The notes beneath the pieces were generated by a model that worked only from the letters and a program-made list of their open reading frames with translations, ran no database searches and had not been told where the DNA came from. A stretch of DNA of 64,000 nt. Origin: a virus. Positions 1-64,000 of the stretch are shown piece by piece. The position numbers were made by a program, and so were the translations under genes. Numbering within the stretch: position 1 is the stretch's first letter; each line of letters opens with the position of its first letter. Location: IMG/VR virus record IMGVR_UViG_3300045740_000123, positions 1 through 64,000 of that record; one strand, 5' to 3'.

Positions 1-164
1 ACGACAGTTTGCGATGGTGCTGGCACCGTTTGCTTTTGTTGTTCCAGGGTCGTTTGGATGGCGCGTTCTCGCGCAAAAGCCTTGAGCTGCTCAATCTGCT
101 CAGGAGTCAACGACGCAAGGCTAAAGCCACTCGGTGGTGTGGACTGAGGAACCTGTTCTTCCAT
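1..164 (-). CDS. Unknown protein, N-terminal part only (runs off left edge)
   Basis: The minus strand opens with ATG at 164 and stays open for 54 codons to the window edge. The visible part begins MEEQVPQSTPPSGF and carries a Glu/Gln-rich helix (LTPEQIEQLKAFARERA) followed by a Gln/Pro stretch. I do not recognise it. It is divergent from the operon that starts at 227, so 165-226 must hold promoters for both. The style, a Pro/Gln-rich linker around a helix, resembles the virion-associated proteins of the minus-strand module. Confidence 0.6.
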   Translation of the reverse strand, partial: MEEQVPQSTPPSGFSLASLTPEQIEQLKAFARERAIQTTLEQQKQTVPAPSQTV

Positions 165-226
165 TTAATGACAAACCGTTTGCCAATACATTAACATTTA
201 AACAAAACTTGTCGAGGAATTTTGCG

Positions 227-655
227 ATGTCTTATGGAATCCGAAAAGGATTAGAGGATATTGCACATGAGCTGAAAGGGATCCGAGCCATTCTTAACAG
301 CTTTTGGGCCGAGCAATATAAGGATGGTAAACACGAGTACACCAATCCACAAGCTTACGCAGACGAGTATATCTCTACAGAAGAATGCGGTCGGCGCCTT
401 GGTGTTCGTGATCAAACAATCCGTAACTGGATTGCGGCTGGCAAAAAATCTCCCGATAAGGGGTGGCAGGAAGGTATTCATTACGTCAATATCCAACCCG
501 GTCAGAAAGAACGTCCAACCATCCGGATCGCCTGGAATCAACTGGTGCGCTCCTTTGCAAAAAACAAAGAAATCGAAGTCAAGGATTTCCGGGATGCAAA
601 GGGTAATCCGGCTTACACCAAGTCGACGCCAACCTTGGAAGATTTATACGAATAA
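227..655 (+). CDS. Helix-turn-helix DNA-binding protein
   Basis: 142 aa. The ATG at 227 is preferred over an in-frame one at 134 because a GAGGAA ribosome site lies 7 nt upstream and the earlier start would overlap the divergent gene. Residues about 48-90 form an excisionase/MerR-like winged helix (ISTEECGRRLGV, then TIRNWIAAG), and the C-terminal part is basic. As first gene of a five-gene operon it could be an early regulator. Its target is unknown. Confidence 0.7.
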   Translation: MSYGIRKGLEDIAHELKGIRAILNSFWAEQYKDGKHEYTNPQAYADEYISTEECGRRLGVRDQTIRNWIAAGKKSPDKGWQEGIHYVNIQPGQKERPTIRIAWNQLVRSFAKNKEIEVKDFRDAKGNPAYTKSTPTLEDLYE

Positions 656-1158
656 TGGCTCATCGTTTCCAGGGAATCTGTATTGATCAGGTCACAATCA
701 CAAACTACGTGGAGCTTCTGCCGACATCGTTGGCGCTTCAAGTGGAAATGTTTCTACCGCCTGAGGGGTCATTCGATGATGAATGCTTGCAGCGGTACCT
801 TCTTAACCTAAAAAATTACGAAGAGGAGGACGCAAACTCTGGCATGACACTCGCCAATCGATTGCGGATGGCGTTTAAGGACATGAAACCAGACACCATC
901 TGTGGTAAATTTCCGCTTGCTGAATTGCCATTAAAACGCCGACTGCGTTGTGTTGCCGAGTATTTAATTCGATCTGGTGAGTTTGACAAGCTTCGTGACG
1001 AACAAGGAAGACTCATCAAAAAACGCGGAGTTCTTGGCAAGTTAGTTGTTATTTACAAACCTCTTCCAAAACTTGTAGAATCCCTTCTAAGACAAGGATT
1101 GATTACAGATGAATCGGCGCGAGAAGCTATTGGCATCAGTGATTGGACCAGAGCTTGA
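655..1158 (+). CDS. Unknown phage protein
   Basis: 167 aa, start overlapping the previous stop as TAATG, which indicates translational coupling. The middle is basic and helical (ELPLKRRLRCVAEYLIRSG). No domain was recognised. It overlaps the next gene by 50 nt. Membership of the operon with dCTP deaminase suggests early expression, but the function is unknown. Confidence 0.65.
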   Translation: MAHRFQGICIDQVTITNYVELLPTSLALQVEMFLPPEGSFDDECLQRYLLNLKNYEEEDANSGMTLANRLRMAFKDMKPDTICGKFPLAELPLKRRLRCVAEYLIRSGEFDKLRDEQGRLIKKRGVLGKLVVIYKPLPKLVESLLRQGLITDESAREAIGISDWTRA

Positions 1159-1495
1159 TCAGACGAAAGCTCGGATGCTTGATTCCACAATCAAGTTGAT
1201 CCTTGGTGACATGGGCCAAACTTACTGCCAGATGTGGGAACTGGAAGGCCCTGGTGTCATGGTGTTCCAGCCGACGAACAAAGAACGTTCGATGTTCTTC
1301 TGGACGTTGAAAGAAATCCATTCGGCTCAAGAGGATTGCGAACGCAGCAACGATGGTGATCTGGCCGAAAGCTTCCGCCGTATCCTGGGCGCTGCACAAA
1401 AGATCGATCCAAAAGAAAAAGCTGGTTACGTCATTAATGACGAAGATGGCATCCGTTATTTTGAGGTTGATTACAACCAGGCAACCGATCAATAA
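1109..1495 (+). CDS. Unknown phage protein
   Basis: 128 aa, starting inside the end of the preceding gene and ending in a TAATG overlap with the next. It has a helical N-terminus and a mixed alpha/beta C-terminus (GYVINDEDGIRYFEVDY). No family was recognised. The long start overlap makes the exact start uncertain, but the downstream reading frame is well formed. Confidence 0.6.
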   Translation: MNRREKLLASVIGPELDQTKARMLDSTIKLILGDMGQTYCQMWELEGPGVMVFQPTNKERSMFFWTLKEIHSAQEDCERSNDGDLAESFRRILGAAQKIDPKEKAGYVINDEDGIRYFEVDYNQATDQ

Positions 1496-2082
1496 TGGCG
1501 ATTCCTAAATCTGGTTTCCGCAGGGAAGACTTAGAGCTCATTACAAATAAAGATTTGTCAATGTCCGCTCATGCTCTGATGGGCGGCATTGATCTTGATG
1601 TGGCAAGTTCCAGCCTGGCAAACGAGTATGTCGGCGCTGAACATTACTTCACCCCGACTGATGACGGTTTAAATAACCAGGATTGGTTTGGGAAAGTTTA
1701 TCTGTTTCCTCCCAGTGGTACCTATTTCTGGGATAAGAAAAATGATCGGTGGAAGATGACCAGGGGATCAGCTCGATCCATGGTTTCATCTCATGCCGTT
1801 TGGTTTCGGAGACTGTTTAAAGCATGGTATGACAACGAGATAGAACAAGGACTGTTCTTCTCCAATTGCCCTGACATGTTTAGGTACGAACAAAAGCTGT
1901 TTGATTTCCCGGTGTGCATTTTAAGAACTGCCCCAACCTTGATCAAAAATAGCAGCGAAGGAATAGCAAAACACAAAACCTGTACATCCTTTTTGGTTTA
2001 CCTGCAGCCCAAGGATTCCTGTGGGGAAGCCACTCAAAATTTCATTGATATCTACAGCGAAAAAGGCCGCGTTCTTTGTTAA
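1495..2082 (+). CDS. Dam-like (phage N6-adenine methyltransferase family) protein without the catalytic motif
   Basis: 195 aa. Residues about 33-75 follow the phage Dam fold pattern: a 'DLDVASS' segment, then 'HYFTPTDDGLNNQDWFGKVY' followed by 'LFPPSG'. In active members the last motif is NPPY or DPPY; here it is FPPSG, so the base-binding Asn/Asp and aromatic residue are missing. The downstream part keeps a typical length. It may be a non-catalytic DNA-binding protein or act on another substrate. It lies between an unknown gene (TAATG overlap) and dcd. Confidence 0.6.
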   Translation: MAIPKSGFRREDLELITNKDLSMSAHALMGGIDLDVASSSLANEYVGAEHYFTPTDDGLNNQDWFGKVYLFPPSGTYFWDKKNDRWKMTRGSARSMVSSHAVWFRRLFKAWYDNEIEQGLFFSNCPDMFRYEQKLFDFPVCILRTAPTLIKNSSEGIAKHKTCTSFLVYLQPKDSCGEATQNFIDIYSEKGRVLC

Positions 2083-2114
2083 ATCGCTTATATTTGAAAA
2101 GCTTTGGATGAACT

Positions 2115-2702
2115 ATGAGCGTTCTGTGTGATCGGGAGATTCGGCGTTTAGCGGAAGAAGAGGAGATGATTTCTCCTTTTCAAGATCGGCTGATCAGCGA
2201 AGAAGATGGACGACGTATCTTGAGCTATGGCCTTAGCTCTTATGGATACGACATCCGTTTATCACCGGAACAGTGCTTAGTTTTCGGGCGTATTTCAGAA
2301 GGTGAATGCGACCCCAAGGAATTCAAAGAAAACATCCTGGTTCCAGCCGAATTGCTGGAGGACGAAAAGGGCCGCTATTTCCTGCTGCCGCCCTATGGCT
2401 ATTGCTTGGGTGTTGCCAGGGAGCGCCTGAAGCTGCCACGTGATGTGACTGTGGTGGCAGTCGGCAAGTCCACCTACGCACGCTCTGGGATTCTGGTGAA
2501 CATCACCCCGGCAGAAGCTATGTGGGAGGGTTATCTCACCTTGGAGATCAGCAACTGCACTGGGCTCTTCAATCGGATCTATGCCGATGAAGGAGTGACC
2601 CAACTACTCTTCTATCGCGGTAATCCTTGCGAAGTAAGCTACCAAGACAGGAAGGGCAAGTATCAAAACCAAGCCCCAGAAGTGGTCTTTAGTAAAGTCT
2701 AA
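2115..2702 (+). CDS. dcd: dCTP deaminase
   Basis: 195 aa, the usual length. The trimeric dUTPase/dCTP deaminase fold is visible as SSYGYDIRLS near residue 42, then VGKSTYARSGILVNITPAEA and WEGYLTLEISN. The Glu of TPAEA is at the catalytic position. It converts dCTP to dUTP in the cytosol, feeding dUMP to thymidylate synthesis, which matches the phage ThyX at 42.9 kb. It is the last gene of the leftmost operon. Confidence 0.92.
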   Translation: MSVLCDREIRRLAEEEEMISPFQDRLISEEDGRRILSYGLSSYGYDIRLSPEQCLVFGRISEGECDPKEFKENILVPAELLEDEKGRYFLLPPYGYCLGVARERLKLPRDVTVVAVGKSTYARSGILVNITPAEAMWEGYLTLEISNCTGLFNRIYADEGVTQLLFYRGNPCEVSYQDRKGKYQNQAPEVVFSKV

Positions 2703-2735
2703 AAATTACAGTTGATTAACCAAAGTAATCACTGT
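2701..2735 (-). terminator. Terminator of the minus-strand gene 2716-3177
   Basis: Read on the minus strand, ACAGT and GATTA arms pair with TAATC and ACTGT around a 7-nt loop, and the hairpin is followed by TTTTT. It overlaps the last codons of the gene it would end and lies directly after dcd, so it separates convergent transcripts. Confidence 0.5.
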
Positions 2736-3177
2736 AGTTATAAGGCTTACCTGAATTGAACTGAGGTTTCGTGGGGTAGTTTACACTGCCCCTGGCACCC
2801 TGTGAATCTCCCAGGCTTGGTAGTTCCGTGCCCTTGTAGCTCATGGCGCCTTGTGGGACACGTGTACCAAAGATAGGGGATTGTACGTCAGCAGACTGCT
2901 GGTATTTGCTGGCAAGATTTGCAGCCTTAAGGAATCGTCTTACGCGATTTTGTTGAACAACATTTGCTGTATCTGCTGCTGCAGCTGTATTTTTTTCTTC
3001 TGCATCAAGACGCCGCGTATCAACGTCATAGTTTCTTTCCGGCGTTAGATCAGTTACGTCTCCACCGGAAGAACCCGCATCCAAGCGAGGGTCATAATCA
3101 AGACGACCTTTATAACCAATCTTTGTATCGACGGGTTGATTAGGACGTTCTTTAAGTGGGTCGTAGAATCTTGCCAT
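2716..3177 (-). CDS. Putative small virion-associated protein
   Basis: 153 aa, hydrophilic, with low-complexity Gly/Ser/Tyr stretches and a central helical part (NRVRRFLKAANLASKYQQ). The composition resembles the many small proteins of the minus-strand virion module, for example 18606-19040. No domain was recognised, so a structural role is inferred from composition and strand only. Confidence 0.55.
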   Translation of the reverse strand: MARFYDPLKERPNQPVDTKIGYKGRLDYDPRLDAGSSGGDVTDLTPERNYDVDTRRLDAEEKNTAAAADTANVVQQNRVRRFLKAANLASKYQQSADVQSPIFGTRVPQGAMSYKGTELPSLGDSQGARGSVNYPTKPQFNSGKPYNYSDYFG

Positions 3178-3217
3178 GATAATATTGTAAACGAAGCAAC
3201 TTGCGCCAAGATATACA

Positions 3218-3574
3218 ATGCATAACCAAGCGGACTACTTTGACGGTCTTGGTCAGAGCATTATTGATGAAGTGATCTGCCGTTGTTTGAATCAAGCAAC
3301 GTTTGGAGAACCACTCGATAATGAAGAAAATGATGTACCATTGTACGATCAATATAATCGTGGCTTGGCATTATGCGAGCAAGGGATGGAGCGTCAGGAC
3401 TTGCAGCTAGAGGGGCGACGGCCCGGAATGACGGGTTACATTCCGTCGATGGAGGAAGCAACGGAGCGGTTCCCAGCTTCATCGCCACGACCGAAGACTC
3501 TGATTCTGGACTTGGGCGAACCAACGGAGGAGGAAAAGCTCCTGTCAGCGAAAAGACTTGGTTTGCTCCGGTAG
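3218..3574 (+). CDS. Unknown protein overlapping the DUF3310 gene (possible -1 frameshift partner)
   Basis: 118 aa, acidic. It overlaps the DUF3310 frame (3373-3888) by about 200 nt. The downstream frame lies at -1 relative to this one, and a GGAAAAG run sits in the overlap about 45 nt before this stop codon. This may be a separate small gene, or the N-terminal part of a fused DUF3310 protein made by frameshifting. Confidence 0.5.
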   Translation: MHNQADYFDGLGQSIIDEVICRCLNQATFGEPLDNEENDVPLYDQYNRGLALCEQGMERQDLQLEGRRPGMTGYIPSMEEATERFPASSPRPKTLILDLGEPTEEEKLLSAKRLGLLR

Positions 3575-3888
3575 ATCTAACTGATACCGAAGATTTTATT
3601 AGTGATTGCCCAGGGGGTGTTTGCCCTGTTCCCTGGGCTGTCAAAGAAGAGCCCCCTGTCGTCCAAATCGATAACGTCAATCATCCGTCTCATTACACAG
3701 ATGGTGGCATTGAATGCATCGAAGCAATTGAAGCTGCTTTAACCAACGAAGAATTCCGTGGTTATTGCAAAGGCAATTGTCTGAAATATATCTGGCGTGA
3801 AAAACTTAAAGGCGGTACCGAGTCACTGAAAAAAGCGCAGTGGTACTTGGATCGCCTCATTCAACTTGACGAAGCTCAGAAGGGCTGA
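3373..3888 (+). CDS. DUF3310 family protein
   Basis: 171 aa if started at the first ATG. The C-terminal 60 residues carry the DUF3310 signature: VNHPSHYTDGGIECIEAIEA, then YCKGNCLKYIWREKLKG and a final KKAQWYLDRLI helix. The domain is common in phages, including cyanophages, and is sometimes linked to nucleotide metabolism, without a settled function. The N-terminal 75 residues overlap another open frame and look less natural, so the true start, or a frameshift origin, is uncertain. Confidence 0.75.
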   Translation: MRARDGASGLAARGATARNDGLHSVDGGSNGAVPSFIATTEDSDSGLGRTNGGGKAPVSEKTWFAPVDLTDTEDFISDCPGGVCPVPWAVKEEPPVVQIDNVNHPSHYTDGGIECIEAIEAALTNEEFRGYCKGNCLKYIWREKLKGGTESLKKAQWYLDRLIQLDEAQKG

Positions 3889-4175
3889 AGATCGTCGTCG
3901 TCTTCATCATCATCCATGATGCAGGCGGCGGCTAGCTCCACCAATTCAAGGTCAGTGGGTACATCGAAGGAAATGTCGATGTTCTCACTGGCCAAAATAT
4001 CTTTAATGGCAAACCACTCCATCAGGCGTTGATGGTAAAGGTTTAGAAGAGCTGCATATAACTGCTCCCATGTCATCTCCTGCGCTTGCAGCTCTGCACG
4101 ACGCATGGAGAATTGAAGCTCTAAAGGAAGTTCAAACTCTCTTGGTTCAACAGATCGCTCCATTCCAGATTGCAT
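3876..4175 (-). CDS. nblA: NblA-like phycobilisome degradation protein
   Basis: 99 aa. Residues about 16-62 match the NblA pattern: LPLELQFSMRRAELQAQ, then MTWEQLYAALLNLYHQRLM and a third helical segment. NblA is a small helical protein that delivers phycobiliproteins to Clp protease. Freshwater cyanophage versions are known to trigger phycobilisome breakdown during infection. This copy is longer than cellular NblA (about 60 aa) because of an extra tail ending in a run of Asp/Glu. It lies next to the lysozyme gene and is convergent with DUF3310. Confidence 0.72.
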   Translation of the reverse strand: MQSGMERSVEPREFELPLELQFSMRRAELQAQEMTWEQLYAALLNLYHQRLMEWFAIKDILASENIDISFDVPTDLELVELAAACIMDDDEDDDDLQPF

Positions 4176-4199
4176 GGCTTCAATAAAACTATTTTAAAG

Positions 4200-4898
4200 C
4201 TAAATGTCGCAGATGCCTTGAAGTTCATCTGCCTCTACGGAGAAGAACTCATCCCATGGGGAGTCGTCAACCCTAAATTCGTTGGCAAATTCAGAGAGCA
4301 CGTAAGGGTTGATCTTCTCTTCCAGCTTACGAATTGCGTTGACCTGCCGCGAGGATGCCTCATAGTTGCGGAAGGCTGCCAGGAGAATTCCAAGGGATGC
4401 TCTGGGTGCAGAATCTAATTCCTGAACGAACAATTGAACCTCCTCTTTGCGTCTGTCAATGAGATTACCCACAACCTTATGGTCTTCATCAAAAACCCAT
4501 TGGCTCATCTCAGTTGTGACACCATGCCAATCTTCTTGTTCAATGCAATCAATCACGGCACTGTACAAGAAGGAATGCCATCCCACTGAATGAGCAAAGG
4601 AAATCAACGCCTGAGACATTGAACCATCAAGTCCCAAGTTAAGTTTGGTCAATTCGTTTTCCAGGACTTGCACTTCGTGGAAAAGGTACTCCAATGCCTT
4701 CTCCTTGGTGCACATTTGACCTGCTTTGACGGGCAAGCCGTCAGGATAATGCTGAGTCCCATACCCAATGGTATAGGGCTCAGCACCTGTCGATGGGTCC
4801 GGATACGCTTTCTCGTTAAACCCCTCGTATTTGCGGATTAAATTAATCGCGCAGCTAAGGTCGGACATGGGAATAACACTATTCCCACAATCATACAC
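4200..4898 (-). CDS. Endolysin, GH24 (T4-type) lysozyme
   Basis: 232 aa. The T4 lysozyme active site is readable: Glu in IRKYEGF, Asp in YPDP, Thr in YTIGYGTQ. The following helices fit the GH24 fold, and about 60 extra residues follow. It would hydrolyse peptidoglycan at lysis. No signal peptide was seen, so a holin is expected. A second in-frame ATG at 4868 lies closer to the domain; the upstream one has a weak AAGG site, and the choice is open. Confidence 0.85.
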   Translation of the reverse strand: MYDCGNSVIPMSDLSCAINLIRKYEGFNEKAYPDPSTGAEPYTIGYGTQHYPDGLPVKAGQMCTKEKALEYLFHEVQVLENELTKLNLGLDGSMSQALISFAHSVGWHSFLYSAVIDCIEQEDWHGVTTEMSQWVFDEDHKVVGNLIDRRKEEVQLFVQELDSAPRASLGILLAAFRNYEASSRQVNAIRKLEEKINPYVLSEFANEFRVDDSPWDEFFSVEADELQGICDI

Positions 4899-4901
4899 AA
4901 A

Positions 4902-5027
4902 TTATTTACCTTGGCCGCGAGTTTTTTTACGGCCATGATTAGGCAAAGAATGTAATCCCTGGCCTTGTCTTGTCTTTTTCGGCTTGGACTCAATCTTGAG
5001 AGATGCAGTCGACTTGGGTTTTGCCAT
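4902..5027 (-). CDS. Small basic protein
   Basis: 41 aa, rich in Lys/Arg/Gly, ending GRKKTRGQGK. ATG at 5027 and TAA at 4902-4904 on the minus strand. It lies 4 nt from the DUF5754 gene and just upstream of lysozyme, so it is co-transcribed. Short basic proteins with the KTRQG...RGQGK pattern are familiar from cyanophages. The function is unknown; nucleic-acid binding is plausible from the charge. Confidence 0.6.
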   Translation of the reverse strand: MAKPKSTASLKIESKPKKTRQGQGLHSLPNHGRKKTRGQGK

Positions 5028-5030
5028 GAT

Positions 5031-5318
5031 TTACCAGTTGTAGTTGCACGCCCACCATCCTGGAGTCAGTTTGTCCTTCTTCTCAGAACAGTTGTGACGC
5101 GCTTTGAAGTTAGCACGTCTTCCCTCGTCTTTATGCTGAAGAAAATCTTGATATCCACGGGCTCCAAAACGAACGATGGCCTCCTTACCGTTCTGGCAAG
5201 CCTTCACGACATACTTATGCTTATCACCTTTAGGAGCACGCTGCGGCTTGTTGCATGCCATCTTCTCCTTCTGATATCGCTTTGAAGCTGCAACAGCCTT
5301 CTTTGCCTTGTCCGACAT
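5031..5318 (-). CDS. DUF5754-like protein
   Basis: 95 aa, basic. The core KYVVKACQNGKEAIVRFGAR, then RRANFKARHNCSEKK and a Trp-rich end (GWWACNYNW) match a small family common in cyanophages that I know as DUF5754. The function is unknown. Its first 89 nt overlap the C-terminal end of the HNH gene in another frame. Confidence 0.65.
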   Translation of the reverse strand: MSDKAKKAVAASKRYQKEKMACNKPQRAPKGDKHKYVVKACQNGKEAIVRFGARGYQDFLQHKDEGRRANFKARHNCSEKKDKLTPGWWACNYNW

Positions 5319-5688
5319 AATTAAGGTGCACTAAAGAATGTTCAGACTCTTTTTCCCAGGGCAGGATCTGAAATGGATCTTGGTCAATCCATCTTTCAAT
5401 TCTATTTAACCTAGCTTTAGAAAAGAAATCCTGCTCTAAGTACCACTCATGTAACTTATATGAAGCCTTAGATGCATTGCAACGACGGCAGGCTGGCACA
5501 AGATTTTTGCGTGTTGTTTCTCCTGATTTGTGTCGTGGTACAACGTGATCTAAGCTCGTTGCATCTTCACCGCAATATGCACATTTGTGGTTCCAGGACT
5601 TATAGATTTCGTCTCTAAATCTTTTCTTTGCTAATTTAGGAGTGACTTCAACGAGTAAGGCGATCGGCTCATGCTCGCTGTAATACAT
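5230..5688 (-). CDS. HNH endonuclease
   Basis: 152 aa. The HNH core is complete: a CAYCG zinc knuckle, SLDHVVPRHKSGE, then TRKNLVPACRRCN. This is a freestanding nuclease of the mobile, homing type. The last 35 residues overlap the DUF5754 gene out of frame and are probably a read-through tail. Several other HNH genes in the window suggest repeated invasion. Confidence 0.85.
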   Translation of the reverse strand: MYYSEHEPIALLVEVTPKLAKKRFRDEIYKSWNHKCAYCGEDATSLDHVVPRHKSGETTRKNLVPACRRCNASKASYKLHEWYLEQDFFSKARLNRIERWIDQDPFQILPWEKESEHSLVHLNYVGQGKEGCCSFKAISEGEDGMQQAAACS

Positions 5689-5770
5689 ACTCTTTAGCTG
5701 TCGTTAATTTATTCTAATTTCCTTTAGCTTTACAGAACTTTACCCGTAGGTTAAAAAAAGATGAATTCGC

Positions 5771-5798
5771 TTGACCGGGTCTATCCCTGCGTTACCGT
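5771..5798 (+). promoter_or_regulatory. Possible promoter for the HTH gene at 5828
   Basis: TTGACC is followed 16 nt later by TACCGT, a partial -35/-10 pair, in the gap between the divergent HNH gene and the HTH gene. No other comparable pair was seen there. The match to the -10 consensus is weak. Confidence 0.3.
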
Positions 5799-5827
5799 AC
5801 AGGAGTTGTTCACCCTGACTTTAAGTC

Positions 5828-6055
5828 ATGGCTCAATCTAACGGCTGGGTTTCAGTCGCTCGTGCAGAAGAGCTCCTTGGCATCAACCGCAAGGAACTCT
5901 TCCGCATGCGTGATGATGGAACGCTGAAGCTGGGACCGCATTTCGCGGCTTTCCCTGAGACGCGTTCTCGTGATGGTTATCGCTGGAACGTAGAAGCCGT
6001 CAGGAAATCCCTGCGCAAACAAGAGCAGGAAAAGCAGATGGCATCTGTTGCTTAA
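5828..6055 (+). CDS. Excisionase-like HTH DNA-binding protein
   Basis: 75 aa. VSVARAEELLGINRKELFRM forms a MerR/Xis-type helix-turn-helix, and the C-terminus is a basic helix. Size and position next to a degenerate integrase on the opposite strand recall an int-xis module. The two genes overlap convergently by 56 nt. No Shine-Dalgarno site is present before the ATG. A strong terminator follows at 6170. Confidence 0.65.
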   Translation: MAQSNGWVSVARAEELLGINRKELFRMRDDGTLKLGPHFAAFPETRSRDGYRWNVEAVRKSLRKQEQEKQMASVA

Positions 6056-6431
6056 CCGGCTTGTAATACTGTTTGCGAATACTGTATGCCAATGTCAAAT
6101 CGGTTATGTTAACGCTTATCTCTTGATGAGCAATTAACCGATACAGGTGTGAAGAAAGGGGACTTATCCGACTCCACATTTTGTGGGGTCTTTTTTTGTC
6201 CAGAGAAAATAAAAGCACCCACTGTGGATGCAGTGGACGGATCGGACGTTTTTTGTTTTCCAAGATCAACGTCCCATCTGGACCCCAGTCGAAGTTTTCC
6301 AGTGCTTCAGGTTGGATGCCATATGTGGCGACCATCCCCAAAAGCCATCCAACATCTCTGGTGGACCTGCGGGAGGCCAGATTGAAATACTCGTCTACGA
6401 TCCGCTGGTCAATCGGTGGAGATTGAGACAT
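6000..6431 (-). CDS. Degenerate tyrosine recombinase (integrase) domain protein
   Basis: 143 aa from the ATG at 6431; an upstream in-frame start at 6485 is less likely. The order of segments follows the catalytic domain of cyanobacterial integrases: LLGMVATYGIQPEAL (normally GLRxxE), RPIRPLHPQW, and NITDLTLAYSIR (normally DLRHAYAIR). The first Arg is Gln, the H-x-x-R box is lost, and no catalytic Tyr follows. It should be inactive as a recombinase; a DNA-binding remnant is possible. A plus-strand terminator lies inside it. Confidence 0.55.
   Translation of the reverse strand: MSQSPPIDQRIVDEYFNLASRRSTRDVGWLLGMVATYGIQPEALENFDWGPDGTLILENKKRPIRPLHPQWVLLFSLDKKRPHKMWSRISPLSSHLYRLIAHQEISVNITDLTLAYSIRKQYYKPVKQQMPSAFPALVCAGIS
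6170..6197 (+). terminator. Intrinsic terminator after the Xis-like gene
   Basis: A 9-bp stem (GACTCCACA with TGTGGGGTC, one G-T pair) with a TTT loop is followed by seven T. It ends the transcript of 5828-6055 and lies antisense within the integrase remnant. Confidence 0.85.
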
Positions 6432-6505
6432 GGTTGAGATGAGCAGGATTCCCGAACCATACAAGTCAGGGTGTCCTGCTGACAATGGGTAAAGGAAGTC
6501 TTAAT

Positions 6506-6521
6506 AAGTCTCGTGAGACTT
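6506..6521. repeat. 16-nt perfect palindrome AAGTCTCGTGAGACTT
   Basis: A perfect inverted repeat sits between the virion gene ending at 6543 and the integrase-like gene starting at 6431, both on the minus strand. It could be a weak terminator, since no T-run follows, or an operator. There is no other evidence for either. Confidence 0.4.
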
Positions 6522-6542
6522 AACATAAGTATACCTTAATTA

Positions 6543-8084
6543 TTAAGGAGTATAAGGTTTTCCGTCTTTATCAAACATTGTGAAGCCTTGCATGCGGATA
6601 TATTCAGCCGGAACATTGAACAGTTTCTGCATCATTGGCATCATCATTGGACCTTGACAGTTATATGGGGGCACATCCATGACTGATAACGATTGTCGTG
6701 TCATTAAGAATGCTTTTGCTTCTTTCTGTTCATTCTCTGTATCTTCTACCAATTTTTGCTCCCATGCAGCTATGCTTCCTTCTTCTACCGGAAAATCAGA
6801 AGGCTCTGGTGGGAAGGTATTATCTTTAAATTTAAGTGCGTAGATATGCTTGCAATAACGCATCTCATCTAGTAGAGGCGTCCAGTTATCTGTAATCGAA
6901 GTAATTGTTGATTGCGTTGAAGTGTAATCCTCATACCGAGGCATCCCTTCTGCAGTAGATCCAGGGATCGAAGGATCTGTTGTGCTTCTTAAGAAGGTGG
7001 CACCAAACTCTCTGTAAACACCGGGATTGTCTCGTGGGGCATTGTTATCAATTGTCGTCGTTGTAGATAATGAGAAAGGAACTGAGTATCCCGATGGCGC
7101 ATAAACATCCATCTTTCGGTTGACCGATGCAGATGTCATTGCGCTGTTATCAACCACACCACTTAAAGTTGTGACCTCAAATCGACCCGGCTTAACAGAA
7201 GCAATACTGCTACGCGGATAAATCTTTAAAGTCCCATCTGTCAAACGACGAGTAAAGGCATAATCACGGTGTGTAAAATCTTGGCAAGAACAGCAGAAAC
7301 GTGCTCCTGTAATTAAGTATCTCCCGACCTTAAAAGGTGCAGGCGATGGTGTGAAGTATTCTTGGTCGGGGCTTACCTCAACTGACCCAGCCTTGCGGAA
7401 CGTAAGGATTCCTGTTGTTGGATTCGTTGCAACCAAAACAGCCTGCACGTAGCCGTACCGTTTTTGGGTGGTCGGATCAATCGTATCTTTATCAATGATC
7501 TGTCCGCCAACTGTAATGACCCGATCCTCCAGGATCTCACTGTTCAGTGGAGTCAAACCTCCTGGAACACCTGGAACTGCCACGTAAAACGGAGGCGGAA
7601 GGGGGTTAGCAACACTCCAGCTTCCTGCAAGTTTTACATACCAATACGTTGAATCTTCCGTAATGCTTTCAACGTAAAGGTTCTGGTTCGTAATTGGATC
7701 TTTTAATTTATCCGATCGCATCGAGCCTGCGTAACGCCAACCGGCCCAGTGCATTCCTAGATCTTTATTGGTTGTTGGGAATCCAACGAAAGCACCTGAA
7801 ATGATCGGGTTTGGATTGACAACCGAGCTTGGTGTTCCAGACGGAACAGGAATTTGATACTGAAAGTTATAGGTGTAATCGTTGTCGTATGTACTTGCTG
7901 TGGCTAATTCATAGCCACGGCGCCAACGGGACCAAGCCGATTCACGGTTGATTGTACTCAAAGAATCAGGAATTGATCCCTTGGAAAATTCTGTTGTGAT
8001 TGGTTTTAAGCGAAAAGGATCCTTATCTTTCGCTCGTTGAAAGTTATTAAAGGATCCTATTTTACCGACCCCGTTGGAAGCCAT
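6543..8084 (-). CDS. Virion structural protein with a split SWIM-type zinc motif
   Basis: 513 aa. A beta-rich, Ser/Thr/Pro-rich body suggests a tail or capsid component. Two metal-type motifs are visible: FCCSCQDFTHRDYAFTRR near residue 265 and YCKHIYALKF near residue 410. Together they make the CxC...CxH pattern of a SWIM zinc finger with an unusually long insert. It is 3 nt from the next virion gene upstream. Structural assignment rests on strand, neighbours and composition. Confidence 0.65.
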   Translation of the reverse strand: MASNGVGKIGSFNNFQRAKDKDPFRLKPITTEFSKGSIPDSLSTINRESAWSRWRRGYELATASTYDNDYTYNFQYQIPVPSGTPSSVVNPNPIISGAFVGFPTTNKDLGMHWAGWRYAGSMRSDKLKDPITNQNLYVESITEDSTYWYVKLAGSWSVANPLPPPFYVAVPGVPGGLTPLNSEILEDRVITVGGQIIDKDTIDPTTQKRYGYVQAVLVATNPTTGILTFRKAGSVEVSPDQEYFTPSPAPFKVGRYLITGARFCCSCQDFTHRDYAFTRRLTDGTLKIYPRSSIASVKPGRFEVTTLSGVVDNSAMTSASVNRKMDVYAPSGYSVPFSLSTTTTIDNNAPRDNPGVYREFGATFLRSTTDPSIPGSTAEGMPRYEDYTSTQSTITSITDNWTPLLDEMRYCKHIYALKFKDNTFPPEPSDFPVEEGSIAAWEQKLVEDTENEQKEAKAFLMTRQSLSVMDVPPYNCQGPMMMPMMQKLFNVPAEYIRMQGFTMFDKDGKPYTP

Positions 8085-8087
8085 TCT

Positions 8088-8867
8088 TTAGAAGAAACCG
8101 CCCTGTGCGTAAATATGTGCACCTGGGGTGTAGCCAGAGATATTGGGACCTTCTGCAAATACACCCACATAAATACGATCGCCGCGCTCCAGGTAGATCC
8201 CTTTGTTACGCAAGGGGGCACTGGGACCAAGACCGTTTGTATTGCCTGCACTGGGCATTGGAACAGCTAGTTGTGGCATTACGTCCGAACAGTCCACAAC
8301 ACCACTACCTGCGGGGACAGTTTTACTGAAGAGAAGGCGGAAGTCGCCGCTTGCAGGAATTGGAGTGGTTGTATTACGCGTGTGATAAAACACAAACGTC
8401 ACTGCTGGTTGATTGGCATAAGCAGCAGTCTGATACGTAAAACCACTCACCGTTGCTCCAGAGTAGTTAATTGCTGTATTGACGCCCGTCAAAGTAGCTG
8501 CGCCGGTATAGGTGTAGTAACCAATTCCGCTCGCAGTTCCGTTCGTGAGAACAGTTGCAGACTGGACGTAAACAATCTGACCGCTAGCTAGTGCAATAAC
8601 AGTACCAGAAGTCGATGCGTTTACCGTATAATCTGGGGCGCGATAAGCGTCGTTGCGGGTAATCGTGATGGAATCAACCATTCCACCATTATTGTTATCC
8701 TCCGCAAGAGCTGCGTCCATGTCAACAAGAATGGAAGGAGCCTGCCCACCTTGCACAAATAAGGTGTTGCCTGCTTGGCTACCAACAGTCTGAGTGGTGA
8801 CTCGGACAGAATCAAACAGCGGACGATCAATAAAGAGTGGCTGTTTATTCGAACTTGTTGACGACAA
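8088..8867 (-). CDS. Virion structural protein, TTG start
   Basis: 259 aa, rich in Thr/Gly/Ala/Val with repeated beta-strand patterns and a C-terminal YLERGDRIYVGVF jelly-roll-like strand pair. This looks like a capsid decoration, fibre or tail protein. The start codon is TTG, supported by an excellent AAGGAG site 7 nt upstream and no in-frame ATG nearby. It begins a new transcript after the terminator at 8941. Confidence 0.65.
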   Translation of the reverse strand: MSSTSSNKQPLFIDRPLFDSVRVTTQTVGSQAGNTLFVQGGQAPSILVDMDAALAEDNNNGGMVDSITITRNDAYRAPDYTVNASTSGTVIALASGQIVYVQSATVLTNGTASGIGYYTYTGAATLTGVNTAINYSGATVSGFTYQTAAYANQPAVTFVFYHTRNTTTPIPASGDFRLLFSKTVPAGSGVVDCSDVMPQLAVPMPSAGNTNGLGPSAPLRNKGIYLERGDRIYVGVFAEGPNISGYTPGAHIYAQGGFF

Positions 8868-8940
8868 TTCCTTTCTCCTTGTAAGTGCTACAACGGTTTT
8901 GTTACAACTATTTTAATAGGTGCAGCTCAATATCAGGCAA

Positions 8941-8968
8941 ATAAAAAGACTCCACCGAAGTGAAGTCT
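8941..8968 (-). terminator. Intrinsic terminator after the lytic transglycosylase gene
   Basis: On the minus strand AGACTTCAC and GTGGAGTCT form a 9-bp stem (one G-T pair) closed by TTCG and followed by TTTTATTT. It separates the transglycosylase transcript from the next virion gene. Confidence 0.85.
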
Positions 8969-8974
8969 ATATCA

Positions 8975-9589
8975 TTAAAACTGTGTCAGAGCTTCCAGGA
9001 ACGGCGATCTGGGTGTAAACAGAGAAGCCGTCGAGACATCTGTTTCAACTTCAGTCAGTGGGCGCTGGAATGCAGTTTTTAAAATCTGCTCTCCCATCGA
9101 GGGTGTTTCTGACTGTTGATTGAATAACAGAGTCTTCAAAAGGAAACCTTTCAAGAAATCTTGAACGTTTGTTTTCTGTTCTTCTTGAGGCTGGGGCCTG
9201 GCTTGTGGGTTGGTACCACCAAGGATTGTTCGCACGTAATTTTGCGTTTCCTTGAAGGGTGGAATACCACCGTACCGTTCAACATTTCCTGGACCTGCGT
9301 TGTAAGCAGCCAGTGCTTTGTCGTAAGAACCAAACCGTTTCAGTTGTTGGCTCAGATAACGAGCGCCGCCAGTAAGACTTTGAACAGGATCGTATGGATT
9401 AGATACACCAAGCCCTTGCGCTGTGCCTGGCATCAACTGAACCAAGCCCATGGCACCCGCACCGCTTTTAGCTTGTGGGTTCCAGCCAGATTCCTTTTGT
9501 ACAAGGCGCAGAAAGATGTCTTCATTTACACCGAAGTCACGAGCTTTTTGTCTCGCAATTTCTTTAAGTTGTTCGCTGGTGTAAGACAT
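8975..9589 (-). CDS. Lytic transglycosylase (SLT domain), virion-associated
   Basis: 204 aa. Residues about 20-120 are an SLT fold: [20 protein letters not shown] with the catalytic Glu, then [16 protein letters not shown] and [11 protein letters not shown]. It cleaves peptidoglycan without hydrolysis and in podoviruses is usually carried in the virion to open a local hole at DNA entry. The C-terminal 80 residues are low-complexity and probably anchor it. AGGAGG lies 12 nt before the ATG. Confidence 0.88.
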
Positions 9590-9599
9590 TGGTTTCTGC

Positions 9600-9716
9600 T
9601 TAACCTCCTACCCAATTTGAACTTGCCCTGAGACCAGGAATAAACACTGTTTGAAGAGTAAGTGCGACTGCCAGATGAGTCAGGGAACGTTTAACAAAAT
9701 TGGGGCAGAGAATCAT
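9600..9716 (-). CDS. Possible 38-aa hydrophobic peptide
   Basis: An open frame with ATG at 9716 and TAA at 9600-9602 encodes a short peptide with one hydrophobic stretch ([18 protein letters not shown]). Its last codons form the AGGAGG site of the transglycosylase gene. It could be a small membrane protein or chance. Apart from it, the 210-nt gap shows no other clear feature. Confidence 0.25.
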
Positions 9717-9801
9717 GGTTTTAAAGCAACAACGCTGGCCCCCTTGAATCAGAGATTCGTGTCCAGCAGGCTGGGCTTACATGCAAAGCAATGCCAGAAA
9801 A

Positions 9802-10638
9802 TCAACGAGAATTGGCGCGAGCTAAAAGAGTTTCAAACAATTCGGCGCGTCGCTTGGCTGCAGGAGTCTCAAAATAATCTCCAGCTAACGATAATCCATC
9901 AATCGGTTGGAGCGCACCAGCCTGAGCATAAGATGCCTCCAGGGGATTGGTTGGAGGAGGCGCAACTGCAGGCTGAGCTTGGCCACTCAAGAACCGATTA
10001 AACATTTGTGCCTGAACCTGATTCTGAGGCGTACCAAAATCAGAGGCATCTAATGGGGTTCCTACAGGCTGTAAATCAGAAGCACCTGCGTAAGTTGGAA
10101 TGGACTGGCCAGCTCCTTCGCTTAGAAGAGAGTCAGGTGCAAAAGGTAAATCAGTCACAGGACCCATGGTTCCAGCACCAAGCTGACGTTGGATTGCATC
10201 GTATCCAGATTGACCTGGCTTAACTTTCGCAGCAAGTCCACCATGCTTGGCGGCCCACATTTGCATCCCAATATCTTCTGCGGATTGCACTTGCTCTGGG
10301 GTCGCTCCTTGTGCAGCAGCAATCTTACGAGCTGCTTCGTAGCGCTGTAGGTCTGGATTCTGTGCAGCCATCTGAGCAACACGAGATTTCTCTGCTGCGT
10401 ATGCACGTTCAGCAGGAGAAGCCAGTACAGCTGAAGTAGTTGTTTCAGAACCAGCTGGAATAGTCCTGGTAACAGGCTGAGTATATGGTTCTTTCTGACC
10501 AGGCCACTGATAAACGGATGCCGCCGGAGCACCTGCAGCTAGCATTTCAATAACACTTTTATCAGCAGGTTTCTGCCGTTGAAACACAGAAGAAACGGGC
10601 TGAGCAGCTTTAATAGCTTTAAAGATATCAATGGCCAT
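9802..10638 (-). CDS. Putative internal virion protein, Ala/Gln/Pro-rich
   Basis: 278 aa. The N-terminus MAIDIFKAIKAAQPVSSVFQ is followed by an Ala/Gln-rich helical middle and a Pro-rich stretch. No catalytic motif was seen. It ends 3 nt before the start of no other gene and begins 3 nt after the stop of the 153-aa gene upstream, so it is part of one transcript. An internal or tail role is inferred from context only. Confidence 0.6.
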   Translation of the reverse strand: MAIDIFKAIKAAQPVSSVFQRQKPADKSVIEMLAAGAPAASVYQWPGQKEPYTQPVTRTIPAGSETTTSAVLASPAERAYAAEKSRVAQMAAQNPDLQRYEAARKIAAAQGATPEQVQSAEDIGMQMWAAKHGGLAAKVKPGQSGYDAIQRQLGAGTMGPVTDLPFAPDSLLSEGAGQSIPTYAGASDLQPVGTPLDASDFGTPQNQVQAQMFNRFLSGQAQPAVAPPPTNPLEASYAQAGALQPIDGLSLAGDYFETPAAKRRAELFETLLARANSR

Positions 10639-10640
10639 GA

Positions 10641-11102
10641 TTAACGCCAGGTGTTGTGAAGATAAATACGAGAACCCACTGCAGTGTCAGCAGGGCCAGG
10701 TAAAGCTTGAATGAATTCCGCACCTGAGCGTTCATAACGGTATCGGGCTTGGAATGGATCCTTGTAGTTAGGTACGTATAAGATGCCAGCGAGACGATTG
10801 GTTTCGTAGAGATAAATCTCATCCCAAACCTTCAATGCCTCTTTGGCATTACTTGACCTAATTGTACGGTCAACATCACCAGCGATGTTTTCCAGTCGTG
10901 TTGCCGGAGCAGTCGCGACTTCTGTACGTTTCTCTGCCGTGTCACAACGACCGAGCTGAATAACAACTTTATCGTAAAAGTAAGAGTCAGGAACTGTATT
11001 CATCGCCTCTTCCAGGCGAGCGTAATCACCCGCAGGGACAGAGACAGTGAAATAACCCAGGTGATACCTGACGCGACTTTTATCGAAATCGCTTAGCTTC
11101 AC
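10641..11102 (-). CDS. Putative head-tail or tail-tube-type protein
   Basis: 153 aa, mixed alpha/beta and well ordered: MKLSDFDKSRVRYHLGY, then LKVWDEIYLYETNRLAGILY. The pattern of a short N-terminal beta segment and long helices resembles neck or adaptor proteins, but no family was recognised. It lies between the M23 peptidase and an internal-protein gene on the same transcript. Confidence 0.6.
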   Translation of the reverse strand: MKLSDFDKSRVRYHLGYFTVSVPAGDYARLEEAMNTVPDSYFYDKVVIQLGRCDTAEKRTEVATAPATRLENIAGDVDRTIRSSNAKEALKVWDEIYLYETNRLAGILYVPNYKDPFQARYRYERSGAEFIQALPGPADTAVGSRIYLHNTWR

Positions 11103-11141
11103 TTCTACTTGTCGTTATTGTTTAATTATAAAGTAAGGAAC

Positions 11142-11810
11142 CTATGCTTCAAAAGGCAGTGGACTTGAGATATAAGACTGCAAGAACATTTTGGCCGGAC
11201 TCTCAGCTGGAGAAAGTAATTCACCAAGCATGTTTTCCGTCATGCTTTCTTCAAAAGTTTTTGGTTTCTTGATGCTGGACTGTAATAAGCTCAACAAACC
11301 GAGGGTCAATAAATCTTCTTCACCTTCTTCTTTAGTTACCGGAAGTTGTGTAGAGGGAAGATCAGAAGACTCACCAAGCGTCTTCATATGACCCAAGCCA
11401 ATTTCATATTTATTGTCACCGGTCATAAACGTGGCCAGGTTTCCATAACCACCTTGATTAGGTTTAGGAATATATTTGCCACCACCTTCATAATAAATTG
11501 GAGTACCTTCTGGAAGAGCCCAATCTTCCCCCCGGTGGAAAGTACTAGCCCCTGCCGTTGGAGCAGAACGAGGACCAAATTTAGAAGTTAAGGTGATACC
11601 GGCAGCAGGGTTTAAAACGAATTTCCCTTGCGCATCTTTAATAAGGGCGGGAATTCTTTTTTCACCTATACGCAAACCGGATAAAGGAGTACGGATGGTT
11701 GCTGGGTCTAAATACTTACCCGTGGCAAGTTCCTTGACATAGACATGCTTATGTGGCCCGGTAGACGTACCAGTGGAACCAACCTGCCCTAAGTATTGAA
11801 TACCCGCCAT
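11142..11810 (-). CDS. M23-type peptidase domain virion protein
   Basis: 222 aa. The LytM-like core reads LTSKFGPRSAP, FHRGEDW (His and Asp zinc ligands), EGTPIYYEG, GYGNLATF and GLGHMKTLG (last His). The first His of the usual HxH pair is not evident. An N-terminal TGTSTGPHKHVYV segment also resembles an M23-type HxH. The family cleaves peptide cross-links of peptidoglycan; here it probably assists DNA entry. The C-terminal 60 residues are helical. Confidence 0.75.
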   Translation of the reverse strand: MAGIQYLGQVGSTGTSTGPHKHVYVKELATGKYLDPATIRTPLSGLRIGEKRIPALIKDAQGKFVLNPAAGITLTSKFGPRSAPTAGASTFHRGEDWALPEGTPIYYEGGGKYIPKPNQGGYGNLATFMTGDNKYEIGLGHMKTLGESSDLPSTQLPVTKEEGEEDLLTLGLLSLLQSSIKKPKTFEESMTENMLGELLSPAESPAKMFLQSYISSPLPFEA

Positions 11811-11837
11811 TATTCTTTTATTTTTAATTTTAAGACT

Positions 11838-11861
11838 AAAAAACCCCTGGTTTCCCAGGGG
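11838..11861 (-). terminator. Intrinsic terminator after the HhH gene
   Basis: On the minus strand CCCCTGG and CCAGGGG form a 7-bp stem capped by GAAA and followed by six T. Confidence 0.9.
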
Positions 11862-11876
11862 AAATAAAGGTGCTTA

Positions 11877-12287
11877 TCAGACTCTGATTAAATCAGCAGA
11901 CAAGACGGCTTCCCAATCGACACGTTTAATTTGTCTGAGCTGTTCCAGGCTATTAAACTTTTCACCCGATAAAGACATCTGCAAATCTTTGATTTCACGA
12001 GCTGTCTTTAAGCCAATACCCTTAATATGATCAGCGATCATCTGAGGGGTTGCTGTATTGATGTTTAAACGCGTTTCTGGAGGAAAAGAACGAGGCTCTT
12101 CCTGTGCCGCCTTATCTTTGATTTGAAGCGTTTTAACCTTTTTGGTTGCCGCTTCATCTGGGAGTAATTCAGTCTTGTAAGCGGTGTAAAGGCGACCGTC
12201 CTGGTCTTCGACCATGAACCAATCGCCGTTATCCCATTCACTTACAACCTTGACACGGGCACCCGTTTTTTTGTGCTGGTAAAGCAT
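11877..12287 (-). CDS. Helix-hairpin-helix (ComEA-like) protein
   Basis: 136 aa from the ATG at 12287. An earlier TTG would lie inside a terminator hairpin. The N-terminus is an SH3-like barrel (KKTGARVKVVSEWDNGDWF). Residues about 75-135 carry LNINTATPQMIADHIKGIG, a ComEA-type helix-hairpin-helix that binds DNA non-specifically. The gene is enclosed by terminators on both sides, so it is transcribed on its own. Confidence 0.75.
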   Translation of the reverse strand: MLYQHKKTGARVKVVSEWDNGDWFMVEDQDGRLYTAYKTELLPDEAATKKVKTLQIKDKAAQEEPRSFPPETRLNINTATPQMIADHIKGIGLKTAREIKDLQMSLSGEKFNSLEQLRQIKRVDWEAVLSADLIRV

Positions 12288-12288
12288 A

Positions 12289-12313
12289 AAGACCAGAAAC
12301 AATTTCTGGTCTT
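12289..12313 (-). terminator. Terminator between the decoration-like gene and the HhH gene
   Basis: AAGACCAGAAA pairs with TTTCTGGTCTT over 11 bp with a 3-nt loop, directly after the stop of 12326-13132. The T-run is short (TTTAT), but the stem is long and perfect. Confidence 0.7.
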
Positions 12314-12325
12314 AGTTTAACTTAC

Positions 12326-13132
12326 TCAGCTGACGACGCGGTTGTTCAGATATGCATCGATATCTTCGTAACCAGGTGCGTCATCAGGTTGGATGTAGCA
12401 CACTTCAACCACGATGTAACCCTTGAGGCCTGCGCTCTGATCAGCGCTGGCGAGGTACACACCACCAGACACGCCGGTAGCGGTGTTGGTACCACGGGCG
12501 AACACCTTGAAGGTGGTAGCGCCGGTGATCTCCTTATACAGACCGGAAGGACCAACGCCGGTGGCGCCAGTGGCGGTCAGGAAAGGAGTGGTGCTCAGGG
12601 CCTGGGAACCAGCAGCGAAGAAGATCTTCGTAGCAGCGTCACCAGAGACGGTGGAGGTGAGGTTGGCCTGTGCGATAGGCTCGCCCACACCGGTCACGGC
12701 CACAGGGCCACTGTCGTTGCGGCAGAAGGTCACCACGTTGCCGGTAGCAGCGTAGATACCAGTAGCAGCACGGTTGTCACCCCAGCCAGAAGCCACAGAC
12801 ATCGCAGCGCGATAGATGTAAGCAGGCTGAGTGGCGCTACCAGAGATCACCATGCCGGTGATGTCGGGGCGGGTGTCGTCCTGGCGGTAAGGCGAAGGAA
12901 CGATCACGTCCATGGTTTGGCCATAGGTGGCGGCATCACCGGAAGCCCAGGTGATGGGCACATAACCACGCTGCTGGAAATAACGCCAGCCAGGAACGGC
13001 CAACACAGAAGTGGGGCCAGCCTTGGAAGCATTGTTGGTACCGTCATCGTTGGTATCGATGTTCTTGTACCAGCCGTTCAGAGCATTAGTCCAGTTACCT
13101 GGATAGATCTTTTTAGACGAAAGATAGGACAT
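12326..13132 (-). CDS. Virion protein next to the capsid gene (decoration or fibre-like)
   Basis: 268 aa, beta-rich, with many Gly/Thr/Ala (TGVGPSGLYKEITGATTFKV). Codon use is strongly G/C-ending like the capsid gene beside it, which suggests high expression. It lies directly downstream of the major capsid gene, the usual place for a decoration or second capsid protein. No family was recognised. A 256-aa antisense open frame here is a codon-bias shadow. Confidence 0.65.
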   Translation of the reverse strand: MSYLSSKKIYPGNWTNALNGWYKNIDTNDDGTNNASKAGPTSVLAVPGWRYFQQRGYVPITWASGDAATYGQTMDVIVPSPYRQDDTRPDITGMVISGSATQPAYIYRAAMSVASGWGDNRAATGIYAATGNVVTFCRNDSGPVAVTGVGEPIAQANLTSTVSGDAATKIFFAAGSQALSTTPFLTATGATGVGPSGLYKEITGATTFKVFARGTNTATGVSGGVYLASADQSAGLKGYIVVEVCYIQPDDAPGYEDIDAYLNNRVVS

Positions 13133-13167
13133 TTATTTCTCCGTTTTATTTACAGATGATTTAATTA

Positions 13168-14307
13168 TCAGATGCTGCCGTCATCAGACACGAAGCTGTA
13201 AGCAGTGGTCACGAAGTCCTTGTTCAGGATCTCGAAGCCGGCGTACAGTTGCCAGATCAGGATGATGAAGCGGCTGAAGTCGTCGTTGTTGTTGATGAGC
13301 ACCTGGGCGTTAGGACCACCGATACCCACACCGATCGACTGAGGACCGAAGAAGTAACCTTGGGCAACTTCTTGGTTGGAGAAGGTGTTTGCACCGTCGC
13401 TGGCGAAGGTAGCAGACACAGTCTTGCTTGGGAAGTTGGTCGACTCGAAGAACTTCACGCCTTCGAACTGAACACCAGTCGGCATCACAGGCTCACCAGC
13501 CAGGAAGTAGCCCTGACCAGCTTGGGGACCCATGTAGAAGCTGGAGTTGTTAGGCATCATGGGGTTACCCATGTACATGCCTTGACCAGGATTGCCGCTG
13601 TAACGAGCGATCTCACGGAAGTCAGGATCACGACGCAGGTGCATCATGAAGGTGGGATCGCAGATGCAACGATACAGACCATCAGCGAAGGTAGGAACGT
13701 TGCGCTTACGCAGGTCCTTAACAACGGTCAGCAGGTCGGTACGCACCTGGAACTGCTGCACATCAGCGGTGTACTCAGCAGCGGTGTAGGAGATGGAGCC
13801 GTTAGCAGCTTTGTTCTTACCACCGGGGAAGTAGTAACCACCCTGGGTGCTGGAGGCTTCACCATTGGCTTCGGCTTTGGCGAGTTCATCAATGAACACG
13901 CGGTCACGCCAACGGCGGTAGTCGTCCAGCAGGGTCAGGCTACCGATGGACTGGTGGAACATGTTGAGGTTCCCGGTGTCCAGCAGCAGACGCTGAGCAG
14001 TGATCAGAGTCTCGCGAGCAATCTTGAAGGTGCTGGGCTGGGTCGGATCACCCGGGTCTGCAGGACCGGTGTATTCCTTAAGCACCACCAGGACTTTCTC
14101 CTTGGTGATGTTACGGCTGTTAGCGGTACCGATGGTCTGATCGGCAATACGCTCACGGCTGTCCTTCGTACCAGGGGTACCCCAGAACTTGTAGCGGTCT
14201 AACTGAACAGTCTGACCAGGCTGGCGAGTGAAGTCATGAACGACCACAGGCTCGACGGCCATTTCTGCGATATACGCAGGGTGGGGACGGTAAAGTTCCG
14301 CACCCAA
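13168..14307 (-). CDS. Major capsid protein (main exon)
   Basis: 379 aa as read from TTG at 14307. Segments such as ITKEKVLVVLKEYTGP, ETLITAQRLLLDTGNL and FADGLYRCICDPTFMMHL fit HK97-type capsid proteins of podovirus-like phages. Order portal - scaffold - Gly/Ala-rich gene - this gene supports the call. The frame stays open upstream (DFPKI before LGAELYR) without ATG, and a group I intron core ends just upstream. The true start is therefore probably on a short first exon near 15161 (GTG after GGAGG). Confidence 0.82.
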   Translation of the reverse strand: MGAELYRPHPAYIAEMAVEPVVVHDFTRQPGQTVQLDRYKFWGTPGTKDSRERIADQTIGTANSRNITKEKVLVVLKEYTGPADPGDPTQPSTFKIARETLITAQRLLLDTGNLNMFHQSIGSLTLLDDYRRWRDRVFIDELAKAEANGEASSTQGGYYFPGGKNKAANGSISYTAAEYTADVQQFQVRTDLLTVVKDLRKRNVPTFADGLYRCICDPTFMMHLRRDPDFREIARYSGNPGQGMYMGNPMMPNNSSFYMGPQAGQGYFLAGEPVMPTGVQFEGVKFFESTNFPSKTVSATFASDGANTFSNQEVAQGYFFGPQSIGVGIGGPNAQVLINNNDDFSRFIILIWQLYAGFEILNKDFVTTAYSFVSDDGSI

Positions 14308-14315
14308 GATTTTTG

Positions 14316-15158
14316 GAAAATCGTTCTCCTGGTCTCTAGTTTCTTAGAGGGGTGGACTATCTCTTCATCCCTGAGGGATGCCGGACGCTAAATCTGGTAT
14401 TACGTAACAAGAACGTGTTACCCCCAGTAGTCTCTGCACCTTCCAATCACGCTTGATTGGCTTGGCTCAGGATTACCCTCGTCTTTACGTTAGGGCTTCC
14501 CTGAATTCATCCGGTTTGCACTCATCGATTGCTCGGTGAGGTGACAACGTTGAGCGTTCAGTTGAGGCATGTTAAGCTTTGGAAACTTGTTTATAAACAA
14601 TATGAATCCAAAACTTGTTCCTGGATTTGGTAATCTTTACTTAACGGAAGAAGGAAAGGCTTTCGAAAAACAGCTTGATCCCGACAATCAAGAATATTTT
14701 CGAGAGATTCCCATCAGATCAACCAGTGTTTATGACCGTATTTCAGTTCTTGTAGATGGAAAACGAAAAAGATTTCATCTTCACGTCTTGATGGCGGTTG
14801 CCTTTTTAGGATTAGATCTGCGTTCTCATGGAACCAGTAACTTTTCCTTACAGGTTGATCACAAAGATAACAACAAGAAAAACAATCGAGTTGAAAATCT
14901 AGAGATCGTTACCAAACAAGAGAATTTAACAAGAGCTTGGAAAAACGGTTGTTACGAAAACAATGGTTTTGCCAGTAAAGGGAAACCGAAAAAATCTTTG
15001 AGAAAGTTTTCTTCGGTCGATGTGGAGCAGATTAAGGCTTTAAAAGAAGCTGGTCTCTCTTATAGAAAGATTGCTGAAAAGTTTAACTGCAACCACGGAG
15101 CTATTTACCAAATCCTAAAAGGATATACCTACCAGGATCTGAACTAGCTATCAATGAA
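14316..15158 (-). ncRNA. Group I intron in the 5' part of the capsid gene
   Basis: The minus strand shows the conserved core in order: P (14491-14508, GAATTCAGGGAAGCCCTA), Q (14459-14474, AATCCTGAGCCAAGCC), a P6 hairpin CCAATCA/TGATTGG, R (14428-14440, GGTGCAGAGACTA), P8-type hairpins (GTAACA/TGTTAC and CATCCC/GGGATG), S (14353-14366, GAAGAGATAGTCCA) and a P9 hairpin CTCTA/TAGAG. The core resembles group I introns such as that of cyanobacterial tRNA-Leu. The HNH gene occupies the region between 5' splice site and P3, on the opposite strand. Exact splice sites are not resolved. Confidence 0.85.
14569..15147 (+). CDS. Intron-located HNH homing endonuclease, antisense to the capsid gene
   Basis: 192 aa. 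The central part is an HNH core of the NUMOD/HNH class: FHLHVLMAVAFLG, LQVDHKDNNKKNNRVENLEIV. The C-terminus is a helix-turn-helix (LSYRKIAEKFNCNHGAIYQIL) that would contact the target. It could also start at the ATG at 14602. It lies inside the group I intron but is read from the opposite strand to the capsid gene, so its expression is independent of capsid transcription. Confidence 0.85.
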   Translation: MLSFGNLFINNMNPKLVPGFGNLYLTEEGKAFEKQLDPDNQEYFREIPIRSTSVYDRISVLVDGKRKRFHLHVLMAVAFLGLDLRSHGTSNFSLQVDHKDNNKKNNRVENLEIVTKQENLTRAWKNGCYENNGFASKGKPKKSLRKFSSVDVEQIKALKEAGLSYRKIAEKFNCNHGAIYQILKGYTYQDLN

Positions 15159-15176
15159 CACTTTGGTTTATCCTCC
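15159..15176 (-). promoter_or_regulatory. Candidate capsid-gene ribosome site and GTG start (exon 1)
   Basis: GGAGG at 15172-15176 is followed 10 nt later by GTG (15161-15159), then TTC ATT GAT AGC and a stop. No other start with a ribosome site lies between the upstream gene and the intron, so the capsid frame would begin here and continue after splicing. This is inferred, not shown. Confidence 0.4.
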
Positions 15177-15202
15177 AGTGTCAGTGTTTTTATCGGGTGA
15201 AA

Positions 15203-15227
15203 GATAAAGACACACGTGTCTTATCTA
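15203..15227 (-). terminator. Hairpin upstream of the capsid gene
   Basis: A near-perfect palindrome (AGATAA-GACAC with GTGTC-TTTATCT, one extra T) lies between the Gly/Ala-rich gene and the capsid exon. It may be a partial terminator or an RNA processing signal. The T-run after it is weak. Confidence 0.45.
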
Positions 15228-15259
15228 ACAAAAATTTTAGCAGGTAGTTAACTTAAAAG

Positions 15260-15778
15260 TCACATGTACTGCATAGTTGGCACGCCCATACGAGCCATCT
15301 CGGTATTATTCGAGCTGTAGCTCTCAGGATCGATACCAGCCTGGAACCCTGGGATACCGATGGCACCAGCCAGACTTCCGGCGGCTAAACCACCGAGACC
15401 AGCGGCGCCTGCTGCAAGGGGAACACCAGCGATGGCTGCAGTCTCCCTGCTGACACCACGGTTGATTACATCAGCAATCGGACCCATGGCACCACGTACT
15501 GCAGCAGCGCGTTTGCTACCAGCAGGAACGTTTTGGCCAATGGCACCAAGACCTTCGATGGCCTGAGAAGCAAGTGCAGCACGGGCTGCGCCTGCATGTT
15601 TACCAGCAAGGCGTGCGGCACCAAGAGCACCACGAGCACCAAGGCCTGCAGCGACACCACCAAGCAGAGCACTACCTGGATCTTCGCCCTGTGCGGCAAG
15701 AGCCCCGCCAGCTACCAGACCGGCAGCGGCGGGGACTCCATATGCGAGCAGAGGACGGGTTTGTCCTAACGGTCGCAT
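15260..15778 (-). CDS. Gly/Ala-rich hydrophobic virion protein
   Basis: 172 aa. The ATG at 15778 comes 5 nt after the upstream stop and has a GGAGTGAGG site; longer frames overlap the scaffold gene. Several glycine-zipper stretches occur (AGLVAGGALAAQ, GAAGLGGLAAGSLAGAIG), typical of membrane-inserting phage internal proteins. It lies between scaffold-like and capsid genes. The function is unknown. Confidence 0.65.
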   Translation of the reverse strand: MRPLGQTRPLLAYGVPAAAGLVAGGALAAQGEDPGSALLGGVAAGLGARGALGAARLAGKHAGAARAALASQAIEGLGAIGQNVPAGSKRAAAVRGAMGPIADVINRGVSRETAAIAGVPLAAGAAGLGGLAAGSLAGAIGIPGFQAGIDPESYSSNNTEMARMGVPTMQYM

Positions 15779-15783
15779 GTGCC

Positions 15784-16707
15784 TCACTCCATCACGAAGA
15801 GTTTGTTGGACACAACGTTGGGCTGAGCCTGGTTCAGAACGCGCCATGCATTCTGGGGATCACGCGCCATGATGTCGTTGAAGGTGCCCCAGAAGTTTTG
15901 AGGCTGCTGAGGAGCTGCGGCAGCAGGGGGAGCGGGGAACTCACCATAAGCATATGGATCCACTTCTTCAGTGGGATAACCATACTGCTCAAGATCTGCT
16001 TCGCCTTCGTGAACAGGGTATGGACCTTCGGGACCAAAGAACCGAAGGGTGTAATCGCTGAGAACATCAGGGTTGGTCAGAATCTCGTTATAAGCAAGAT
16101 TCTCGGTATGAGACTGAACAGCAAATTCAGCGTAACCCTGAAGGGTTTCGGTCATCTCGGTACCCCAAGCCACGGCACTGTCAAGCAGTGCTTCGAGCTG
16201 GAGGGCGTAATTATTTAGAATTGCGGGAGCTTCGCTTCCGAACGCTTCGAGTACTTGCAGGCTTTCCTGACTGATCCCCTCCGAGGAGGTTGGGGAAGAG
16301 CTGGGCGAGTAGGCCTGGTTGGTTGACCAGGTCTGCGGAACCGATTGTTGCGTAGCTTGGCTGCTGCTCAGTCCGTAATTGGCCGGGGTATAGCTCGTCG
16401 GAGCTGACGGTTGAGCCTGGAACGGGGATTGAACTGGAGCGCTCAGCAGGTTCACTACTTTGTTGAACGCCGATTCCCATGGGTTGCTGCTCGGTGCTTC
16501 CGGTTGGGATTGGGGGGCGTACTGAGTAGGGGCTGAGGGTTGGTAAACCGGGGCCGCCTGAGGTGCTGCCACCTGGTAATTCGCCGGGGCTGCTTGGTAC
16601 GAGACCGGGGCTTGGCTCGGCTGGTAAGACGGAGTCACGTAGCTGCTCGGCGCTACTGCCGGAGTCGGGCTCGTCTGTGGGATCGATTGGACGGTAGCGT
16701 CCTGCAT
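15784..16707 (-). CDS. Scaffolding-like protein
   Basis: 307 aa. The first 150 residues are Pro/Gln/Ser/Ala-rich and disordered. The middle is helical and acidic (SLQVLEAFGSEAPAILNNYA), and the end is a short helical domain, a typical scaffold layout. Position between portal and capsid genes agrees. A GGAG site lies 7 nt before the ATG. Its first 497 nt overlap the 3' end of the portal frame in another phase, so this DNA would encode two proteins. Confidence 0.65.
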   Translation of the reverse strand: MQDATVQSIPQTSPTPAVAPSSYVTPSYQPSQAPVSYQAAPANYQVAAPQAAPVYQPSAPTQYAPQSQPEAPSSNPWESAFNKVVNLLSAPVQSPFQAQPSAPTSYTPANYGLSSSQATQQSVPQTWSTNQAYSPSSSPTSSEGISQESLQVLEAFGSEAPAILNNYALQLEALLDSAVAWGTEMTETLQGYAEFAVQSHTENLAYNEILTNPDVLSDYTLRFFGPEGPYPVHEGEADLEQYGYPTEEVDPYAYGEFPAPPAAAAPQQPQNFWGTFNDIMARDPQNAWRVLNQAQPNVVSNKLFVME

Positions 16708-18457
16708 AACTCATCTCCTTTTGTAATGCTTCTAAGGTTCGATACAGATATGGAGTTAAATCCAACCTGGGATCTGCAGCCATCGGTAAATTCGGCGACT
16801 GCGGGTGAGGGGTCTGCATCAAACCCGCCACCAGGCGAGAGAACTGGGAGAAAGCACCCTGTAGTTCATTCACCATCCTGAACGGGAACCCAGATAGCAT
16901 CTCGGCCCGCTCCTCATCCGTCTTAGACGGGAAGAGGTATTTCAGTGCTTCAATGCTATCAACCCCTAATTCCTGAAGGTTTCTAACAACAATAGAGTTG
17001 TTCAAAACATCTTGCGTGGAATCTTCATAGACGGGACCCGTCCATCTCCACAGCATAGTCAAATCGCCATCAGGAATTAAACCCGTTACGCCAGGCGGCA
17101 CCTGGCGAGCATCAATACATGCGGCCAGGGCGGATTCAACTTGGCTTTCGAATTGAGCTAAGGCTTGTTGATAACCAGTCTTTTCCTCATTCGATGCCGT
17201 TGGAGCTGGTTCCACGGGTTGTTCAATACCCGTTGCAGCAGCAAGGGTTTTACGGAACAGCTGCTCTTCTTGATAAATAATTAACTCAAGACAACGACAG
17301 ATACCGTAGGTATAAACAGCCGTTGCTTTCTTCTTCGATGTTGCAGAAACACGTCCAAACAGGGATTTGTATTCTGTAGCAGTTACACCAGCAGAAATAG
17401 AAAGTTCGTCAACACCGCCAAGTGCAGTACGAATTTCTTCCCTAAAAGAACGTGCAAAATTATTTTGGTCCCCAGTGATTGCATCTGGGACGATATAACC
17501 AACACGATCGTTTGGCTCCAGGTTTGCGATCACACGAGGAACGCGGATCTGACCATCAACACCACGACTGATTGGATCTGCTTTAAACGCTGAGCGACTC
17601 AATGCACCCATCCCTGTAAAGCCAGAGTTGGCCGCAATGGAAGGACGCTGAACGACAGAGTCAGTCCCAGACTCCATCAAGTCTGTCTTGGGACGTGACG
17701 ACAGAAGTGTTGGGTTACCAAAGAACTGAACGTTCTTGCGCATGGTGCGCACCAACTCATCATGAATGATGATGTGATTGGCCAAAGCATCAAATTCGCC
17801 AAAACCTTCCTTGGCAAATCCCTTCGGATTATTGAAGATCTCAACGCAGGGAATAAAACCTAAAGTATTTTTAACTTTCTTGCTCTTGCCTGGGGTCACA
17901 TAAGCAGGAGCGTCAAAAGACATCTCACCTTCTGAGTGAGTTTCCTCGATCTCATCTGCCTTGATCGAAAGCCTGATGTAACGCTTGGCCCCTTGGTCTC
18001 CGGTGTTTGCAGCGCCTGTCAACGAAGCTGCATTAAGACCATCAACCATGCCGGAGCTACGCCGCACCCTGTAGCTGTAGATGATGACGACTTCTTCTAG
18101 TTCACCGTCAACGTTGTAGTAGCTGCGGTACTCATGCTCACGGAAGTAGTAAATTCTGTAATTATCTTTTGTAGGCCTGATGTAAAAGATGCCCTTACCA
18201 TCACACAGAAAATAATCCCAGATGGAATCCAGGCGAATATCAATTTGATTATATTTAACAACACGCTCAACAAAATCTTTGCGTTGAGCACCAAAATTGT
18301 CCTGACCAGGAAAAAACTCAACCCCTTGGCGAATGCCAAAAAGTTTCATCTGAGCAAGGTGGGACGCAACGATACCGGTGTCGACAGTTGTCGAACCGTC
18401 TTTATCCAGGTAGGAATTAATGATTTCCTGGAGCCTTACCTTTGCATCCGTGGCCAT
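16211..18457 (-). CDS. Portal protein
   Basis: 748 aa. The first 590 residues are well ordered and resemble podovirus portals: early helices, an acidic-basic beta domain (YYFREHEYRSYYNVDGELEE), a stem helix near FARSFREEIRTALGGVDEL, and LGVDSIEALKYLFPSKTDEER near residue 520. The portal forms the dodecameric DNA gate and packaging vertex. The last 165 residues are Pro/Ser/Gly-rich and overlap the scaffold gene. The start overlaps the upstream stop (TAATG). Confidence 0.85.
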   Translation of the reverse strand: MATDAKVRLQEIINSYLDKDGSTTVDTGIVASHLAQMKLFGIRQGVEFFPGQDNFGAQRKDFVERVVKYNQIDIRLDSIWDYFLCDGKGIFYIRPTKDNYRIYYFREHEYRSYYNVDGELEEVVIIYSYRVRRSSGMVDGLNAASLTGAANTGDQGAKRYIRLSIKADEIEETHSEGEMSFDAPAYVTPGKSKKVKNTLGFIPCVEIFNNPKGFAKEGFGEFDALANHIIIHDELVRTMRKNVQFFGNPTLLSSRPKTDLMESGTDSVVQRPSIAANSGFTGMGALSRSAFKADPISRGVDGQIRVPRVIANLEPNDRVGYIVPDAITGDQNNFARSFREEIRTALGGVDELSISAGVTATEYKSLFGRVSATSKKKATAVYTYGICRCLELIIYQEEQLFRKTLAAATGIEQPVEPAPTASNEEKTGYQQALAQFESQVESALAACIDARQVPPGVTGLIPDGDLTMLWRWTGPVYEDSTQDVLNNSIVVRNLQELGVDSIEALKYLFPSKTDEERAEMLSGFPFRMVNELQGAFSQFSRLVAGLMQTPHPQSPNLPMAADPRLDLTPYLYRTLEALQKEMSYAGRYRPIDPTDEPDSGSSAEQLRDSVLPAEPSPGLVPSSPGELPGGSTSGGPGLPTLSPYSVRPPIPTGSTEQQPMGIGVQQSSEPAERSSSIPVPGSTVSSDELYPGQLRTEQQPSYATIGSADLVNQPGLLAQLFPNLLGGDQSGKPASTRSVRKRSSRNSK

Positions 18458-18606
18458 TAACTATTTTCCTTTTTATTTACTTCAATCTTAGCAGCTTTCT
18501 TCTGTTGTTTCTTGTGCCAAAGCCAACGATCAAAATAAGCAAGCTCAGCAGGCGTAAAAAGCTCTGGATGCTTTAACGCCTCTTTTGCAAGCTTAGTTTT
18601 TTTCAT
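18457..18606 (-). CDS. Small protein upstream of the portal gene
   Basis: 49 aa, highly basic, beginning MKKTKLAKEALKHPEL. Both ends overlap neighbours as TAATG, which strongly supports a real, coupled gene. The pattern 'KHPELFTPAELAYFDRWLWHKKQ' type helix is a short amphipathic unit. Small proteins like this precede portal genes in podoviral cyanophages as I recall. The function is unknown. Confidence 0.72.
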   Translation of the reverse strand: MKKTKLAKEALKHPELFTPAELAYFDRWLWHKKQQKKAAKIEVNKKENS

Positions 18607-19040
18607 TAGACACCACGGATAACAAGAGGACTGGAGCCGGGGAGTAAAGGATTATTTTGAACGGGTACAGGGCGCCGACGACCATATACGCCTTCAATAG
18701 ACTGCTTGTTTTCACCAGGCAAAACAGGTTGCCCACCAGGGCCTGCACCTGGGATTACAAACTCAGCACCAAAAGGATTACCCGCCACACCGGAGCGCGG
18801 ATCGTGAAGGATAAAACGATCTCTATCTTGTTCTAATTGAAAAGGAGTATAACCAGGCAGCTGTTGATAATCAGATCTTGGCTGTACATTCAACTGGCTT
18901 GGATCAAAGCGAGCAGGTTGTACATTCATGCCACCACCGTAATACGGCATGGGAGCAAGCTCATAAGGTTCGCCACGATAAACCAGATCGTTAAACGCAC
19001 CAGCGTTGCCGAGATATCCGCCGTAAAAACCTTGTGCCAT
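18606..19040 (-). CDS. Putative small virion protein, Pro/Gly-rich
   Basis: 144 aa, low complexity with Tyr/Gly/Pro (YYGGGMNVQPARFDP) and little predicted secondary structure. It sits between the AbrB-like gene and the gene before portal. No domain was recognised. A minor head component is inferred from position. Confidence 0.6.
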   Translation of the reverse strand: MAQGFYGGYLGNAGAFNDLVYRGEPYELAPMPYYGGGMNVQPARFDPSQLNVQPRSDYQQLPGYTPFQLEQDRDRFILHDPRSGVAGNPFGAEFVIPGAGPGGQPVLPGENKQSIEGVYGRRRPVPVQNNPLLPGSSPLVIRGV

Positions 19041-19064
19041 GTATCTTTATTAGTTGCTTCTATT

Positions 19065-19247
19065 CTAATCTTCTAAAACTTCATATCCTTCCGGATCATT
19101 AACTTTGGTAAGAACAACGCCTTCACCACGGAGATCCCAATTGAGCAGATCACCTTCTTGCCAGCCCATCTCTTCCATCAGCTCATCGGGAAACGTGATA
19201 ATACAATCACCCGATTCGTCTTCTTCCACCTCGATGATGTAGGTCAT
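19065..19247 (-). CDS. AbrB/MazE-like swapped-hairpin protein
   Basis: 60 aa. CIITFPDELMEEMGWQEGDL followed by a beta strand ending GVVLTKV is the SpoVT/AbrB DNA-binding pattern. Such genes are frequent in cyanophages. It could regulate transcription of the packaging genes beside it. Its ATG overlaps the stop of the upstream membrane protein gene by 4 nt. Confidence 0.7.
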   Translation of the reverse strand: MTYIIEVEEDESGDCIITFPDELMEEMGWQEGDLLNWDLRGEGVVLTKVNDPEGYEVLED

Positions 19248-19537
19248 TTTGTCAAAAGCTTTTCCATAAGCTTATCAAGCTTATTATTGATTTCGCGAAA
19301 ATTATCATGCATTTCTTGGATTTCCCTTAAAAAATCAACCTTCAAGACATAGTCCAGAGGCATGCGATTAATTTGATCTTCCAAGATATCAATCCTTCTT
19401 TTTTGAGAATTTGTGTAGTTAAAGGCCTGTTGAATATCTTGAGCATGTCTGCCAAGAATCTTATTGGCGACCCATGTTCCTGCGCTAACGGCCGAAACAA
19501 TCGCTGTCAACCCTAACGCAAGGTACTCCGGACCCAC
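19244..19537 (-). CDS. Small membrane-anchored coiled-coil protein (holin or spanin candidate)
   Basis: 97 aa. One N-terminal membrane helix (YLALGLTAIVSAVSAGTWVA) is followed by a long charged coiled coil (IDILEDQINR to INNKLDKLMEKLL). One helix plus coiled coil fits a holin-like or spanin-like protein, but no lysis gene is adjacent. It lies between terminase and the AbrB-like gene. Confidence 0.6.
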   Translation of the reverse strand: MGPEYLALGLTAIVSAVSAGTWVANKILGRHAQDIQQAFNYTNSQKRRIDILEDQINRMPLDYVLKVDFLREIQEMHDNFREINNKLDKLMEKLLTK

Positions 19538-19569
19538 TTGCTTTTAAAATCTTTTTTACTATTTTAGGG

Positions 19570-21096
19570 TTAGTAATCAAGATGAAGTTTTCCTTTTCGA
19601 GCAAGACCGGTTACCAGCCAAACCAATGCATCAACACAGTCGTCGTGACCACTAACACCAAAGTTTGTTAGCTCATCAAACACGTGCGTGAAGTTTCGGA
19701 AACGATTGAAAATAATCTTGCGTTCTTCAAAGAGGCCTACAATACCCCGGAAGCGGGCCAGCTTATCTGCACGGAAACCTTTAACCGGATGCCAGATTAA
19801 ATTGTCCAGTCCTTCACCGTTAATACAAACACGTTTAAAGTCTGCCTCCAGGGATGCCTGGTACTGGACAGCTTCTGACCAAATATCACATGTTGAATAC
19901 GTTGGAAAATAATTATCATTGGCATCTCTGCCAATAATTGACCAATCGTTTAGAAGTTCTTTTAACGCATCTAGTTTCTCCAGATTACCCATGACGCGTA
20001 AGCGGCGGTAATCAATGATATGAATACGATCGTCAATACGGCCACCAAGAATCATGACTGTGTAGTCATTTTTTTCTTTGGTACCTGCAGAAAGATCCAC
20101 CCCGATACCGAGCGTATCAAACTCTGTTGCGATTTCAGCCTTAACAATTAACTCTGGTGCCAGAGACAGTTCGTTCTGTCTGACAACCTGATTCATGTAC
20201 TGGAAAGAAAAAGCAATCGGTGCTTGCCGTTTCTTTTCTTTCAGGTAATCCAGTGACCACATCTCTGGCCAATATGATTCTTCGTCGCCTGTTTTAATAT
20301 CTGTTTGAATGGCTGATAGAACAATCTGCGTCCAGTTATTTTGCTCGTTGAATGTTGTCGCATGAATGTCATCATGTCGGAAGCGGGTTCCAAGACAAAT
20401 GGCCCTGCCTCCTTCAAACATGGTGGGAGCAATCACCGCGTTCCAGTTATCCTGCATGGTTTTACGGATATCTGGGTTTGAGATGTCCGCAGCAGATTTG
20501 ATGGCGTCATCAATCATCACAAGATGAGAACGCTTGGAGGTCACGGAACCCTTGAGACCTGCAGCGCAGAGGGTGAATTGTTCGTCACCTGTTACGTCAA
20601 TGCCAGCAAATTTATGGTCAATGGACCAGTACTCATTACTGGTTACGTTTTTAAGAAGGCGTACTGTGGGGAAAACTTCTTGATAACGTTTGCTTTCAAT
20701 AATACGTTTAATGGTTGCCGACTTGGATCGTGCAATATCAACCGTATATGAAAGATAAAGAATCTGCAGAGGTAATTTGGCTTGTGTATGAATGCCAATT
20801 GCCCAGGCAGTCAATAAACCAAGAACAGTAGATTTAGCTGATCCCCGTGGTGCCAGCAGATCAATATTGGGGCCAGCAATTTTAATTAGACAGCTGCTAT
20901 CTTCGTCCGTAACAAAGTGACGATGCCAATCTTGATGATGTTTTGCAGGGGGTTTATCAGCTACATACTCACAGAAAAATCCAAAATCTTGACGAGCGCG
21001 TTCGATCTCGTCATTGTTTTTGGCGGGCTTAACTTGATAATTTTTAGAGGCGGCACGTGCATTCCGCCTGTAAGCAAGGTGTAGGTAAGAAGGCAC
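19570..21096 (-). CDS. terL: Terminase large subunit
   Basis: 508 aa. The ATPase has Walker A at residues about 80-95 (LLAPRGSAKSTVLGLL) and Walker B LVMIDDAIKS. The C-terminal nuclease begins with GVDLSAGTKEKNDYTVM and has further Asp residues (SGHDDCVDALVW). It powers DNA packaging and cuts concatemers. The gene is followed by small genes, then portal, the usual order. Confidence 0.93.
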   Translation of the reverse strand: MPSYLHLAYRRNARAASKNYQVKPAKNNDEIERARQDFGFFCEYVADKPPAKHHQDWHRHFVTDEDSSCLIKIAGPNIDLLAPRGSAKSTVLGLLTAWAIGIHTQAKLPLQILYLSYTVDIARSKSATIKRIIESKRYQEVFPTVRLLKNVTSNEYWSIDHKFAGIDVTGDEQFTLCAAGLKGSVTSKRSHLVMIDDAIKSAADISNPDIRKTMQDNWNAVIAPTMFEGGRAICLGTRFRHDDIHATTFNEQNNWTQIVLSAIQTDIKTGDEESYWPEMWSLDYLKEKKRQAPIAFSFQYMNQVVRQNELSLAPELIVKAEIATEFDTLGIGVDLSAGTKEKNDYTVMILGGRIDDRIHIIDYRRLRVMGNLEKLDALKELLNDWSIIGRDANDNYFPTYSTCDIWSEAVQYQASLEADFKRVCINGEGLDNLIWHPVKGFRADKLARFRGIVGLFEERKIIFNRFRNFTHVFDELTNFGVSGHDDCVDALVWLVTGLARKGKLHLDY

Positions 21097-21127
21097 AGGC
21101 CGAAGTAATCAGTAACTGAATACTAGC

Positions 21128-21292
21128 CTATTCTTCTGTCTCTTCTGTTTTTTTAGTTGATTTGTACTTACGTGCTTTATCTAAAGCAGCCTTACGCTTT
21201 TCTTTATCACTCATCTCAGAACCATCTGCGTTCTTGGCTTCCTTTTTGCGGAAGTGTTCAAGAAGCTGAGGAGGCATTTTGCCTTTTGCCAT
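21128..21292 (-). CDS. Small basic protein upstream of terminase
   Basis: 54 aa, Lys-rich, beginning MAKGKMPPQLLEHFRKKE and ending in an acidic tail. ATG at 21292, TAG at 21128-21130. The motif PPQLLEHFRKK is familiar from short proteins preceding phage terminase genes. The function is unknown. Confidence 0.65.
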   Translation of the reverse strand: MAKGKMPPQLLEHFRKKEAKNADGSEMSDKEKRKAALDKARKYKSTKKTEETEE

Positions 21293-21323
21293 GACAGTTG
21301 TTTTTCTTTATTTTAACTTATTT

Positions 21324-21860
21324 TTATTCTTCTAATTGCATACGAGCCCAGACACTCATTGTTGCTTCATGTAGTGGGGCTTCGATGGGATCATCTTTGA
21401 AGATGAACATCAACTCACGAATGGCGCGATCTGCTCCAGCCATTAGAAGGCCCTTACGATCTTTGCCGGATGTATATTGTTCAACTTGATTGATGGTTCC
21501 ACGTAATTCTTTTTGCATGGCAGCAATACGCGCCACGCCAGAATCACGTTTCACGGCAAGGTTCTCAATGTCATCCCTAAGACGACGAATATCCTCTCGC
21601 ATCTGCTCAATCTCATCTAAGAGCATTTTGCGGTGGTCTGGCTTTGGATACCGTTCTTCTATCCAGGTTTCACAGGAAGGGATGCTTCCTACATAACCAA
21701 GGAATCTGGCATAAAGGAACGTCTCAATGACAGAGTAATTTTCTTTAGCAAAAGAATGGAAGGATTCCTGGACGCTTTTATCCAGGGAATCCAACCACTC
21801 TTGAAAACATTCAGAAGAAGTCAAAGCAGAGCTTTGCCTTTTAGTTGAAAATTTTAGCAT
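21324..21860 (-). CDS. Possible terminase small subunit
   Basis: 178 aa. Residues 20-75 form helices (ECFQEWLDSLDKSVQESFHS). Residues about 78-135 are a strong coiled coil (MREDIRRLRDDIENLAVKRD). Position one gene before the large subunit is that of a small terminase subunit, which usually combines an HTH with an oligomerising coiled coil. No convincing HTH was seen, so the call is tentative. Confidence 0.45.
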   Translation of the reverse strand: MLKFSTKRQSSALTSSECFQEWLDSLDKSVQESFHSFAKENYSVIETFLYARFLGYVGSIPSCETWIEERYPKPDHRKMLLDEIEQMREDIRRLRDDIENLAVKRDSGVARIAAMQKELRGTINQVEQYTSGKDRKGLLMAGADRAIRELMFIFKDDPIEAPLHEATMSVWARMQLEE

Positions 21861-22720
21861 CAGAAACGATATGCACCTGCTGCTTTCAAATAATCTCGGC
21901 TGCGATCACGCTCAGAGAATTCCTGAAGCTGCTGCTTTTGTTCTTCTTGAGAAGTCTGGAGTTTCTGCAGAAGGTCGGTAAACAGTTTCGGATCAAAAGC
22001 AGTTGATGCGTTTTGTTGTTGCAGATAACCTGCCAAATCAAACGAAGGTTCTGGAGGAGCCGGAGGCTCCTGACCACCTTGTTCCTTAAGTGCCTTCATT
22101 TCTTCTGTCAAACTCTCAAAGAGTGTCTTGAGTTCGTCCAGCTGTGTCGGCTCTGTTGCCACCTCTGTTGTTGTGGTAGTTTTAGGAGGGGCAGCTTCAG
22201 GCGTTTCAATGGCAGGAGTCTTGGTTTTGTTTTTGCGAACAAAGTCACGAACGCGCTGCAATTCTTTCTTGCTGTCGATTTTTCCAAAACCTAAAGTCTT
22301 GGCTGCATCTAAGTAAGCAGGATTTTTATTTGCATCTCTTAAATTTTTATTTAAACCGTCTTTACCTGCTTTGCCTATTGGGAGGCCAATACCCGGTAAA
22401 GTTTTTGGTGTTTTGTTTTGTTTTGATTGAGTTGAAGCCGCTTGCTTAGCCTTGCCTGGTTTTGTTCCTTGCAGAACATTCAGGATGGATTTATAAGTTT
22501 TAGGGTTTGTTACGGAAGCTTTGGCCGGGGCAGCTCCAGGGATGGTGTTCCTGGCAGTTCCCGTCGCAGCCGGAGAGCTTGCTTTTGCTGCTGGAGCACT
22601 TGCACGTGCTGCGGGGGCTGAAGCCTTGGCACCACCTCCTGCCTTAGCGCCACCTCCTCCCTTGGCACCGCCGCCTCCCTTGGCACCACCACCGCCTTTT
22701 CCGCCGCCGCCTTTAGCCAT
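21860..22720 (-). CDS. Basic virion protein with N-terminal GGGGAK repeats
   Basis: 286 aa. The N-terminus holds five tandem Gly-Gly-Gly-(Gly)-Ala-Lys units, then Ala/Pro/Ser repeats, a Lys-rich middle and an acidic helical C-terminal part ending AAGAYRF. Low-complexity, basic N-termini suggest nucleic-acid or scaffold contact. The repeat DNA is a GC-rich tandem array near 22620-22720. No known family was recognised. Confidence 0.6.
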   Translation of the reverse strand: MAKGGGGKGGGGAKGGGGAKGGGGAKAGGGAKASAPAARASAPAAKASSPAATGTARNTIPGAAPAKASVTNPKTYKSILNVLQGTKPGKAKQAASTQSKQNKTPKTLPGIGLPIGKAGKDGLNKNLRDANKNPAYLDAAKTLGFGKIDSKKELQRVRDFVRKNKTKTPAIETPEAAPPKTTTTTEVATEPTQLDELKTLFESLTEEMKALKEQGGQEPPAPPEPSFDLAGYLQQQNASTAFDPKLFTDLLQKLQTSQEEQKQQLQEFSERDRSRDYLKAAGAYRF

Positions 22721-22739
22721 GTCTCTTAGGGATTATGGG

Positions 22740-22886
22740 TCAATAAGAAGATTGGGTATCGGGTACGTTTTTAAGTTGTTCCCGAGATTTTTTTAGTTGC
22801 TCCAGGAGAACTTTAAAGTTCTGCGGATCAAAGGGTGCATTGATGGGAGACCCTGGTTTAACAAAAGAAGAAACGGTTTCTTCCAT
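22740..22886 (-). CDS. Small unknown protein
   Basis: 48 aa, ATG at 22886 and TGA at 22740-22742. It has a helical stretch (FKVLLEQLKKSREQLKN). It lies 19 nt upstream of the GGGGAK-repeat gene, on the same transcript. The function is unknown. Confidence 0.5.
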   Translation of the reverse strand: MEETVSSFVKPGSPINAPFDPQNFKVLLEQLKKSREQLKNVPDTQSSY

Positions 22887-22920
22887 CTTTAGCAATGGTT
22901 TAATTATAACAGTTTAGATA

Positions 22921-23640
22921 TCAAGTAAATGCGTAGCCGATCAAGCCATATAACGCATTTGCTTGCTGCGTTTGTGCAAGATCTTTTGATGTTTTAGCAG
23001 AGATTAAAGCTTGCTCACGCGCAGACTTGGCTTGGATCTTATAAGGATCAATCTGAGTGGCGTACTCCATCTCAGCAATTGTAGAACCCTGTGCGCTATC
23101 TGGGCTTAACCCTGATAAGAAATCTTTGATGGAGGAAACAGGGTAACCGAAAGGTGACGTAGAAGATTGTTCGCCAGTCTGAGTAACTGTAGGAGTGGTC
23201 TTAACGTATTTACCGGTGGCTGGATCAGCTTTGTAGCGACCAGATTCGCCAAGAAAACGAGAGACTTGGCCAGATAGCTGCTTACCTAAAAATGTTTGAG
23301 CAAGGTAATCTTGTACGTCTTCTTTTGAATAACCTTGACTGGCGGCTTTTTTAACAGCTTCTGAACTGATGGGGCGACCATAATACCCATCAAACTCAGC
23401 AAAACCTGCTTTTTCAAACGCAGATTTTACTTTGCCTGTTAAAGCAGAAACAGGAACTGCGCCAGAAACTCGGTTTAAGTATTTTTCAAAGCTTTCCCCT
23501 TTTTTACCTTTTGTTGCTTTACGAAATTCTTTGTTGCTTATTACATCGTTGGGGCCACGATAACCAACGGATTTACCAATCTTGGCTTGTTTTGCAGAAG
23601 AAGGTTTTGCACCTGTTCTAAAAAGTTGTTCTAAACTCAT
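22921..23640 (-). CDS. Putative internal virion protein
   Basis: 239 aa. The N-terminal half is Lys/Gly-rich with AFEKAGFAEFDGYYG and SKEDVQDYLAQTFLG helices. The end is a Gln/Ala helix finishing NALYGLIGYAFT. The closing hydrophobic helix and genomic position fit an internal or ejection protein. No family was recognised. Confidence 0.6.
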   Translation of the reverse strand: MSLEQLFRTGAKPSSAKQAKIGKSVGYRGPNDVISNKEFRKATKGKKGESFEKYLNRVSGAVPVSALTGKVKSAFEKAGFAEFDGYYGRPISSEAVKKAASQGYSKEDVQDYLAQTFLGKQLSGQVSRFLGESGRYKADPATGKYVKTTPTVTQTGEQSSTSPFGYPVSSIKDFLSGLSPDSAQGSTIAEMEYATQIDPYKIQAKSAREQALISAKTSKDLAQTQQANALYGLIGYAFT

Positions 23641-23686
23641 TGCTGTCTACCGTGCTACTTATAAGTATAAGATTAGAAAACAAAGA

Positions 23687-24454
23687 TCAGTAATTTAAAG
23701 CCGAGGATGGGGTGCTCCGGTTAAAGCGGAATGTACCGGTCATTGCACCATCAGCTGTGCGATAAGGCATCCCGTACTTGCCGCCATAAGGAAGATTGGC
23801 CATGAATGCAAGAGGATTAGAACGAATATATTCTGGGGAACTCATCAAAGCAGTGCCAAGGAATTCAGAGAATGCTTCAGGCGTTGCTGCTTTACCAACA
23901 GCTTGAGCTGCTTTTTCGTATCCTTGTAATTGACTTTCGCTTAATTGGCCCAGGCCAAGTTGTTGCGCAGCAAATTGAGTGAAAGGACGATAGCTTTGTA
24001 CGGTGCTGGTCGGAGTAATGCCACGGGTTGTTGAAGCAATCTGCCCTGCCACCTTAAATGTCTCAGGCAGTTTGTAAGCAAGTCCAAAATCTTCAAAACG
24101 AGAAGATGCTTCTTGAGGACTTAAGCGACCAGCCCCGACTTGATCCGTCAGATATTGAGCGTAATCTCCTGCCTGGCTAAAAATATTTTCTTCCCCTTTG
24201 CGTATATCAAATAAAGCACTTAAACCAGTCTCGCTAAGACGCTTAATCTGTTCCTGGGAAGATGTGCCACCAGATTTAATTTCCCCGGTAGGGAAACCAA
24301 ACTGATCTAAACGTGGCCTTCCATAAAATTCGGAAGTGCCGCCAGATTTATCTTTAGCGTCTTTTTCTTGAAAGTAGGAAGAAAGTCCAGGTGCCGCTGG
24401 CATTTGGGACTTACTGCCGGAAGTGGGAAAATATGACTTAACAGGTGCTGGCAT
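23687..24454 (-). CDS. Putative internal virion protein
   Basis: 255 aa, beginning MPAPVKSYFPTSGSKSQMP. It has helical Gln/Ala-rich parts and repeated FG/YG-type turns (SEFYGRPRLDQFGFPTG). It shares general style with the neighbouring 22921 and 24492 proteins. No catalytic motif was seen. The role is inferred from the cluster. Confidence 0.6.
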   Translation of the reverse strand: MPAPVKSYFPTSGSKSQMPAAPGLSSYFQEKDAKDKSGGTSEFYGRPRLDQFGFPTGEIKSGGTSSQEQIKRLSETGLSALFDIRKGEENIFSQAGDYAQYLTDQVGAGRLSPQEASSRFEDFGLAYKLPETFKVAGQIASTTRGITPTSTVQSYRPFTQFAAQQLGLGQLSESQLQGYEKAAQAVGKAATPEAFSEFLGTALMSSPEYIRSNPLAFMANLPYGGKYGMPYRTADGAMTGTFRFNRSTPSSALNY

Positions 24455-24491
24455 TTTTTTTACTCAATAATTATTATTTTAACTGAGTAAA

Positions 24492-25001
24492 TTAAAAAAG
24501 ATTTAACGGCGACACATAACCAGGCATTGCTGAAGATAGTTGTGCAGCATAATCTTGGACACGATCAAAGCGAGAAAGACCTCGATTGATTGCCATGGCT
24601 GGGTTATAGGCCTGGAATTCAGCTTCTTGCTGTGCTTGCTTGAACGCATTCAAACGATTTGCGGCGCCACCGGCACCAGTGTTATAACGCTGCGTAAGGT
24701 AATCAAAACCAAAGCCAGCCCATTCTTTGGCAAGCTCGCGACGGGTCGCTTCTTTTGAAGCTTGTTTGGTTGCTTCTGCAGCTTTTTCAGCAGCTTGTTC
24801 AGTCGCACTGGCAGCTTTTGACGCACCAAAGATAGAACCAGCTGCAGAAATACCGGCTGCCGCAAGTGGAATAAGTGGGAAAGCCATGGAAGAACTAGAA
24901 GCTGATGTAGTGGTAAAAGGGTTTTTTGATAAAGAATCAGCTACACCAGAAAACTGACCTGCTGTATCTATACCAAAACCGCCATCAAAGGGACCTGCCA
25001 T
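24492..25001 (-). CDS. Putative internal virion protein with a hydrophobic glycine-zipper helix
   Basis: 169 aa. A hydrophobic segment (FPLIPLAAAGISAAGSIFGA) is followed by an Ala/Lys/Glu helix (ATEQAAEKAAEATKQASKEA) and an aromatic tail. This layout is common in podovirus internal core proteins that contact the host membrane. No enzymatic domain was seen. Confidence 0.62.
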   Translation of the reverse strand: MAGPFDGGFGIDTAGQFSGVADSLSKNPFTTTSASSSSMAFPLIPLAAAGISAAGSIFGASKAASATEQAAEKAAEATKQASKEATRRELAKEWAGFGFDYLTQRYNTGAGGAANRLNAFKQAQQEAEFQAYNPAMAINRGLSRFDRVQDYAAQLSSAMPGYVSPLNLF

Positions 25002-25024
25002 GACTCAATTATAAAGGTAAAGAA

Positions 25025-25462
25025 TCAACCAAACGTCACACTACGACGCACAGGGTTGAACGGAGTGGCACGATAAATATCGGCAATCTGTCCAGGAATG
25101 GAGGCCAGAATTTGTTGACGTTGTGGGTTGTAGATCATGGTTGCAACTGATTCGGCGGTCTTGGGAATCAGGTTGACCAGATCACGCTTCATTTGCATAT
25201 CAAAAGCTTGCTTGGCTTCTTCGCCACGAAACTCTTTATATACATTCATGAGTTCACGTAAACGATCGGGGTCGTTATACATGTCCTCTTTGCGTTGCAT
25301 TTCAGTAACAAGCCAAGGAAGAATCTGTTTATCCGGATCGTAGGGGTTATCAGAACGTTCCTGTTGCTGCTGAAGCATTGAACCAAACACGCTTCCGTCC
25401 ATACCGGAAGAACCTGGTTCATTACCAGCAAGATTGGTAAACGGTAAGGAGAAAGGTGCCAT
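25025..25462 (-). CDS. Putative virion protein
   Basis: 145 aa, Gln/Met/Asp-rich with a central helical part (PDRLRELMNVYKEFRGEEAK) and basic end (FNPVRRSVTFG). It lies 12 nt from the next gene. The function is not recognised. Placed with the internal-protein cluster on context. Confidence 0.57.
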   Translation of the reverse strand: MAPFSLPFTNLAGNEPGSSGMDGSVFGSMLQQQQERSDNPYDPDKQILPWLVTEMQRKEDMYNDPDRLRELMNVYKEFRGEEAKQAFDMQMKRDLVNLIPKTAESVATMIYNPQRQQILASIPGQIADIYRATPFNPVRRSVTFG

Positions 25463-25473
25463 TGTTATTTATT

Positions 25474-26397
25474 TCAACCGATAGAGATGTTTGGTGAACC
25501 TAATGCAACAACATAAGGATTGGTTGCAAGCGCTTGACGCATGGTAGCGCCACGCTCACGTTGTGCACCAAGAGCAAGGTTGGATTGAGCGCCGACCATC
25601 ATCTGTTGCAGATAAGCATTGTTCTGGGTATTGATCAATGCTTGTGCACGAGTCAGCTGATCGTTTGCAAGTTTGGTGGTGATGGGAATCATCGCCCGCT
25701 GCATGTCGATCTCTTGCTGATTCTGGAACTGCGTCAAATCTTTAATGTTTGACGTAGTCATGCCCATCATGGTGCCGTAATACTCAAGCTGACGCTTTTG
25801 GTTACGGTTATCAAAATCTTGTTGGGCAGCAGCATCATTAAGATTGATGCGTCCCAGGGGAGTTTCAATGAAACGAGGAGGCTGTGCAACTTCCGTACCG
25901 GCTTTACCAGTAGGAGGTTTACCGGTGTAGGCAGAGACTGCAGCTTCTGCTGCACCGCCGCCAAGCATGCCGCCCAGAGCAGAGCCGGCAAGACCGCCGA
26001 TTACCGTACCAACGCCAGGAAGCAGGGCAGTACCTAATGCAGCACCAGCAGCACCACCTGCTGCGGAACCAACCAGGCCACCTGCTGCTTCAGCTGGACG
26101 ACCTTCCATCAGGGAAGGGATTGCCATCAGCGCACCACCAGCCAAGCCACCGCGCAGGCCAGCACGCATTGGTTTATTACGGATATACTCTCCAGCGCCT
26201 TTAGCTTTTTCCTGCACAGACTCAAGAGCAGTGCCGGTACCAGCCTGAAGATTTGCCATGAAATCTTGCAAACCTTGTTGAGCCCGTGCACGGCGGCTCT
26301 GAGATGGAGCAGTGCCACCAACCTCCATTACTTCACCGGAGACTGGATCCCCCATGTAAGTCTTACCGGTGGATGGATCCGTAAAAATGCGAGCCAT
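25474..26397 (-). CDS. Putative internal virion protein with long glycine zipper
   Basis: 307 aa. The N-terminus is a short beta motif (FTDPSTGKTYMGDP). Residues about 75-155 are a long Gly/Ala zipper (GGAAGAALGTALLPGVGTV) that could insert into a membrane. The C-terminal third is a Gln/Asn-rich helix. A DNA-ejection role is plausible but unproven. Confidence 0.6.
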   Translation of the reverse strand: MARIFTDPSTGKTYMGDPVSGEVMEVGGTAPSQSRRARAQQGLQDFMANLQAGTGTALESVQEKAKGAGEYIRNKPMRAGLRGGLAGGALMAIPSLMEGRPAEAAGGLVGSAAGGAAGAALGTALLPGVGTVIGGLAGSALGGMLGGGAAEAAVSAYTGKPPTGKAGTEVAQPPRFIETPLGRINLNDAAAQQDFDNRNQKRQLEYYGTMMGMTTSNIKDLTQFQNQQEIDMQRAMIPITTKLANDQLTRAQALINTQNNAYLQQMMVGAQSNLALGAQRERGATMRQALATNPYVVALGSPNISIG

Positions 26398-26419
26398 CTA
26401 TTTGATTATTTCTTATATC

Positions 26420-27334
26420 TTAAATTTTATCAGTACTCATTTCGTATTCAGCAACTGTTGGTAATTTAGGACGATTACCAGCAGCAATTGCTTCGTTAAC
26501 AACGTTGCCGGTGGTTACGCCAAGCACAGATCCAACTGCGCCACCAATTGCCCCACGAATCGCACGTGTTTTAGGAGTACCTCCACCGGCAGCGGCAATC
26601 TTCGCGCCAGCTGTACCAGCAGCAAAACCTCCGACCATCGGAAGACTTACAGGGAAACCAAGCATTCGAACTTCTGGATGACCCTGAAGATTCTCCATAG
26701 TTCCTTTGACGATACCAAGACCAAGAAGGCCTTTTTCGTTATATAAGAAATTAAGGTAGTTACCATAGCGCTCAGGCGTTAAATCGGGAATCTCTTCTTT
26801 TGCAGTGGCATACTTTAAGGGGTCGCCAGTACGGCCAAGGAAGAAGCGTTCAAATAATTCCTGCACTGGTTGCGCAGTTTGTCGACGATCCTCTGCACCT
26901 TTTGGAGAATAGGTCTGAGCGTAACCTTCGGGACGAAACTGCTCTTCTGGATTAGTAATGTCATAGGTACCAGCGGCAGCAACGGCTGGTATGGCAATGG
27001 CAAGACCAGCTGCAGCACGGCCGGTAGGTGTGTCGATTTCTTTGACGCCTACTTCAGCGGCACGTTGAGCGATAGCAAGAGGATGGTTCCAACGCCACCA
27101 GTAGGTTCGCGTGCCGTCGTTACCAACGTCAATCAACATACGTGAGGTATAAGCACCAAGAAACTGACCAGGGGTTTCACGCGCTGAAATACCTTTTGCT
27201 TTGATAGCTTCTTTAAAACGCGGATCTAAAACACTTTCACCATATCCAAGTCCCTCACGGACCATACGGATCTGGGCGATGTCTGCTTTTTTAAAACCAC
27301 GTTTATATTCTTTTAAAAAATTAAGAGGATTCAT
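26420..27334 (-). CDS. Putative internal virion protein
   Basis: 304 aa. A basic N-terminus (MNPLNFLKEYKRGFKKADIA) is followed by two hydrophobic Gly/Ala segments (AAAGLAIAIPAVAAAG and RAIRGAIGGAVGSVLG) and charged helices between them. It overlaps the upstream stop by 1 nt. The pattern matches neighbours at 25474 and 27334 and suggests a family of membrane-active ejection proteins. Confidence 0.6.
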   Translation of the reverse strand: MNPLNFLKEYKRGFKKADIAQIRMVREGLGYGESVLDPRFKEAIKAKGISARETPGQFLGAYTSRMLIDVGNDGTRTYWWRWNHPLAIAQRAAEVGVKEIDTPTGRAAAGLAIAIPAVAAAGTYDITNPEEQFRPEGYAQTYSPKGAEDRRQTAQPVQELFERFFLGRTGDPLKYATAKEEIPDLTPERYGNYLNFLYNEKGLLGLGIVKGTMENLQGHPEVRMLGFPVSLPMVGGFAAGTAGAKIAAAGGGTPKTRAIRGAIGGAVGSVLGVTTGNVVNEAIAAGNRPKLPTVAEYEMSTDKI

Positions 27335-27906
27335 TAGCTTGCTCCTCCAGCCATAACAAGCTGATCAATGTAACCAGGGGGCAGATTGGGAAGCATCTTG
27401 GTTACTTGCTGACGGTAGTCATCAAGGAATGTTTGCTCAATACCTTGTGCCTGGAATTGTGTGCCAGGGGCAACAGCTTGTGGTACCTGCAGATTATTGA
27501 TGCCCTGACGTTGCATCATCTGTTGCATGATCTGTTGTTCCTGCGAAACCTGCGTGGGTTCCACCATCGAAGGAGCAATCAACCTACCTGCAACAGCTTC
27601 CGTTACAAAAGGAGAGACTAAGGAACCGCCAAGATTGGCCGCAGTCTCCAGGCGGGAAGGGACAAGTTCTTCTTCAAACTTGCCTGGTGCCACCTCAACG
27701 CGACGTGACTTGGGTGGGCGTAGTTTACGTGCTGCTGCAGTCAGTGGTAATGCTGTCGCAATATCCCCGAGACCATAAGCCAGGCCCATGCCAGGGCCGC
27801 CGGCCATTGCTCCAAACCCTGCAGATAACGCACTGCCCGCTGCAACGTTGCCTACAAGATCTTTATTGCGTTTAGCAAAGCTAAGGGCGCGAGCAAACGG
27901 GTTCAT
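27334..27906 (-). CDS. Putative internal virion protein
   Basis: 190 aa, beginning MNPFARALSFAKRNKDLVGN, with a Gly/Ala hydrophobic segment (AAGSALSAGFGAMAGGPGMG) and a Gln-rich end. Its N-terminus is similar in style to the next gene (MNPL...). Translationally coupled (1-nt overlap) to 26420-27334. The function is unknown. Confidence 0.6.
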   Translation of the reverse strand: MNPFARALSFAKRNKDLVGNVAAGSALSAGFGAMAGGPGMGLAYGLGDIATALPLTAAARKLRPPKSRRVEVAPGKFEEELVPSRLETAANLGGSLVSPFVTEAVAGRLIAPSMVEPTQVSQEQQIMQQMMQRQGINNLQVPQAVAPGTQFQAQGIEQTFLDDYRQQVTKMLPNLPPGYIDQLVMAGGAS

Positions 27907-27941
27907 ATCAATACTCTTTTCTTTATTTTAATTTGAGTAAC

Positions 27942-28475
27942 TCAAGAAATTTGCGTTCCGCTCTGCACTGTTTCATCTACAGCTGCAGGCAGTTCAGGAA
28001 TCACCGGAGTGCCACCTTGCTGAACCATGGAACGTAAATAACCAAATGGATCCATATTGTCCTGACGAGGGAATGGATTTTTAGTTTTATCTTTAGGATC
28101 AATGATTGGACTTAAATTATAAAGTTCGTTCCAGGATGGATTGAAGTCTGGTTGCTGCTCTGGGAAGTTAGGTGTTTTGGGGCGTCCAATGAAAGGATCG
28201 TATTCAAAATCTGGAGAGAACCGTCCGAGATCAGGGAACTGAACGTAAGGTTCAGCGTTAGGGTCTTCGGAAACAAAGTTGAGTTTATTGCGTGTTAAGC
28301 GTTTGTTTGCTACAGCACGCAGCAATTCCGCCTGACCCATGCGAGATGGTATCCAGGGTGTCTCGGCGGATTGTGGTTTGACTGCATACTGATCGACTAA
28401 TTTACTTTTACTTTGGGAGTTGTCCGCAAAGTTAATGTAAATATTAGGTGTAGTCTTGGGGCGATCTAGTTTCAT
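27942..28475 (-). CDS. Putative virion protein, Pro/Asp-rich
   Basis: 177 aa, mostly without clear secondary structure: many Pro, Asn and Asp (FEYDPFIGRPKTPNFPEQQP). It overlaps the upstream basic gene by 4 nt. Low complexity suggests a linker or minor head protein. It was not recognised. Confidence 0.55.
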   Translation of the reverse strand: MKLDRPKTTPNIYINFADNSQSKSKLVDQYAVKPQSAETPWIPSRMGQAELLRAVANKRLTRNKLNFVSEDPNAEPYVQFPDLGRFSPDFEYDPFIGRPKTPNFPEQQPDFNPSWNELYNLSPIIDPKDKTKNPFPRQDNMDPFGYLRSMVQQGGTPVIPELPAAVDETVQSGTQIS

Positions 28476-28684
28476 TCAGCTTTTTTCTTCTTATGTAAAC
28501 CTACAAGAGTTTTACGAAGATTAGCTTGCTTCACAGTTTTTTCATCGTATTTATCTGGATTTGATAAAACGTTTTCTTGAAGCTGGGCTGGCGTGATGCC
28601 ACGGGATTTAGCTTTAGCTGTGAAGGCACCTTCCTTCATCTCCATCCCTTGGATCCATTTTTTATCTTTCTTCTTTTCAGCCAT
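28472..28684 (-). CDS. Small basic protein of viral KKWIQGM type
   Basis: 70 aa from the ATG at 28684 (a TTG at 28690 is also in frame). KKDKKWIQGMEMKEGAFTAK followed by AKSRGITPAQLQENVL is a pattern shared by small basic proteins of phages and algal viruses. They may pack with DNA in the virion. It overlaps both neighbours by a few nucleotides. Confidence 0.62.
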   Translation of the reverse strand: MAEKKKDKKWIQGMEMKEGAFTAKAKSRGITPAQLQENVLSNPDKYDEKTVKQANLRKTLVGLHKKKKAE

Positions 28685-28686
28685 GA

Positions 28687-30558
28687 TCAAATACCAATGC
28701 CAAACTGTTTAAGAACTGATTGGGGATCGCGTCCCTCAATTGTAGCTCGACGTAATGCTTCGCTTACTTCCAGGGAGCGGCGTTTTTGTTCTGGTGTCGA
28801 TTTTATTGCCGTTTCAAATTCTGGGTAGCTACCACGGCGTAATGTCATCTTAGTTTCTTCGCGTTGTAAAGCAGTTGGACGAAGTTCAACATCAGCAATT
28901 GGAAAATCACGTGGCTCTACGCCATAAATACCAATGGAAGAACCAGTTTGAGATTCAGGGTCATACATTGCATAAGTACGGCCGCCACCCGTTTTTTGTT
29001 CTTCTAATTGAACGGCGGGACGACCGGTACGAATCTCAAGAGTTTCAGCAATGGGCTCGCCTGTAGCAGGGTTTATTTCAAAGAAGGGACGAATACCTTC
29101 TTGTTTTTGTAGTGGTTTGTACTGTGTGCCAAGTGCTTCCAGGGAACTCATCCGATCGCGAACATAAGCGCGTTCTGCAAGCGCATCACCTAAATCAACA
29201 TCAATAGATTCTGGGTTAAGCGATTGCTTTTCATATAACATCTTATTGAGCAACTTGGTATAATAACCACCTTGCTCAGGTTCATCCGCTGCAGCAAACC
29301 TTAACTGTGGTTCAAGCTGGTCAATTTCTTCCAGGCGGTTAGCAATTGCTTGTTTTTGTTCTCCAAGCGCGGAGATGCGGTTGGTTAAATTAATATCTTC
29401 TTCAATTAAATCGCCAACAAACTCACCTTGGCCAGTAGGTTGATAGAACTTACGGGTTGGAATAGTTTCTTCCAAGAGTTCTGTTTGAACGCGTGGTTGA
29501 ACAACCAATGGGGATGACGGTGTTGCAGATAGGCGACTTAATACGGCTGGATCACCTGTGGATGCATACAGCTCAACAGCTTCTGCAATGGATGGATCCA
29601 TGCCCATGACACGTTCCCGGCGGTAACGCCCTGGGATAGTGGCACCTAATTCTTCAAACTTCGTCTGAAGGAAAGATTGTGCCTGCTCACGAGGGCTAAC
29701 AGCAGCAGCAGGAAGGAGGGGAATAGTTTGCTGCTGGTTAACTGCATCGGGAGGAACGGTTGCTTCGCCCCAGGGGTCAGCAATGTTGAGCTTTTTGATA
29801 ACACGACCGGTCAGTTGATCTTCTCCAGATTCAACTGCGTTAATGAATTGATCCGCTGCAGCGGGTGCCTGGATTTTTTGCAGATCAGTCAATGATGTTG
29901 ATGTTGTCCCAAGGCGTTCAGCTGCACTAAGAAGATCTTGTTGAGCAGCGATGCGACGTGCAGCCTGCACTTCAGGAGATGGTGGATATTTCTTTTCGAA
30001 TGCAGCAAGTGCGGCAGAGCGATAACCAGGCTCTGGTTGACGTTCCCGATAACCAACCCCATACACGCGAGAGGCGGCAGCAGGGAAATTTAACTCCTCT
30101 GCAGTGGGTTCAGGCAGTTTAGAAACTAACTGACGCTTATATTGCTCAAATGCTTCCTCCTCTGTCGGCATTACACTGCGACCAGCAACCTTCGATGGCG
30201 CAGGTGGTGGTGTAGAAGGTGCAGGTTCTGCAGCCACACGGCGAACAGCCTGCTCCATGTCCGCAAGATTGGCTTGGCGTACACCAGCGGTTGCAGATTT
30301 GGCTGGACCTTTCGGGATTTGTTGCCGCCGACTCAGTAATGCCTTCGCACCAAACCCCGCACCAGCCAATGCACCTAAGCCAAGTGCTGCTGCACCCAGG
30401 GCTGCAAGAGGATTTGAGCTTTCTTGCTGTGGTTTAAGTTGATTACGGCGAAATTCAAGCACTTCAGGCGCCATTTCCGCCCGTTCTTCCGGACTTTCGG
30501 GCACCGGAGCCCCTGTTGCACGGCTATAGGCGTAAAAATCAGCAGGAGACAGCGCCAT
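28687..30558 (-). CDS. Large putative internal virion (ejection) protein
   Basis: 623 aa, the largest of the cluster and its first gene. It has a hydrophobic Gly/Ala segment at about residues 48-78 (ALGAAALGLGALAGAGFGAK), Pro-rich linkers, and long charged helices in the middle. No peptidase, transglycosylase or ADP-ribosyltransferase motif was found. It probably leads the minus-strand virion transcript from a promoter in 30559-30678. Confidence 0.62.
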   Translation of the reverse strand: MALSPADFYAYSRATGAPVPESPEERAEMAPEVLEFRRNQLKPQQESSNPLAALGAAALGLGALAGAGFGAKALLSRRQQIPKGPAKSATAGVRQANLADMEQAVRRVAAEPAPSTPPPAPSKVAGRSVMPTEEEAFEQYKRQLVSKLPEPTAEELNFPAAASRVYGVGYRERQPEPGYRSAALAAFEKKYPPSPEVQAARRIAAQQDLLSAAERLGTTSTSLTDLQKIQAPAAADQFINAVESGEDQLTGRVIKKLNIADPWGEATVPPDAVNQQQTIPLLPAAAVSPREQAQSFLQTKFEELGATIPGRYRRERVMGMDPSIAEAVELYASTGDPAVLSRLSATPSSPLVVQPRVQTELLEETIPTRKFYQPTGQGEFVGDLIEEDINLTNRISALGEQKQAIANRLEEIDQLEPQLRFAAADEPEQGGYYTKLLNKMLYEKQSLNPESIDVDLGDALAERAYVRDRMSSLEALGTQYKPLQKQEGIRPFFEINPATGEPIAETLEIRTGRPAVQLEEQKTGGGRTYAMYDPESQTGSSIGIYGVEPRDFPIADVELRPTALQREETKMTLRRGSYPEFETAIKSTPEQKRRSLEVSEALRRATIEGRDPQSVLKQFGIGI

Positions 30559-30678
30559 ATCCTTTAATTACTGAAAAATATTCCTTTTATTCTTTGTATT
30601 CTACCTTTTGTCGTTTAAAAAGAGTAAATGTCTTGTAAACTAAAGAGATATAAAACGTCAATGCGTTTATCAAGGTAA
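30559..30678. promoter_or_regulatory. Divergent intergenic region between late and early modules
   Basis: 120 nt, very AT-rich, between the minus-strand virion module and the plus-strand early module. TATAAA at about 30649 on the plus strand is a possible -10, but no convincing -35 stands 16-18 nt before it. The region must hold promoters for both directions. Confidence 0.4.
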
Positions 30679-30891
30679 ATGGACGCCGAACTCCGAGGAA
30701 ACCGCGACGCAGTAGAAGGTGCAATTGAGGAAAGCGCACGTAAAATGCTGGCGAACGGTTCGAATCCTTTCGAAGTACAAAACTATCGGACGGAAAAGCG
30801 CCAGGAATTAGCTCGTGCTATACCTGATACACAGAAATATGCGCAGGCAACCAACCTTGCTGCACAATTTATTCAAAAGAAAGCAGCATAG
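30679..30891 (+). CDS. Small unknown early protein
   Basis: 70 aa, helical and charged (AIEESARKMLANGSNPFEVQ). It is the first plus-strand gene after the divergent promoter region and is closed by a strong terminator, so it forms its own transcript. First-position phage genes often act against the host, but nothing in the sequence identifies a target. Confidence 0.62.
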   Translation: MDAELRGNRDAVEGAIEESARKMLANGSNPFEVQNYRTEKRQELARAIPDTQKYAQATNLAAQFIQKKAA

Positions 30892-30919
30892 TACATAACA
30901 AAACACATAAAACGTAAGC

Positions 30920-30945
30920 GCCGAGGGTAATACCTCGGCTTTTTT
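30920..30945 (+). terminator. Intrinsic terminator
   Basis: GCCGAGG and CCTCGGC form a 7-bp stem with a GTAATA loop followed by six T. It ends the transcript of 30679-30891. Confidence 0.9.
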
Positions 30946-31045
30946 GTCTGAATTTTTGGGCTAACTAGGGAAAATCGGTACAAAATTAGGGTTTTAGCAT
31001 TTTATTGGCTTTTTTGTTTAAAAGAATGGCCCCATAGCATCCAAA

Positions 31046-31133
31046 TAGGGTATAAAATTACCTGACGCTTCTCCCACCGCCCAACCGGCAGAGTTGCTGG
31101 AGAGAAAAAAGAAAGCGTGGGGTAGATTACCAA
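31046..31133 (+). ncRNA. Hairpin-rich 5' part of the long early leader
   Basis: Within the 470-nt gap before 31365, several local pairings are visible: GGTA/TACC, an ACGCTT/AAGCGT outer stem that encloses CTCC/GGAG and CAAC/GTTG, and TTACC/GGTAA just downstream. Together with the pseudoknot that follows, this suggests a structured transcript rather than empty DNA. Confidence 0.45.
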
Positions 31134-31161
31134 GGGTAAGCGAGAGTAACCTAATGAGTTT

Positions 31162-31244
31162 TTAATAGTGTGAATATAGAAGACGACGAATGTGGGCTGT
31201 AATCACACGAAACACCCACGAAACGTCGCTTAGTATACTATTAA
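31162..31244 (+). ncRNA. Candidate structured RNA with a pseudoknot
   Basis: Nested stems TTAATA/TATTAA (outer), CGACG/CGTCG and GTGGG/CCCAC enclose an 18-nt loop. TCACAC in that loop (31203-31208) is fully complementary to GTGTGA (31168-31173) upstream of the inner stems, giving a pseudoknot. It lies in a gene-free stretch before the early operon. No known RNA family was recognised. Confidence 0.55.
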
Positions 31245-31309
31245 CTACGGTAATTAGGTAGGAAATCCACGCGTTCTTAGTCTGCATATAAGACAGTGTG
31301 TATCTAACT

Positions 31310-31343
31310 GGATGATCGGGGGCTGCGCATCCGAACCACGCAG
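31310..31343 (+). promoter_or_regulatory. H-type pseudoknot 21 nt before the start of the 62-aa gene
   Basis: GGATG (31310-31314), an 8-nt G-rich loop, CTGCG (31323-31327), CATCC (31328-31332), GAACCA and CGCAG (31339-31343) are in exact H-type order: stem 1 and stem 2 are both 5 bp and abut. It lies in the leader of the first early operon gene, where it could control translation. It resembles riboswitch-type pseudoknots in form only. Confidence 0.5.
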
Positions 31344-31364
31344 ACGTTCCACAGCAACTCAGCC

Positions 31365-31553
31365 ATGCTTTTCTACGTCACAACGTCAGATGTTTACTGC
31401 GACGACTTCGCACCTGAATACACCACCAAATTCTTCAGAACACGTGAGGCTCTTGAGGCTTACGTTGTGACTCTTGAAGATGATGAGGTGCATTCAATGG
31501 GCGAATTAACTGAGCAGCAGCAGGAGCATTACTCCCAGCTGATTCCATTCTGA
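31365..31553 (+). CDS. Small unknown early protein
   Basis: 62 aa, acidic, with aromatic residues near the start (MLFYVTTSDVYCDDFAPEY) and a charged helix. Preceded by two structured RNA elements and an AACTCAGCC leader. Its stop codon lies in the first arm of a tRNA-like hairpin. The function is unknown. Confidence 0.62.
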   Translation: MLFYVTTSDVYCDDFAPEYTTKFFRTREALEAYVVTLEDDEVHSMGELTEQQQEHYSQLIPF

Positions 31554-31593
31554 GTACCAGGCGTGATGCCGGGGGATCGAATCCCCCACTCAG
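31550..31593 (+). ncRNA. Miniature tRNA-like element
   Basis: CTGAGT pairs with ACTCAG (6 bp) around a GGC/GCC mini-hairpin and a perfect T-arm: GGGGG, ATCGAAT, CCCCC. This is the outline of a tRNA acceptor plus T-arm with D- and anticodon arms missing. It may be an eroded tRNA gene or a deliberate tRNA-like 3' structure; the stop of the upstream gene is inside it. Confidence 0.45.
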
Positions 31594-31629
31594 CATTGCC
31601 ACACTCACGTGGCATCCACTCAACGCAAC

Positions 31630-31797
31630 ATGATTCGCCAGCGATTGTCCCAGCTCCTTGCTGTCGCCGCAGTCAAGGTAGCTCAAGACCAAACTCCTGA
31701 GAAGATCAAAGCTCAGCTCAATGTGCGTCGTGAAGCATTGGCCGTCGAGGTCAATGGTTACCGCAACGCACTGGCCAACCTCATCGCAGCTAAATGA
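31630..31797 (+). CDS. Small unknown early protein
   Basis: 55 aa from ATG 31630, which follows the CTCAACGCAAC leader typical of this module. A GTG at 31609 would add 7 residues. It is a helical, basic/Ala-rich protein (MIRQRLSQLLAVAAVKVAQD). It overlaps the next start by 4 nt (ATGA). The function is unknown. Confidence 0.6.
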   Translation: MIRQRLSQLLAVAAVKVAQDQTPEKIKAQLNVRREALAVEVNGYRNALANLIAAK

Positions 31798-32060
31798 CCA
31801 TGCAAGAAGCTATTAAGTCTCCAGTGATGATTTACGAGCCAGAACGTCCACGGGGCTATCGAGTCACGTGGTATGGCGGTGAATCAACCTATCTGCATTT
31901 CGAACGTTACCGTTATCCTCAAGATGATTGGTATGAAGAGAGTGTACAGTCTCTGTGCATGAACTTCCCAACAGGCGTCAAGGAACTGTATCAAGCCATG
32001 CTTGAGTTTTATGACGCCTCAATCCTTGAGGAGATGGAGAAGTTCGCACGCAGAACATAA
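31794..32060 (+). CDS. Unknown early protein
   Basis: 88 aa. Strand-rich first half with many aromatic residues (GYRVTWYGGESTYLHFERYR) and a helical end (AMLEFYDASILEEMEKFA). Two ATGs (31794, 31800) lie together; the first overlaps the upstream stop. No family was recognised. Confidence 0.6.
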   Translation: MTMQEAIKSPVMIYEPERPRGYRVTWYGGESTYLHFERYRYPQDDWYEESVQSLCMNFPTGVKELYQAMLEFYDASILEEMEKFARRT

Positions 32061-32135
32061 GATTCTTGCTCTAAGGGGCTACGGCCCTTTACTGCAGGAC
32101 TCAACTCCTGCTTCGTTCAACTCAACTCAAGTCAA

Positions 32136-32531
32136 ATGTCTGACTACAAGAAGCTGCCTGACTTCCAGCAAACCGTACTGCACGGACGTATTGCTCACAT
32201 GGAGGTGGCTGAGTACCAGGATCGCAAGTTCCTTGCTGTATCCCTGGTGCACACCATCTCCGAAACAGCAGATCTCCGTATCAAGTTCACCAACAGCAAC
32301 GGGTTGCTTACGGCATACAACAATGGCACTCTTGTCGTAGGGCAAGAGCTGACCATCAGCGGTACCATCAGAGGCATTCGTGCCTTCTACATGAAGGAAG
32401 ATGTCCTGACTCCGCTCAAGATGCCGGAAGTGCAATTCCGTTGCATGAGTTATGCCTTTGGTTCCAAGCCTCAGCCCAAGGCAGAGGTCACACCAATGGC
32501 AGAACCTACGCTGGAAGAGATTCCCTTCTGA
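32136..32531 (+). CDS. OB-fold single-stranded-DNA-binding-like protein
   Basis: 131 aa. Beta-rich body (LHGRIAHMEVAEYQDRKFLA) in OB-fold style and an acidic tail ending LEEIPF, the C-terminal tip by which SSBs recruit partners. A second, larger SSB-like gene lies at 49985 with a matching MEEVPF end. It could be a divergent SSB or a replication accessory. The leader is CAACTCAACTCAAGTCAA. Confidence 0.6.
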   Translation: MSDYKKLPDFQQTVLHGRIAHMEVAEYQDRKFLAVSLVHTISETADLRIKFTNSNGLLTAYNNGTLVVGQELTISGTIRGIRAFYMKEDVLTPLKMPEVQFRCMSYAFGSKPQPKAEVTPMAEPTLEEIPF

Positions 32532-32558
32532 CTGATCCCTGCACTTAACCCTTCCTTC

Positions 32559-32578
32559 CTGATACGAATTCGTATCGG
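32559..32578 (+). terminator. Hairpin after the OB-fold gene
   Basis: GATACG and CGTATC form a perfect stem with AATT, extended by one or two pairs. GGTGGGTTTT follows a few bases later. It may terminate or process the transcript; the T-run is short and displaced. Confidence 0.45.
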
Positions 32579-32639
32579 ACGGTGGGTTTTCTGCAGGCAT
32601 CTCGCCTGCTAGTCCACATTCCAACTCACATGACTCAAC

Positions 32640-32855
32640 ATGAAACACACAACACGTCTTGGACCCAACCGTTACATCAGACTTGATTCTTACGGTGAGT
32701 CCCGTCAAAATCGCCGTACCAACTTCCTTTGCACACTCTTCATCATTGCCATCGTGGCAATCACAGGTGGCGCAATGGTCGGCGTTGACATCACTGATCC
32801 AAACCTCTATCTCAACCAACAGAACAATGGGAATACACGTAGCCCTGGTCGCTGA
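32640..32855 (+). CDS. Small single-span membrane protein
   Basis: 71 aa. A basic N-terminus (about 27 residues) precedes one membrane helix (LCTLFIIAIVAITGGAMVGV), then a polar tail. The positive-inside rule suggests an N-in topology. An ACTCAAC leader precedes the ATG. It overlaps the next gene by 29 nt. The role is unknown. Confidence 0.62.
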   Translation: MKHTTRLGPNRYIRLDSYGESRQNRRTNFLCTLFIIAIVAITGGAMVGVDITDPNLYLNQQNNGNTRSPGR

Positions 32856-33054
32856 TCAAAGCGGTCGTTACGCCCATGTCTGGGGCACTGCACGGACCTT
32901 CAATCAATTCCACGAGCAACTCGAAGACATTGGCTGCGAGGTGATCGAGGATCAATCGAATGAATGGGACGGCTGCACCAGAGATGAAATTGCTGAGGAC
33001 TGCCTGTCAGTGCATCAGCTGCTCAACGACTCGGACTTCATCCCGCACGACTGA
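32827..33054 (+). CDS. Unknown acidic early protein
   Basis: 75 aa from the ATG at 32827. Acidic, with a short beta region (MGIHVALVADQSGRYAHVWG) and a Glu/Asp-rich helix (EDIGCEVIEDQSNEWDGC). The small acidic style is typical of phage early host-interaction proteins, but no target is evident. Confidence 0.58.
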   Translation: MGIHVALVADQSGRYAHVWGTARTFNQFHEQLEDIGCEVIEDQSNEWDGCTRDEIAEDCLSVHQLLNDSDFIPHD

Positions 33055-33089
33055 CTACATCTGGTGTCCCGCAGACAGACCACGCTACG

Positions 33090-33119
33090 GCTGGTACTTG
33101 CATCCATGTATGTACCAGC
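33090..33119 (+). terminator. Hairpin in the gap before 33162
   Basis: GCTGGTAC and GTACCAGC form a perfect 8-bp stem with a 14-nt loop. No T-run follows, so processing or attenuation is as likely as termination. Confidence 0.4.
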
Positions 33120-33161
33120 TATTCTCTACCTGCATCCACTGCACTCATCTCAACCAAAGAC

Positions 33162-33668
33162 ATGGAAGCTCTTAGCCAACTCGATGTCACTGCACCAGAT
33201 CATGTCTCTGTCATTACCAGGGACGGCAAGGTGACGATCTCGGTGCTGAAGGATGGAACCTCAGTCACTCTGGGATTTCCTATCCGAACACCGTGGAATG
33301 AGTCAACTCCCCGTCCCCCTCTGCAGCAGACATCACCACAGGCTCAAGGCCGTGGGATGACCAAGGAAGAAGGCCTTGCTTATCTGCAGAAGCTCGCAGA
33401 TCAAGATCGTGCAAAGGCTACGACAACCACACGGATCAAACCTGTGGGTGCTCCTGGTACTACACATACGCGTTATCGCGGTCCTGTACCAAAGCTCACA
33501 CCCATTCATGTACGTGAGATCAAACAACTCATCAACGATGAGAAGTACATGGGTGGATGGACAAGCAAAACTCAGGCGTACCAAGCCATTGGTCGCCGTT
33601 ACAACGTGACAGGCTGCGCGATCAGTAATATCGCACGCGGTATTGCCTGGAGCGATATCAAAGTCTGA
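33162..33668 (+). CDS. Putative DNA-binding protein with C-terminal HTH
   Basis: 168 aa. The N-terminus has a small beta domain (HVSVITRDGKVTISVLKDGT). After a Pro/Thr linker, the C-terminal 55 residues (LTPIHVREIKQLINDEKYMG, then QAYQAIGRRYNVTGCAISNI) resemble the HTH repeat of homing-nuclease tails and phage regulators. No nuclease core is present. It could be a freestanding regulator. Confidence 0.6.
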   Translation: MEALSQLDVTAPDHVSVITRDGKVTISVLKDGTSVTLGFPIRTPWNESTPRPPLQQTSPQAQGRGMTKEEGLAYLQKLADQDRAKATTTTRIKPVGAPGTTHTRYRGPVPKLTPIHVREIKQLINDEKYMGGWTSKTQAYQAIGRRYNVTGCAISNIARGIAWSDIKV

Positions 33669-33677
33669 CACGCACAA

Positions 33678-33729
33678 CCTGGGCCTCCACTCTTGAGAAC
33701 TCTTCTCAATAAGTGGTATAAGTCCCAGG
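33678..33729 (+). promoter_or_regulatory. Leader RNA element A, copy 1
   Basis: CCTGGG (33678-33683) pairs with CCCAGG (33724-33729). Inside, CCACT/AGTGG and a perfect 7-bp TTGAGAA/TTCTCAA hairpin stack. TATAAGT lies just before the closing CCCAGG. The element is 45 nt upstream of the start at 33774. Two further copies lie at 34751 and 35796. Confidence 0.55.
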
Positions 33730-33773
33730 ACAAACACTCACTTCACTCAATTCAAACCATCACAAACATTGAC

Positions 33774-33947
33774 ATGCTCCAAGAAGATGCCATGTTCCCT
33801 TGGCTTGCCGATGGATCAATGGCAGATCTTGACAACAACTACAACGCAGACTTGCTCGATGCCATGGCTGATCAGTTCGAAGAACAAGAAGAAGCCATGC
33901 GTGAATCAGATCCACAAGAATGGGAGGGCTACGATGACGAATCGTAA
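33774..33947 (+). CDS. Small acidic early protein
   Basis: 57 aa from the ATG at 33774, following element A and a leader rich in CACTCA repeats. Strongly acidic (ADLDNNYNADLLDAMADQFE, ending GYDDES). It could mimic DNA or bind a basic host protein; no family was recognised. Confidence 0.55.
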   Translation: MLQEDAMFPWLADGSMADLDNNYNADLLDAMADQFEEQEEAMRESDPQEWEGYDDES

Positions 33948-34022
33948 GCACGAGGATGACATCTTCATCCACATTCTTGTCATCATTTCAATCCTCATTG
34001 AAACATTCATCGACGCAATCAA

Positions 34023-34391
34023 ATGTCTTACATCTCTGAACTCCAAAAGTTCTACCCCAAAACCTACAAAGCTCGTCTCGCCATCCAGCGATACGACACC
34101 CACATCGAATGGGAACATGAAGTCCCAACGACTGTCACCGTCCACGAAACCACGCTCAACTACGGCGGTCCAGAAGAAGGTGGTTGGTACTACCAAGCAG
34201 GACTCCCAGTCCTCACCCACTGCATCTTCTCCAAGAAGCAAGCGGTCCAAACCTTCATCCAATACTTCGACGAGTACGAGATCGCAGACCAGCCAAGCCT
34301 CGGGCTCTCGACGACGTACCACAACTACGAAGTCAACTTCGCCAACGGATACGCTACTGTCTATCCCGAATCTAGACCTCACTACTGCTAA
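34023..34391 (+). CDS. Unknown early protein
   Basis: 122 aa, aromatic-rich alpha/beta protein (MSYISELQKFYPKTYKARLA, then NYGGPEEGGWYYQAGLPVL). The stop overlaps the next ATG as TAATG. A long Ser/Thr-rich frame in another phase across the same DNA is a shadow. The function is unknown. Confidence 0.62.
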   Translation: MSYISELQKFYPKTYKARLAIQRYDTHIEWEHEVPTTVTVHETTLNYGGPEEGGWYYQAGLPVLTHCIFSKKQAVQTFIQYFDEYEIADQPSLGLSTTYHNYEVNFANGYATVYPESRPHYC

Positions 34392-34705
34392 TGGAAACAG
34401 CCGAAGGCTGCAATCAAATCATGGAAGCAGCATCGAAAGAAGACGTGTTGACGATGCAGACAACACAATCATTGCCTCAGGTTCGAGGACTAACCATCAA
34501 TCAACGCAACATTTATCTTTACTTCTTGGCACACAAGAAGAAGCATAAGAACACTCCGTGTTATGTACCACGGTGTTCAACACAAGTATCTCGGCTTGAT
34601 CAATATCTCAACGCATTGGTCAAGCTGGAACAATACGGTTTGATGCGTGTAGACAGAACCAGTGATAACTACACTGGCTGGATCATGCTCGAACCAAAGA
34701 ACTAA
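34391..34705 (+). CDS. Possible winged-helix protein
   Basis: 104 aa. A helix (LTINQRNIYLYFLAHKKKHK), a helix-turn-helix-like stretch (YVPRCSTQVSRLDQYLNALV) and a closing beta hairpin (YGLMRVDRTSDNYTGWIML) suggest a winged helix. It could be a small transcription regulator. It is coupled to the gene before. Confidence 0.55.
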   Translation: METAEGCNQIMEAASKEDVLTMQTTQSLPQVRGLTINQRNIYLYFLAHKKKHKNTPCYVPRCSTQVSRLDQYLNALVKLEQYGLMRVDRTSDNYTGWIMLEPKN

Positions 34706-34747
34706 TCCTCTACGTCATATAACACTTCCGTTATACAAGCAATAATC

Positions 34748-34796
34748 AAACCTGGGCATCACCGACGTAAGTACTGTGTGTAAGTCCCAGGGTTTA
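34748..34796 (+). promoter_or_regulatory. Leader RNA element A, copy 2
   Basis: AAACC-TGGG pairs with CCCA-GGGTTT with one bulged G. Inside, CAC/GTG and AC/GT pairs surround a short loop, and TGTAAGT precedes the closing arm as in copy 1 (TATAAGT). It lies 24 nt before the start at 34820, which has a CACTCAATTCATC leader. Confidence 0.5.
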
Positions 34797-34819
34797 ATCC
34801 AACCTCCACTCAATTCATC

Positions 34820-35074
34820 ATGGATCAAAACGAGTATTACTACCTTGCAGAAGTTCACTCCATCTTGAAGAATGTGCTGGCTCGCGAGAGCAAGCGCCAT
34901 GAGATGGACGAACATCTTGCACCACACGCCAAAGGTGTAGTCGAAGAGATCATCACCATGCTGGAGGAAGAACTCGACTATGACCCAACTCCAAATGAAC
35001 CAGGTGAACCACCCATCACTGCTGCAGAAATGCACGCAGCTGCATGGAAGGAGCACCAGGCTATGCACTCATAA
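34820..35074 (+). CDS. Unknown acidic early protein
   Basis: 84 aa, helical with acidic and His residues (ILKNVLARESKRHEMDEHLA). It ends with an Ala/His helix (AAEMHAAAWKEHQAMHS). A strong GC-rich hairpin follows the stop. Not recognised. Confidence 0.57.
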   Translation: MDQNEYYYLAEVHSILKNVLARESKRHEMDEHLAPHAKGVVEEIITMLEEELDYDPTPNEPGEPPITAAEMHAAAWKEHQAMHS

Positions 35075-35095
35075 ATCAACTGATATCTAGGTCAG

Positions 35096-35128
35096 CCCCC
35101 TGGACCCCCGGAGGGGAGTACCAGGGGG
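35096..35128 (+). terminator. Strong GC-rich hairpin after 35074
   Basis: CCCCCTGG and CCAGGGGG form a perfect 8-bp stem; inside, CCCC and GGGG form a second stem with a GGA loop. The continuation (ATACCTTTAG) has only a short T-run. Terminator or processing site. Confidence 0.55.
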
Positions 35129-35178
35129 ATACCTTTAGTTCTATAAGAAACTATTATCTATCAACCCTAAATCAATCC

Positions 35179-35197
35179 TTGACAACCCTGGTAGACT
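35179..35197 (+). repeat. Repeated 19-nt element TTGACA..CCTGGTAGACT, copy 1
   Basis: TTGACA, two variable bases, CCTGGTAGACT; the same string recurs at 55054-55072. It could be a phage promoter (TTGACA) or a leader element. It lies 27 nt before the start at 35224. Confidence 0.4.
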
Positions 35198-35223
35198 TCC
35201 ATCACTAATCACCTACTCAACTC

Positions 35224-35430
35224 ATGTCTAACAACAAACCAATCATCCCCAACTCCGTAGATCCTCAAAAGCTTCAGTTCATGCAACTGACTGCAAAGAT
35301 GAAAGAATCTGCAGACAAATATGGCATGGGATTCATCGGGGGCTTTGTTGCCCCCGATGGAGAAGTCTTCTACATGTCAAATATGAATGATGAAGACACC
35401 CAGGCATTACTCCCTGATCAACTCAAATGA
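35224..35430 (+). CDS. Unknown early protein
   Basis: 68 aa. Pattern KLQFMQLTAKMKESADKYGM, then GFVAPDGEVFYMSNMNDED: a helix followed by a beta hairpin. Leader CACCTACTCAACTC directly before ATG, with no purine-rich ribosome site. The stop overlaps the next start by 4 nt. Confidence 0.6.
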   Translation: MSNNKPIIPNSVDPQKLQFMQLTAKMKESADKYGMGFIGGFVAPDGEVFYMSNMNDEDTQALLPDQLK

Positions 35431-35597
35431 AACAAGTTATTTACAAGGAGATCATTAGTATTGATGGCAGGGAATATACAGTTAGCAACTGTGATTATTC
35501 CGAATCAATTTATGAACTAATCCATGACAATATCTTGGAAGATGATAACCAAGAAATTGTCAATCACATTGTTGATGACATTGTTAATTCACAATGA
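35427..35597 (+). CDS. Small acidic early protein
   Basis: 56 aa, ATG at 35427 overlapping the previous stop as ATGA and ending in the same way with the next gene. Beta strand (VIYKEIISIDGREYTV) then an acidic helix (ILEDDNQEIVNHIVDDIV). The double overlap supports a real coupled gene. Not recognised. Confidence 0.58.
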   Translation: MKQVIYKEIISIDGREYTVSNCDYSESIYELIHDNILEDDNQEIVNHIVDDIVNSQ

Positions 35598-35791
35598 CTA
35601 AACGATCCATCATCAGTTTTGATCGCACTATCCATGGTGTGAACATCACCGAACACGGTGTTAAATCACTGACTAAAGCAATCAAGCTTGGGCCATTCCA
35701 ACTGACACTCAATGCCAATCCCAATGGCATCAAAGGATCAGTCAGTATCCCTGGCACTGGACTAAGTATTCCAAACATTAAATTAATCTAA
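35594..35791 (+). CDS. DUF4236-like small beta protein
   Basis: 65 aa. The end GIKGSVSIPGTGLSIPNIKL recalls the DUF4236 signature (SVSLPGTGLSY), a small beta domain of unknown function common in bacteria and phages. Coupled to the previous gene by ATGA. The first half does not match clearly. Confidence 0.5.
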   Translation: MTKRSIISFDRTIHGVNITEHGVKSLTKAIKLGPFQLTLNANPNGIKGSVSIPGTGLSIPNIKLI

Positions 35792-35855
35792 AGAACTGGG
35801 CGTCTGTACTTGTTGTGCAAACAGCACAGAAGGAGGCAGTATAAGTCCCAGCTTC
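35792..35855 (+). promoter_or_regulatory. Leader RNA element A, copy 3
   Basis: AGAACTGGG pairs with CCCAG-C-TTCT with one bulge. Inside, TGTGC/GCACA forms a hairpin, and TATAAGT precedes the closing arm exactly as in copy 1. It lies 24 nt before the start at 35879, whose leader is CCTACTCAACTCAAACC. Confidence 0.55.
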
Positions 35856-35878
35856 TGTCCACCTACTCAACTCAAACC

Positions 35879-36064
35879 ATGTCACTTTATCTCGACGAAC
35901 TCACTCTGTTTGATCGCATCAACCTCGCTGCCTGCGCCATGCGCAGAGCATCGGAGAACACACTTGACGGCGATCGATTTCATGGAGAGTACAACAGTGC
36001 TCGTGCATGGAACAAGTACAAGTGTGTCATCACCAAAACGTATTCCTACGTGGATGAAGACTAA
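35879..36064 (+). CDS. Small unknown early protein
   Basis: 61 aa from the ATG at 35879. Helical first half (YLDELTLFDRINLAACAMRR), basic/aromatic end. The stop overlaps the next ATG as TAATG. No family was recognised. Confidence 0.58.
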   Translation: MSLYLDELTLFDRINLAACAMRRASENTLDGDRFHGEYNSARAWNKYKCVITKTYSYVDED

Positions 36065-36324
36065 TGACTAATCACTGTTCAGTACTTGCCATCGAAGATG
36101 CTCAATTCACTGACACTCATGTCACAGTTACAGCTCTTGTTGACGAAATGCGCCTACTCTATCGGGCGACTCGCTTCGATCCTGAAGAGTGGGCTCCTGC
36201 ATTGTGTACAGCAACTGTCGAACTGGATCCAGAGGAACCAATCCCTCTTGATGAAGATGGCTTCTGTACCTATCTTGATCACCTCGATCCTCAATGGCAA
36301 CTCGTTGACATGAGTGACGACTAA
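36064..36324 (+). CDS. Unknown acidic early protein
   Basis: 86 aa, acidic beta-rich protein (THVTVTALVDEMRLLYRATR, then LDPEEPIPLDEDGF). Coupled to 35879. Ends before leader RNA element B1. The function is unknown. Confidence 0.58.
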   Translation: MTNHCSVLAIEDAQFTDTHVTVTALVDEMRLLYRATRFDPEEWAPALCTATVELDPEEPIPLDEDGFCTYLDHLDPQWQLVDMSDD

Positions 36325-36347
36325 TCAACTCACTCTAAATTAAACCT

Positions 36348-36375
36348 ACGTCCTGGACATGACGTTAAACTGTCC
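36348..36375 (+). promoter_or_regulatory. Leader RNA element B, copy 1
   Basis: ACGTCCT precedes a hairpin with stem GGACA/TGTCC and 11-nt loop TGACGTTAAAC. Four more copies (37815, 49934, 51044, 55094) have different but still complementary stems and almost the same loop. This copy is 20 nt before the SH3-protein start. Confidence 0.7.
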
Positions 36376-36395
36376 ATTTACTTTAGCTATCAATC

Positions 36396-36665
36396 ATGAA
36401 ACACCTGCTTTCATTGCTTGCACTCAACTTCCTTGTTGTACTGCCAGCTAATGCACAATGGGCCATGACATGTACCAGGGACCCAAACTCATCTGTCAAC
36501 CTACGCAACGGTCCATCCAAGAACAACACCATCATCGCCTCCATTCCAAACAGTCAATACCTCCGCGCATTGGACTGGGTATGGGGCGGTGATCAAGTCC
36601 GTTGGTACCGTGTCGAATACAACGGTCTTGTTGGTTGGATGCGTTCTGATTACCTCTGCCGATGA
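36396..36665 (+). CDS. Secreted bacterial-SH3 domain protein
   Basis: 89 aa. A classic signal peptide (MKHLLSLLALNFLVVLPANA with likely cleavage after ANA) is followed by an SH3b domain (SVNLRNGPSKNNTIIASIPN, GLVGWMRSDYLC). SH3b domains bind cell-wall peptides. With the next two genes it forms an envelope cluster, possibly for lysis, wall modification or superinfection exclusion. Preceded by element B1. Confidence 0.8.
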   Translation: MKHLLSLLALNFLVVLPANAQWAMTCTRDPNSSVNLRNGPSKNNTIIASIPNSQYLRALDWVWGGDQVRWYRVEYNGLVGWMRSDYLCR

Positions 36666-37063
36666 CAAAGAAGATCATTCTTGGTATCGCTGTCTTCATT
36701 GGTTTCATCATTGCTTGCGCTGGTGTAGCAACTATGCAAATGGTCATGGGTTCTTTGATACCCAATAACCAGCCTGATCCAGACGGCAAGCTTGAACCTG
36801 ATCCTCAGGAGAAATCCAAACAGGAATGGGAAACCAAGCTCAAAGAAGACGGACAATCAGAGTCATCCACTAAACAGGAGCCAACACCACAACCAACGGA
36901 ATCCACACCGCAACAAACACCACTTGTTGTTGAGCAGCCTGTTGCACCGCAACCAGTTCCTGCTCCGCCACCACCACGTGCCCTGACAACAGGTCCTGGT
37001 AACTTTGATGCACCTCCTGCATACTACGCACCGTCTGGCGCCACTGGCCCAGGCAATATGTAA
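36662..37063 (+). CDS. Membrane-anchored Pro-rich protein
   Basis: 133 aa. An N-terminal membrane helix (IILGIAVFIGFIIACAGVAT) is followed by a charged Gln/Glu/Lys linker, then a long Pro-rich stretch up to APPPPRALTTGP. TonB-like layout: an anchor with a rigid arm that could span the periplasm. Overlaps the SH3 gene by 4 nt. Confidence 0.65.
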   Translation: MTKKIILGIAVFIGFIIACAGVATMQMVMGSLIPNNQPDPDGKLEPDPQEKSKQEWETKLKEDGQSESSTKQEPTPQPTESTPQQTPLVVEQPVAPQPVPAPPPPRALTTGPGNFDAPPAYYAPSGATGPGNM

Positions 37064-37066
37064 CTC

Positions 37067-37807
37067 ATGAAACTCAGAATGATTGCACTCATCTCAGCCA
37101 TTGTTGGCAGCAGTTCTGCTGTTGCAGTACATACTGTCAACAACATGATTGCTCATCACAATGAACAGCAAGATCACCTGCGTTCATTGATGTATGCACA
37201 ACCACTGGAGCAAGGGCCTGGTGACATGGCTCTCGCCGTACCAGATGGGATGCTTCCCCTGGATGCAACACCCACTCCTGGTGCGCCTCCTGAGCCAGGC
37301 TCCGAGCGACCTGTCATTCAATTCAAGAACAACATCATCCTGCCAACGCCAAGCAAGCGGCCATCCGCAAAGCTGCTGCTGATTCGCACCAATGAAACCG
37401 TTAAGCAAACCAAGGATCCAATCTGGAAACTACAGTTGGTTGCCAACGGTCAAGTCCTGGACAGCATGCCTGCATTAACAGGACGTGCCTCGAAGCAAAC
37501 AGCGAATCGCAACATTGCTGGCAACAAATCACCATTGCCTAAAGGCACATACTCCATCGATCGGTACGGCATTGCCCGTGCACCATTCGATGATCCAGAA
37601 CTTGGTAAAGGATTCTGGGTACCAGTGATTCCTTTGTTCAACACCAATCGTTCAGCCCTTGGCTTCCACCAAGATCCAAGCTGGGGCAAACTCAATGGTG
37701 AGTCCGGTACCAGTGGATGCATTGGTCTGGAATCACCTGAGGCCACAGCAAAGCTGGTTGAATGGATCAAACATTACAACATTCAATTGTTAACAGTTGA
37801 ATCGTAA
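37067..37807 (+). CDS. L,D-transpeptidase (YkuD-like) domain protein
   Basis: 246 aa. The N-terminal helix (MIALISAIVGSSSAVAVHTV) is a signal or anchor. The C-terminal domain shows the YkuD pattern: GNKSPLPKGTYSI, LGFHQDPSWG, then ESGTSGCIGLESPEA with the nucleophilic Cys. The usual SHGC is TSGC here. Active members make 3-3 cross-links in peptidoglycan. Third gene of the envelope cluster. Confidence 0.75.
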   Translation: MKLRMIALISAIVGSSSAVAVHTVNNMIAHHNEQQDHLRSLMYAQPLEQGPGDMALAVPDGMLPLDATPTPGAPPEPGSERPVIQFKNNIILPTPSKRPSAKLLLIRTNETVKQTKDPIWKLQLVANGQVLDSMPALTGRASKQTANRNIAGNKSPLPKGTYSIDRYGIARAPFDDPELGKGFWVPVIPLFNTNRSALGFHQDPSWGKLNGESGTSGCIGLESPEATAKLVEWIKHYNIQLLTVES

Positions 37808-37814
37808 TGTCATC

Positions 37815-37843
37815 ACGTCCTGAGCACGACGTTAAACTGCTCA
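37815..37843 (+). promoter_or_regulatory. Leader RNA element B, copy 2
   Basis: ACGTCC, then stem TGAGCA/TGCTCA and loop CGACGTTAAAC. It lies 30 nt before the ATG at 37873. An upstream in-frame ATG at 37807 would put the element inside the coding region, which speaks for the 37873 start. Confidence 0.7.
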
Positions 37844-37872
37844 CCACTACGAACCAACTACGAACTCAACTC

Positions 37873-39600
37873 ATGCATTTCCAACTTCCCTCTCATCTTC
37901 AACAAGAACTCCTGGCTTATGACCCAAAGCTCAAGGCTTTGGTGCGTGAGCAATCACCTAACAAGCCAACCAAGAAAGCAAAGTATCCACTCGGCAACAT
38001 CCCGCATCTCATCCCACATAACGTGGTGCGTGAATCAGATCAGCAAGCTGCGATTGATCACATCAACCAGCAGCTAGCACCAAATCGTTACCGGATATTT
38101 ACCACGCCTGTGGACGTAGCAACTCCTCAGGCCAGACTTAAAGTTATTGCCATCTTGTATCACTATGAACAAGTATGGTACGCAGCATGGCTGCCTCCGA
38201 AGAAAGAAGCTGATCAGTATGTGTATGGCCATGCCTACGCATTCAAGAACACATCAGCTGCTGCTAAAACTGCACCCCATCACATCTGGACCAGCAAAGA
38301 CAAGTGCATCGAGCACGAAGGTGCTCGTGGTGTCCAGACCTTTATTTACTCAATGAACATCACCAAAGGTGATATTGAATCAAGTGAAGGCAGTGGCTGG
38401 CGTGCCTATCAGTGGCAAGCAGCTAACCTTCACTGCCAAAAGGGACGCGAGATCCTTGAGCATTGCGTCCGTCCATATGAAGCAAGCCTACGGGAAGACA
38501 TGCCCACATGGTCTGACTCTCGTGGATTATTTGATCGTATTCGCTGCAAGAACATCTTTGATGCAGCTGATATGCCTCCGATGATGACTAAATGCCTGGA
38601 TATAGAGCAAGGCTTAACTGTTGATAACTTACTTAATGCAGCAATTGAATTCAACAAGAACCCTAACTTTCCATCATCAACGTTTTGTGTACTGGAAAGA
38701 ATCAGTCATATCATTTCCAAGCCAGCAATCAAGAAGCTGTTGCAAGCAGAGCTTGATCGTTGCACCCTTGCATACAATGACCCAAGTAATACTGAGCGCA
38801 AGCCAATTACTCAAGGCTTTAGAACATTTATTCATGTCATTGATTCCATTGATTGGATCAACAAAGTATGGCTTGACTGCCCACTTGATTACTACCAAAC
38901 CTATTACAAAGAACTTCGTTATATCAGACTGAGTCAAGTACGTACAAGCAGCATCAGCACCAACTCAAATGCATTTGTTGGTTGGCTACGTCAGCACATG
39001 CCTGTTGCATCGTTGTTCACAATGCTGCGTAAATATCTTGAAACTTATACACTCAAAGGTATTGATTCAGAAGTTGGTTATCCACGCGTTGGATTCTATG
39101 AACTGAATGACACATTCTCCATGGCAATCCGCATCCTTGACCATGGCAATGAACTCACGCCACCCAAACGGTGGCGCATCAATGAGTTCCATGACTATGT
39201 GCAAGCCGAGTCCTGGAAGATTCAGAATCCCAACGAATCATTGCGTCAAGATCTATTCCCTGAACCCATCAGGGTTACACGCAATGGTGAGACCTGGTCA
39301 TTCTTCCAGCCTGTTGATACACATCAGTTGGCTATGTGGGGTCAGGCCGTACGCAACTGCGTCGGCTCTGCATCACACTATGCCGATGACATCAAGAAGC
39401 GTAAACACTTCATCGTGCTATGCATGATTGATGGCAAGCCCACATTCACCATCCAGCTGGTGGTTGATATGGGTCTGATGTCAGTCAAGCAAATTGCTGG
39501 CGTTGCTAACCAGCGATTGACTGACGAGCAACGTGAAGCTTACACAGAAGCTTTCCGTGAGGTCTTGCAACAACGGGAGAAGCAGCTACAATCTGCCTGA
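37873..39600 (+). CDS. PcfJ-like protein
   Basis: 575 aa from the ATG at 37873, which has an ACTCAACTC leader. The C-terminal 130 residues match PcfJ-like proteins: LAMWGQAVRNCVGSASHYAD, HFIVLCMIDGKPTFTIQLV, KQIAGVANQRLTDEQ. PcfJ-like proteins occur on conjugative plasmids and phages and have no firm function. The first 400 residues are helical and unassigned. Confidence 0.7.
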   Translation: MHFQLPSHLQQELLAYDPKLKALVREQSPNKPTKKAKYPLGNIPHLIPHNVVRESDQQAAIDHINQQLAPNRYRIFTTPVDVATPQARLKVIAILYHYEQVWYAAWLPPKKEADQYVYGHAYAFKNTSAAAKTAPHHIWTSKDKCIEHEGARGVQTFIYSMNITKGDIESSEGSGWRAYQWQAANLHCQKGREILEHCVRPYEASLREDMPTWSDSRGLFDRIRCKNIFDAADMPPMMTKCLDIEQGLTVDNLLNAAIEFNKNPNFPSSTFCVLERISHIISKPAIKKLLQAELDRCTLAYNDPSNTERKPITQGFRTFIHVIDSIDWINKVWLDCPLDYYQTYYKELRYIRLSQVRTSSISTNSNAFVGWLRQHMPVASLFTMLRKYLETYTLKGIDSEVGYPRVGFYELNDTFSMAIRILDHGNELTPPKRWRINEFHDYVQAESWKIQNPNESLRQDLFPEPIRVTRNGETWSFFQPVDTHQLAMWGQAVRNCVGSASHYADDIKKRKHFIVLCMIDGKPTFTIQLVVDMGLMSVKQIAGVANQRLTDEQREAYTEAFREVLQQREKQLQSA

Positions 39601-39613
39601 GCCCGCACGGTTT

Positions 39614-39645
39614 ACCAGCCTTAGCCTCGATACTAGGGCTGGTTT
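39614..39645 (+). terminator. Hairpin after the PcfJ-like gene
   Basis: ACCAGCC and GGCTGGT form a 7-bp stem with a 16-nt loop followed by TTT. A weak terminator or processing site. Confidence 0.5.
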
Positions 39646-39650
39646 CAACT

Positions 39651-39869
39651 ATGACCGACTACACCGATGATCAGCTACTCGCCATGGCTATGGCCAACAT
39701 TGGCGAGTACATCACCGACAACTCACCTCAGTACATCTTGATTGAAGACGATCCTCGCAATGAGGATGACTACGACACATGGGAGTACGGCACTGAGCCG
39801 TTACCTCAAGACCACACTTGGCACTCCACATCGATTGATGTAGAGGTAAGTCCAAGTGAGGCCGACTAG
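39651..39869 (+). CDS. Small acidic protein ending inside a tRNA fragment
   Basis: 72 aa, acidic (DDPRNEDDYDTWEYGTEPLP). Its stop TAG is at positions 8-10 of a partial tRNA copy (39860-39888), so the gene end and the tRNA overlap. The same stop-within-tRNA layout occurs for the HNH gene at 40275. The function is unknown. Confidence 0.58.
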   Translation: MTDYTDDQLLAMAMANIGEYITDNSPQYILIEDDPRNEDDYDTWEYGTEPLPQDHTWHSTSIDVEVSPSEAD

Positions 39870-39888
39870 CCCAACGGCAGAGGCAAGC
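39860..39888 (+). pseudogene. Duplicated 5' fragment of the tRNA-Leu gene
   Basis: 29 nt repeat the first part of the tRNA at 40258: identical acceptor GGCCGAC, TAGCCC, then a D-loop that differs (AACGGCAGA against AATAGGAAGCA), then GGCAAGC. The copy stops at the start of the anticodon stem, directly before the HNH start codon. It looks like the relic of the original tRNA allele interrupted by HNH insertion. Confidence 0.8.
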
Positions 39889-40275
39889 ATGAAACTCTAT
39901 GGCCCATACACTCGCAAAGATGGCAGACAACATGTCATTCTTTACGAAAATGGCAAACGCAAAACAGTAAGCTATCCCAAGTATTTACTTGAGACAAAGC
40001 TTGGTCGATCCCTTTTGCCTCATGAAACCTGTGATCACATTGATGGCAATCCTTTAAACAATTCTTTAGATAACTTGCAACTGCTATCCAGAGCGGATAA
40101 CATACGCAAGCACGCAGCTCTTTTACCTGCAGAGCTGGGAACTTTCACTTGTCCTATTTGTTTGTGTTCATTTACAAAACGAATGCATAACACTAGGCAC
40201 AATCGAAAGCAAGGAAAACGTGGACCTTATTGTTCACGTTCATGTGCAGGTAAAGCTGGCCGACTAGCCCAATAG
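39889..40275 (+). CDS. HNH endonuclease inserted in a tRNA gene
   Basis: 128 aa, ATG at 39889 immediately after the tRNA fragment. HNH core: SLLPHETCDHIDGNPLNNSL and NLQLLSRADNIRKH. A C-terminal zinc knuckle follows (TCPICLCSFTKR, YCSRSCAGK). The last residues (GRLAQ, stop TAG) are read from the first 18 nt of the intact tRNA. It is a mobile nuclease whose target is most likely this tRNA. Confidence 0.85.
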   Translation: MKLYGPYTRKDGRQHVILYENGKRKTVSYPKYLLETKLGRSLLPHETCDHIDGNPLNNSLDNLQLLSRADNIRKHAALLPAELGTFTCPICLCSFTKRMHNTRHNRKQGKRGPYCSRSCAGKAGRLAQ

Positions 40276-40335
40276 GAAGCAGGCAAGCGACTTAAAATCG
40301 CTCAAGTCCCGGTTCGAATCCGGGGTCGGCTACCA
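40258..40335 (+). tRNA. tRNA-Leu (anticodon TAA)
   Basis: Acceptor GGCCGAC/GTCGGCT (one G-T pair), D-stem GCC/GGC with GG in the loop, anticodon arm AGCGA-CTTAAAA-TCGCT, 5-nt variable loop CAAGT, T-arm CCCGG-TTCGAAT-CCGGG, discriminator A and encoded CCA. The anticodon reads TTA (Leu). A short variable loop is unusual, since bacterial tRNA-Leu normally has a long variable arm. Charging by host LeuRS is therefore uncertain. Confidence 0.88.
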
Positions 40336-40356
40336 ACCCAAACTCAATTCAAACCC

Positions 40357-40719
40357 ATGCAATTCTTTGCTGCTTTCAAGTCCCTCATCCCTGAGTTCCA
40401 TGCCTACTCAGATGAGGACAATCGCTACAATCTTGGTGCCACCTGGACTGCAGCCGATGGCCTGAAGGACTATCACAACCTGGAGCTACGGTACATCCGT
40501 AACTCAGAGCGTCTTGCTCTCCAGGGTGAGCCCTGTCCTGATGGCAGCTGGCGCTACGTCGAGCCCAATGGTGCTGTCCATACCATCAGTCCTGAACGTG
40601 CCAAGCACTTCATGGAGCAAACCCAAGCTCATGCCACACTCATGGTTGGCATGCTTGATAAGTTACGGGATGCTGGCATCCTGGATCAGATGGTGGACAC
40701 CACGGCAGAACCTGCCTAA
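40357..40719 (+). CDS. Unknown phage protein
   Basis: 120 aa, mixed alpha/beta (DNRYNLGATWTAADGLKDYH, SWRYVEPNGAVHTISPERAK) ending in a helix. Leader CCAAACTCAATTCAAACCC precedes the ATG. Followed by a strong terminator. No family was recognised. Confidence 0.62.
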   Translation: MQFFAAFKSLIPEFHAYSDEDNRYNLGATWTAADGLKDYHNLELRYIRNSERLALQGEPCPDGSWRYVEPNGAVHTISPERAKHFMEQTQAHATLMVGMLDKLRDAGILDQMVDTTAEPA

Positions 40720-40739
40720 GATCACTGCGGAATGTTCGG

Positions 40740-40764
40740 CCCCTGCATGTGCGGGGGTCTTTTC
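40740..40764 (+). terminator. Intrinsic terminator
   Basis: CCCCTGC and GCGGGGG form a 7-bp stem (one T-G) with ATGT loop, followed by TCTTTTC. The next gene starts 4 nt after it, so its message must begin inside or read through. Confidence 0.8.
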
Positions 40765-40767
40765 TTC

Positions 40768-41097
40768 ATGATCACTCCAGCTCAGTCAGAGATAGTTACA
40801 GATGTAACTGAACTCATTGCAGATTGCATCCCTGATTCCGAATGGGATCGGGTGCGTCAAGCAATTGTCGAACGCATTGTTGACAACATGCCATCACAAG
40901 TCATGATGCAACTAACTAACAGCGTTGACAACTTTGATTTTGCTGAGCTGGTACTCAACACTCACTACAAAGAAGCACCAAACCTTGAGTTGATTGTCGA
41001 TGCATTCAAACTCATTGGTGCTGAACAAACTGCTGACCTGCTTGATTCACTAAACATTCAACAAGAGAATGGCATTCCAGAAGCCAATCCTTCCTGA
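40768..41097 (+). CDS. Unknown acidic phage protein
   Basis: 109 aa from the ATG at 40768; an earlier in-frame ATG would lie inside the terminator. Helical, acidic (SEIVTDVTELIADCIPDSEW). Overlaps the zinc-ribbon gene by 29 nt. The function is unknown. Confidence 0.58.
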   Translation: MITPAQSEIVTDVTELIADCIPDSEWDRVRQAIVERIVDNMPSQVMMQLTNSVDNFDFAELVLNTHYKEAPNLELIVDAFKLIGAEQTADLLDSLNIQQENGIPEANPS

Positions 41098-41473
41098 CTG
41101 TCCTCAATGCAATCAACCTGAACTCAAAGTTATTGAATCCAGGAAGACTGGTCTATCAACAAGACGCCGTAAGAAATGCGGTTGCTGTGGCTACAAGGTT
41201 ACAACCCATGAAGTTACAGCAGACTTCTTTGAAGAAGCCAAGCGCAATCTTTATCTTGTTGAGCAGCTCCACAAACTCATGGCAAATCAACCACTCACAT
41301 CCGGGGTGGTTCCACCCCCATCTGGGGTGAGTCCATCTGAGTTCAAAGCACTCAACAAATGCAGTGACTGCCAGCACAACAAAGATGGTTGTTACTGCGC
41401 TTTTGATTTCCCTGAGTACGACACTGCTGAGTCGTACGATTGCAATCACTTTCAACTCTGGAAATCCAAATGA
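41069..41473 (+). CDS. NrdR-like zinc-ribbon protein
   Basis: 134 aa. The first 45 residues (DCPQCNQPELKVIESRKTGL, STRRRKKCGCCGYKVTTHE) match the zinc ribbon of NrdR, the ribonucleotide-reductase repressor, including the RRRKxC site. The ATP-cone domain is absent. A second Cys cluster follows (CSDCQHNKDGCYCAF). It may be a DNA- or RNA-binding regulator. Confidence 0.65.
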   Translation: MAFQKPILPDCPQCNQPELKVIESRKTGLSTRRRKKCGCCGYKVTTHEVTADFFEEAKRNLYLVEQLHKLMANQPLTSGVVPPPSGVSPSEFKALNKCSDCQHNKDGCYCAFDFPEYDTAESYDCNHFQLWKSK

Positions 41474-41817
41474 CACAACAACATCCCATCACCCCATCTC
41501 CCGAGCTAATACAGCAGTGGATTGATCAATCTTTACTTGCTATCAATTATGACCATTGTATTGCTATCCGGGCCGCCCAATGGGGCGCAGACCAAGAGCT
41601 GGAGGCTTGCTGTGAATGGATTGCTGATTGGTACGGACATGGATGCAATGAGGTAATTGACAATCTCCGCACCTCACGCCGCCCCAAGCAGCCGAGCTTG
41701 AAGGAGCAGGCGCTGAAAGAACTGGCATGGGTTGACGAGCATCTCGACATGCCGCTGCACAACCACTGCAACGCTATTCACGCAATCCGCCGCGCACTGG
41801 AGCAGCTCGATGACTAA
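41470..41817 (+). CDS. MTQQHPITP-family protein, copy 1
   Basis: 115 aa from ATG at 41470. Begins MTQQHPITPSPELIQQW, has a central RAAQWGADQELEACCEW block and ends PSLKEQALKEL...IRRALEQL. The same three blocks occur at 45702, partly at 41810 and 44250. The family is frequent in cyanophages, with no known function. GC-richer DNA than the surroundings suggests cassette transfer. Confidence 0.68.
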   Translation: MTQQHPITPSPELIQQWIDQSLLAINYDHCIAIRAAQWGADQELEACCEWIADWYGHGCNEVIDNLRTSRRPKQPSLKEQALKELAWVDEHLDMPLHNHCNAIHAIRRALEQLDD

Positions 41818-42052
41818 CTTCCAAGCACTTTGCGCTGAACTGGTGAAACAACTGGAAGGATGGCAGTGCTATGCGAGCCCGGATGGCCCCAACGCTAAGG
41901 TGCTGGACCGCGCCCGAGCCGCCCTATCCCAGCCCAAGCCGCCGAGTTTGAAGGAGCAGGCGCTAGAGGCGTTAGCTCACATTCTCAATAACAGCTCTAC
42001 TCAACTTGGTGCAGACACCATCCGCCGCGCACTTGAACAACTCCCTGATTAA
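41810..42052 (+). CDS. MTQQHPITP-family protein, truncated form
   Basis: 80 aa from ATG at 41810, overlapping copy 1 by 8 nt. It lacks the MTQQHP start and central block but keeps the end: PPSLKEQALEALAHI...TIRRALEQLPD. This looks like a shortened paralogue of the previous gene. Unknown role. Confidence 0.6.
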   Translation: MTNFQALCAELVKQLEGWQCYASPDGPNAKVLDRARAALSQPKPPSLKEQALEALAHILNNSSTQLGADTIRRALEQLPD

Positions 42053-42056
42053 TTCA

Positions 42057-42359
42057 ATGACAACCAAACGCCAGTACGACTACACCATTGGTGATCGCGT
42101 AGCAGAGCGTCCCAAATCCCATGGTATCTTTGCTGTACGCAATGAAACCAAAGATCGTATTCAGCAGTACAGGTCCCAGCGCTATGGCACTGTTGTTGGT
42201 ATTAATCTGAAACCAAACAAGTCAGGTGCTAAGCAGAAGTTCTTGCTGATCAGGTGGGATCATTTGCAGACTCCCACGGAACATGCACAGATGAGGATCT
42301 GTCCTGCTGATCAACTCCAGCGTTTACAATCTGAGGGTTATGGATTCGAAGTCGAATGA
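42057..42359 (+). CDS. Small beta-barrel-like protein
   Basis: 100 aa. Basic, strand-rich: YDYTIGDRVAERPKSHGIFA, then RYGTVVGINLKPNKSGAKQK and FLLIRWDHL, an SH3/KOW-like pattern, which could bind nucleic acid. It overlaps the cupin gene by 4 nt. Unrecognised family. Confidence 0.58.
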   Translation: MTTKRQYDYTIGDRVAERPKSHGIFAVRNETKDRIQQYRSQRYGTVVGINLKPNKSGAKQKFLLIRWDHLQTPTEHAQMRICPADQLQRLQSEGYGFEVE

Positions 42360-42712
42360 AAGTCGACAAGCCATGGGGTTGGTACAACACACTGACCCCA
42401 GAACAAACCTCATTGTTCCGTGGCTACCTCGTTAAAGAACTACACATCAACAAAGGCCATCGCCTTAGCCTTCAGCGCCATCAACACCGGTGTGAACACT
42501 GGATTGTTGTCAATGGCGAAGGATTGTTTGAGTGTGATGGCCGCACACAAATTGTTAATGAAGGTACTCACTTGTACATTCCAAAGCAATCAGTCCATCG
42601 CCTCACTGCAACAAACCAAGACATTCGCATTGTCGAAGTTCAATGCGGTGAAGTAATCTCTGAAGACGACATCGAACGTTTAGAAGATGATTATGAACGA
42701 TCACAGAACTAG
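42356..42712 (+). CDS. Cupin protein, mannose-6-phosphate isomerase type II-like
   Basis: 118 aa. PWGWYNTLTP..YLVKEL, then LSLQRHQHRCEHWIVVNGEG and THLYIPKQSVHRLTATNQD: this is the cupin domain of bifunctional GDP-mannose pyrophosphorylase/isomerase enzymes, with His residues for the metal. As a single domain it could isomerise sugar phosphates or act in surface-sugar modification. Overlaps genes on both sides, so it belongs to the thyX transcript. Confidence 0.75.
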   Translation: MKVDKPWGWYNTLTPEQTSLFRGYLVKELHINKGHRLSLQRHQHRCEHWIVVNGEGLFECDGRTQIVNEGTHLYIPKQSVHRLTATNQDIRIVEVQCGEVISEDDIERLEDDYERSQN

Positions 42713-42902
42713 CATGATTCTTCAGTCTATTGTCTGGGGTTTAATCTTTGGAACATTCATTGTACTTTTCATCGCAATGATCTTTGATACGCCAGAAACA
42801 ACTAGAGAGAAATTCAAAGTTGTTGACAACTACAAAGGTTGCGATGTTGTTCAGTACAATGATCCATCACAACGCTATCAGTACTTCTTGCACTGCTCAT
42901 GA
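42687..42902 (+). CDS. Small single-span membrane protein
   Basis: 71 aa. One membrane helix (ILQSIVWGLIFGTFIVLFIA) is followed by a short polar domain with two Cys residues. ATG at 42687 or 42693. Overlaps the cupin gene before and thyX after. The function is unknown. Confidence 0.6.
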   Translation: MIMNDHRTSMILQSIVWGLIFGTFIVLFIAMIFDTPETTREKFKVVDNYKGCDVVQYNDPSQRYQYFLHCS

Positions 42903-43537
42903 ACGTTGACTTAACTTGGGTAACGCCCAATGCTGAAGAACTCATCGTTAAGATGGCACGGGTCTCAGCACCTAAGAACCAAGACAACATGGAGACAGCT
43001 CCAAAGTTGTTGCGTTACTTGATCAAGCACAAGCACTGGTCGCCATTTGAAATGGCAAACATGTGCGTAGAAATCGAGACGACGCGTGCAATCTCACCAC
43101 AGATTCTTCGTCATCGTTCGTTTAGCTTCCAGGAATTTAGTCAGCGTTATGCAGACACAAATGAACTGGGCTCAGCTGTTATTCCGCATCTACGTAGACA
43201 AGATCAGAAGAACAGGCAAAACAGTATTGATGACTTATCTTCTGATCTTGTTGGTACTTATTATCGACGCATCAGTGAACTGTATGAGAACGCAGAACAT
43301 CTGTATCGCGAGATGGTAAGCAATGGTATTGCCAAGGAATGTGCCCGTTCCATTCTGCCGCTATCGACACAGACCCGTCTCTTCATGAACGGTACACTTA
43401 GGTCTTATATACATTATTTACAAGTGCGAACTGACCCAAGTACTCAGCTTGAGCATCGACAAATTGCCTTGGAAATCAAAAAGATTTTTTGCCAACAGTT
43501 TCCAATTATTGGTGAGGCTGTATTTAGTGATCAATGA
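42899..43537 (+). CDS. thyX: Flavin-dependent thymidylate synthase ThyX
   Basis: 212 aa. The ThyX signature RHRSFSFQEFSQRY is present (family consensus RHRxxSxNExSxRY; Gln replaces Asn here), with HWSPFEMANMC before it and TQLEHRQIA near the end. It makes dTMP from dUMP with FAD and methylene-THF, complementing phage dCTP deaminase. A diverged copy of its last 42 residues lies at 44761, beyond an HNH gene and three small genes. Confidence 0.9.
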   Translation: MNVDLTWVTPNAEELIVKMARVSAPKNQDNMETAPKLLRYLIKHKHWSPFEMANMCVEIETTRAISPQILRHRSFSFQEFSQRYADTNELGSAVIPHLRRQDQKNRQNSIDDLSSDLVGTYYRRISELYENAEHLYREMVSNGIAKECARSILPLSTQTRLFMNGTLRSYIHYLQVRTDPSTQLEHRQIALEIKKIFCQQFPIIGEAVFSDQ

Positions 43538-43995
43538 TTAAGCATTGTCGTTATTGTGAGCAGGATAAACCTTCTGCTCACTTTTCTCCACACCCACATA
43601 CAACTGATCGTTTAAGTAACAAATGCAAAGACTGTGTCAGTGTTTACAACAAACTTCGACATTCAAAAAGAACCAGAAAAGAACTGGATTTAATCAATGC
43701 AAAACGAAGAGCAAACAGAAACACATGGAAAACCGATAGGAAAAAACATTTCAAAAGAGCATATGGAATTACTGTTGAAGACTATGAGGTAATGCTGGTT
43801 AACCAAAATAGTGTTTGCAAGATTTGCAATAAACCATGCAAGTCAGGTAAAAGTTTAGCTGTTGATCATTGCCATGAAACCGGAAAGGTCCGAGGTTTAC
43901 TGTGTGCAAAATGCAACACAAATCTTGGACGTATCGAAGCATACCTTCGTGATCCTAAACCATGGGATGATTATCTTAAATCCTACGAACCTTAA
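43534..43995 (+). CDS. Endonuclease VII-type HNH nuclease after thyX
   Basis: 153 aa. N-terminal CRYCEQDKPSAHF knuckle and CKDC, then CKICNKPCKSGKSLAVDHCH and ETGKVRGLLCAKCNTNLG: the recombination endonuclease VII/HNH core. The start overlaps the thyX stop by 4 nt (ATGA). The core is near-identical in motif to the genes at 61913 and 63729, so these belong to one mobile family. Confidence 0.85.
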   Translation: MIKHCRYCEQDKPSAHFSPHPHTTDRLSNKCKDCVSVYNKLRHSKRTRKELDLINAKRRANRNTWKTDRKKHFKRAYGITVEDYEVMLVNQNSVCKICNKPCKSGKSLAVDHCHETGKVRGLLCAKCNTNLGRIEAYLRDPKPWDDYLKSYEP

Positions 43996-44014
43996 CCATT
44001 ACCACTAATCACCC

Positions 44015-44230
44015 ATGCCCGTAACAACAATCAAACGCTGTCAATATGAATCCGAGTGGTGGTGGACAGTTGAAGACTGCGTTGCCGAGTACGACGTAGA
44101 GCCTGGCTCTGGCCTCACCATCAAGTATCACGACGACAATGATCAAGTGGGTGAGATAAAGCTAAGCCTTAGCAAGGAAGACGCTCTTCTCATTCGTGAT
44201 GCAATCAATCAGCTTTATCCGCCCTCTTAG
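44015..44230 (+). CDS. Small unknown cassette protein
   Basis: 71 aa, acidic (WWWTVEDCVAEYDVEPGSGL, then EDALLIRDAINQLYP). Preceded by CCATTACCACTAATCACCC, the same 19-nt leader as the gene at 45702. It belongs to the stretch inserted between thyX and its relic. Unknown function. Confidence 0.58.
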   Translation: MPVTTIKRCQYESEWWWTVEDCVAEYDVEPGSGLTIKYHDDNDQVGEIKLSLSKEDALLIRDAINQLYPPS

Positions 44231-44249
44231 CCGCTTCTACTAATCACCT

Positions 44250-44486
44250 ATGACACAACAACATCCCATCACCCCGTCTAACCTTTCACCACAAGCCTGG
44301 GTTGTATTAGAAGCAGCCTATCAAGCACCTGACGGTAGGAACGCCACTCGCCAATGCGTTGCCGCCGCCCTGCGAGCTGCTGCGAATGAATTGGGCTATC
44401 GCATCATCTACGACGACGGTGACACCGAGTACAGGATTGATGTCACTGATCTGCTAGCCATTGCCGCCGAGCTTGAAGCCCAGTAG
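44250..44486 (+). CDS. MTQQHPITP-family protein, short copy
   Basis: 78 aa. Shares MTQQHPITP with 41470 and 45702, then a different body (SPQAWVVLEAAYQAPDGRNA, QCVAAALRAAANE, DLLAIAAELEAQ) that resembles 46212. A recombinant of family start and another module. Its stop is inside the repeated string GCCCAGTAGTCACCTTC. Confidence 0.6.
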   Translation: MTQQHPITPSNLSPQAWVVLEAAYQAPDGRNATRQCVAAALRAAANELGYRIIYDDGDTEYRIDVTDLLAIAAELEAQ

Positions 44487-44500
44487 TCACCTTCACTTCT

Positions 44501-44734
44501 ATGTCTGACAAGAAATCAACCAAGAAAATCGAGCGTTACAAGCTCGAAGCAGCATTCGTCTCCCTGGCGGACTACGACGTAACCACCAAAGGCGACGACT
44601 TCATGGAAGTGTCCATGTGGCACAACGGTGAGGGCTTCGATGTCATCGTCAACAGCAATGGCGAACAACGCTTTTGCCTGACATGGGGGCAGTACAAGGC
44701 GCTCAAGACGCTCGTAAAAGAGCTGGACGGCTAA
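44501..44734 (+). CDS. Small unknown cassette protein
   Basis: 77 aa, alpha/beta (YKLEAAFVSLADYDVTTKGD, FCLTWGQYKALKTLVKELDG). Leader CCTTCACTTCT is shared with the gene at 46212. Followed by the repeat GCCCAGTAGTCACCTTCC and then the thyX relic. The function is unknown. Confidence 0.55.
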   Translation: MSDKKSTKKIERYKLEAAFVSLADYDVTTKGDDFMEVSMWHNGEGFDVIVNSNGEQRFCLTWGQYKALKTLVKELDG

Positions 44735-44760
44735 GCCCAGTAGTCACCTTCCCTAAATGA

Positions 44761-44889
44761 ATCCACTACCTTGATCTCCGCTGCTCCAATGGAACTCAAC
44801 TCGAGCACCAACAAATTGCCAGAGCAATCAGAAAAATCTTCTGTGAACAATTCCCAATCATTGGAGAAGCTGTGTTCTCAGCAGATTAA
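44761..44889 (+). pseudogene. thyX: Relic of the 3' end of a second thyX allele
   Basis: Read in frame, 42 codons end in TAA and align without gaps to the ThyX C-terminus: IHYL, TQLEH.QIA, I.KIFC.QFPIIGEAVFS. Residues between differ (LDLRCSNG against QVRTDPS), and synonymous sites are also diverged, so it is a different allele, not a recent duplicate. It lies 1.2 kb past the intact gene, beyond the HNH nuclease. Confidence 0.85.
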
Positions 44890-45061
44890 TGACTTGATTG
44901 AAAAGTACGAGGAGCCCGAGCAAGCCCGTCAGTTTTTAATGAAGGCTGGCGTCATTGATGAAGACGGTAATCTAATGCCTCCATGCCAAAAGACCCCAGA
45001 GAAAACTCAGGGGCCATTGGATGAATGGAGATCAGAAGGTCGCGGCGCTTTGTTTTTTTAA
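44789..45061 (+). CDS. Small protein whose N-terminus is read from thyX relic DNA
   Basis: 90 aa if started at ATG 44789. Residues up to about 33 are encoded in another frame of the thyX relic and look random. From there, LIEKYEEPEQARQFLMKAGV and IDEDGNLMPPC form a pattern I associate with short cyanophage proteins. The natural start has apparently been lost or replaced by the recombination that left the relic. A TTG near 44894 is an alternative start. Confidence 0.45.
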   Translation: MELNSSTNKLPEQSEKSSVNNSQSLEKLCSQQINDLIEKYEEPEQARQFLMKAGVIDEDGNLMPPCQKTPEKTQGPLDEWRSEGRGALFF

Positions 45062-45148
45062 TTCAGTAACAGCATGCTTGGACTCCACATCCTTGCGCGT
45101 CTGCTTCTTCCGTTTGTCTACCAGGTAGACGATCAGTGCTTTGTTCAT
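45032..45148 (-). CDS. Small basic protein, antisense mini-operon
   Basis: 38 aa, beginning MNKALIVYLVDKRKKQTRKD. ATG at 45148 has GGAGG 9 nt upstream, unlike the plus-strand genes around it, and overlaps the DUF4278 stop as ATGA. Its end overlaps the plus-strand gene. The function is unknown. Confidence 0.5.
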   Translation of the reverse strand: MNKALIVYLVDKRKKQTRKDVESKHAVTELKKQSAATF

Positions 45149-45297
45149 TTGATTTGACCTCCGGTGACAAAGGGAAAGTAGCAAACGTTACGGTAGGTCA
45201 GACAGAGCCAGGGACGGTGGGCTAAGTTCCACCAGGCTTTGTCTGCCTTGGCCTGATCCTCTTGGTTGTATTTGCAACCACGATACGTTAACGTCAT
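45145..45297 (-). CDS. DUF4278 protein
   Basis: 50 aa from ATG at 45297. MTLTYRGCKYNQED and a second LTYRNVCYFP segment match DUF4278, a small domain largely confined to cyanobacteria and their phages, with no known function. It lies on the strand opposite to the whole early module, together with 45032-45148. This pair looks like a captured cassette. Confidence 0.65.
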   Translation of the reverse strand: MTLTYRGCKYNQEDQAKADKAWWNLAHRPWLCLTYRNVCYFPFVTGGQIK

Positions 45298-45327
45298 GGG
45301 TTTTGTATCTATTGATACGGAAACTAT

Positions 45328-45678
45328 ATGACGATTGATGTATATGATGTCGTTCACCTGGTAACACAACTCAAAAGTTTAATGAAAGGTTTTGGTTCAA
45401 CTCAACAACCAACAAAGTCAGCAGCGTATTGGATAGCTGCTTATGCCAAAGACAACGAAGATGAACCACTTGGTGTGGTTAAGAAAGTCTTGACCTATAA
45501 ACCAGGACAGGACAAAGAACTCTTGATGATTCGTTACTGCAATTCAGTAATGAAAATCAACCGAAACATATGGGAGATGTTGGTCCACCAAGGACCAACT
45601 GAGATTCCAGACTCTGGTGACCAAATTGTTTTACGATTATCCAGGGAAAAGTTCAAGGGTTCTGCTCAAGTAAACTGA
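45328..45678 (+). CDS. Unknown phage protein
   Basis: 116 aa, alpha/beta, basic (IDVYDVVHLVTQLKSLMKGF, KKVLTYKPGQDKELLMIRYC). Divergent from the DUF4278 gene with only 30 nt between the start codons. Not recognised. Confidence 0.58.
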   Translation: MTIDVYDVVHLVTQLKSLMKGFGSTQQPTKSAAYWIAAYAKDNEDEPLGVVKKVLTYKPGQDKELLMIRYCNSVMKINRNIWEMLVHQGPTEIPDSGDQIVLRLSREKFKGSAQVN

Positions 45679-45701
45679 CTAGCCATTACCACTAATCACC
45701 C

Positions 45702-46052
45702 ATGACACAACAACATCCCATCACCCCACCGCAGGAGCTGATTGAACAATGGGTGGACGAGTACATACATACCAAGCCAGACTGCACTGCTCCGCAGCTT
45801 GTTGCCGCCCGCTCCGCCCAATGGGGCGCAGACCAAGAGCTGGAGGCGTGCTGTGAGTGGCTGGAGCAGCAGACTCTGTGTGGCCACCAAGACTTGCTTC
45901 CTTCATTCCGCGCCGCCCGCCGCCCCAAGCCGCCGAACTTGAAGGAACAGGCGCTTGAAATCGTGAGGAAAACTCCAGTCAACAGCGCCGCACTTTATTC
46001 CTATGAGCACGTAGAAATCATCCGCCGTGCACTGGAGCAACTCAATGACTGA
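45702..46052 (+). CDS. MTQQHPITP-family protein, copy 2
   Basis: 116 aa. MTQQHPITPPQELIEQWVDE, then ARSAQWGADQELEACCEWLE and a final LKEQALEIV..IIRRALEQLND. Same block order as 41470 with a different middle. Leader CCATTACCACTAATCACCC is identical to that of 44015. Cassette paralogue of unknown function. Confidence 0.68.
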   Translation: MTQQHPITPPQELIEQWVDEYIHTKPDCTAPQLVAARSAQWGADQELEACCEWLEQQTLCGHQDLLPSFRAARRPKPPNLKEQALEIVRKTPVNSAALYSYEHVEIIRRALEQLND

Positions 46053-46197
46053 ACTACAGCACACTGACGAGGATCTTGATGAGTTTGCCACCTTCTGGTG
46101 GCGACCGGAAACAGATGACCTCACCGTTGCCACAGCAATCGAAAACGGCCAAATGACGGCGTTTGTTAGGGCTGTAGCTACATGGCTTACCGAATAG
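46045..46197 (+). CDS. Small acidic cassette protein
   Basis: 50 aa, ATG at 46045 overlapping the previous stop by 8 nt. Acidic with Trp pair (LDEFATFWWRPETDD) and a hydrophobic helical end (GQMTAFVRAVATWLTE). Unrecognised. Confidence 0.5.
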   Translation: MTELQHTDEDLDEFATFWWRPETDDLTVATAIENGQMTAFVRAVATWLTE

Positions 46198-46211
46198 TCG
46201 CTTCCACTTCT

Positions 46212-46457
46212 ATGTCTGATCTTTCACCCGCTGCAGAAGCAGTTCTAAATGCCTACATGGATAACTGTGGCTGGCTAGATGGCCCTCTGCAAAGGGATTA
46301 TCAATGCGTTGCCACCACCCTGCGAGCTGCTGCGGATCAGGTGGTGCCGGAGGAGCCGCTTTACGGGGGTGATCAGCGCTGGATGTTTGAGCGCGATGCC
46401 CGCCAGGATTGTCGTAAGAAACTCCTCGCAATCGCTGATGAGCTTGAAACCCAGTAG
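46212..46457 (+). CDS. Cassette paralogue of the 44250 gene body
   Basis: 81 aa from ATG at 46212. LSPAAEAVLNAYMDN, QCVATTLRAAADQ and LLAIADELETQ parallel the body of 44250 (WVVLEAAYQAP, QCVAAALRAAANE, LLAIAAELEAQ). Leader CTTCCACTTCT resembles that of 44501. The stop is again in CCCAGTAGTCACCTT. Function unknown. Confidence 0.6.
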   Translation: MSDLSPAAEAVLNAYMDNCGWLDGPLQRDYQCVATTLRAAADQVVPEEPLYGGDQRWMFERDARQDCRKKLLAIADELETQ

Positions 46458-46476
46458 TCACCTTTATTAAAAGCTA

Positions 46477-46498
46477 AGCCGTGTGTGGAACCACGGCT
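46477..46498 (+). terminator. Hairpin after the cassette array
   Basis: AGCCGTG and CACGGCT form a perfect 7-bp stem with an 8-nt loop. No T-run follows, so it is at best a weak terminator. Confidence 0.4.
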
Positions 46499-46534
46499 CT
46501 ATGCTCTCCAGCTCAGACCAAGCTTCACGAGGCA

Positions 46535-46795
46535 AGGCCCTGACCGTTGCTGGTTACGGGTAACGCCCATGAAGTACAAAGGGCTTCCAAATCCTACATA
46601 AATGTTTTATATTTGCACTGGTTCTGCAGACCACTCGTGGCCACGAGTTAACCAGGAGGTGCAGAGTGGAAGCTGCACCTTTGACAAAAACGATGAAGCA
46701 AGCTGGGGAGTAAGGGCCGACCCTTACTTAAAATCCGTGAACGGGATCCCTAGCCCTTCATCACTGGACCTGAGCAAGTCCATAAACTACTCATA
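46535..46795 (+). ncRNA. Hairpin-dense region before the Gp88-like gene
   Basis: Successive stems are visible: GTTAC/GTAAC, GCCC/GGGC, ACTCGT/ACGAGT within GGTT/AACC, AGGTGCAG/CTGCACCT (8 bp), GTAAGGG/CCCTTAC (7 bp) and GGAC/GTCC. A 64-codon frame (46602-46796) crosses it but has no convincing protein features. The density of perfect stems suggests a structured RNA or leader. No known family was recognised. Confidence 0.42.
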
Positions 46796-46826
46796 AGCTC
46801 AGCTTATCAATCAACTCAACTCAACC

Positions 46827-47597
46827 ATGAAACTTCTCAAGTTCTCCAAAGGCAATGGGAAGCTCAGCAACCGTCTGATCTTTAGCTTGCCTGCTGGCTA
46901 CTCATGCCCACACGCTGGTGTGTGCAAGACCTTTGCTGATCGCACCACTGGTGCCATCACTGACCTGCCTCAGTACACAGGTGTGACAGCTGAACGGGAC
47001 TTCCGTTGCTTTGCTGCCATGGCAGAGGTACGGCCTAACGTACGGGAAGCACGTTGGCACAATTGGGATCTGCTGCGTGAAACCATTCACATGAATGGGA
47101 ATCAAGCCATGTTGATCCGTGATCTGATCGACCTCTCACTCTTGATGCAGCCGCCGAAAGATCTGATCCGCATCCATGAGTCTGGTGACTTCTGGACTGA
47201 GAACTACATGAAGGCTTGGATGATGGTTGCTCAAGGCAGACCCGAGCAGAGGTTCTATGCCTACACCAAATCCCTTGGGATGTGGTACAACCTGCGTGAC
47301 ATGATCCCATCCAACTTCTATCTCACTGCATCGCACGGTGGTACGCTCGACTACTTGATGGACAAGTATCCTGAGGTATTCACCAGGGTTGCTCACGTTG
47401 TGTACACAGAAGAACAAGCCGCAGAGCTTGGTCTTGAGATTGACCATGACGACAGCCACTGCCTTGGCGACAAGCCCTTCGCACTGCTGGTCCATGGCTC
47501 CCAGAGGGCTGGCTCTGAGGCAAGCAAGGCCCTTGCTCAACGTAAGAAGGATGGTGGATTTGTGGGATACAACAAAGCAAAACAGAAGACAACTTGA
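46827..47597 (+). CDS. Gp88-like phage protein
   Basis: 256 aa. LIFSLPAGYSCPHAGVCKTF, later DLIRIHESGDFWTENYMKAW and FYAYTKSLGMWYNL match the 'gene product 88' family of phages (mycobacteriophages and others). Cys and His residues could bind metal. The biochemical role is unknown. Leader CAACTCAACTCAACC precedes the ATG. A strong terminator follows. Confidence 0.75.
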   Translation: MKLLKFSKGNGKLSNRLIFSLPAGYSCPHAGVCKTFADRTTGAITDLPQYTGVTAERDFRCFAAMAEVRPNVREARWHNWDLLRETIHMNGNQAMLIRDLIDLSLLMQPPKDLIRIHESGDFWTENYMKAWMMVAQGRPEQRFYAYTKSLGMWYNLRDMIPSNFYLTASHGGTLDYLMDKYPEVFTRVAHVVYTEEQAAELGLEIDHDDSHCLGDKPFALLVHGSQRAGSEASKALAQRKKDGGFVGYNKAKQKTT

Positions 47598-47610
47598 AGA
47601 ACCTTGACGG

Positions 47611-47652
47611 GAATGAAAGATCGGATAGCATCTGTCCGTCTTTCATTCTTTT
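47611..47652 (+). terminator. Intrinsic terminator
   Basis: GAATGAAAGA and TCTTTCATTC form a perfect 10-bp stem, with a CGGA/TCCG stem inside, followed by TTTT. Confidence 0.85.
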
Positions 47653-47880
47653 ATGTCTTACATCATTGCCACTTGGAAAAATGGCAGGCCATTTGCCATT
47701 ACTGCGGCAACCACTCAATTCGAATTAATTCCGTTAGATTCAGATGTAGCACTTAACAAGATCTTCTCTCATCCCTACAGGGCTGGAGCACAACAGATCT
47801 TGTCTTGGATTAATAAAAATGACACGGACCTTGCCACTGAACAACTCGAAGTTCGAGATGAAGCCCAGTTCCGTAAATGA
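47653..47880 (+). CDS. Small unknown protein before DNA polymerase
   Basis: 75 aa, beta/alpha (YIIATWKNGRPFAITAATTQ, then YRAGAQQILSWINKNDTDLA). It starts directly after the terminator and overlaps the polymerase start. Unknown function. Confidence 0.58.
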   Translation: MSYIIATWKNGRPFAITAATTQFELIPLDSDVALNKIFSHPYRAGAQQILSWINKNDTDLATEQLEVRDEAQFRK

Positions 47881-49684
47881 CAAGTGGTATGTCTTTGACA
47901 TTGAGACGGATGGACTTTATGACAAAGCTTCCAAAGTTCACTGCATTGTCCTCTATGAGGTCAACAGTAACAGCGTTTTGTCTTTTGGTCCTGACGGCAT
48001 TGACAATGCTCTTGAGTATCTGCGTAACGCTGATGTTCTTATTGGGCATAACATCTGCTTTTACGACATCCCAGTCTTAAAGAAATTATTCCCAGACTTT
48101 GAAACTAAAGCACGCATCATCGACACTCTCATTTGTTCACGTTTGATCTGGCCCAAGGAGGTTCTCTATGAGCTTGACATCGAACAATATCCGGAAGTTC
48201 CAAAGGCAAACCGTGGATCCCCATCACTTAAGGCATGGGGATGGCGATTGGCCAGTCATAAAATCGACTTCAAGGACTTCACGGAATACTCCCAGGAGAT
48301 GCTCGACTACTGCATCCAGGACGTGGCAGTTACCTTTAACCTATGGCAACTCATTGCTTCTCAAAACTATGCAGACTCCGCCCTTCTCTTGGAGCATGAC
48401 TTTGCTCTGGCGATTAACCGACAAATTAGATCAGGTGTTCCTTTCGATTTGGATGCTGCTCTTGATTTGGTGGATGGCCTCCGAGCAAAAGAAGCAGAAC
48501 TTGAAGCACACCTAAAACAAATCTTCCCACCAATCAAACATGAAACAACATTCATTCCAAAAGTAAATAATAAAAATCGTGGTTATGTCAAAGGAGAACC
48601 TTTCACTAAGGTCAGCTATGAAGAGTTCAATCCTGGATCTCGTCAGCAGATTGCTGATCGACTGCGCAAAAAGTACGGATGGACTCCAGAGAAAACAACT
48701 GAGAAAGGAAATCCAAGTATTGATGATGAAGTATTAGAACGGCTTCCGTATCCAGAAGCTAAGCCATTGGCAGAATATATGTTGATTAAGAAACGTCTTG
48801 GTCAAATTGCTGATGGTAACAATGCTTGGATCAAACTATTCAACAACGACACTGGTCGTGTACACGGCGACCTTATTACTAACGGTTGCATTACTGGGCG
48901 CTGTGCACACCGCAATCCAAACATGGGTCAGGTCCCAGCAGGTTACTCCCCTTATGGAAAAGAGTGCCGAAGTTTGTTCGTTCCTCCTGACGGGTGGGAT
49001 CTCATTGGCATTGACGCTAAAGCACTTGAGCTACGTTGCCTTGCTGGATATCTCGCCTACTGGGATGATGGTGAATACGCAAAGCTGGTAACAGATGAAT
49101 CAATTGATATCCATACCTACAACCAAAAACAATTTGGTGTAGAGACCAGGGACATCAGCAAGCGTTTGCTCTATGGCATGCTCTATGGATGCGGCTCTGT
49201 AAAAGCTGGATCAATCATTGATCCCAATCTTAAAGATGAAGATGAACTGCGCATTCTTGGTCGTGATGCCATCGATGGTTTTATGCGTGGGGTGCCTGCA
49301 CTAAAAGCACTCAAGATGGAAATCGATAAAACCATTGGCCTACGTGGTTATCTCATTGGTCTTGATCGTCGTCAGTTGTATTGTCGTTCTGCATTTAAAG
49401 GACTAAATGTATTACTGCAATCAGCGGGCGCTATCTTAATGAAGCAAGTTGTTATTAACATCCAGAACAACATCAAAACAAACCTTGGTTTGGAATACGA
49501 TCACGACTGGCAACAACTGTTGATGGTGCATGATGAAGTGCAGCTAGCTTGCAAACCTGAATACACCGAAGCCATCCGGGAGCAGGCCATGCTTGCTTTC
49601 CCGCAAGCACAGGAATTCTTTGGATTCCGTTGCAGTATTGAGGGGGATTCCAGGGTAGGATCCGACTGGTCGCAGACCCACTGA
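47858..49684 (+). CDS. DNA polymerase A family, T7-like, with 3'-5' exonuclease
   Basis: 608 aa from ATG at 47858; an in-frame ATG at 47819 would add 13 residues. Exonuclease motifs: YVFDIETDG, LIGHNICFYD, YCIQDVAVT. Polymerase motifs: A (LIGIDAKALELRCLAGY), B (RDISKRLLYGMLYG, with Tyr at the sugar-selector position), C (MVHDEVQL). T7-type replicase; processivity partner not identified. The next gene starts within its stop. Confidence 0.95.
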   Translation: MKPSSVNDKWYVFDIETDGLYDKASKVHCIVLYEVNSNSVLSFGPDGIDNALEYLRNADVLIGHNICFYDIPVLKKLFPDFETKARIIDTLICSRLIWPKEVLYELDIEQYPEVPKANRGSPSLKAWGWRLASHKIDFKDFTEYSQEMLDYCIQDVAVTFNLWQLIASQNYADSALLLEHDFALAINRQIRSGVPFDLDAALDLVDGLRAKEAELEAHLKQIFPPIKHETTFIPKVNNKNRGYVKGEPFTKVSYEEFNPGSRQQIADRLRKKYGWTPEKTTEKGNPSIDDEVLERLPYPEAKPLAEYMLIKKRLGQIADGNNAWIKLFNNDTGRVHGDLITNGCITGRCAHRNPNMGQVPAGYSPYGKECRSLFVPPDGWDLIGIDAKALELRCLAGYLAYWDDGEYAKLVTDESIDIHTYNQKQFGVETRDISKRLLYGMLYGCGSVKAGSIIDPNLKDEDELRILGRDAIDGFMRGVPALKALKMEIDKTIGLRGYLIGLDRRQLYCRSAFKGLNVLLQSAGAILMKQVVINIQNNIKTNLGLEYDHDWQQLLMVHDEVQLACKPEYTEAIREQAMLAFPQAQEFFGFRCSIEGDSRVGSDWSQTH

Positions 49685-49947
49685 TGGATTACCTTGACAT
49701 CACCAAAGTAGAGCAGTGTCCGGCCTGTGAAGTCAGCTGGATTCATTCCTATATTCCTCAAGAATCAATCGATAAAGGTTATTATTCACCTGATTCGAAA
49801 TTCTTTAGCCGTGTTATTGGTGTGGAGTATTTGGGCACTGACCGTGTTAATCATTATCAGTGTCCTGATTGTGGTAAATGTTGGAATCGAAAAGGTGAGA
49901 TGATTGAAGTTAAACATAAACCAGTTGATCTCTCGTCCTTGAGGTAA
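49684..49947 (+). CDS. Zinc-ribbon protein
   Basis: 87 aa. Two CxxC pairs (EQCPACEVSW and YQCPDCGKCWN) about 50 residues apart make a zinc ribbon. It overlaps the polymerase stop (tgATGg), so it is coupled to it and may be a replication accessory. No specific family was recognised. Confidence 0.6.
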   Translation: MDYLDITKVEQCPACEVSWIHSYIPQESIDKGYYSPDSKFFSRVIGVEYLGTDRVNHYQCPDCGKCWNRKGEMIEVKHKPVDLSSLR

Positions 49948-49963
49948 GACGTTAAACTGCCTC
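49934..49963 (+). promoter_or_regulatory. Leader RNA element B, copy 3
   Basis: CGTCCT, then stem GAGGTA/TGCCTC (one wobble) and loop AGACGTTAAAC. It overlaps the last codons of the zinc-ribbon gene and lies 21 nt before the SSB start. Confidence 0.7.
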
Positions 49964-49984
49964 TCACACAAACTGTTTGAATCC

Positions 49985-50797
49985 ATGAACCAAGTCTTTG
50001 TTTGCGCTGAAACTACTGAACAGCCCCGCGAGGTTTACACCTCAGCAACCTCAACTGCAATTCGATGCAATGTAATGTTGCCTCCTGTTGGCAACAAAGC
50101 AGCAACACCAATCGAACTTAACGTCTACGGCAAAAACTCTGAGCGTTTTGCACGTACACCTAAGGGTTCTCAGATTTACATCCATGGTGCAAAGCTTCGT
50201 TTTGATCTAGAGACCAGGACTTATTCGTTGCATGGTGGCATCATTGCTCCTGTTAACGAATCTTTCCCCATCTTTAATACAGTCATCCTCTCTGGACGCT
50301 GCGTTAAAGACATCAGTCAAGATGATTCGCGTGCCTTTAAGGCAACGGCTGATGGCCTGATGATCTGCAATCAAACCCTCTCCGTTAACACCGGACGTAA
50401 TCAAGCAGATCTCTTTAACTTCTACGCCATCAACTCAACAGATGACAAGTTAAACAATGCAGAACTGCTTGTTAACTTCACCCGTAAGGGCACTGGTCTG
50501 ACGATCCAAGGTCGTCTGGTTACAGATTCCTGGACGGATAAAGAAACCAAGGAACGTCGTATTGCAACCAAGATTCAATTGGTTTCGATGACGCTTGCTC
50601 CCAAGGTGGGAGATGGTGCTGCCAAAACGGTAACCAATCAGACAACCGTGACCTCTGATGACAAAGTAACCTCCCTCTGGGGTGGTCGCCGTGCAGAAGA
50701 AGCTGGTGACCCATGGACCCAGGCATCTGGTGGTGGTCTGCCTGATCTGCCAGGTCACTACGGTGCAGCACCAGATATGGAAGAGGTTCCATTCTGA
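49985..50797 (+). CDS. ssb: Single-stranded DNA-binding protein with two OB-type domains
   Basis: 270 aa. Two beta-rich SSB-like units: residues 1-95 (IRCNVMLPPVGNKAATPIEL) and about 96-205 (NTVILSGRCVKDISQ, DLFNFYAINSTDDKLNNAEL). A Gly/Pro linker leads to an acidic tip MEEVPF, the SSB partner-binding tail. It coats replication intermediates next to the polymerase. Preceded by element B3. Confidence 0.72.
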   Translation: MNQVFVCAETTEQPREVYTSATSTAIRCNVMLPPVGNKAATPIELNVYGKNSERFARTPKGSQIYIHGAKLRFDLETRTYSLHGGIIAPVNESFPIFNTVILSGRCVKDISQDDSRAFKATADGLMICNQTLSVNTGRNQADLFNFYAINSTDDKLNNAELLVNFTRKGTGLTIQGRLVTDSWTDKETKERRIATKIQLVSMTLAPKVGDGAAKTVTNQTTVTSDDKVTSLWGGRRAEEAGDPWTQASGGGLPDLPGHYGAAPDMEEVPF

Positions 50798-51039
50798 TGA
50801 CAACTCCAACTCACGATCAATTCACTCTGCTCTACGAAGATGAAGACACCAAGGTTCTTCATGAATTCAAAGGGGTCGTCGCTGACGATGTGATTCAACA
50901 CATGATTGATTTCCTCAAAGGGTGTGGGTACATGGAAGGCAGCATCTTTGAAACCATGAAGGAGCTGTCTGAGATGTACTTCGATTCATTAAGTACTCAG
51001 CAGTACGTGATGAAATGGGACAAGACTGAGGCAGAATGA
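50797..51039 (+). CDS. Small acidic protein
   Basis: 80 aa, acidic, helical (VADDVIQHMIDFLKGCGYME, then MKELSEMYFDSLS). Start overlaps the SSB stop by 1 nt (TGATG). Possibly a replication accessory by position. Not recognised. Confidence 0.58.
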   Translation: MTTPTHDQFTLLYEDEDTKVLHEFKGVVADDVIQHMIDFLKGCGYMEGSIFETMKELSEMYFDSLSTQQYVMKWDKTEAE

Positions 51040-51043
51040 GGCC

Positions 51044-51071
51044 ACGTCCTGGGATGACGTTAAACTCATCC
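51044..51071 (+). promoter_or_regulatory. Leader RNA element B, copy 4
   Basis: ACGTCCTG, then stem GGATGA/TCATCC with loop CGTTAAAC; the sequence GACGTTAAAC is kept while the stem is slightly shifted inward. It lies 21 nt before the start at 51093. Confidence 0.65.
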
Positions 51072-51092
51072 ACCTCTGACTACGAAACAACC

Positions 51093-52109
51093 ATGACTTC
51101 TTCCATGACCACCAAGAAAACTGCTGCGCTTGCAACCCGTGGACTCGACTCCTTCCGGATGTTTCAGTCCAAAGAATTTGTATCTGGTTACCAGAACCTC
51201 GTCACCATTCAACCCCTAAACAAATCAAAAGTACGCGGATGGTTCATCCGTAAATCTGATCTTGATACCTGCGGTTGGACTGCAACTGAAGATCAGTTTG
51301 CTAAAGGTTCTGTCATTTGGGATTACAAGCAAACCTTTGGCATGGCTCCCAATACTTCCGTTGAAGAAGGCCTTAACTTCACTGAGCCACGCATTCAAAT
51401 CCTGCTGCGTTCTCCTCTGATGGTTGAAGAAACCACAGGGATGCGTCAAACGATTGGTACCTTTGAACACCCAGAGGTCAAGGAATTATTTGATGCTGAC
51501 AAGATTGCAGCCGACCTTGCCAACAGCAAGGGCGAGATGTACAAGCGTAAGTACAGCGTGCGCACTAAGTACCTCATCTACATCGTGACTGAGGACAACA
51601 AGCGTGCCCATAAGATCCCGATGGTCCTTACCCTCAAAGGTCTGAACGGCACTGATGTGTCCGATAAAGTCAAGATGTACGAGAAGGAAATGTCCAAGTG
51701 CCTGAGCAAGGCTCTGGATTCCGAAGTGCCCCTTGCCTTCAATGAAAAGTTCTACGCCACTACCGTATTTGCTCCGGTACTTGCCAATGAAATGCGTGGA
51801 GCCAACAACGTTGAGATCTGCGCAATTGAATCTTTTGACATCCCTGATTACAGCGACCAAGATGCCGCCATCGAATCGCTGAGCCGCATGTCGATTCCTG
51901 ATGAAGATCGCGAATCAACCTGGAAGTTTCAGGAAATGTTTGGTGATTACATCAACCAGCATGCACGGCAGGATGCAGAGAAACTTGGCGGTGCTTATGG
52001 CATCAAGCAAGGCGTGGAGATCCTGCCCGTCTCCCGCACCACCGATGCAGTCGATGTGAAAGCACTGCCTGCTCGTGATCCCCTCACCGGAGAGGACGAT
52101 TCACTTTGA
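51093..52109 (+). CDS. DUF5895-like protein
   Basis: 338 aa from ATG at 51093; an in-frame ATG at 51036 would put element B4 in the coding region. Segments YQNLVTIQPLNKSKVRGWFI, PRIQILLRSPLMVEETTG and KIPMVLTLKGLNGTD match a family seen in cyanobacteria and cyanophages that I recall as DUF5895. The function is unknown, but replication or recombination is plausible beside SSB and polymerase. Confidence 0.6.
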   Translation: MTSSMTTKKTAALATRGLDSFRMFQSKEFVSGYQNLVTIQPLNKSKVRGWFIRKSDLDTCGWTATEDQFAKGSVIWDYKQTFGMAPNTSVEEGLNFTEPRIQILLRSPLMVEETTGMRQTIGTFEHPEVKELFDADKIAADLANSKGEMYKRKYSVRTKYLIYIVTEDNKRAHKIPMVLTLKGLNGTDVSDKVKMYEKEMSKCLSKALDSEVPLAFNEKFYATTVFAPVLANEMRGANNVEICAIESFDIPDYSDQDAAIESLSRMSIPDEDRESTWKFQEMFGDYINQHARQDAEKLGGAYGIKQGVEILPVSRTTDAVDVKALPARDPLTGEDDSL

Positions 52110-52361
52110 TGTAATGTCGGGGTTTCCCAAGTCGTTTTGTTCAACAGCTACGTTGTTGAAGATAAACATATCTTGGACTAAACCCCGTATTACGCCTTGA
52201 CGTTGAGTGGCAATCCTCGCCAAGAGGGTTGCCATTTCTCGTAACGTACTAACCGAATCACATTCTTGAATGGAACGTTTGATTTTTTCTTCCCAAAACT
52301 TATCATCAAGACTCGGTTCTATTTGAAATCTAGTTAAAGGTACGTATTTAATTTCGTCCAT
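52101..52361 (-). CDS. Unknown conserved small protein on the opposite strand
   Basis: 86 aa. MDEIKYVPLTRFQIEPSLDD, then STLREMATLLARIATQRQGV. I recall similar sequences in cyanobacterial and cyanophage genomes, without function. It is convergent with and overlaps 51093-52109 by 9 nt. Confidence 0.6.
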   Translation of the reverse strand: MDEIKYVPLTRFQIEPSLDDKFWEEKIKRSIQECDSVSTLREMATLLARIATQRQGVIRGLVQDMFIFNNVAVEQNDLGNPDITSK

Positions 52362-52442
52362 TTTGTATTAAATTGTTACGCTTATTCTAATGCCTCAGTA
52401 AAAACCATTTCCAAACTTTACAAAGTATCAAGATTTACAGTC

Positions 52443-52655
52443 ATGGACAACCCTGAAAAAGCTGCAGTTAAAGAAGGACTAACTACAGCTGTTATCGGCA
52501 GTGTTGCTGCCACACTCCTTGCTAATCCTGTTTGCTGGGCTGCTGTTATCTATGGAACGTATCGGATGGGTAAGGCAGCTTACCGGCGGGCCAAGATCAA
52601 TGCTAAGATCAAGGCGAACAAAGCGCTGGAGGACACGTCCTTCTGGCACGTTTGA
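52443..52655 (+). CDS. Small membrane protein
   Basis: 70 aa. A hydrophobic Ala/Val stretch (LTTAVIGSVAATLLANPVCW) and a basic Arg/Lys-rich C-terminal helix (KAAYRRAKINAKIKANKALE). One or two membrane segments. The function is unknown. Confidence 0.58.
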   Translation: MDNPEKAAVKEGLTTAVIGSVAATLLANPVCWAAVIYGTYRMGKAAYRRAKINAKIKANKALEDTSFWHV

Positions 52656-52685
52656 TTCCCACTCAACTCAATCCAACTCAAACCA

Positions 52686-53630
52686 ATGTCCGTCCAACAT
52701 CAGACTGAACTCAACTCGGCGCAAGCTCTTATTTATTCTCGCTCCAACATCCGGCGGGCGTATCCGGAATTTGATGACACCTCAATCGCTGGCATTTATC
52801 TGCGAGGCGATCATTGTCTTGTGGTGCGTCATGATGGCACTGAGCAAATCTACGACCGGTCACTAATCAAGACCGCGTTTCAGTCTTACACAAACCGTCT
52901 CAAAGATTTCTTTTCTTACCTTGGTCCCAATTACCGTGGCCCTAGTGTATGGCATAACAATGCTTACATTCTTTTTAAGGGCTGGAACTACTCGCACGCA
53001 CTCGGACACCTGACTTCCAATGCCAAGCTTCAGGCGCACTGGGCAGATAAATTCATACATGTATCAGACCCCGAAAAGATCAAAGTGCTCCTTCAGTCTG
53101 ACCAAACGGACTTGGGCCATTTGGTGGCGCCTGACGGACTTCGGCTTCCGAATCGGCCACTTGATATGGACGGTGAATTGGATGATGTGCAAGAACAACA
53201 GTCCTCGTTTGGTGAACCTAGTTGTTCATGTGGGTCCTTTCAACGCCAGCTTTCAAATCTATCTGCTTTCCAAGAAGAGATCCAAGGCTTTAAACCATGG
53301 TGCATCCACCTGACGTGGTTTAACAAATACAGGGAACTGCTGTGCAAGCGCACAGATGTACGGAATGCGAGTCCCAGCGGCACACCAGATAAGTGTGTTG
53401 CCTGGTGGTATGCACCGCCCGCTGATCACATCAGTGATGGACGCTTTGTTCTGCTCCATACCAAGTCCGGTGCTCAAGCTCCCCTCTCCCACTGGCGTAC
53501 CTACAAACCACAAGAGGTGTTCACACAACACCATGCCTGGGATCTTTTCTTCAATATGATGGAGGCTGGTTACACACCATTCCCTGGTGTCTCATTGCCA
53601 CAACTCAAAGCTGCTGTTAAAAAGCAATGA
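52686..53630 (+). CDS. SWIM zinc-finger protein
   Basis: 314 aa. SCSCGSF followed 25 residues later by WCIHLTW gives the CxC..CxH SWIM zinc-binding motif at about residues 180-210, as found in DNA-binding and transposase-related proteins. Other segments (WHNNAYILFKGWNYSHALGH) are unassigned. Leader with three CAACTCA units. A second SWIM-like pattern is in the virion protein at 6543. Confidence 0.65.
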   Translation: MSVQHQTELNSAQALIYSRSNIRRAYPEFDDTSIAGIYLRGDHCLVVRHDGTEQIYDRSLIKTAFQSYTNRLKDFFSYLGPNYRGPSVWHNNAYILFKGWNYSHALGHLTSNAKLQAHWADKFIHVSDPEKIKVLLQSDQTDLGHLVAPDGLRLPNRPLDMDGELDDVQEQQSSFGEPSCSCGSFQRQLSNLSAFQEEIQGFKPWCIHLTWFNKYRELLCKRTDVRNASPSGTPDKCVAWWYAPPADHISDGRFVLLHTKSGAQAPLSHWRTYKPQEVFTQHHAWDLFFNMMEAGYTPFPGVSLPQLKAAVKKQ

Positions 53631-53857
53631 CGGACGAAGAGTTGTACGAGCATGCACTATCACTTGCTATGAAAGTATCCGAGCAACCCATGATGTTGTC
53701 CAACGGCAAATACTCTTTGCACCTTGAGGTTGATGAAGACACCTACTGGGGTCTGATTAAACTTGGCGCAGAGATCAGGACTGATTGTGAAACCTATGCA
53801 GAAAACATCCTCATTGGGCATGTCGAATCCGGACTCGATCGACAAGCTACAGATTGA
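53627..53857 (+). CDS. Small unknown protein
   Basis: 76 aa, acidic, helix (EELYEHALSLAMKVSEQPMM) plus strand (YSLHLEVDEDTYWGLIKLG). ATGA overlap with the SWIM gene. Unknown. Confidence 0.56.
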   Translation: MTDEELYEHALSLAMKVSEQPMMLSNGKYSLHLEVDEDTYWGLIKLGAEIRTDCETYAENILIGHVESGLDRQATD

Positions 53858-54008
53858 ATGCATTGATGAAGAGGATGGTTCCGCAACCATCCGTATTGAT
53901 TGGGATGAAACAGATCCTGATCTCCAATGGTGGACCGACTTGGGTCCAGAAGGACAAGAAACGTTTATGATTGATGCGCTAACAAACGCACTCGATTCTT
54001 ACTCTTAG
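53820..54008 (+). CDS. Small acidic protein
   Basis: 62 aa from ATG at 53820. Very acidic with beta pattern (LQIECIDEEDGSATIRIDWD). Overlaps its neighbour by 38 nt and lies 3 nt before the oxygenase gene. Phage proteins of this IRIDWDE type are common and unassigned. Confidence 0.55.
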   Translation: MSNPDSIDKLQIECIDEEDGSATIRIDWDETDPDLQWWTDLGPEGQETFMIDALTNALDSYS

Positions 54009-54011
54009 GTT

Positions 54012-54647
54012 ATGGCCTTCCAAAGCGTCTGGTATGAGACTGAACTTCCTTCTGAAGTCATCAGGCTTGTTGAATCTGTACTCGAAGAAAAGTATGACGA
54101 AGATCTAATCAACTCTGTTGTTGGTGAAGGGGGCGGCGGTGTCATTAATGAAAAGGTTCGCAAAGCAAAAAATGCTTGGCTTCCTGCCAGCCATTGGGTT
54201 GCAGGTTTTGTTATGCATTATGTCAACTTAGCTAACCTCCAAAACTTCCGTTATGACATCATTGGTCTGGATGGTCAATCTGCTCAGTACACCGTCTATG
54301 ACAAAGGTGAGTTCTACAACTGGCATGTAGATCAAGGCATCTCATCTTTCTATAAACCTGAACATAACAATGGTCATGGTTTTAGTGAAGAAGTTATTAA
54401 GGATGACATCATCCCCAAAGGTGAGCTGGTCCGTAAACTTTCGTTCTCTCTTCAGTTATCTGATGAAGATGAGTACAAAGGTGGTGATCTACAAATCATG
54501 GATGAAGGTGAATCAATGTATGACGTTCCCAAAAAGAAGGGACTTCTGGTTTGCTTTGACTCCAGGGCTCGTCACCGCGTTACAAAAGTAACGTCTGGTC
54601 GCCGTAAATCCTTGGTAGGCTGGGTCGTTGGACCTCGTTGGCGTTGA
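54012..54647 (+). CDS. 2-oxoglutarate/Fe(II)-dependent oxygenase (prolyl-hydroxylase-like)
   Basis: 211 aa. The iron triad is visible: His and Asp in YNWHVDQG, the distal His in SRARHRVTKV, and the 2OG-binding Arg in SGRRKSLVGWVVGP. The fold matches PKHD-type hydroxylases common in cyanophages. The substrate is unknown: a protein or a nucleobase is possible. No signal peptide, so it acts in the cytosol. Confidence 0.88.
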   Translation: MAFQSVWYETELPSEVIRLVESVLEEKYDEDLINSVVGEGGGGVINEKVRKAKNAWLPASHWVAGFVMHYVNLANLQNFRYDIIGLDGQSAQYTVYDKGEFYNWHVDQGISSFYKPEHNNGHGFSEEVIKDDIIPKGELVRKLSFSLQLSDEDEYKGGDLQIMDEGESMYDVPKKKGLLVCFDSRARHRVTKVTSGRRKSLVGWVVGPRWR

Positions 54648-54661
54648 CCTTTCTTCGAATC

Positions 54662-55057
54662 ATGGCATTTGATACCTACGGACTTAGTACTGAACAGTAC
54701 GTAAAGTTCTTCAAAGACAACGTCAGGCTTTCTGCCAGGCTTTATCTGGATACTTGCAACATCCTTTCTGCTGAAGGTGCTGGCAATGTTGATTTCAAAA
54801 CAGTTCTTGATATGTATCAAGAAGCTGTCTATGCCGCTAACGATGACTGTCGCAAGTACCAAAAGATCAACAACCCTGAAGCCATCAAGGACAATGACAT
54901 CTTTGGCTTGACCCCTTCCAGGGAAGAGCTGATGGAGGAAATCAAGTCTGTTAACGCCAAGGTCGAAGCCTTGACTGACTACATTGCTGAGTTGGTCAAG
55001 GTCACAGCCAATGGTCTCAACGGCTTGGCCGAAACCTTTGATGAGGCACTGACTTGA
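54662..55057 (+). CDS. Unknown helical protein
   Basis: 131 aa from ATG at 54662. Almost entirely helical: YVKFFKDNVRLSARLYLDTC, LMEEIKSVNAKVEALTDYIA, the last a coiled coil. Unknown. Followed by the TTGACA repeat and element B5. Confidence 0.58.
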   Translation: MAFDTYGLSTEQYVKFFKDNVRLSARLYLDTCNILSAEGAGNVDFKTVLDMYQEAVYAANDDCRKYQKINNPEAIKDNDIFGLTPSREELMEEIKSVNAKVEALTDYIAELVKVTANGLNGLAETFDEALT

Positions 55058-55072
55058 CAGGCCTGGTAGACT
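55054..55072 (+). repeat. Repeated 19-nt element TTGACA..CCTGGTAGACT, copy 2
   Basis: Same as 35179-35197, except for the two variable bases. It overlaps the stop of the preceding gene (TTGACA contains the TGA) and is followed by a CCCAC/GTGGG hairpin and element B5. Confidence 0.4.
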
Positions 55073-55093
55073 GACGGTTCCCACCGGGAGTGG

Positions 55094-55121
55094 GCGTCCT
55101 GGTCATGACGTAAAACTGACC
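55094..55121 (+). promoter_or_regulatory. Leader RNA element B, copy 5
   Basis: GCGTCCT, then stem GGTCA/TGACC and loop TGACGTAAAAC (one change in the constant loop). It lies 25 nt before the start at 55146. Confidence 0.68.
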
Positions 55122-55145
55122 ACACCTTCTAATCAAATTCAACTC

Positions 55146-55265
55146 ATGTTTGAAACTTTTCTTGGCGCTCTTATTCCTGTTGTTAAAGATTTACTTTGGG
55201 CAGCGGCAGGCATGCTGCTGACCTACGCAATCAACAAAATTCAATCTCACTTCCAACACATCTGA
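55146..55265 (+). CDS. Small membrane peptide
   Basis: 39 aa. FLGALIPVVKDLLWAAAGML forms one hydrophobic helix. ATG at 55146 after a CAAATTCAACTC leader and element B5, TGA at 55263-55265. The regulatory element in front supports a real gene. Holin-like size but no other lysis evidence. Confidence 0.58.
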   Translation: MFETFLGALIPVVKDLLWAAAGMLLTYAINKIQSHFQHI

Positions 55266-55268
55266 GTC

Positions 55269-55982
55269 ATGTCTCAAATCACCAAGACTAAGCTTGAGGA
55301 CCTTAACGTCATCAAGCTGTACGAGCACTATGGTGCCCTGGAGCGCTCTCTTCCTCTCCTCACTCCTGAGTCCCAAGAACTGGCAAAAGCTGAGCTGGAA
55401 GCTTGTGCCGACCTGCGTTCAGAAAAGATTGATCGCATTTACTACGCAATGGCAGCGCACGAAGATGCCTTGGAGCGTATTAAAAAAGAATCTGATCTAA
55501 TCACACAGGCTAAGAGGCATCACGAATCACAACTACAGTCTCTTAAAAATCTATTAAGCTGGCTGAGGCGGGTGCTTCCGTTGGACACCAGCCGTATTCA
55601 AGGCAAAAATTATGAGTTTGTCCTCAGCAAGAAAAAGGAACTCACGGTCGAGATCACGTCAGATCCAGAGTTTTGGCACTCTGACGAAAGAAAACTTTAT
55701 TGCATTGAACAAGAAACAACCACAACCAAACGAGTCGTGGTACGTTCAATGTCGGGAACAGTCATCTCAGAAAGAACTGAACCCAAAACTAAACTCGAAG
55801 TACTCCCAAATCTCGATGCAATCCGTAATGCCTATCAAGAAGGACGCCCCATCCCGCACGGTGTCAAAGTGGAACAGCAATATGCAGTCCGAAAAAACAG
55901 AATCTTCACCACTAAGCGGATGGCCGCACAAGCACCCGAATATATCGGAGAACTTCTATCAGAACCTGACGGCGCCGAATGA
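55269..55982 (+). CDS. Gp157-like protein
   Basis: 237 aa. The helical first half (RIYYAMAAHEDALERIKKES, then QAKRHHESQLQSLKNLLSWL) and the YEFVLSKKKELTVEI strand match siphovirus Gp157-type proteins, which were linked to phage resistance in Streptococcus phages and often sit in replication modules. Overlaps the next gene by 101 nt. Confidence 0.62.
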   Translation: MSQITKTKLEDLNVIKLYEHYGALERSLPLLTPESQELAKAELEACADLRSEKIDRIYYAMAAHEDALERIKKESDLITQAKRHHESQLQSLKNLLSWLRRVLPLDTSRIQGKNYEFVLSKKKELTVEITSDPEFWHSDERKLYCIEQETTTTKRVVVRSMSGTVISERTEPKTKLEVLPNLDAIRNAYQEGRPIPHGVKVEQQYAVRKNRIFTTKRMAAQAPEYIGELLSEPDGAE

Positions 55983-56223
55983 TCTGGAAGATGCTCACAT
56001 CCTTATGTCCTGCTACCAGCAGGCAGTAGACGACTTCCGTCTACAAATTCAAATGGTTGAGATGGAACTCTCCATGCTTTGCCAAGGAGAAGAGCCACCT
56101 GCTTACCTGGAATCCAAGGTGGATGAGCTTGAATCTAAAAAACTCAAGCTCATGAGCGGTATGCGGTACAACCAGAATGCACGCAATGCTTATTGGTATG
56201 TCACCGCACGGGGCAATAAATAA
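55882..56223 (+). CDS. Unknown helical protein
   Basis: 113 aa from ATG at 55882. The second half is a coiled coil (FRLQIQMVEMELSMLCQGEE, then SKVDELESKKLKLMSGMRYN). The first 33 residues overlap the Gp157-like gene, so a later start is possible. Unknown function. Confidence 0.52.
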   Translation: MQSEKTESSPLSGWPHKHPNISENFYQNLTAPNDLEDAHILMSCYQQAVDDFRLQIQMVEMELSMLCQGEEPPAYLESKVDELESKKLKLMSGMRYNQNARNAYWYVTARGNK

Positions 56224-56258
56224 ACTGCAATACAATAAGTAGATGCAAGAGGAGTCCC

Positions 56259-56516
56259 ATGGGCGGCGATCCAGTTCTGAACAAGTTAATTGCTGGGTTT
56301 ACCAACGATGGGACTCCTTTAGCTGCAACCATTGGTTCAAAGATTGAGAATGGTGTCGTCATCTTGACGGCAGCCATGCTTGCTAATGAAAACCTTGCAG
56401 CTTCCATGGATGCAGAAGAAATGGTAGATGCTGCAATCAATTATTACAACATCATTCAAGAACGCATTGGTTACTACGAAAGTACCAAAGTTCAATCTTT
56501 AGAGCGTCTAATCTGA
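56259..56516 (+). CDS. Unknown small protein
   Basis: 85 aa, helical, Ala-rich (VILTAAMLANENLAASMDAE). It has a purine-rich ribosome site (AGAGGAG), unlike most plus-strand genes. The function is unknown. Confidence 0.57.
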   Translation: MGGDPVLNKLIAGFTNDGTPLAATIGSKIENGVVILTAAMLANENLAASMDAEEMVDAAINYYNIIQERIGYYESTKVQSLERLI

Positions 56517-56558
56517 TTAAAGTTTGCTGCTAAAGTATTTTGGTCTTCAATGGTTTAG

Positions 56559-56756
56559 ATGGAACCGGTAACTGTGCCTAAGTTGACTGTCTCGTTTGCA
56601 GTTGACGTTGATGTGGAGTACAACTCCTTTGGCGGCAAAACAGCAGATGAGATTGCAGAGGCCTTGCAAGATGGTCTTGATGACCTTTTGTTTGAACTCT
56701 CACCTAACGTCAAAGGTGTCTATACTTCTGTCACAGCGGTGAATTTCAATGACTGA
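56559..56756 (+). CDS. Unknown small protein
   Basis: 65 aa, beta-alpha-beta (KLTVSFAVDVDVEYNSFGGK, IAEALQDGLDDLLFEL, then VTAVNF). Small ferredoxin-like fold possible. Overlaps the next start by 8 nt. Confidence 0.56.
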   Translation: MEPVTVPKLTVSFAVDVDVEYNSFGGKTADEIAEALQDGLDDLLFELSPNVKGVYTSVTAVNFND

Positions 56757-57048
56757 CGACCTTGCTAAAAAACTGAAAACTGCTGGTGCTTTTGATACGC
56801 CCTGGCTGAAAGAACAACTTCTCAACTGGGATGTTAAGGCTGAGCAGAAGAAAGCTGATTTCATGGAACACATGTATCAGTGTTCTGCACGTACCAATGG
56901 TCTTTACACTGGTCTGTGGCAAGACTTCTGCCTTAAAGAGGCAGGTCCCTACTGCCGAGATGAATTCTATAATCGCATTGAATTCATTGAAAAACTAAAG
57001 GCTGGAGAGTTTGATGATCAGGAAATGCAAATTCCTTTGACTGTTTAA
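56749..57048 (+). CDS. Unknown helical protein
   Basis: 99 aa, helical (DTPWLKEQLLNWDVKAEQKK, EFYNRIEFIEKLKAGEFDDQ). Last gene of the transcript before the terminator at 57074. Not recognised. Confidence 0.57.
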   Translation: MTDDLAKKLKTAGAFDTPWLKEQLLNWDVKAEQKKADFMEHMYQCSARTNGLYTGLWQDFCLKEAGPYCRDEFYNRIEFIEKLKAGEFDDQEMQIPLTV

Positions 57049-57073
57049 ACAACATTCGTTTTTAGAATAGAAG

Positions 57074-57098
57074 GACGCGATCAAGCGTCTTTTTTATT
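57074..57098 (+). terminator. Intrinsic terminator
   Basis: GACGC and GCGTC form a stem with GATCAA loop followed by TTTTTTATTTTT. The next ATG is 6 nt further on. Confidence 0.85.
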
Positions 57099-57103
57099 TT
57101 TAT

Positions 57104-57277
57104 ATGGACTCCCGCAGCTCAATCGATTTACTGCGTCAACTTGATATCAACTACATCATTTACGTCGCATTGTCACATGATGACAAATGTAAAGATCCCG
57201 TTTCCGCCGAATGGCTTCAGGGTTATCATCAAGCAGTAAATGATGCCTCTGAATTCCTGCGCAATGGCAAACCTTGA
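57104..57277 (+). CDS. Small unknown protein
   Basis: 57 aa, ATG at 57104, TGA at 57275-57277. Helical (SIDLLRQLDINYIIYVALSH, then GYHQAVNDASEFLRNGK). Overlaps the next gene by 14 nt. Not recognised. Confidence 0.52.
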   Translation: MDSRSSIDLLRQLDINYIIYVALSHDDKCKDPVSAEWLQGYHQAVNDASEFLRNGKP

Positions 57278-57581
57278 AGACGTTTACGCACAAGCTTCTG
57301 AACTGTTCCCCAGTAAAAGGTTGGCCCAGGAGACGGCAAATAAAATCTTTAACGAGTCCAAGCAGTCGGCAAAGAACAGACTAGAAGAGTACCTGGGTGA
57401 TACCATTTCTGAATTCGTTGATACCAATTGCCTGACTGGTGAGGAGTTCTACGAGGTTCTCGTGGACTGTGTTCGTAAGAACTGGGAGTACTACCAGCGC
57501 AATGCTGACTGCAATAAAAACCTTCTTAATCTATTGAAACCACAATCTTCTGTTGAACTAGAAGAATACACAAAGAAATAA
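57264..57581 (+). CDS. Unknown helical protein
   Basis: 105 aa from ATG at 57264. Helical throughout (ANKIFNESKQSAKNRLEEYL, then FYEVLVDCVRKNWEYYQRNA). Closed by a strong terminator at 57598. The function is unknown. Confidence 0.57.
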   Translation: MANLEDVYAQASELFPSKRLAQETANKIFNESKQSAKNRLEEYLGDTISEFVDTNCLTGEEFYEVLVDCVRKNWEYYQRNADCNKNLLNLLKPQSSVELEEYTKK

Positions 57582-57597
57582 ATTTTGTTTTGTGTTG

Positions 57598-57630
57598 CAT
57601 CCGTCTCGATCAGAGGCGGATGTTTTTGTT
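57598..57630 (+). terminator. Intrinsic terminator
   Basis: CATCCG-CTC and GAG-CGGATG form a stem of nine pairs with one mismatch, followed by TTTTTGTTTG. It ends the early module. Confidence 0.85.
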
Positions 57631-57670
57631 TGTCTATACAAAGTAGAATAATAAAAACGAATTAATAGAC

Positions 57671-58990
57671 ATGCCTGTATATAGAGACCCTACAGATAAA
57701 AACCTGTATCACGTCCATAAGGTACAGACTTGTAGTGGTCGGCCGTTAGAAGTAACGACGGCAAGTGGCAACATTGTTCAGGTAACAACTGCTGGCACAA
57801 CTGCAGGTGATGCTTTTGGTCGTACTCGTGTATCCGAACCATTAACGCTCTTTGATTCCAGCCATCGTTATAGCGATAATGGACTGTGGGCAACTGCGAC
57901 AGGTGTTGGATCTGACGCAACGTTTAATGCTAACGCTGGCCTTGTTGAATTAAATGTACCAACAACATCTGGTGGTTACGTTAAGCGTGAAACCAAAAAG
58001 GTTTTTGCGTATCAGCCAGGGAAATCCTTGTTGGTCCTTTCGACTTTTACATTGAGTCCTGCTAAGACTAACCTGCGTCAGCGGGTTGGTTATTTTAATG
58101 ATGACAATGGACTTTATATTCAATTAAATAATTCGACCCTTGGTTTTGTTGAGCGTAATTCCGTAACTGGAACCCTAGAAGAAACAGTTGTTAATCAAGC
58201 CGATTGGAATATAGACAAGCTGGATGGCACCGGACCATCCGGTATAACACTTGATATCACCAAGGCTCAAATCTTTTGGATGGATATTGAATGGTTAGGA
58301 CTTGGAACAGTGCGTCTTGGTTTTGTGATCAATGGCGTATTTATTCATTGCCACTCTTTCCACCATGCAAACTTAATTACGAGTACCTATATCACCACGG
58401 CATGCCTACCGTTGCGGTATGAGATCGAAAACCTTGATACAACCTCAAGCAACAGCACATTAAAACAAGTATGTTCCACCGTTATTTCAGAGGGTGGATA
58501 CGAGTTGCGGGGTCGGCAAAATGCTATCGGAACCCCAATTAATTCACCACGAACCTTGACTTCTACTGAAGTTGTTTATCCAATTGCTTCCATCCGACTT
58601 AAAACAAGCCCTGACCGTCTTGATGCAATTGTCATTCCGACTGCCGCAAGCATACTTGGTTCTGGTAACAATGCATACTTTGAATGGCGCCTGCAAAGCC
58701 ATGCCACAACATCGGGTGGTACTTGGACCAGTGCAGGGGCCGATTCTTCTGTTGAGTACAACCTCAGCGGAGTTAGTACCAGTGGAGGAACTACCCTTGC
58801 TAAAGGTTACATCTCGTCCACAACACAAAGCAATAACTCCATCAATATCTTGAAAGCTGCTCTGTTTCAATTCCAGCTGCAGCGCAATGGGCTGATTGGT
58901 ACTCCAGAAGAATTCAGTCTTTTGGTTCAAACTGCAGACGCTAATAGTCAAGTATATGCATCAATTGACTGGGAAGAAATTTCTCTTTGA
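57671..58990 (+). CDS. Virion structural protein
   Basis: 439 aa. The segments DAFGRTRVSEPLTLFDSSHR, GYFNDDNGLYIQL, NQADWNIDKLDGTGPSGITL and FWMDIEWLGLGTVRLGFVIN belong to a structural protein widespread in cyanophages and other marine phages. It is beta-rich and probably a head, baseplate or fibre-base component. The plus-strand location, apart from the main virion module, is notable. Its own transcript starts after the terminator at 57598. Confidence 0.75.
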   Translation: MPVYRDPTDKNLYHVHKVQTCSGRPLEVTTASGNIVQVTTAGTTAGDAFGRTRVSEPLTLFDSSHRYSDNGLWATATGVGSDATFNANAGLVELNVPTTSGGYVKRETKKVFAYQPGKSLLVLSTFTLSPAKTNLRQRVGYFNDDNGLYIQLNNSTLGFVERNSVTGTLEETVVNQADWNIDKLDGTGPSGITLDITKAQIFWMDIEWLGLGTVRLGFVINGVFIHCHSFHHANLITSTYITTACLPLRYEIENLDTTSSNSTLKQVCSTVISEGGYELRGRQNAIGTPINSPRTLTSTEVVYPIASIRLKTSPDRLDAIVIPTAASILGSGNNAYFEWRLQSHATTSGGTWTSAGADSSVEYNLSGVSTSGGTTLAKGYISSTTQSNNSINILKAALFQFQLQRNGLIGTPEEFSLLVQTADANSQVYASIDWEEISL

Positions 58991-59016
58991 TAGACTGGTA
59001 CCACTGATTAAAAGCT

Positions 59017-59568
59017 ATGTATACTCCTGGTCCTCAAGTGGTTCCTGCGCCTGAAGCAGCGCCAATGCAGCCTGTTCCAGAACCTCAGGCAAAGCCAAAA
59101 GGCCCTGCCCGTTCAAAGAATGGTGATGTCGGGGCCTTTATCCAGCAGTGCATCTCCTTGGCTTCTTACCTCAAGGAACTTCAGACACAAGCCCATCTTA
59201 TTCACCTGAACTACGAGGGGTCGAACTTCCTCGGGGTGCATGCTTTCCTTGGAGATCAGTACGAGGCTCATCAGACTCAATTTGATACGTTGTCGGAATT
59301 CATCAGGTCTATGGATTACCTGATGCCTATGTGTGCCAGGGGTCTAGCCGATGCTGGTCCTGGCATCCAGCACGTTACCAGCTACAAGGGAAGCGATCAG
59401 CTCACCACGTACTACAAAAACCTGGAAGAGCTGGGCATGAAGACCAAGAAGCTGGAGCCTATTGCTGCCAAGGTGGGTGCTATTGATATCCAGAACTACA
59501 TGGCTGAGCTGTGTGGTCAAGCCTTTAAGGCTGCTTGGCAAATCAAAGCTACACTTAGGACTTCTTAA
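59017..59568 (+). CDS. Dps-like ferritin-family protein
   Basis: 183 aa. After a Pro-rich N-terminal arm (about 35 residues), a Dps core is visible: AHLIHLNYEGSNFLGVHAF, then QFDTLSEFIRSM. Spacing fits the Dps ferroxidase site: His, 12 residues to His, 15 to Asp, 19 to Glu; the fourth Asp is shifted by one. Dps oxidises iron and protects DNA. The C-terminus may be altered by the adjacent HNH insertion. Confidence 0.7.
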   Translation: MYTPGPQVVPAPEAAPMQPVPEPQAKPKGPARSKNGDVGAFIQQCISLASYLKELQTQAHLIHLNYEGSNFLGVHAFLGDQYEAHQTQFDTLSEFIRSMDYLMPMCARGLADAGPGIQHVTSYKGSDQLTTYYKNLEELGMKTKKLEPIAAKVGAIDIQNYMAELCGQAFKAAWQIKATLRTS

Positions 59569-60013
59569 ATTTTTGCCCTGGAATAACTGGTTGCATTACT
59601 GCGTCGTAATGTGACCAACCAAGTTTTAATCGTCGTTCAATAGTCTGACGTTTAAGGCCTATTTCTAGCGCCCATTCTTTAACTGTTTGGCATTTGCCAT
59701 CAATGGTTATATAAATACACATTGAACGATTTCTGTTTTGTTCAATGCGTGTTGCCCATTTGCAATTATCTGGAGAATAACCTTTGCTTAAATTAATGCG
59801 TTCAATAGAGTATTCTTTACCAGGTCGTTCTCCCATGTCCATTAAAAAGTTTTCAAAACTATTCCATCTATCACAAACTTTAATTCCTTTTGCACCATAT
59901 CTTTCGTAGGCTTTTGTATTTGGATTATTACATCTTGAGCGCATATTATGCCAAGTAGAATGAGTCAAAGAACGAATACCGTTTGTCGAATGGCCATGTC
60001 GTTGAGCGCTCAT
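59555..60013 (-). CDS. HNH/AP2-type mobile nuclease
   Basis: 152 aa from ATG at 60013. THSTWHNMRSRCNNPNTKAY, YGAKGIKVCDRWNSFENFLM, YSIERINLSKGYSPDNCKWA is the common phage HNH pattern with embedded AP2-like DNA-binding parts; the end QTVKEWALEIGLKRQTIERR is an HTH. It lies between the Dps-like and metallopeptidase genes on the other strand and overlaps the Dps 3' end by 14 nt. Confidence 0.82.
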   Translation of the reverse strand: MSAQRHGHSTNGIRSLTHSTWHNMRSRCNNPNTKAYERYGAKGIKVCDRWNSFENFLMDMGERPGKEYSIERINLSKGYSPDNCKWATRIEQNRNRSMCIYITIDGKCQTVKEWALEIGLKRQTIERRLKLGWSHYDAVMQPVIPGQKFKKS

Positions 60014-60066
60014 TGCCAAGGTTGCGGAAGTAACCAGTCTAACAAAGCCACGTTGCGCAATGGCTG

Positions 60067-60927
60067 ATGCCAAACATCTTTCAAAACTTTCTTAACCAAG
60101 TAACTTCTGGTTATCGCCAAGCAGATAAACAGTTGGGTGGATGGTTGCCAGGGGGTGGCACTGCTTCTCCTGTGACGCGTATAGTATTCCCTCCTCAAAG
60201 CTTTCCTGCCAGAAGCAAAGAGCTTCAACAAATGACAGGCGTCAAAGGACGTTTTGTAGATATTGATAAAACCCCGACAATTACGCGACAAATTGCACAA
60301 ACAGTGGCTCCACTGTGGGGATCGCAGCCCTATGCAAACCCTTTGATTGGCGAGGTTGGCGCCCCCGGTTATAGGGGAGGAGCAACACCAAGAGAAAGAC
60401 ACTTAGAAATTCATGAGCTTGGTCATTTAAATCCAGCCGATAAAGGCATCTATAGTTATTTAGGCGTAGCTGGAAGATACTTGCAAGGACTTAGCAACAG
60501 CACTGGTAACTTACCTGTTGTTGATCTTTTGGCTGGTAAACTAATGAAACATTTTGATGCACAGGAGGAAGACCGTGCAGAACGTTTTGCAGCTCGTTTT
60601 GCAACCCAAGGAAATTATCCTGCTCCTCAAATAAACCCTGAAGGAACCTCTGCCTATGGAGATCGGCTAAGAAAAGAAGGTAGTGAGATGAGCGAAAATG
60701 CTGTTAGTAGAATGCTTAATCCTTGGGGAATCCCTGAAAAAATAACCGGGCTTGTAAATCAACAACGGGCATCTATTCTACAAAATGAATTATCACGCTC
60801 ACTTCCTATTTATCGGGAACGTTTTGGAGGGGAAACCGAGCTTTCTCCAGAAAATTTAAAAGAAACAGAACGTCTTAACAATTTGGCAAAGCAAATAGAA
60901 GCTTTAGGAATTCAACCAAGGTACTAA
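60067..60927 (+). CDS. HExxH metallopeptidase-like virion protein
   Basis: 286 aa. LEIHELGHLNP holds HExxH, and EEDRAERFAARF downstream supplies a third acidic ligand, the gluzincin/minigluzincin layout. The first part is Pro/Gly-rich. It could be a maturation protease or virion enzyme; position after virion and Dps-like genes suggests a structural role. The ATG is 14 nt from a possible relic of the Dps 3' end. Confidence 0.62.
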   Translation: MPNIFQNFLNQVTSGYRQADKQLGGWLPGGGTASPVTRIVFPPQSFPARSKELQQMTGVKGRFVDIDKTPTITRQIAQTVAPLWGSQPYANPLIGEVGAPGYRGGATPRERHLEIHELGHLNPADKGIYSYLGVAGRYLQGLSNSTGNLPVVDLLAGKLMKHFDAQEEDRAERFAARFATQGNYPAPQINPEGTSAYGDRLRKEGSEMSENAVSRMLNPWGIPEKITGLVNQQRASILQNELSRSLPIYRERFGGETELSPENLKETERLNNLAKQIEALGIQPRY

Positions 60928-61181
60928 GTTACTGACCAGTGCTCAAGCCTGTGGCAATTGCAGCATAACGGGATGCACTTGCTGATCTCTTCTTCTACTC
61001 GGCCCCAGCCGTAGCCATGGTTCACCATGTCAGATATGTTGTTATCCTTGTCTCCAATGTGGTGAAACTCTAAGACACGGTGATCATCCAACCCACACTT
61101 CTTGCACTGCAGAGTCTTCTTGTACTCCAGAAGCTTCTGTCGATTCTTGTTGATACGTTCCTTGGATTGACTCCAGGGCAT
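60924..61181 (-). CDS. Small HNH endonuclease
   Basis: 85 aa. LQCKKCGLDDHRVLEFHHIG, then CIPLCCNCHRLEHW: compact HNH with two zinc knuckles and the central HH. It overlaps the metallopeptidase stop by 4 nt on the other strand. Another freestanding mobile nuclease. Confidence 0.82.
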   Translation of the reverse strand: MPWSQSKERINKNRQKLLEYKKTLQCKKCGLDDHRVLEFHHIGDKDNNISDMVNHGYGWGRVEEEISKCIPLCCNCHRLEHWSVT

Positions 61182-61233
61182 TCATAGCTTTATTGGTGTA
61201 ATTAATATAACGCTTTTATTGGAATTGTTGATA

Positions 61234-61268
61234 TCGGAGATGCAGGATTCGAACCTGCGACCCTCTGC
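61234..61268 (-). pseudogene. 3' half of an interrupted tRNA gene
   Basis: On the minus strand: anticodon-stem 3' arm GCAGA, variable GGGTC, T-arm GCAGG-TTCGAAT-CCTGC, acceptor ATCTCCG, discriminator A. It pairs exactly with the 5' half at 61757-61788 (acceptor 7 bp with one G-T, anticodon stem 5 bp). About 490 nt with an HNH gene and a second tRNA-like sequence lie between them. No CCA is encoded. Confidence 0.82.
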
Positions 61269-61269
61269 T

Positions 61270-61662
61270 CTATTTAGCTTTTTGTTTCTTCACCTCTCTT
61301 TGCTTTTTACCCGCCTGGCTTTTTGCTGTTTTGCACAAATCACACCGACATCCATATTTGGAATACGACCAAACTGTCCCATGTGTTTGTCGTTTTTCGT
61401 TGGTCCAGCCTTTACCATAACTTCCTTCTTCTAAAGTCTTAATGTGATGACAGGGTTTGCAAAGTAACTGACACTTTTTAAGTTCTGTTTCTAATGTATC
61501 CCAATGGGTTGACCACTTGCAGCTAATATCAAAACTTTTAGAAGTGTGATCTATGTGGTCAATATGCAACAAATCAGAACAGCCGCATTTAATGCAAACA
61601 CCCCCAAGAAAATCAATCATCTCTTGGCGACGTTTTTTGTAATCAGAAATTTTTGAAACCAT
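61270..61662 (-). CDS. HNH endonuclease inside an interrupted tRNA gene
   Basis: 130 aa from ATG at 61662. EMIDFLGGVCIKCGCSDLLH, DHIDHTSKSFDIS and LCKPCHHIKTLEEGSYGKG form an HNH core, with a second knuckle (KYGCRCDLCKTAKSQ). Its stop TAG lies in the anticodon-loop region of the tRNA 3' half. The target is most likely the tRNA it splits. Confidence 0.84.
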   Translation of the reverse strand: MVSKISDYKKRRQEMIDFLGGVCIKCGCSDLLHIDHIDHTSKSFDISCKWSTHWDTLETELKKCQLLCKPCHHIKTLEEGSYGKGWTNEKRQTHGTVWSYSKYGCRCDLCKTAKSQAGKKQREVKKQKAK

Positions 61663-61667
61663 AAAAA

Positions 61668-61738
61668 TCGGGGTGGAAGGTACTGCCCCTTCTCCTCCGC
61701 CTCCCAAAGACGGCGTGATACTTTTCTACTACACCCCG
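61668..61738 (-). tRNA. tRNA-Pro (TGG)-like, aberrant D- and T-loops
   Basis: 71 nt: acceptor CGGGGTG/CACCCCG (7 bp), discriminator A, anticodon arm CCGTC-TTTGGGA-GGCGG, T-stem GAAGG/CCTTC. The T-loop is GGCAGTA, not TTCRANY, and the D-arm pairs poorly and lacks GG. D- and T-loop contacts would be lost together. It may be decaying, or adapted. It lies between the 5' tRNA half and the HNH start. Confidence 0.6.
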
Positions 61739-61756
61739 AGGGGTCCGATCAATTTA

Positions 61757-61788
61757 GCAGATGCGCTACCAAACTGCGCTAATCCCCG
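61757..61788 (-). pseudogene. 5' half of an interrupted tRNA gene
   Basis: On the minus strand: acceptor CGGGGAT, TA, D-arm GCGC-AGTTTGGTA-GCGC, A, and anticodon-stem 5' arm TCTGC. GCTAAAT follows in overlap with the stem end, and the same 7 nt occurs just before the 3' half (GCTAAATAGA), like a short target duplication. The C1-G72 acceptor and D-arm would fit tRNA-Pro, but the anticodon is not preserved. Confidence 0.82.
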
Positions 61789-61911
61789 GTGTTAGGGCGA
61801 GAGTGTCTGCCTACGATGATCTACGATGCAGCCGAGGGGACTCTTCGTTTAATACGACGTTCCTTGTCGTACCCTTTGCAGCCCCATCGGAAAGAGAGGG
61901 GGTACTTATTT

Positions 61912-61939
61912 ATTATACAGATTCATTGGGTGTTTTCCA
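61912..61939 (-). promoter_or_regulatory. Possible promoter for the tRNA/HNH unit
   Basis: On the minus strand TGGAAA is followed after 16 nt by a perfect TATAAT. It lies at the end of the HNH gene 61913-62461 and upstream of the split tRNA. The -10 is good, the -35 weak. Confidence 0.45.
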
Positions 61940-62461
61940 GAAATAATCATCGCATTCTCCAAGCCGACCCCACTTCTCTTCCCGATAATCAATATCTTTA
62001 GTTAAAAAATCAATAGCGTTTTTCAATATTTGGATATTGTCTTTGGCGTGGCCAAGCATTGTATTGCATCTATGGCATAAAAGCCCTCTAACCTTGCCTG
62101 TTTCATGGCAATGATCTACACAAAATGTTTTCTTTGGAGCGGGACTGTTTGTTTTGCATATGGCGCAACAACCTTTTTGAATTTCCAGAATTTGTTTGTA
62201 TCTACCCCTAGGTAAACCATAGGAACGCAAACGATCAAGATCATTAGCGTGTTCTAAATTGTTTTGGCGCCATCGATTGTAATTTTCTTGATGGCGCTTT
62301 TTGTTTTTTCTTGACCATTCCCGGCTGTACTCGTTTGTACAAACACGGCACCAAGTATTTAAACCATCTTTGTTTTTCTTTGCTTTGTTAAAAGCATCCT
62401 TGGATTTAATCTCTAGGCATTTGGTGCATTTTTTCGTTGGGAGTTTGCCAGAAATAGTCAT
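61913..62461 (-). CDS. Endonuclease VII-type HNH nuclease with a foreign gene end fused to it
   Basis: 182 aa. KKCTKCLEIKSKDAFN and CRVCTNEYSREW knuckles, then CCAICKTNSPAPK, CVDHCHETGKVRGLLCHRCN, the endonuclease VII core. The last 20 residues (KWGRLGECDDYFWKTPNESV) are not nuclease sequence: they repeat the C-terminus of the gene directly upstream (62406-63095). The start lies inside the upstream gene's 3' end in another frame. Confidence 0.88.
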   Translation of the reverse strand: MTISGKLPTKKCTKCLEIKSKDAFNKAKKNKDGLNTWCRVCTNEYSREWSRKNKKRHQENYNRWRQNNLEHANDLDRLRSYGLPRGRYKQILEIQKGCCAICKTNSPAPKKTFCVDHCHETGKVRGLLCHRCNTMLGHAKDNIQILKNAIDFLTKDIDYREEKWGRLGECDDYFWKTPNESV

Positions 62462-63095
62462 CGCACTCGCCTAGGCGCCCCCATTTTAACGCTTTTTCAG
62501 AGTCAAAGTATCGAGTCGATACCTTAAAGTCTGGTGTCTTTAGATCGTGGTTGGTGAGCGATGGATCAACCATTCGACAACGATTGTTGGGATAAGCGCC
62601 AATTTGACCGTTGTCCAAAGCCACAATGTTGTGGGACTTATGCTCGTCAGGAAATTCCGCAAAGTAAAAATCCGGTTCGTTCCTATGAGGATGATAATTG
62701 TCAACCGTAAATAGGTATGTGCCTTTCATTACACCTGCACTACGTGTCATAACTTGAAACTCCATATTGAAGATCAAGTTCTTTTCGACAACCGTAAGAC
62801 CATGATCAAATCCATTCCAGAACTGCAGGTCAGTTAGCTCTAGGTCAGGAGTGGGTGCTTGAGGTTTGTCCGGATAATCTGGATCCCATGCCAGGAATGC
62901 ACTGATGGGAAGCTTGTCGTAAAGGGCTCCGTACTCAGTAAGATAAGTCTCAAACTGAAGTGCTCTACCAGTTAAAGATTTACAACTTACCCAATAACCA
63001 GGCGTATATTCACCATGACCGTCTCTTAGGTCACGTAAGTATTCACGCCTTACCCAAACCTTGACGGGCGGGACATTGGCCACAAGAGTTGTCAC
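62406..63095 (-). CDS. Conserved cyanophage protein of unknown function, GTG start
   Basis: 229 aa. VWVRREYLRDLRDGHGEYTP, WVSCKSLTGRALQFETYL, FDHGLTVVEKNLIFNMEFQV and FPDEHKSHNIVALDNGQIGA belong to a well-conserved phage family, function unknown. The start is GTG right after the T-run of a terminator. The C-terminus after KWGRLGECDDYFWQTPNE (KMHQMPRD) differs from the relic end (SV) past the HNH gene, so the gene was truncated and re-ended by the insertion. Confidence 0.75.
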   Translation of the reverse strand: MTTLVANVPPVKVWVRREYLRDLRDGHGEYTPGYWVSCKSLTGRALQFETYLTEYGALYDKLPISAFLAWDPDYPDKPQAPTPDLELTDLQFWNGFDHGLTVVEKNLIFNMEFQVMTRSAGVMKGTYLFTVDNYHPHRNEPDFYFAEFPDEHKSHNIVALDNGQIGAYPNNRCRMVDPSLTNHDLKTPDFKVSTRYFDSEKALKWGRLGECDDYFWQTPNEKMHQMPRD

Positions 63096-63123
63096 AAAAA
63101 ATCCCGGTGTATCATGCCGGGAT
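63096..63123 (-). terminator. Intrinsic terminator
   Basis: On the minus strand ATCCCGG and CCGGGAT form a 7-bp stem followed by TTTTTTG. It ends the transcript of the small basic genes and lies directly before the GTG start of 62406-63095. Confidence 0.85.
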
Positions 63124-63125
63124 CA

Positions 63126-63221
63126 TAGCTTCCTTCCACGCTCTTGTGAGCACCACGTTCGTAACGTGGAGGGGTTTTCGACTATTACCCCTAGAGCGGT
63201 ATTGCTCCGCCTGTCAGCATA
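63126..63221 (-). ncRNA. Hairpin-rich spacer
   Basis: On the minus strand GCGG/CCGC, AGGGGT/ACCCCT, CCACGTT/AACGTGG (anticodon-arm-like) and GCTC/GAGC stems follow each other. The arrangement recalls tRNA arms but no acceptor or T-arm fits. It may be a tRNA remnant or a leader RNA; there is no gene here. Confidence 0.35.
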
Positions 63222-63425
63222 TCAGGATTTACTTCTTTGATAACGCCTTGCTGCGCGTCCAGCAAGTTTTGCTTTTCTGGTGTTTGGTACAAATTGTTTG
63301 CCTTCGCGGCTAGCCTCGCGTTTCTTTTGGTCAGTCTCTTGCCGTTCTTCTTTAGATAATGAGGCCCAGGCAGACTCAGGTAGATAACGTTTGGTGTATC
63401 CCTTTTGAATTGCTTTATCTGCCAT
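63222..63425 (-). CDS. Small basic protein of viral KRYLPESAW type
   Basis: 67 aa from ATG at 63425 (another ATG at 63428). GYTKRYLPESAWASLSKEER and EGKQFVPNTRKAKLAGRAAR match small Lys/Arg-rich proteins common in phages and algal viruses, probably DNA-associated. Its start overlaps the stop of the interrupted gene upstream (AAATGATGG). Confidence 0.7.
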   Translation of the reverse strand: MADKAIQKGYTKRYLPESAWASLSKEERQETDQKKREASREGKQFVPNTRKAKLAGRAARRYQRSKS

Positions 63426-63736
63426 CATTTACTATCCTTGTATTTCTTTGCAGCTTCTTTAGCTTTACCGCGCTTTTCATACTCATCTTTCGTCATCCAT
63501 TTCTCCTTGCCCCACTTCTCCAGGGACTTCTGCTTCTCACCTTTACCTCCTTTGTATCCACCGCCTGCACTCTTGTATTCCTGTGCCACAAGCTGAGCTT
63601 TTCTAGCCGAAATAATTAGTTAGCCTTACGGCTACGACCATTCTCCTGGTTTACCGCCACGGCCTTCACGCATAACTTTGTTTTTGATGCGCTCACGCAG
63701 GTCTGGTTTTGTGTACTTGCTTTTATCTTCAGCCAT
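63425..63736 (-). CDS. Small basic protein gene interrupted by a 27-nt element (candidate ribosomal bypass)
   Basis: ATG at 63736, GAGGAA site upstream. The frame reads MAEDKSKYTKPDLRERI...GGKPGEWS, then meets TAG (63634-63632). After 27 nt the same frame goes on ARKAQLVAQEYKSAGGGYKG...KKYKDSK to TGA at 63425. Joined, the 94-aa product reads continuously (GEWS-ARKAQ), as in the phage/algal virus family I know (DUF5872-like). The gap begins with TAG, contains two TAA and ends with TCG, the same codon as before it. Either programmed bypassing restores the protein, or the gene is broken. Confidence 0.7.
63608..63634 (-). mobile_element. 27-nt in-frame interrupt with matched TCG codons and stop-codon hairpin
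   Basis: Minus-strand order: takeoff TCG (63637-63635), TAG, CCG, TAA, GGC, TAA, CTA, ATT, ATT, landing TCG (63610-63608), GCT. TAGCC-GTAA-GGCTA forms a 5-bp hairpin with a GNRA loop that begins at the first base of the stop. This layout equals known bypassing elements such as that of T4 gene 60. An endonuclease VII gene lies directly upstream, as mobA does in T4. Confidence 0.6.
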
Positions 63737-64000
63737 AACTTCCTCGCTCTTTAAGATAAGTGACTGCGTTTGTCAATACATCTATATTATCACCAAATAA
63801 ACCTAAGGCTCTATTGCACTCTTTGCATAATAAACCTCTGAACTCATTGGTTTGATGATTATGGTCCATGGCTAAAGATTGTTTATCCTTGGGAGGCTCT
63901 TGGCAAATTGCGCATAAACCTTCCTGGGACTCAAACACAATGTCGTATTGCTCTTTTGTTATCCCTCTGCGTTCGTATTTTTTGTGATTATGATGCAATA
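63729..64000 (-). CDS. Endonuclease VII-type HNH nuclease, partial (runs off right edge)
   Basis: The visible C-terminal 89-90 residues contain GLCAICQEPPKDK, LAMDHNHQTNEFRGLLCKECN and a closing helix, the same core as the nucleases at 43534 and 61913. The upstream part lies outside the window. The stop overlaps the ATG of the interrupted basic-protein gene by 8 nt, so both are on one transcript. Confidence 0.82.
   Translation of the reverse strand, partial: LHHNHKKYERRGITKEQYDIVFESQEGLCAICQEPPKDKQSLAMDHNHQTNEFRGLLCKECNRALGLFGDNIDVLTNAVTYLKERGSYG

Follow-up and report, generated by a model that had tools for sequence, protein, structure and literature searches.

The 64,000-nucleotide stretch of viral DNA analysed here (the window; positions 1 to 64,000 of virus record IMGVR_UViG_3300045740_000123) encodes a small protein that, judged by sequence comparison, is a true NblA homologue, and we regard this homology as solid. 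By descent the protein belongs to the NblA family, but the same comparisons mark it as a family variant and not a standard NblA, since two customary NblA features, the size and a conserved basic residue, are absent. The gene is fixed in the cyanophage lineage typified by Synechococcus phage S-EIV1, a widespread lineage. The open reading frame, its parts and its two neighbours lie in the window as follows.

3876..4175, minus strand: NblA-family ORF of 99 aa, with an ATG start; translation may instead begin at M5 (position 4163)
3993..4133, minus strand: NblA domain (PF04485 positions 1-47; ORF residues 15-61), predicted helix-loop-helix with helices at residues 18-33 and 36-63
3990..3992, minus strand: codon of A62, which aligns with Anabaena K53 in the alignment with cellular NblAs
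3915..3989, minus strand: family-specific extension, comprising a linker that contains FD-x-PTDLEL and, at ORF residues 75-87, a predicted third helix
3879..3914, minus strand: acidic run (D88-D95), then the terminal LQPF
4200..4898, minus strand: phage lysozyme (PF00959, endolysin), directly upstream of the NblA ORF on the same strand, with a 24 bp gap
3373..3888, plus strand: convergent neighbour with a DUF3310 domain, overlapping the 3' end of the NblA ORF

Among relatives, M5 was invariant and the four residues preceding it were absent from several; on this comparison the true start of the window ORF may be M5, at window position 4163. PHROGs contained no family for the window protein.

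A Pfam profile search matched the window protein to PF04485 (NblA) with 28.1 bits (E 2.8e-6) over ORF residues 15-61, above the curated gathering cut-off of 25 bits, and across the whole 85,144-base virus record this locus gave the only PF04485 match. The initial annotation had seen an NblA pattern over about 45 residues and had proposed a profile search as its check. That search matched, and the pattern held over 47 residues, backed by three further comparisons. A profile built from the phage family was run over 291 genomes of the cyanobacterial phylum; 41 of them yielded 43 matches in total, every one on an NblA locus that PF04485 detects as well. Alignment of the phage family with 16 cellular NblAs by hhalign returned 97.2% with E 3.8e-11 (53 aligned columns, 32% identity), and the top PDB sequence match of the family profile was Anabaena NblA, 1OJH (E 1.8e-4). 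The N-terminal motif E-L-x-L-E-x-Q-F is present in the phage family, with its x steps changed from S to P and from Q to L. All 16 diverse aligned relatives matched PF04485 at E<=0.1. Scores ranged from 16.3 bits, under the cut-off, for AHV82245.1 of S-EIV1 (annotated as 'hypothetical protein') to 28.1 bits, and about half of the relatives scored under the cut-off. Since the scores straddle this value, annotation that relies on the cut-off catches only some members of the family. Weak NblA matches in the cyanobacterial genomes often contained stops.

AlphaFold2 predicted a helix-loop-helix over the domain of the window protein with pLDDT of about 80-85 there, the arrangement expected for an NblA, and also a third helix at ORF residues 75-87, in a model of modest overall confidence (pLDDT 70, pTM 0.42). 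A Foldseek search of this modest-confidence model against the PDB gave noise only, with no NblA match. The weaker Pfam matches to DUF4030 and PHF12_MRG_bd and the PDB matches to yeast HRD1 were rejected as lying under the cut-off or being driven by helical or acidic composition.

The C-terminal part departs from cellular NblA. Beyond the NblA domain the window protein carries about 37 residues, made up of the PTDLEL linker, the predicted third helix, the acidic run and the end. The acidic tail of about 15 residues described by the initial annotation is real as far as the D88-D95 run and LQPF are concerned, but it is the last portion of this longer extension, in which linker and predicted helix come before the run. 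The 334 loci retrieved yielded 120 distinct phage-family proteins. Complete members are about 91-108 aa long, against 55-69 aa for cellular NblAs, and their last 20 residues contain 7-12 D/E; the window protein itself is strongly acidic (pI 4.05). The FD-x-PTDLEL segment is conserved in the family, and the chain ends in PF in 110 of the 120 proteins. The distant members L426-L436, with 49-55% identity to the S-EIV1 protein, keep a PTDLEL-type segment, have no basic residue at the K53 position and no PF end.

PMC4103541 assigns ClpC binding by NblA to a motif at the N-terminal end and phycobiliprotein binding to one at the C-terminal end. At the position of Anabaena K53, all 84 cellular NblAs in a set rich in Nostocales were basic (K in 82, R in 2), and in every one of the 120 phage-family proteins the residue was A, E, D, T or Q, never a basic one. 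Anabaena Leu51 and Lys53 are both needed for phycobiliprotein binding, as Bienert et al. 2006 are said to have found. The NblAs of two other phages have a basic residue here, R in PaV-LD and K in Ma-LMM01. NblA R44 was replaced by E in all 39 distinct aligned phage-family proteins of the first set, and the H-x-W-G-L end of NblA is likewise replaced in the family.

The gene order around the ORF was constant. In each of the 80 lysozyme-anchored loci with room, the lysozyme gene was immediately followed on the same strand by the NblA-family gene, mostly within 40 bases; these were the 80 loci closest to the window, so this count samples near relatives. A convergent DUF3310 neighbour was found in all 75 loci with room. 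In the interval between the lysozyme and NblA-family genes no promoter or terminator signal stood out, and the two genes are likely to be carried on the same transcript. Median dN/dS was 0.04 for the NblA domain, 0.13 for the extension and 0.23 for the acidic tail. All three parts are constrained, the NblA domain most, and strong purifying selection acts there.

Terminase, major head protein, DNA polymerase A, SSB, ThyX, dCTP deaminase and lysozyme of the window match those of S-EIV1 in order. By this gene content and order the window is assigned to the lineage of S-EIV1, whose host is a Synechococcus, which supports the earlier claim that the gene is phage-encoded and of cyanophage origin. 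A tblastn search of 50,697 phage records (E up to 10) found one relative of the window protein, AHV82245.1 of S-EIV1, which is 68% identical. Viral contigs were far richer, with 349 confirmed relatives for the window query and at least 588 confirmed stretches for the family profile. A bacterial origin of a close copy was rejected, as the window query found no relative in cellular genome contigs. When an Anabaena NblA fragment was searched by tblastn against the phage records, no match was obtained; since tblastn thus misses known phage NblAs, absence by this method is weak evidence. In the tree, the phage family formed one clade (100/99) on a very long branch computed from few columns, and for these reasons the tree does not place the source of the family among cyanobacteria. 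A prophage copy was sought in two genomes of the G035 family and none was found, an uninformative result. In Synechococcus elongatus UTEX 3055 there is an 89-kb prophage whose closest match is S-EIV1 (PMC9239245).

We hold with moderate confidence that the protein is an NblA-type ClpC adaptor whose effect late in infection is to promote the breakdown of phycobilisomes. It would serve as an adaptor for proteolysis, probably dimeric and built of helical hairpins, binding host ClpC via the conserved N-terminal motif and contacting phycobiliproteins via the hairpin and the rebuilt C-terminus. Phycobilisome disassembly and Clp proteolysis would then be triggered, which would free amino acids and lower light input. 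The late timing is suggested by the position of the gene in the lysis module beside the endolysin. Given the different, longer tail, the protein may dismantle host antennae in a modified way. The adaptor reading draws on the NblA homology, the helix-loop-helix prediction, the Synechococcus-infecting lineage, the gene order in 80 of 80 loci, the dN/dS of 0.04 and the fact that other phage NblAs caused phycobilin loss upon expression in cyanobacteria (PMC9602691). The loss of the basic residue in 120 of 120 proteins, the change of R44 to E, the many Pfam scores under the cut-off, the modest model and the absence of a Foldseek match to NblA all speak against it. If the adaptor reading holds, phycobilisome breakdown becomes a likely standard step for S-EIV1-type phages.

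The replaced cargo end leaves room for two other readings that keep the NblA descent. The protein might still dock ClpC and use its new C-terminal segment to supply the Clp protease with a different protein, of host or phage origin. The ClpC-side motif has been retained, yet in every member the residues on the cargo side and the end have been exchanged. Purifying selection acts on the extension (dN/dS 0.13), which is conserved down to relatives of about 50% identity. The sequence hints at no alternative cargo, however, and the divergent end could also suit picocyanobacterial phycobiliproteins; we consider such retargeting unlikely. Alternatively, the protein might form mixed dimers with host NblA, or occupy ClpC without delivering cargo, and so protect the phycobilisome during infection. 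A decoy of this kind would account for a protein that has lost the conserved basic residue on its cargo side yet retained the ClpC-side motif, but those phage NblAs that have been assayed in published work promote loss of phycobilin (PMC9602691) and nothing points directly to inhibition, and we judge it improbable. That the NblA of the S-EIV1 lineage kept its ClpC docking end, replaced its cargo end with a new helix plus an acidic tail, and now delivers a non-phycobiliprotein or else blocks host NblA, is a possibility we put forward tentatively and with more doubt than belief. A natural NblA with a replaced cargo end can separate ClpC docking from cargo choice.

Two further explanations set the NblA role aside. 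If the protein belonged to the lysis module in its own right, for example as a soluble protein that pairs with or regulates the neighbouring lysozyme, then its invariant place right after the lysozyme gene and its strong acidity (pI 4.05) would be accounted for. Yet no part of the protein is under tighter constraint than the NblA domain, and small intergenic gaps are compatible with simple co-expression too, which makes this explanation very unlikely. That a short helical ORF merely happens to resemble NblA might be argued from the shortness of the domain and from the several members that fall under the Pfam cut-off. Set against the reciprocal specificity (43 of 43), the hhalign E-value of 3.8e-11 and the cyanophage context it is scarcely credible, and the reciprocal search had already refuted it.

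We compared the protein with known NblA systems. With cyanobacterial NblA (PF04485; 1OJH), the S-EIV1-type protein shares a domain of about 50 residues, predicted to be a helix-loop-helix, the E-L-x-L-E-x-Q-F motif and many core positions. It is longer, has lost the basic residue at the K53 position and the H-x-W-G-L end, and carries in addition a third predicted helix, a stretch of acidic residues and, in most members, a final PF. Known examples of phage nblA come from Ma-LMM01, MaMV-DC, PaV-LD and marine phages (PMC9602691). Microcystis phage Ma-LMM01 and Planktothrix phage PaV-LD likewise encode NblA homologues and infect hosts with phycobilisomes. Unlike the S-EIV1-type protein, however, their NblAs are short (about 65 aa and 54 aa, respectively) and keep the basic residue; the two copies score 52 and 45 bits on PF04485, against 17-29 bits for the S-EIV1 type, and the two phages belong to lineages other than that of S-EIV1. 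Marine cyanopodoviruses and cyanomyoviruses carry NblA-like genes (Nadel et al. 2019; S-SCSM1, S-TIM5), and the copy of an uncultured marine phage was active, as cited in PMC9602691. These too are phage NblA homologues, but the window protein did not match them by tblastn against the 50,697 phage records. AHV82245.1 of S-EIV1 is an orthologue of the window protein and occupies the same place after the lysozyme gene. The surveyed literature, the S-EIV1 genome paper excepted, contained no report of nblA for the S-EIV1 lineage.

The initial annotation had also set this lineage apart from phages that carry psbA instead. No psbA or psbD (PF00124) was found in any of 18 lineage records, several of which are fragments, and the S. 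elongatus control was positive. The statement stands as far as psbA is concerned, but the contrast it drew is too simple: hli-like matches occurred in 10 of the 18 records, though not in that of the window. Three of these matches were above the cut-off, including that of S-EIV1, which contains internal stops. A published survey of photosynthesis genes across phage groups records hli and ptoX, and no nblA, for environmental genomes from the S-EIV1 group (Nishimura et al. 2017; PMC5332604).

Several other features of the window were recorded. In the region 61913-63095 (minus strand), a PurM homologue matches residues 1-223 of S-EIV1 PurM and then stops; the endonuclease VII ORF (PF02945) that follows it again matches PurM 204-223 with its last 20 residues. 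The arrangement resembles an insertion or duplication associated with the endonuclease. A ferritin-like protein at 59017-59568 (plus strand) is also present in S-EIV1, where it is annotated as DNA-binding ferritin-like; the corresponding position in the window did not turn up the sulfate adenylyltransferase that lies next to this gene in S-EIV1. A 2OG-Fe(II) oxygenase domain protein (PF13640) at 54012-54647 (plus strand) has no S-EIV1 match. The window also contains a single tRNA-Leu gene (anticodon taa) at 40258-40335 on the plus strand.
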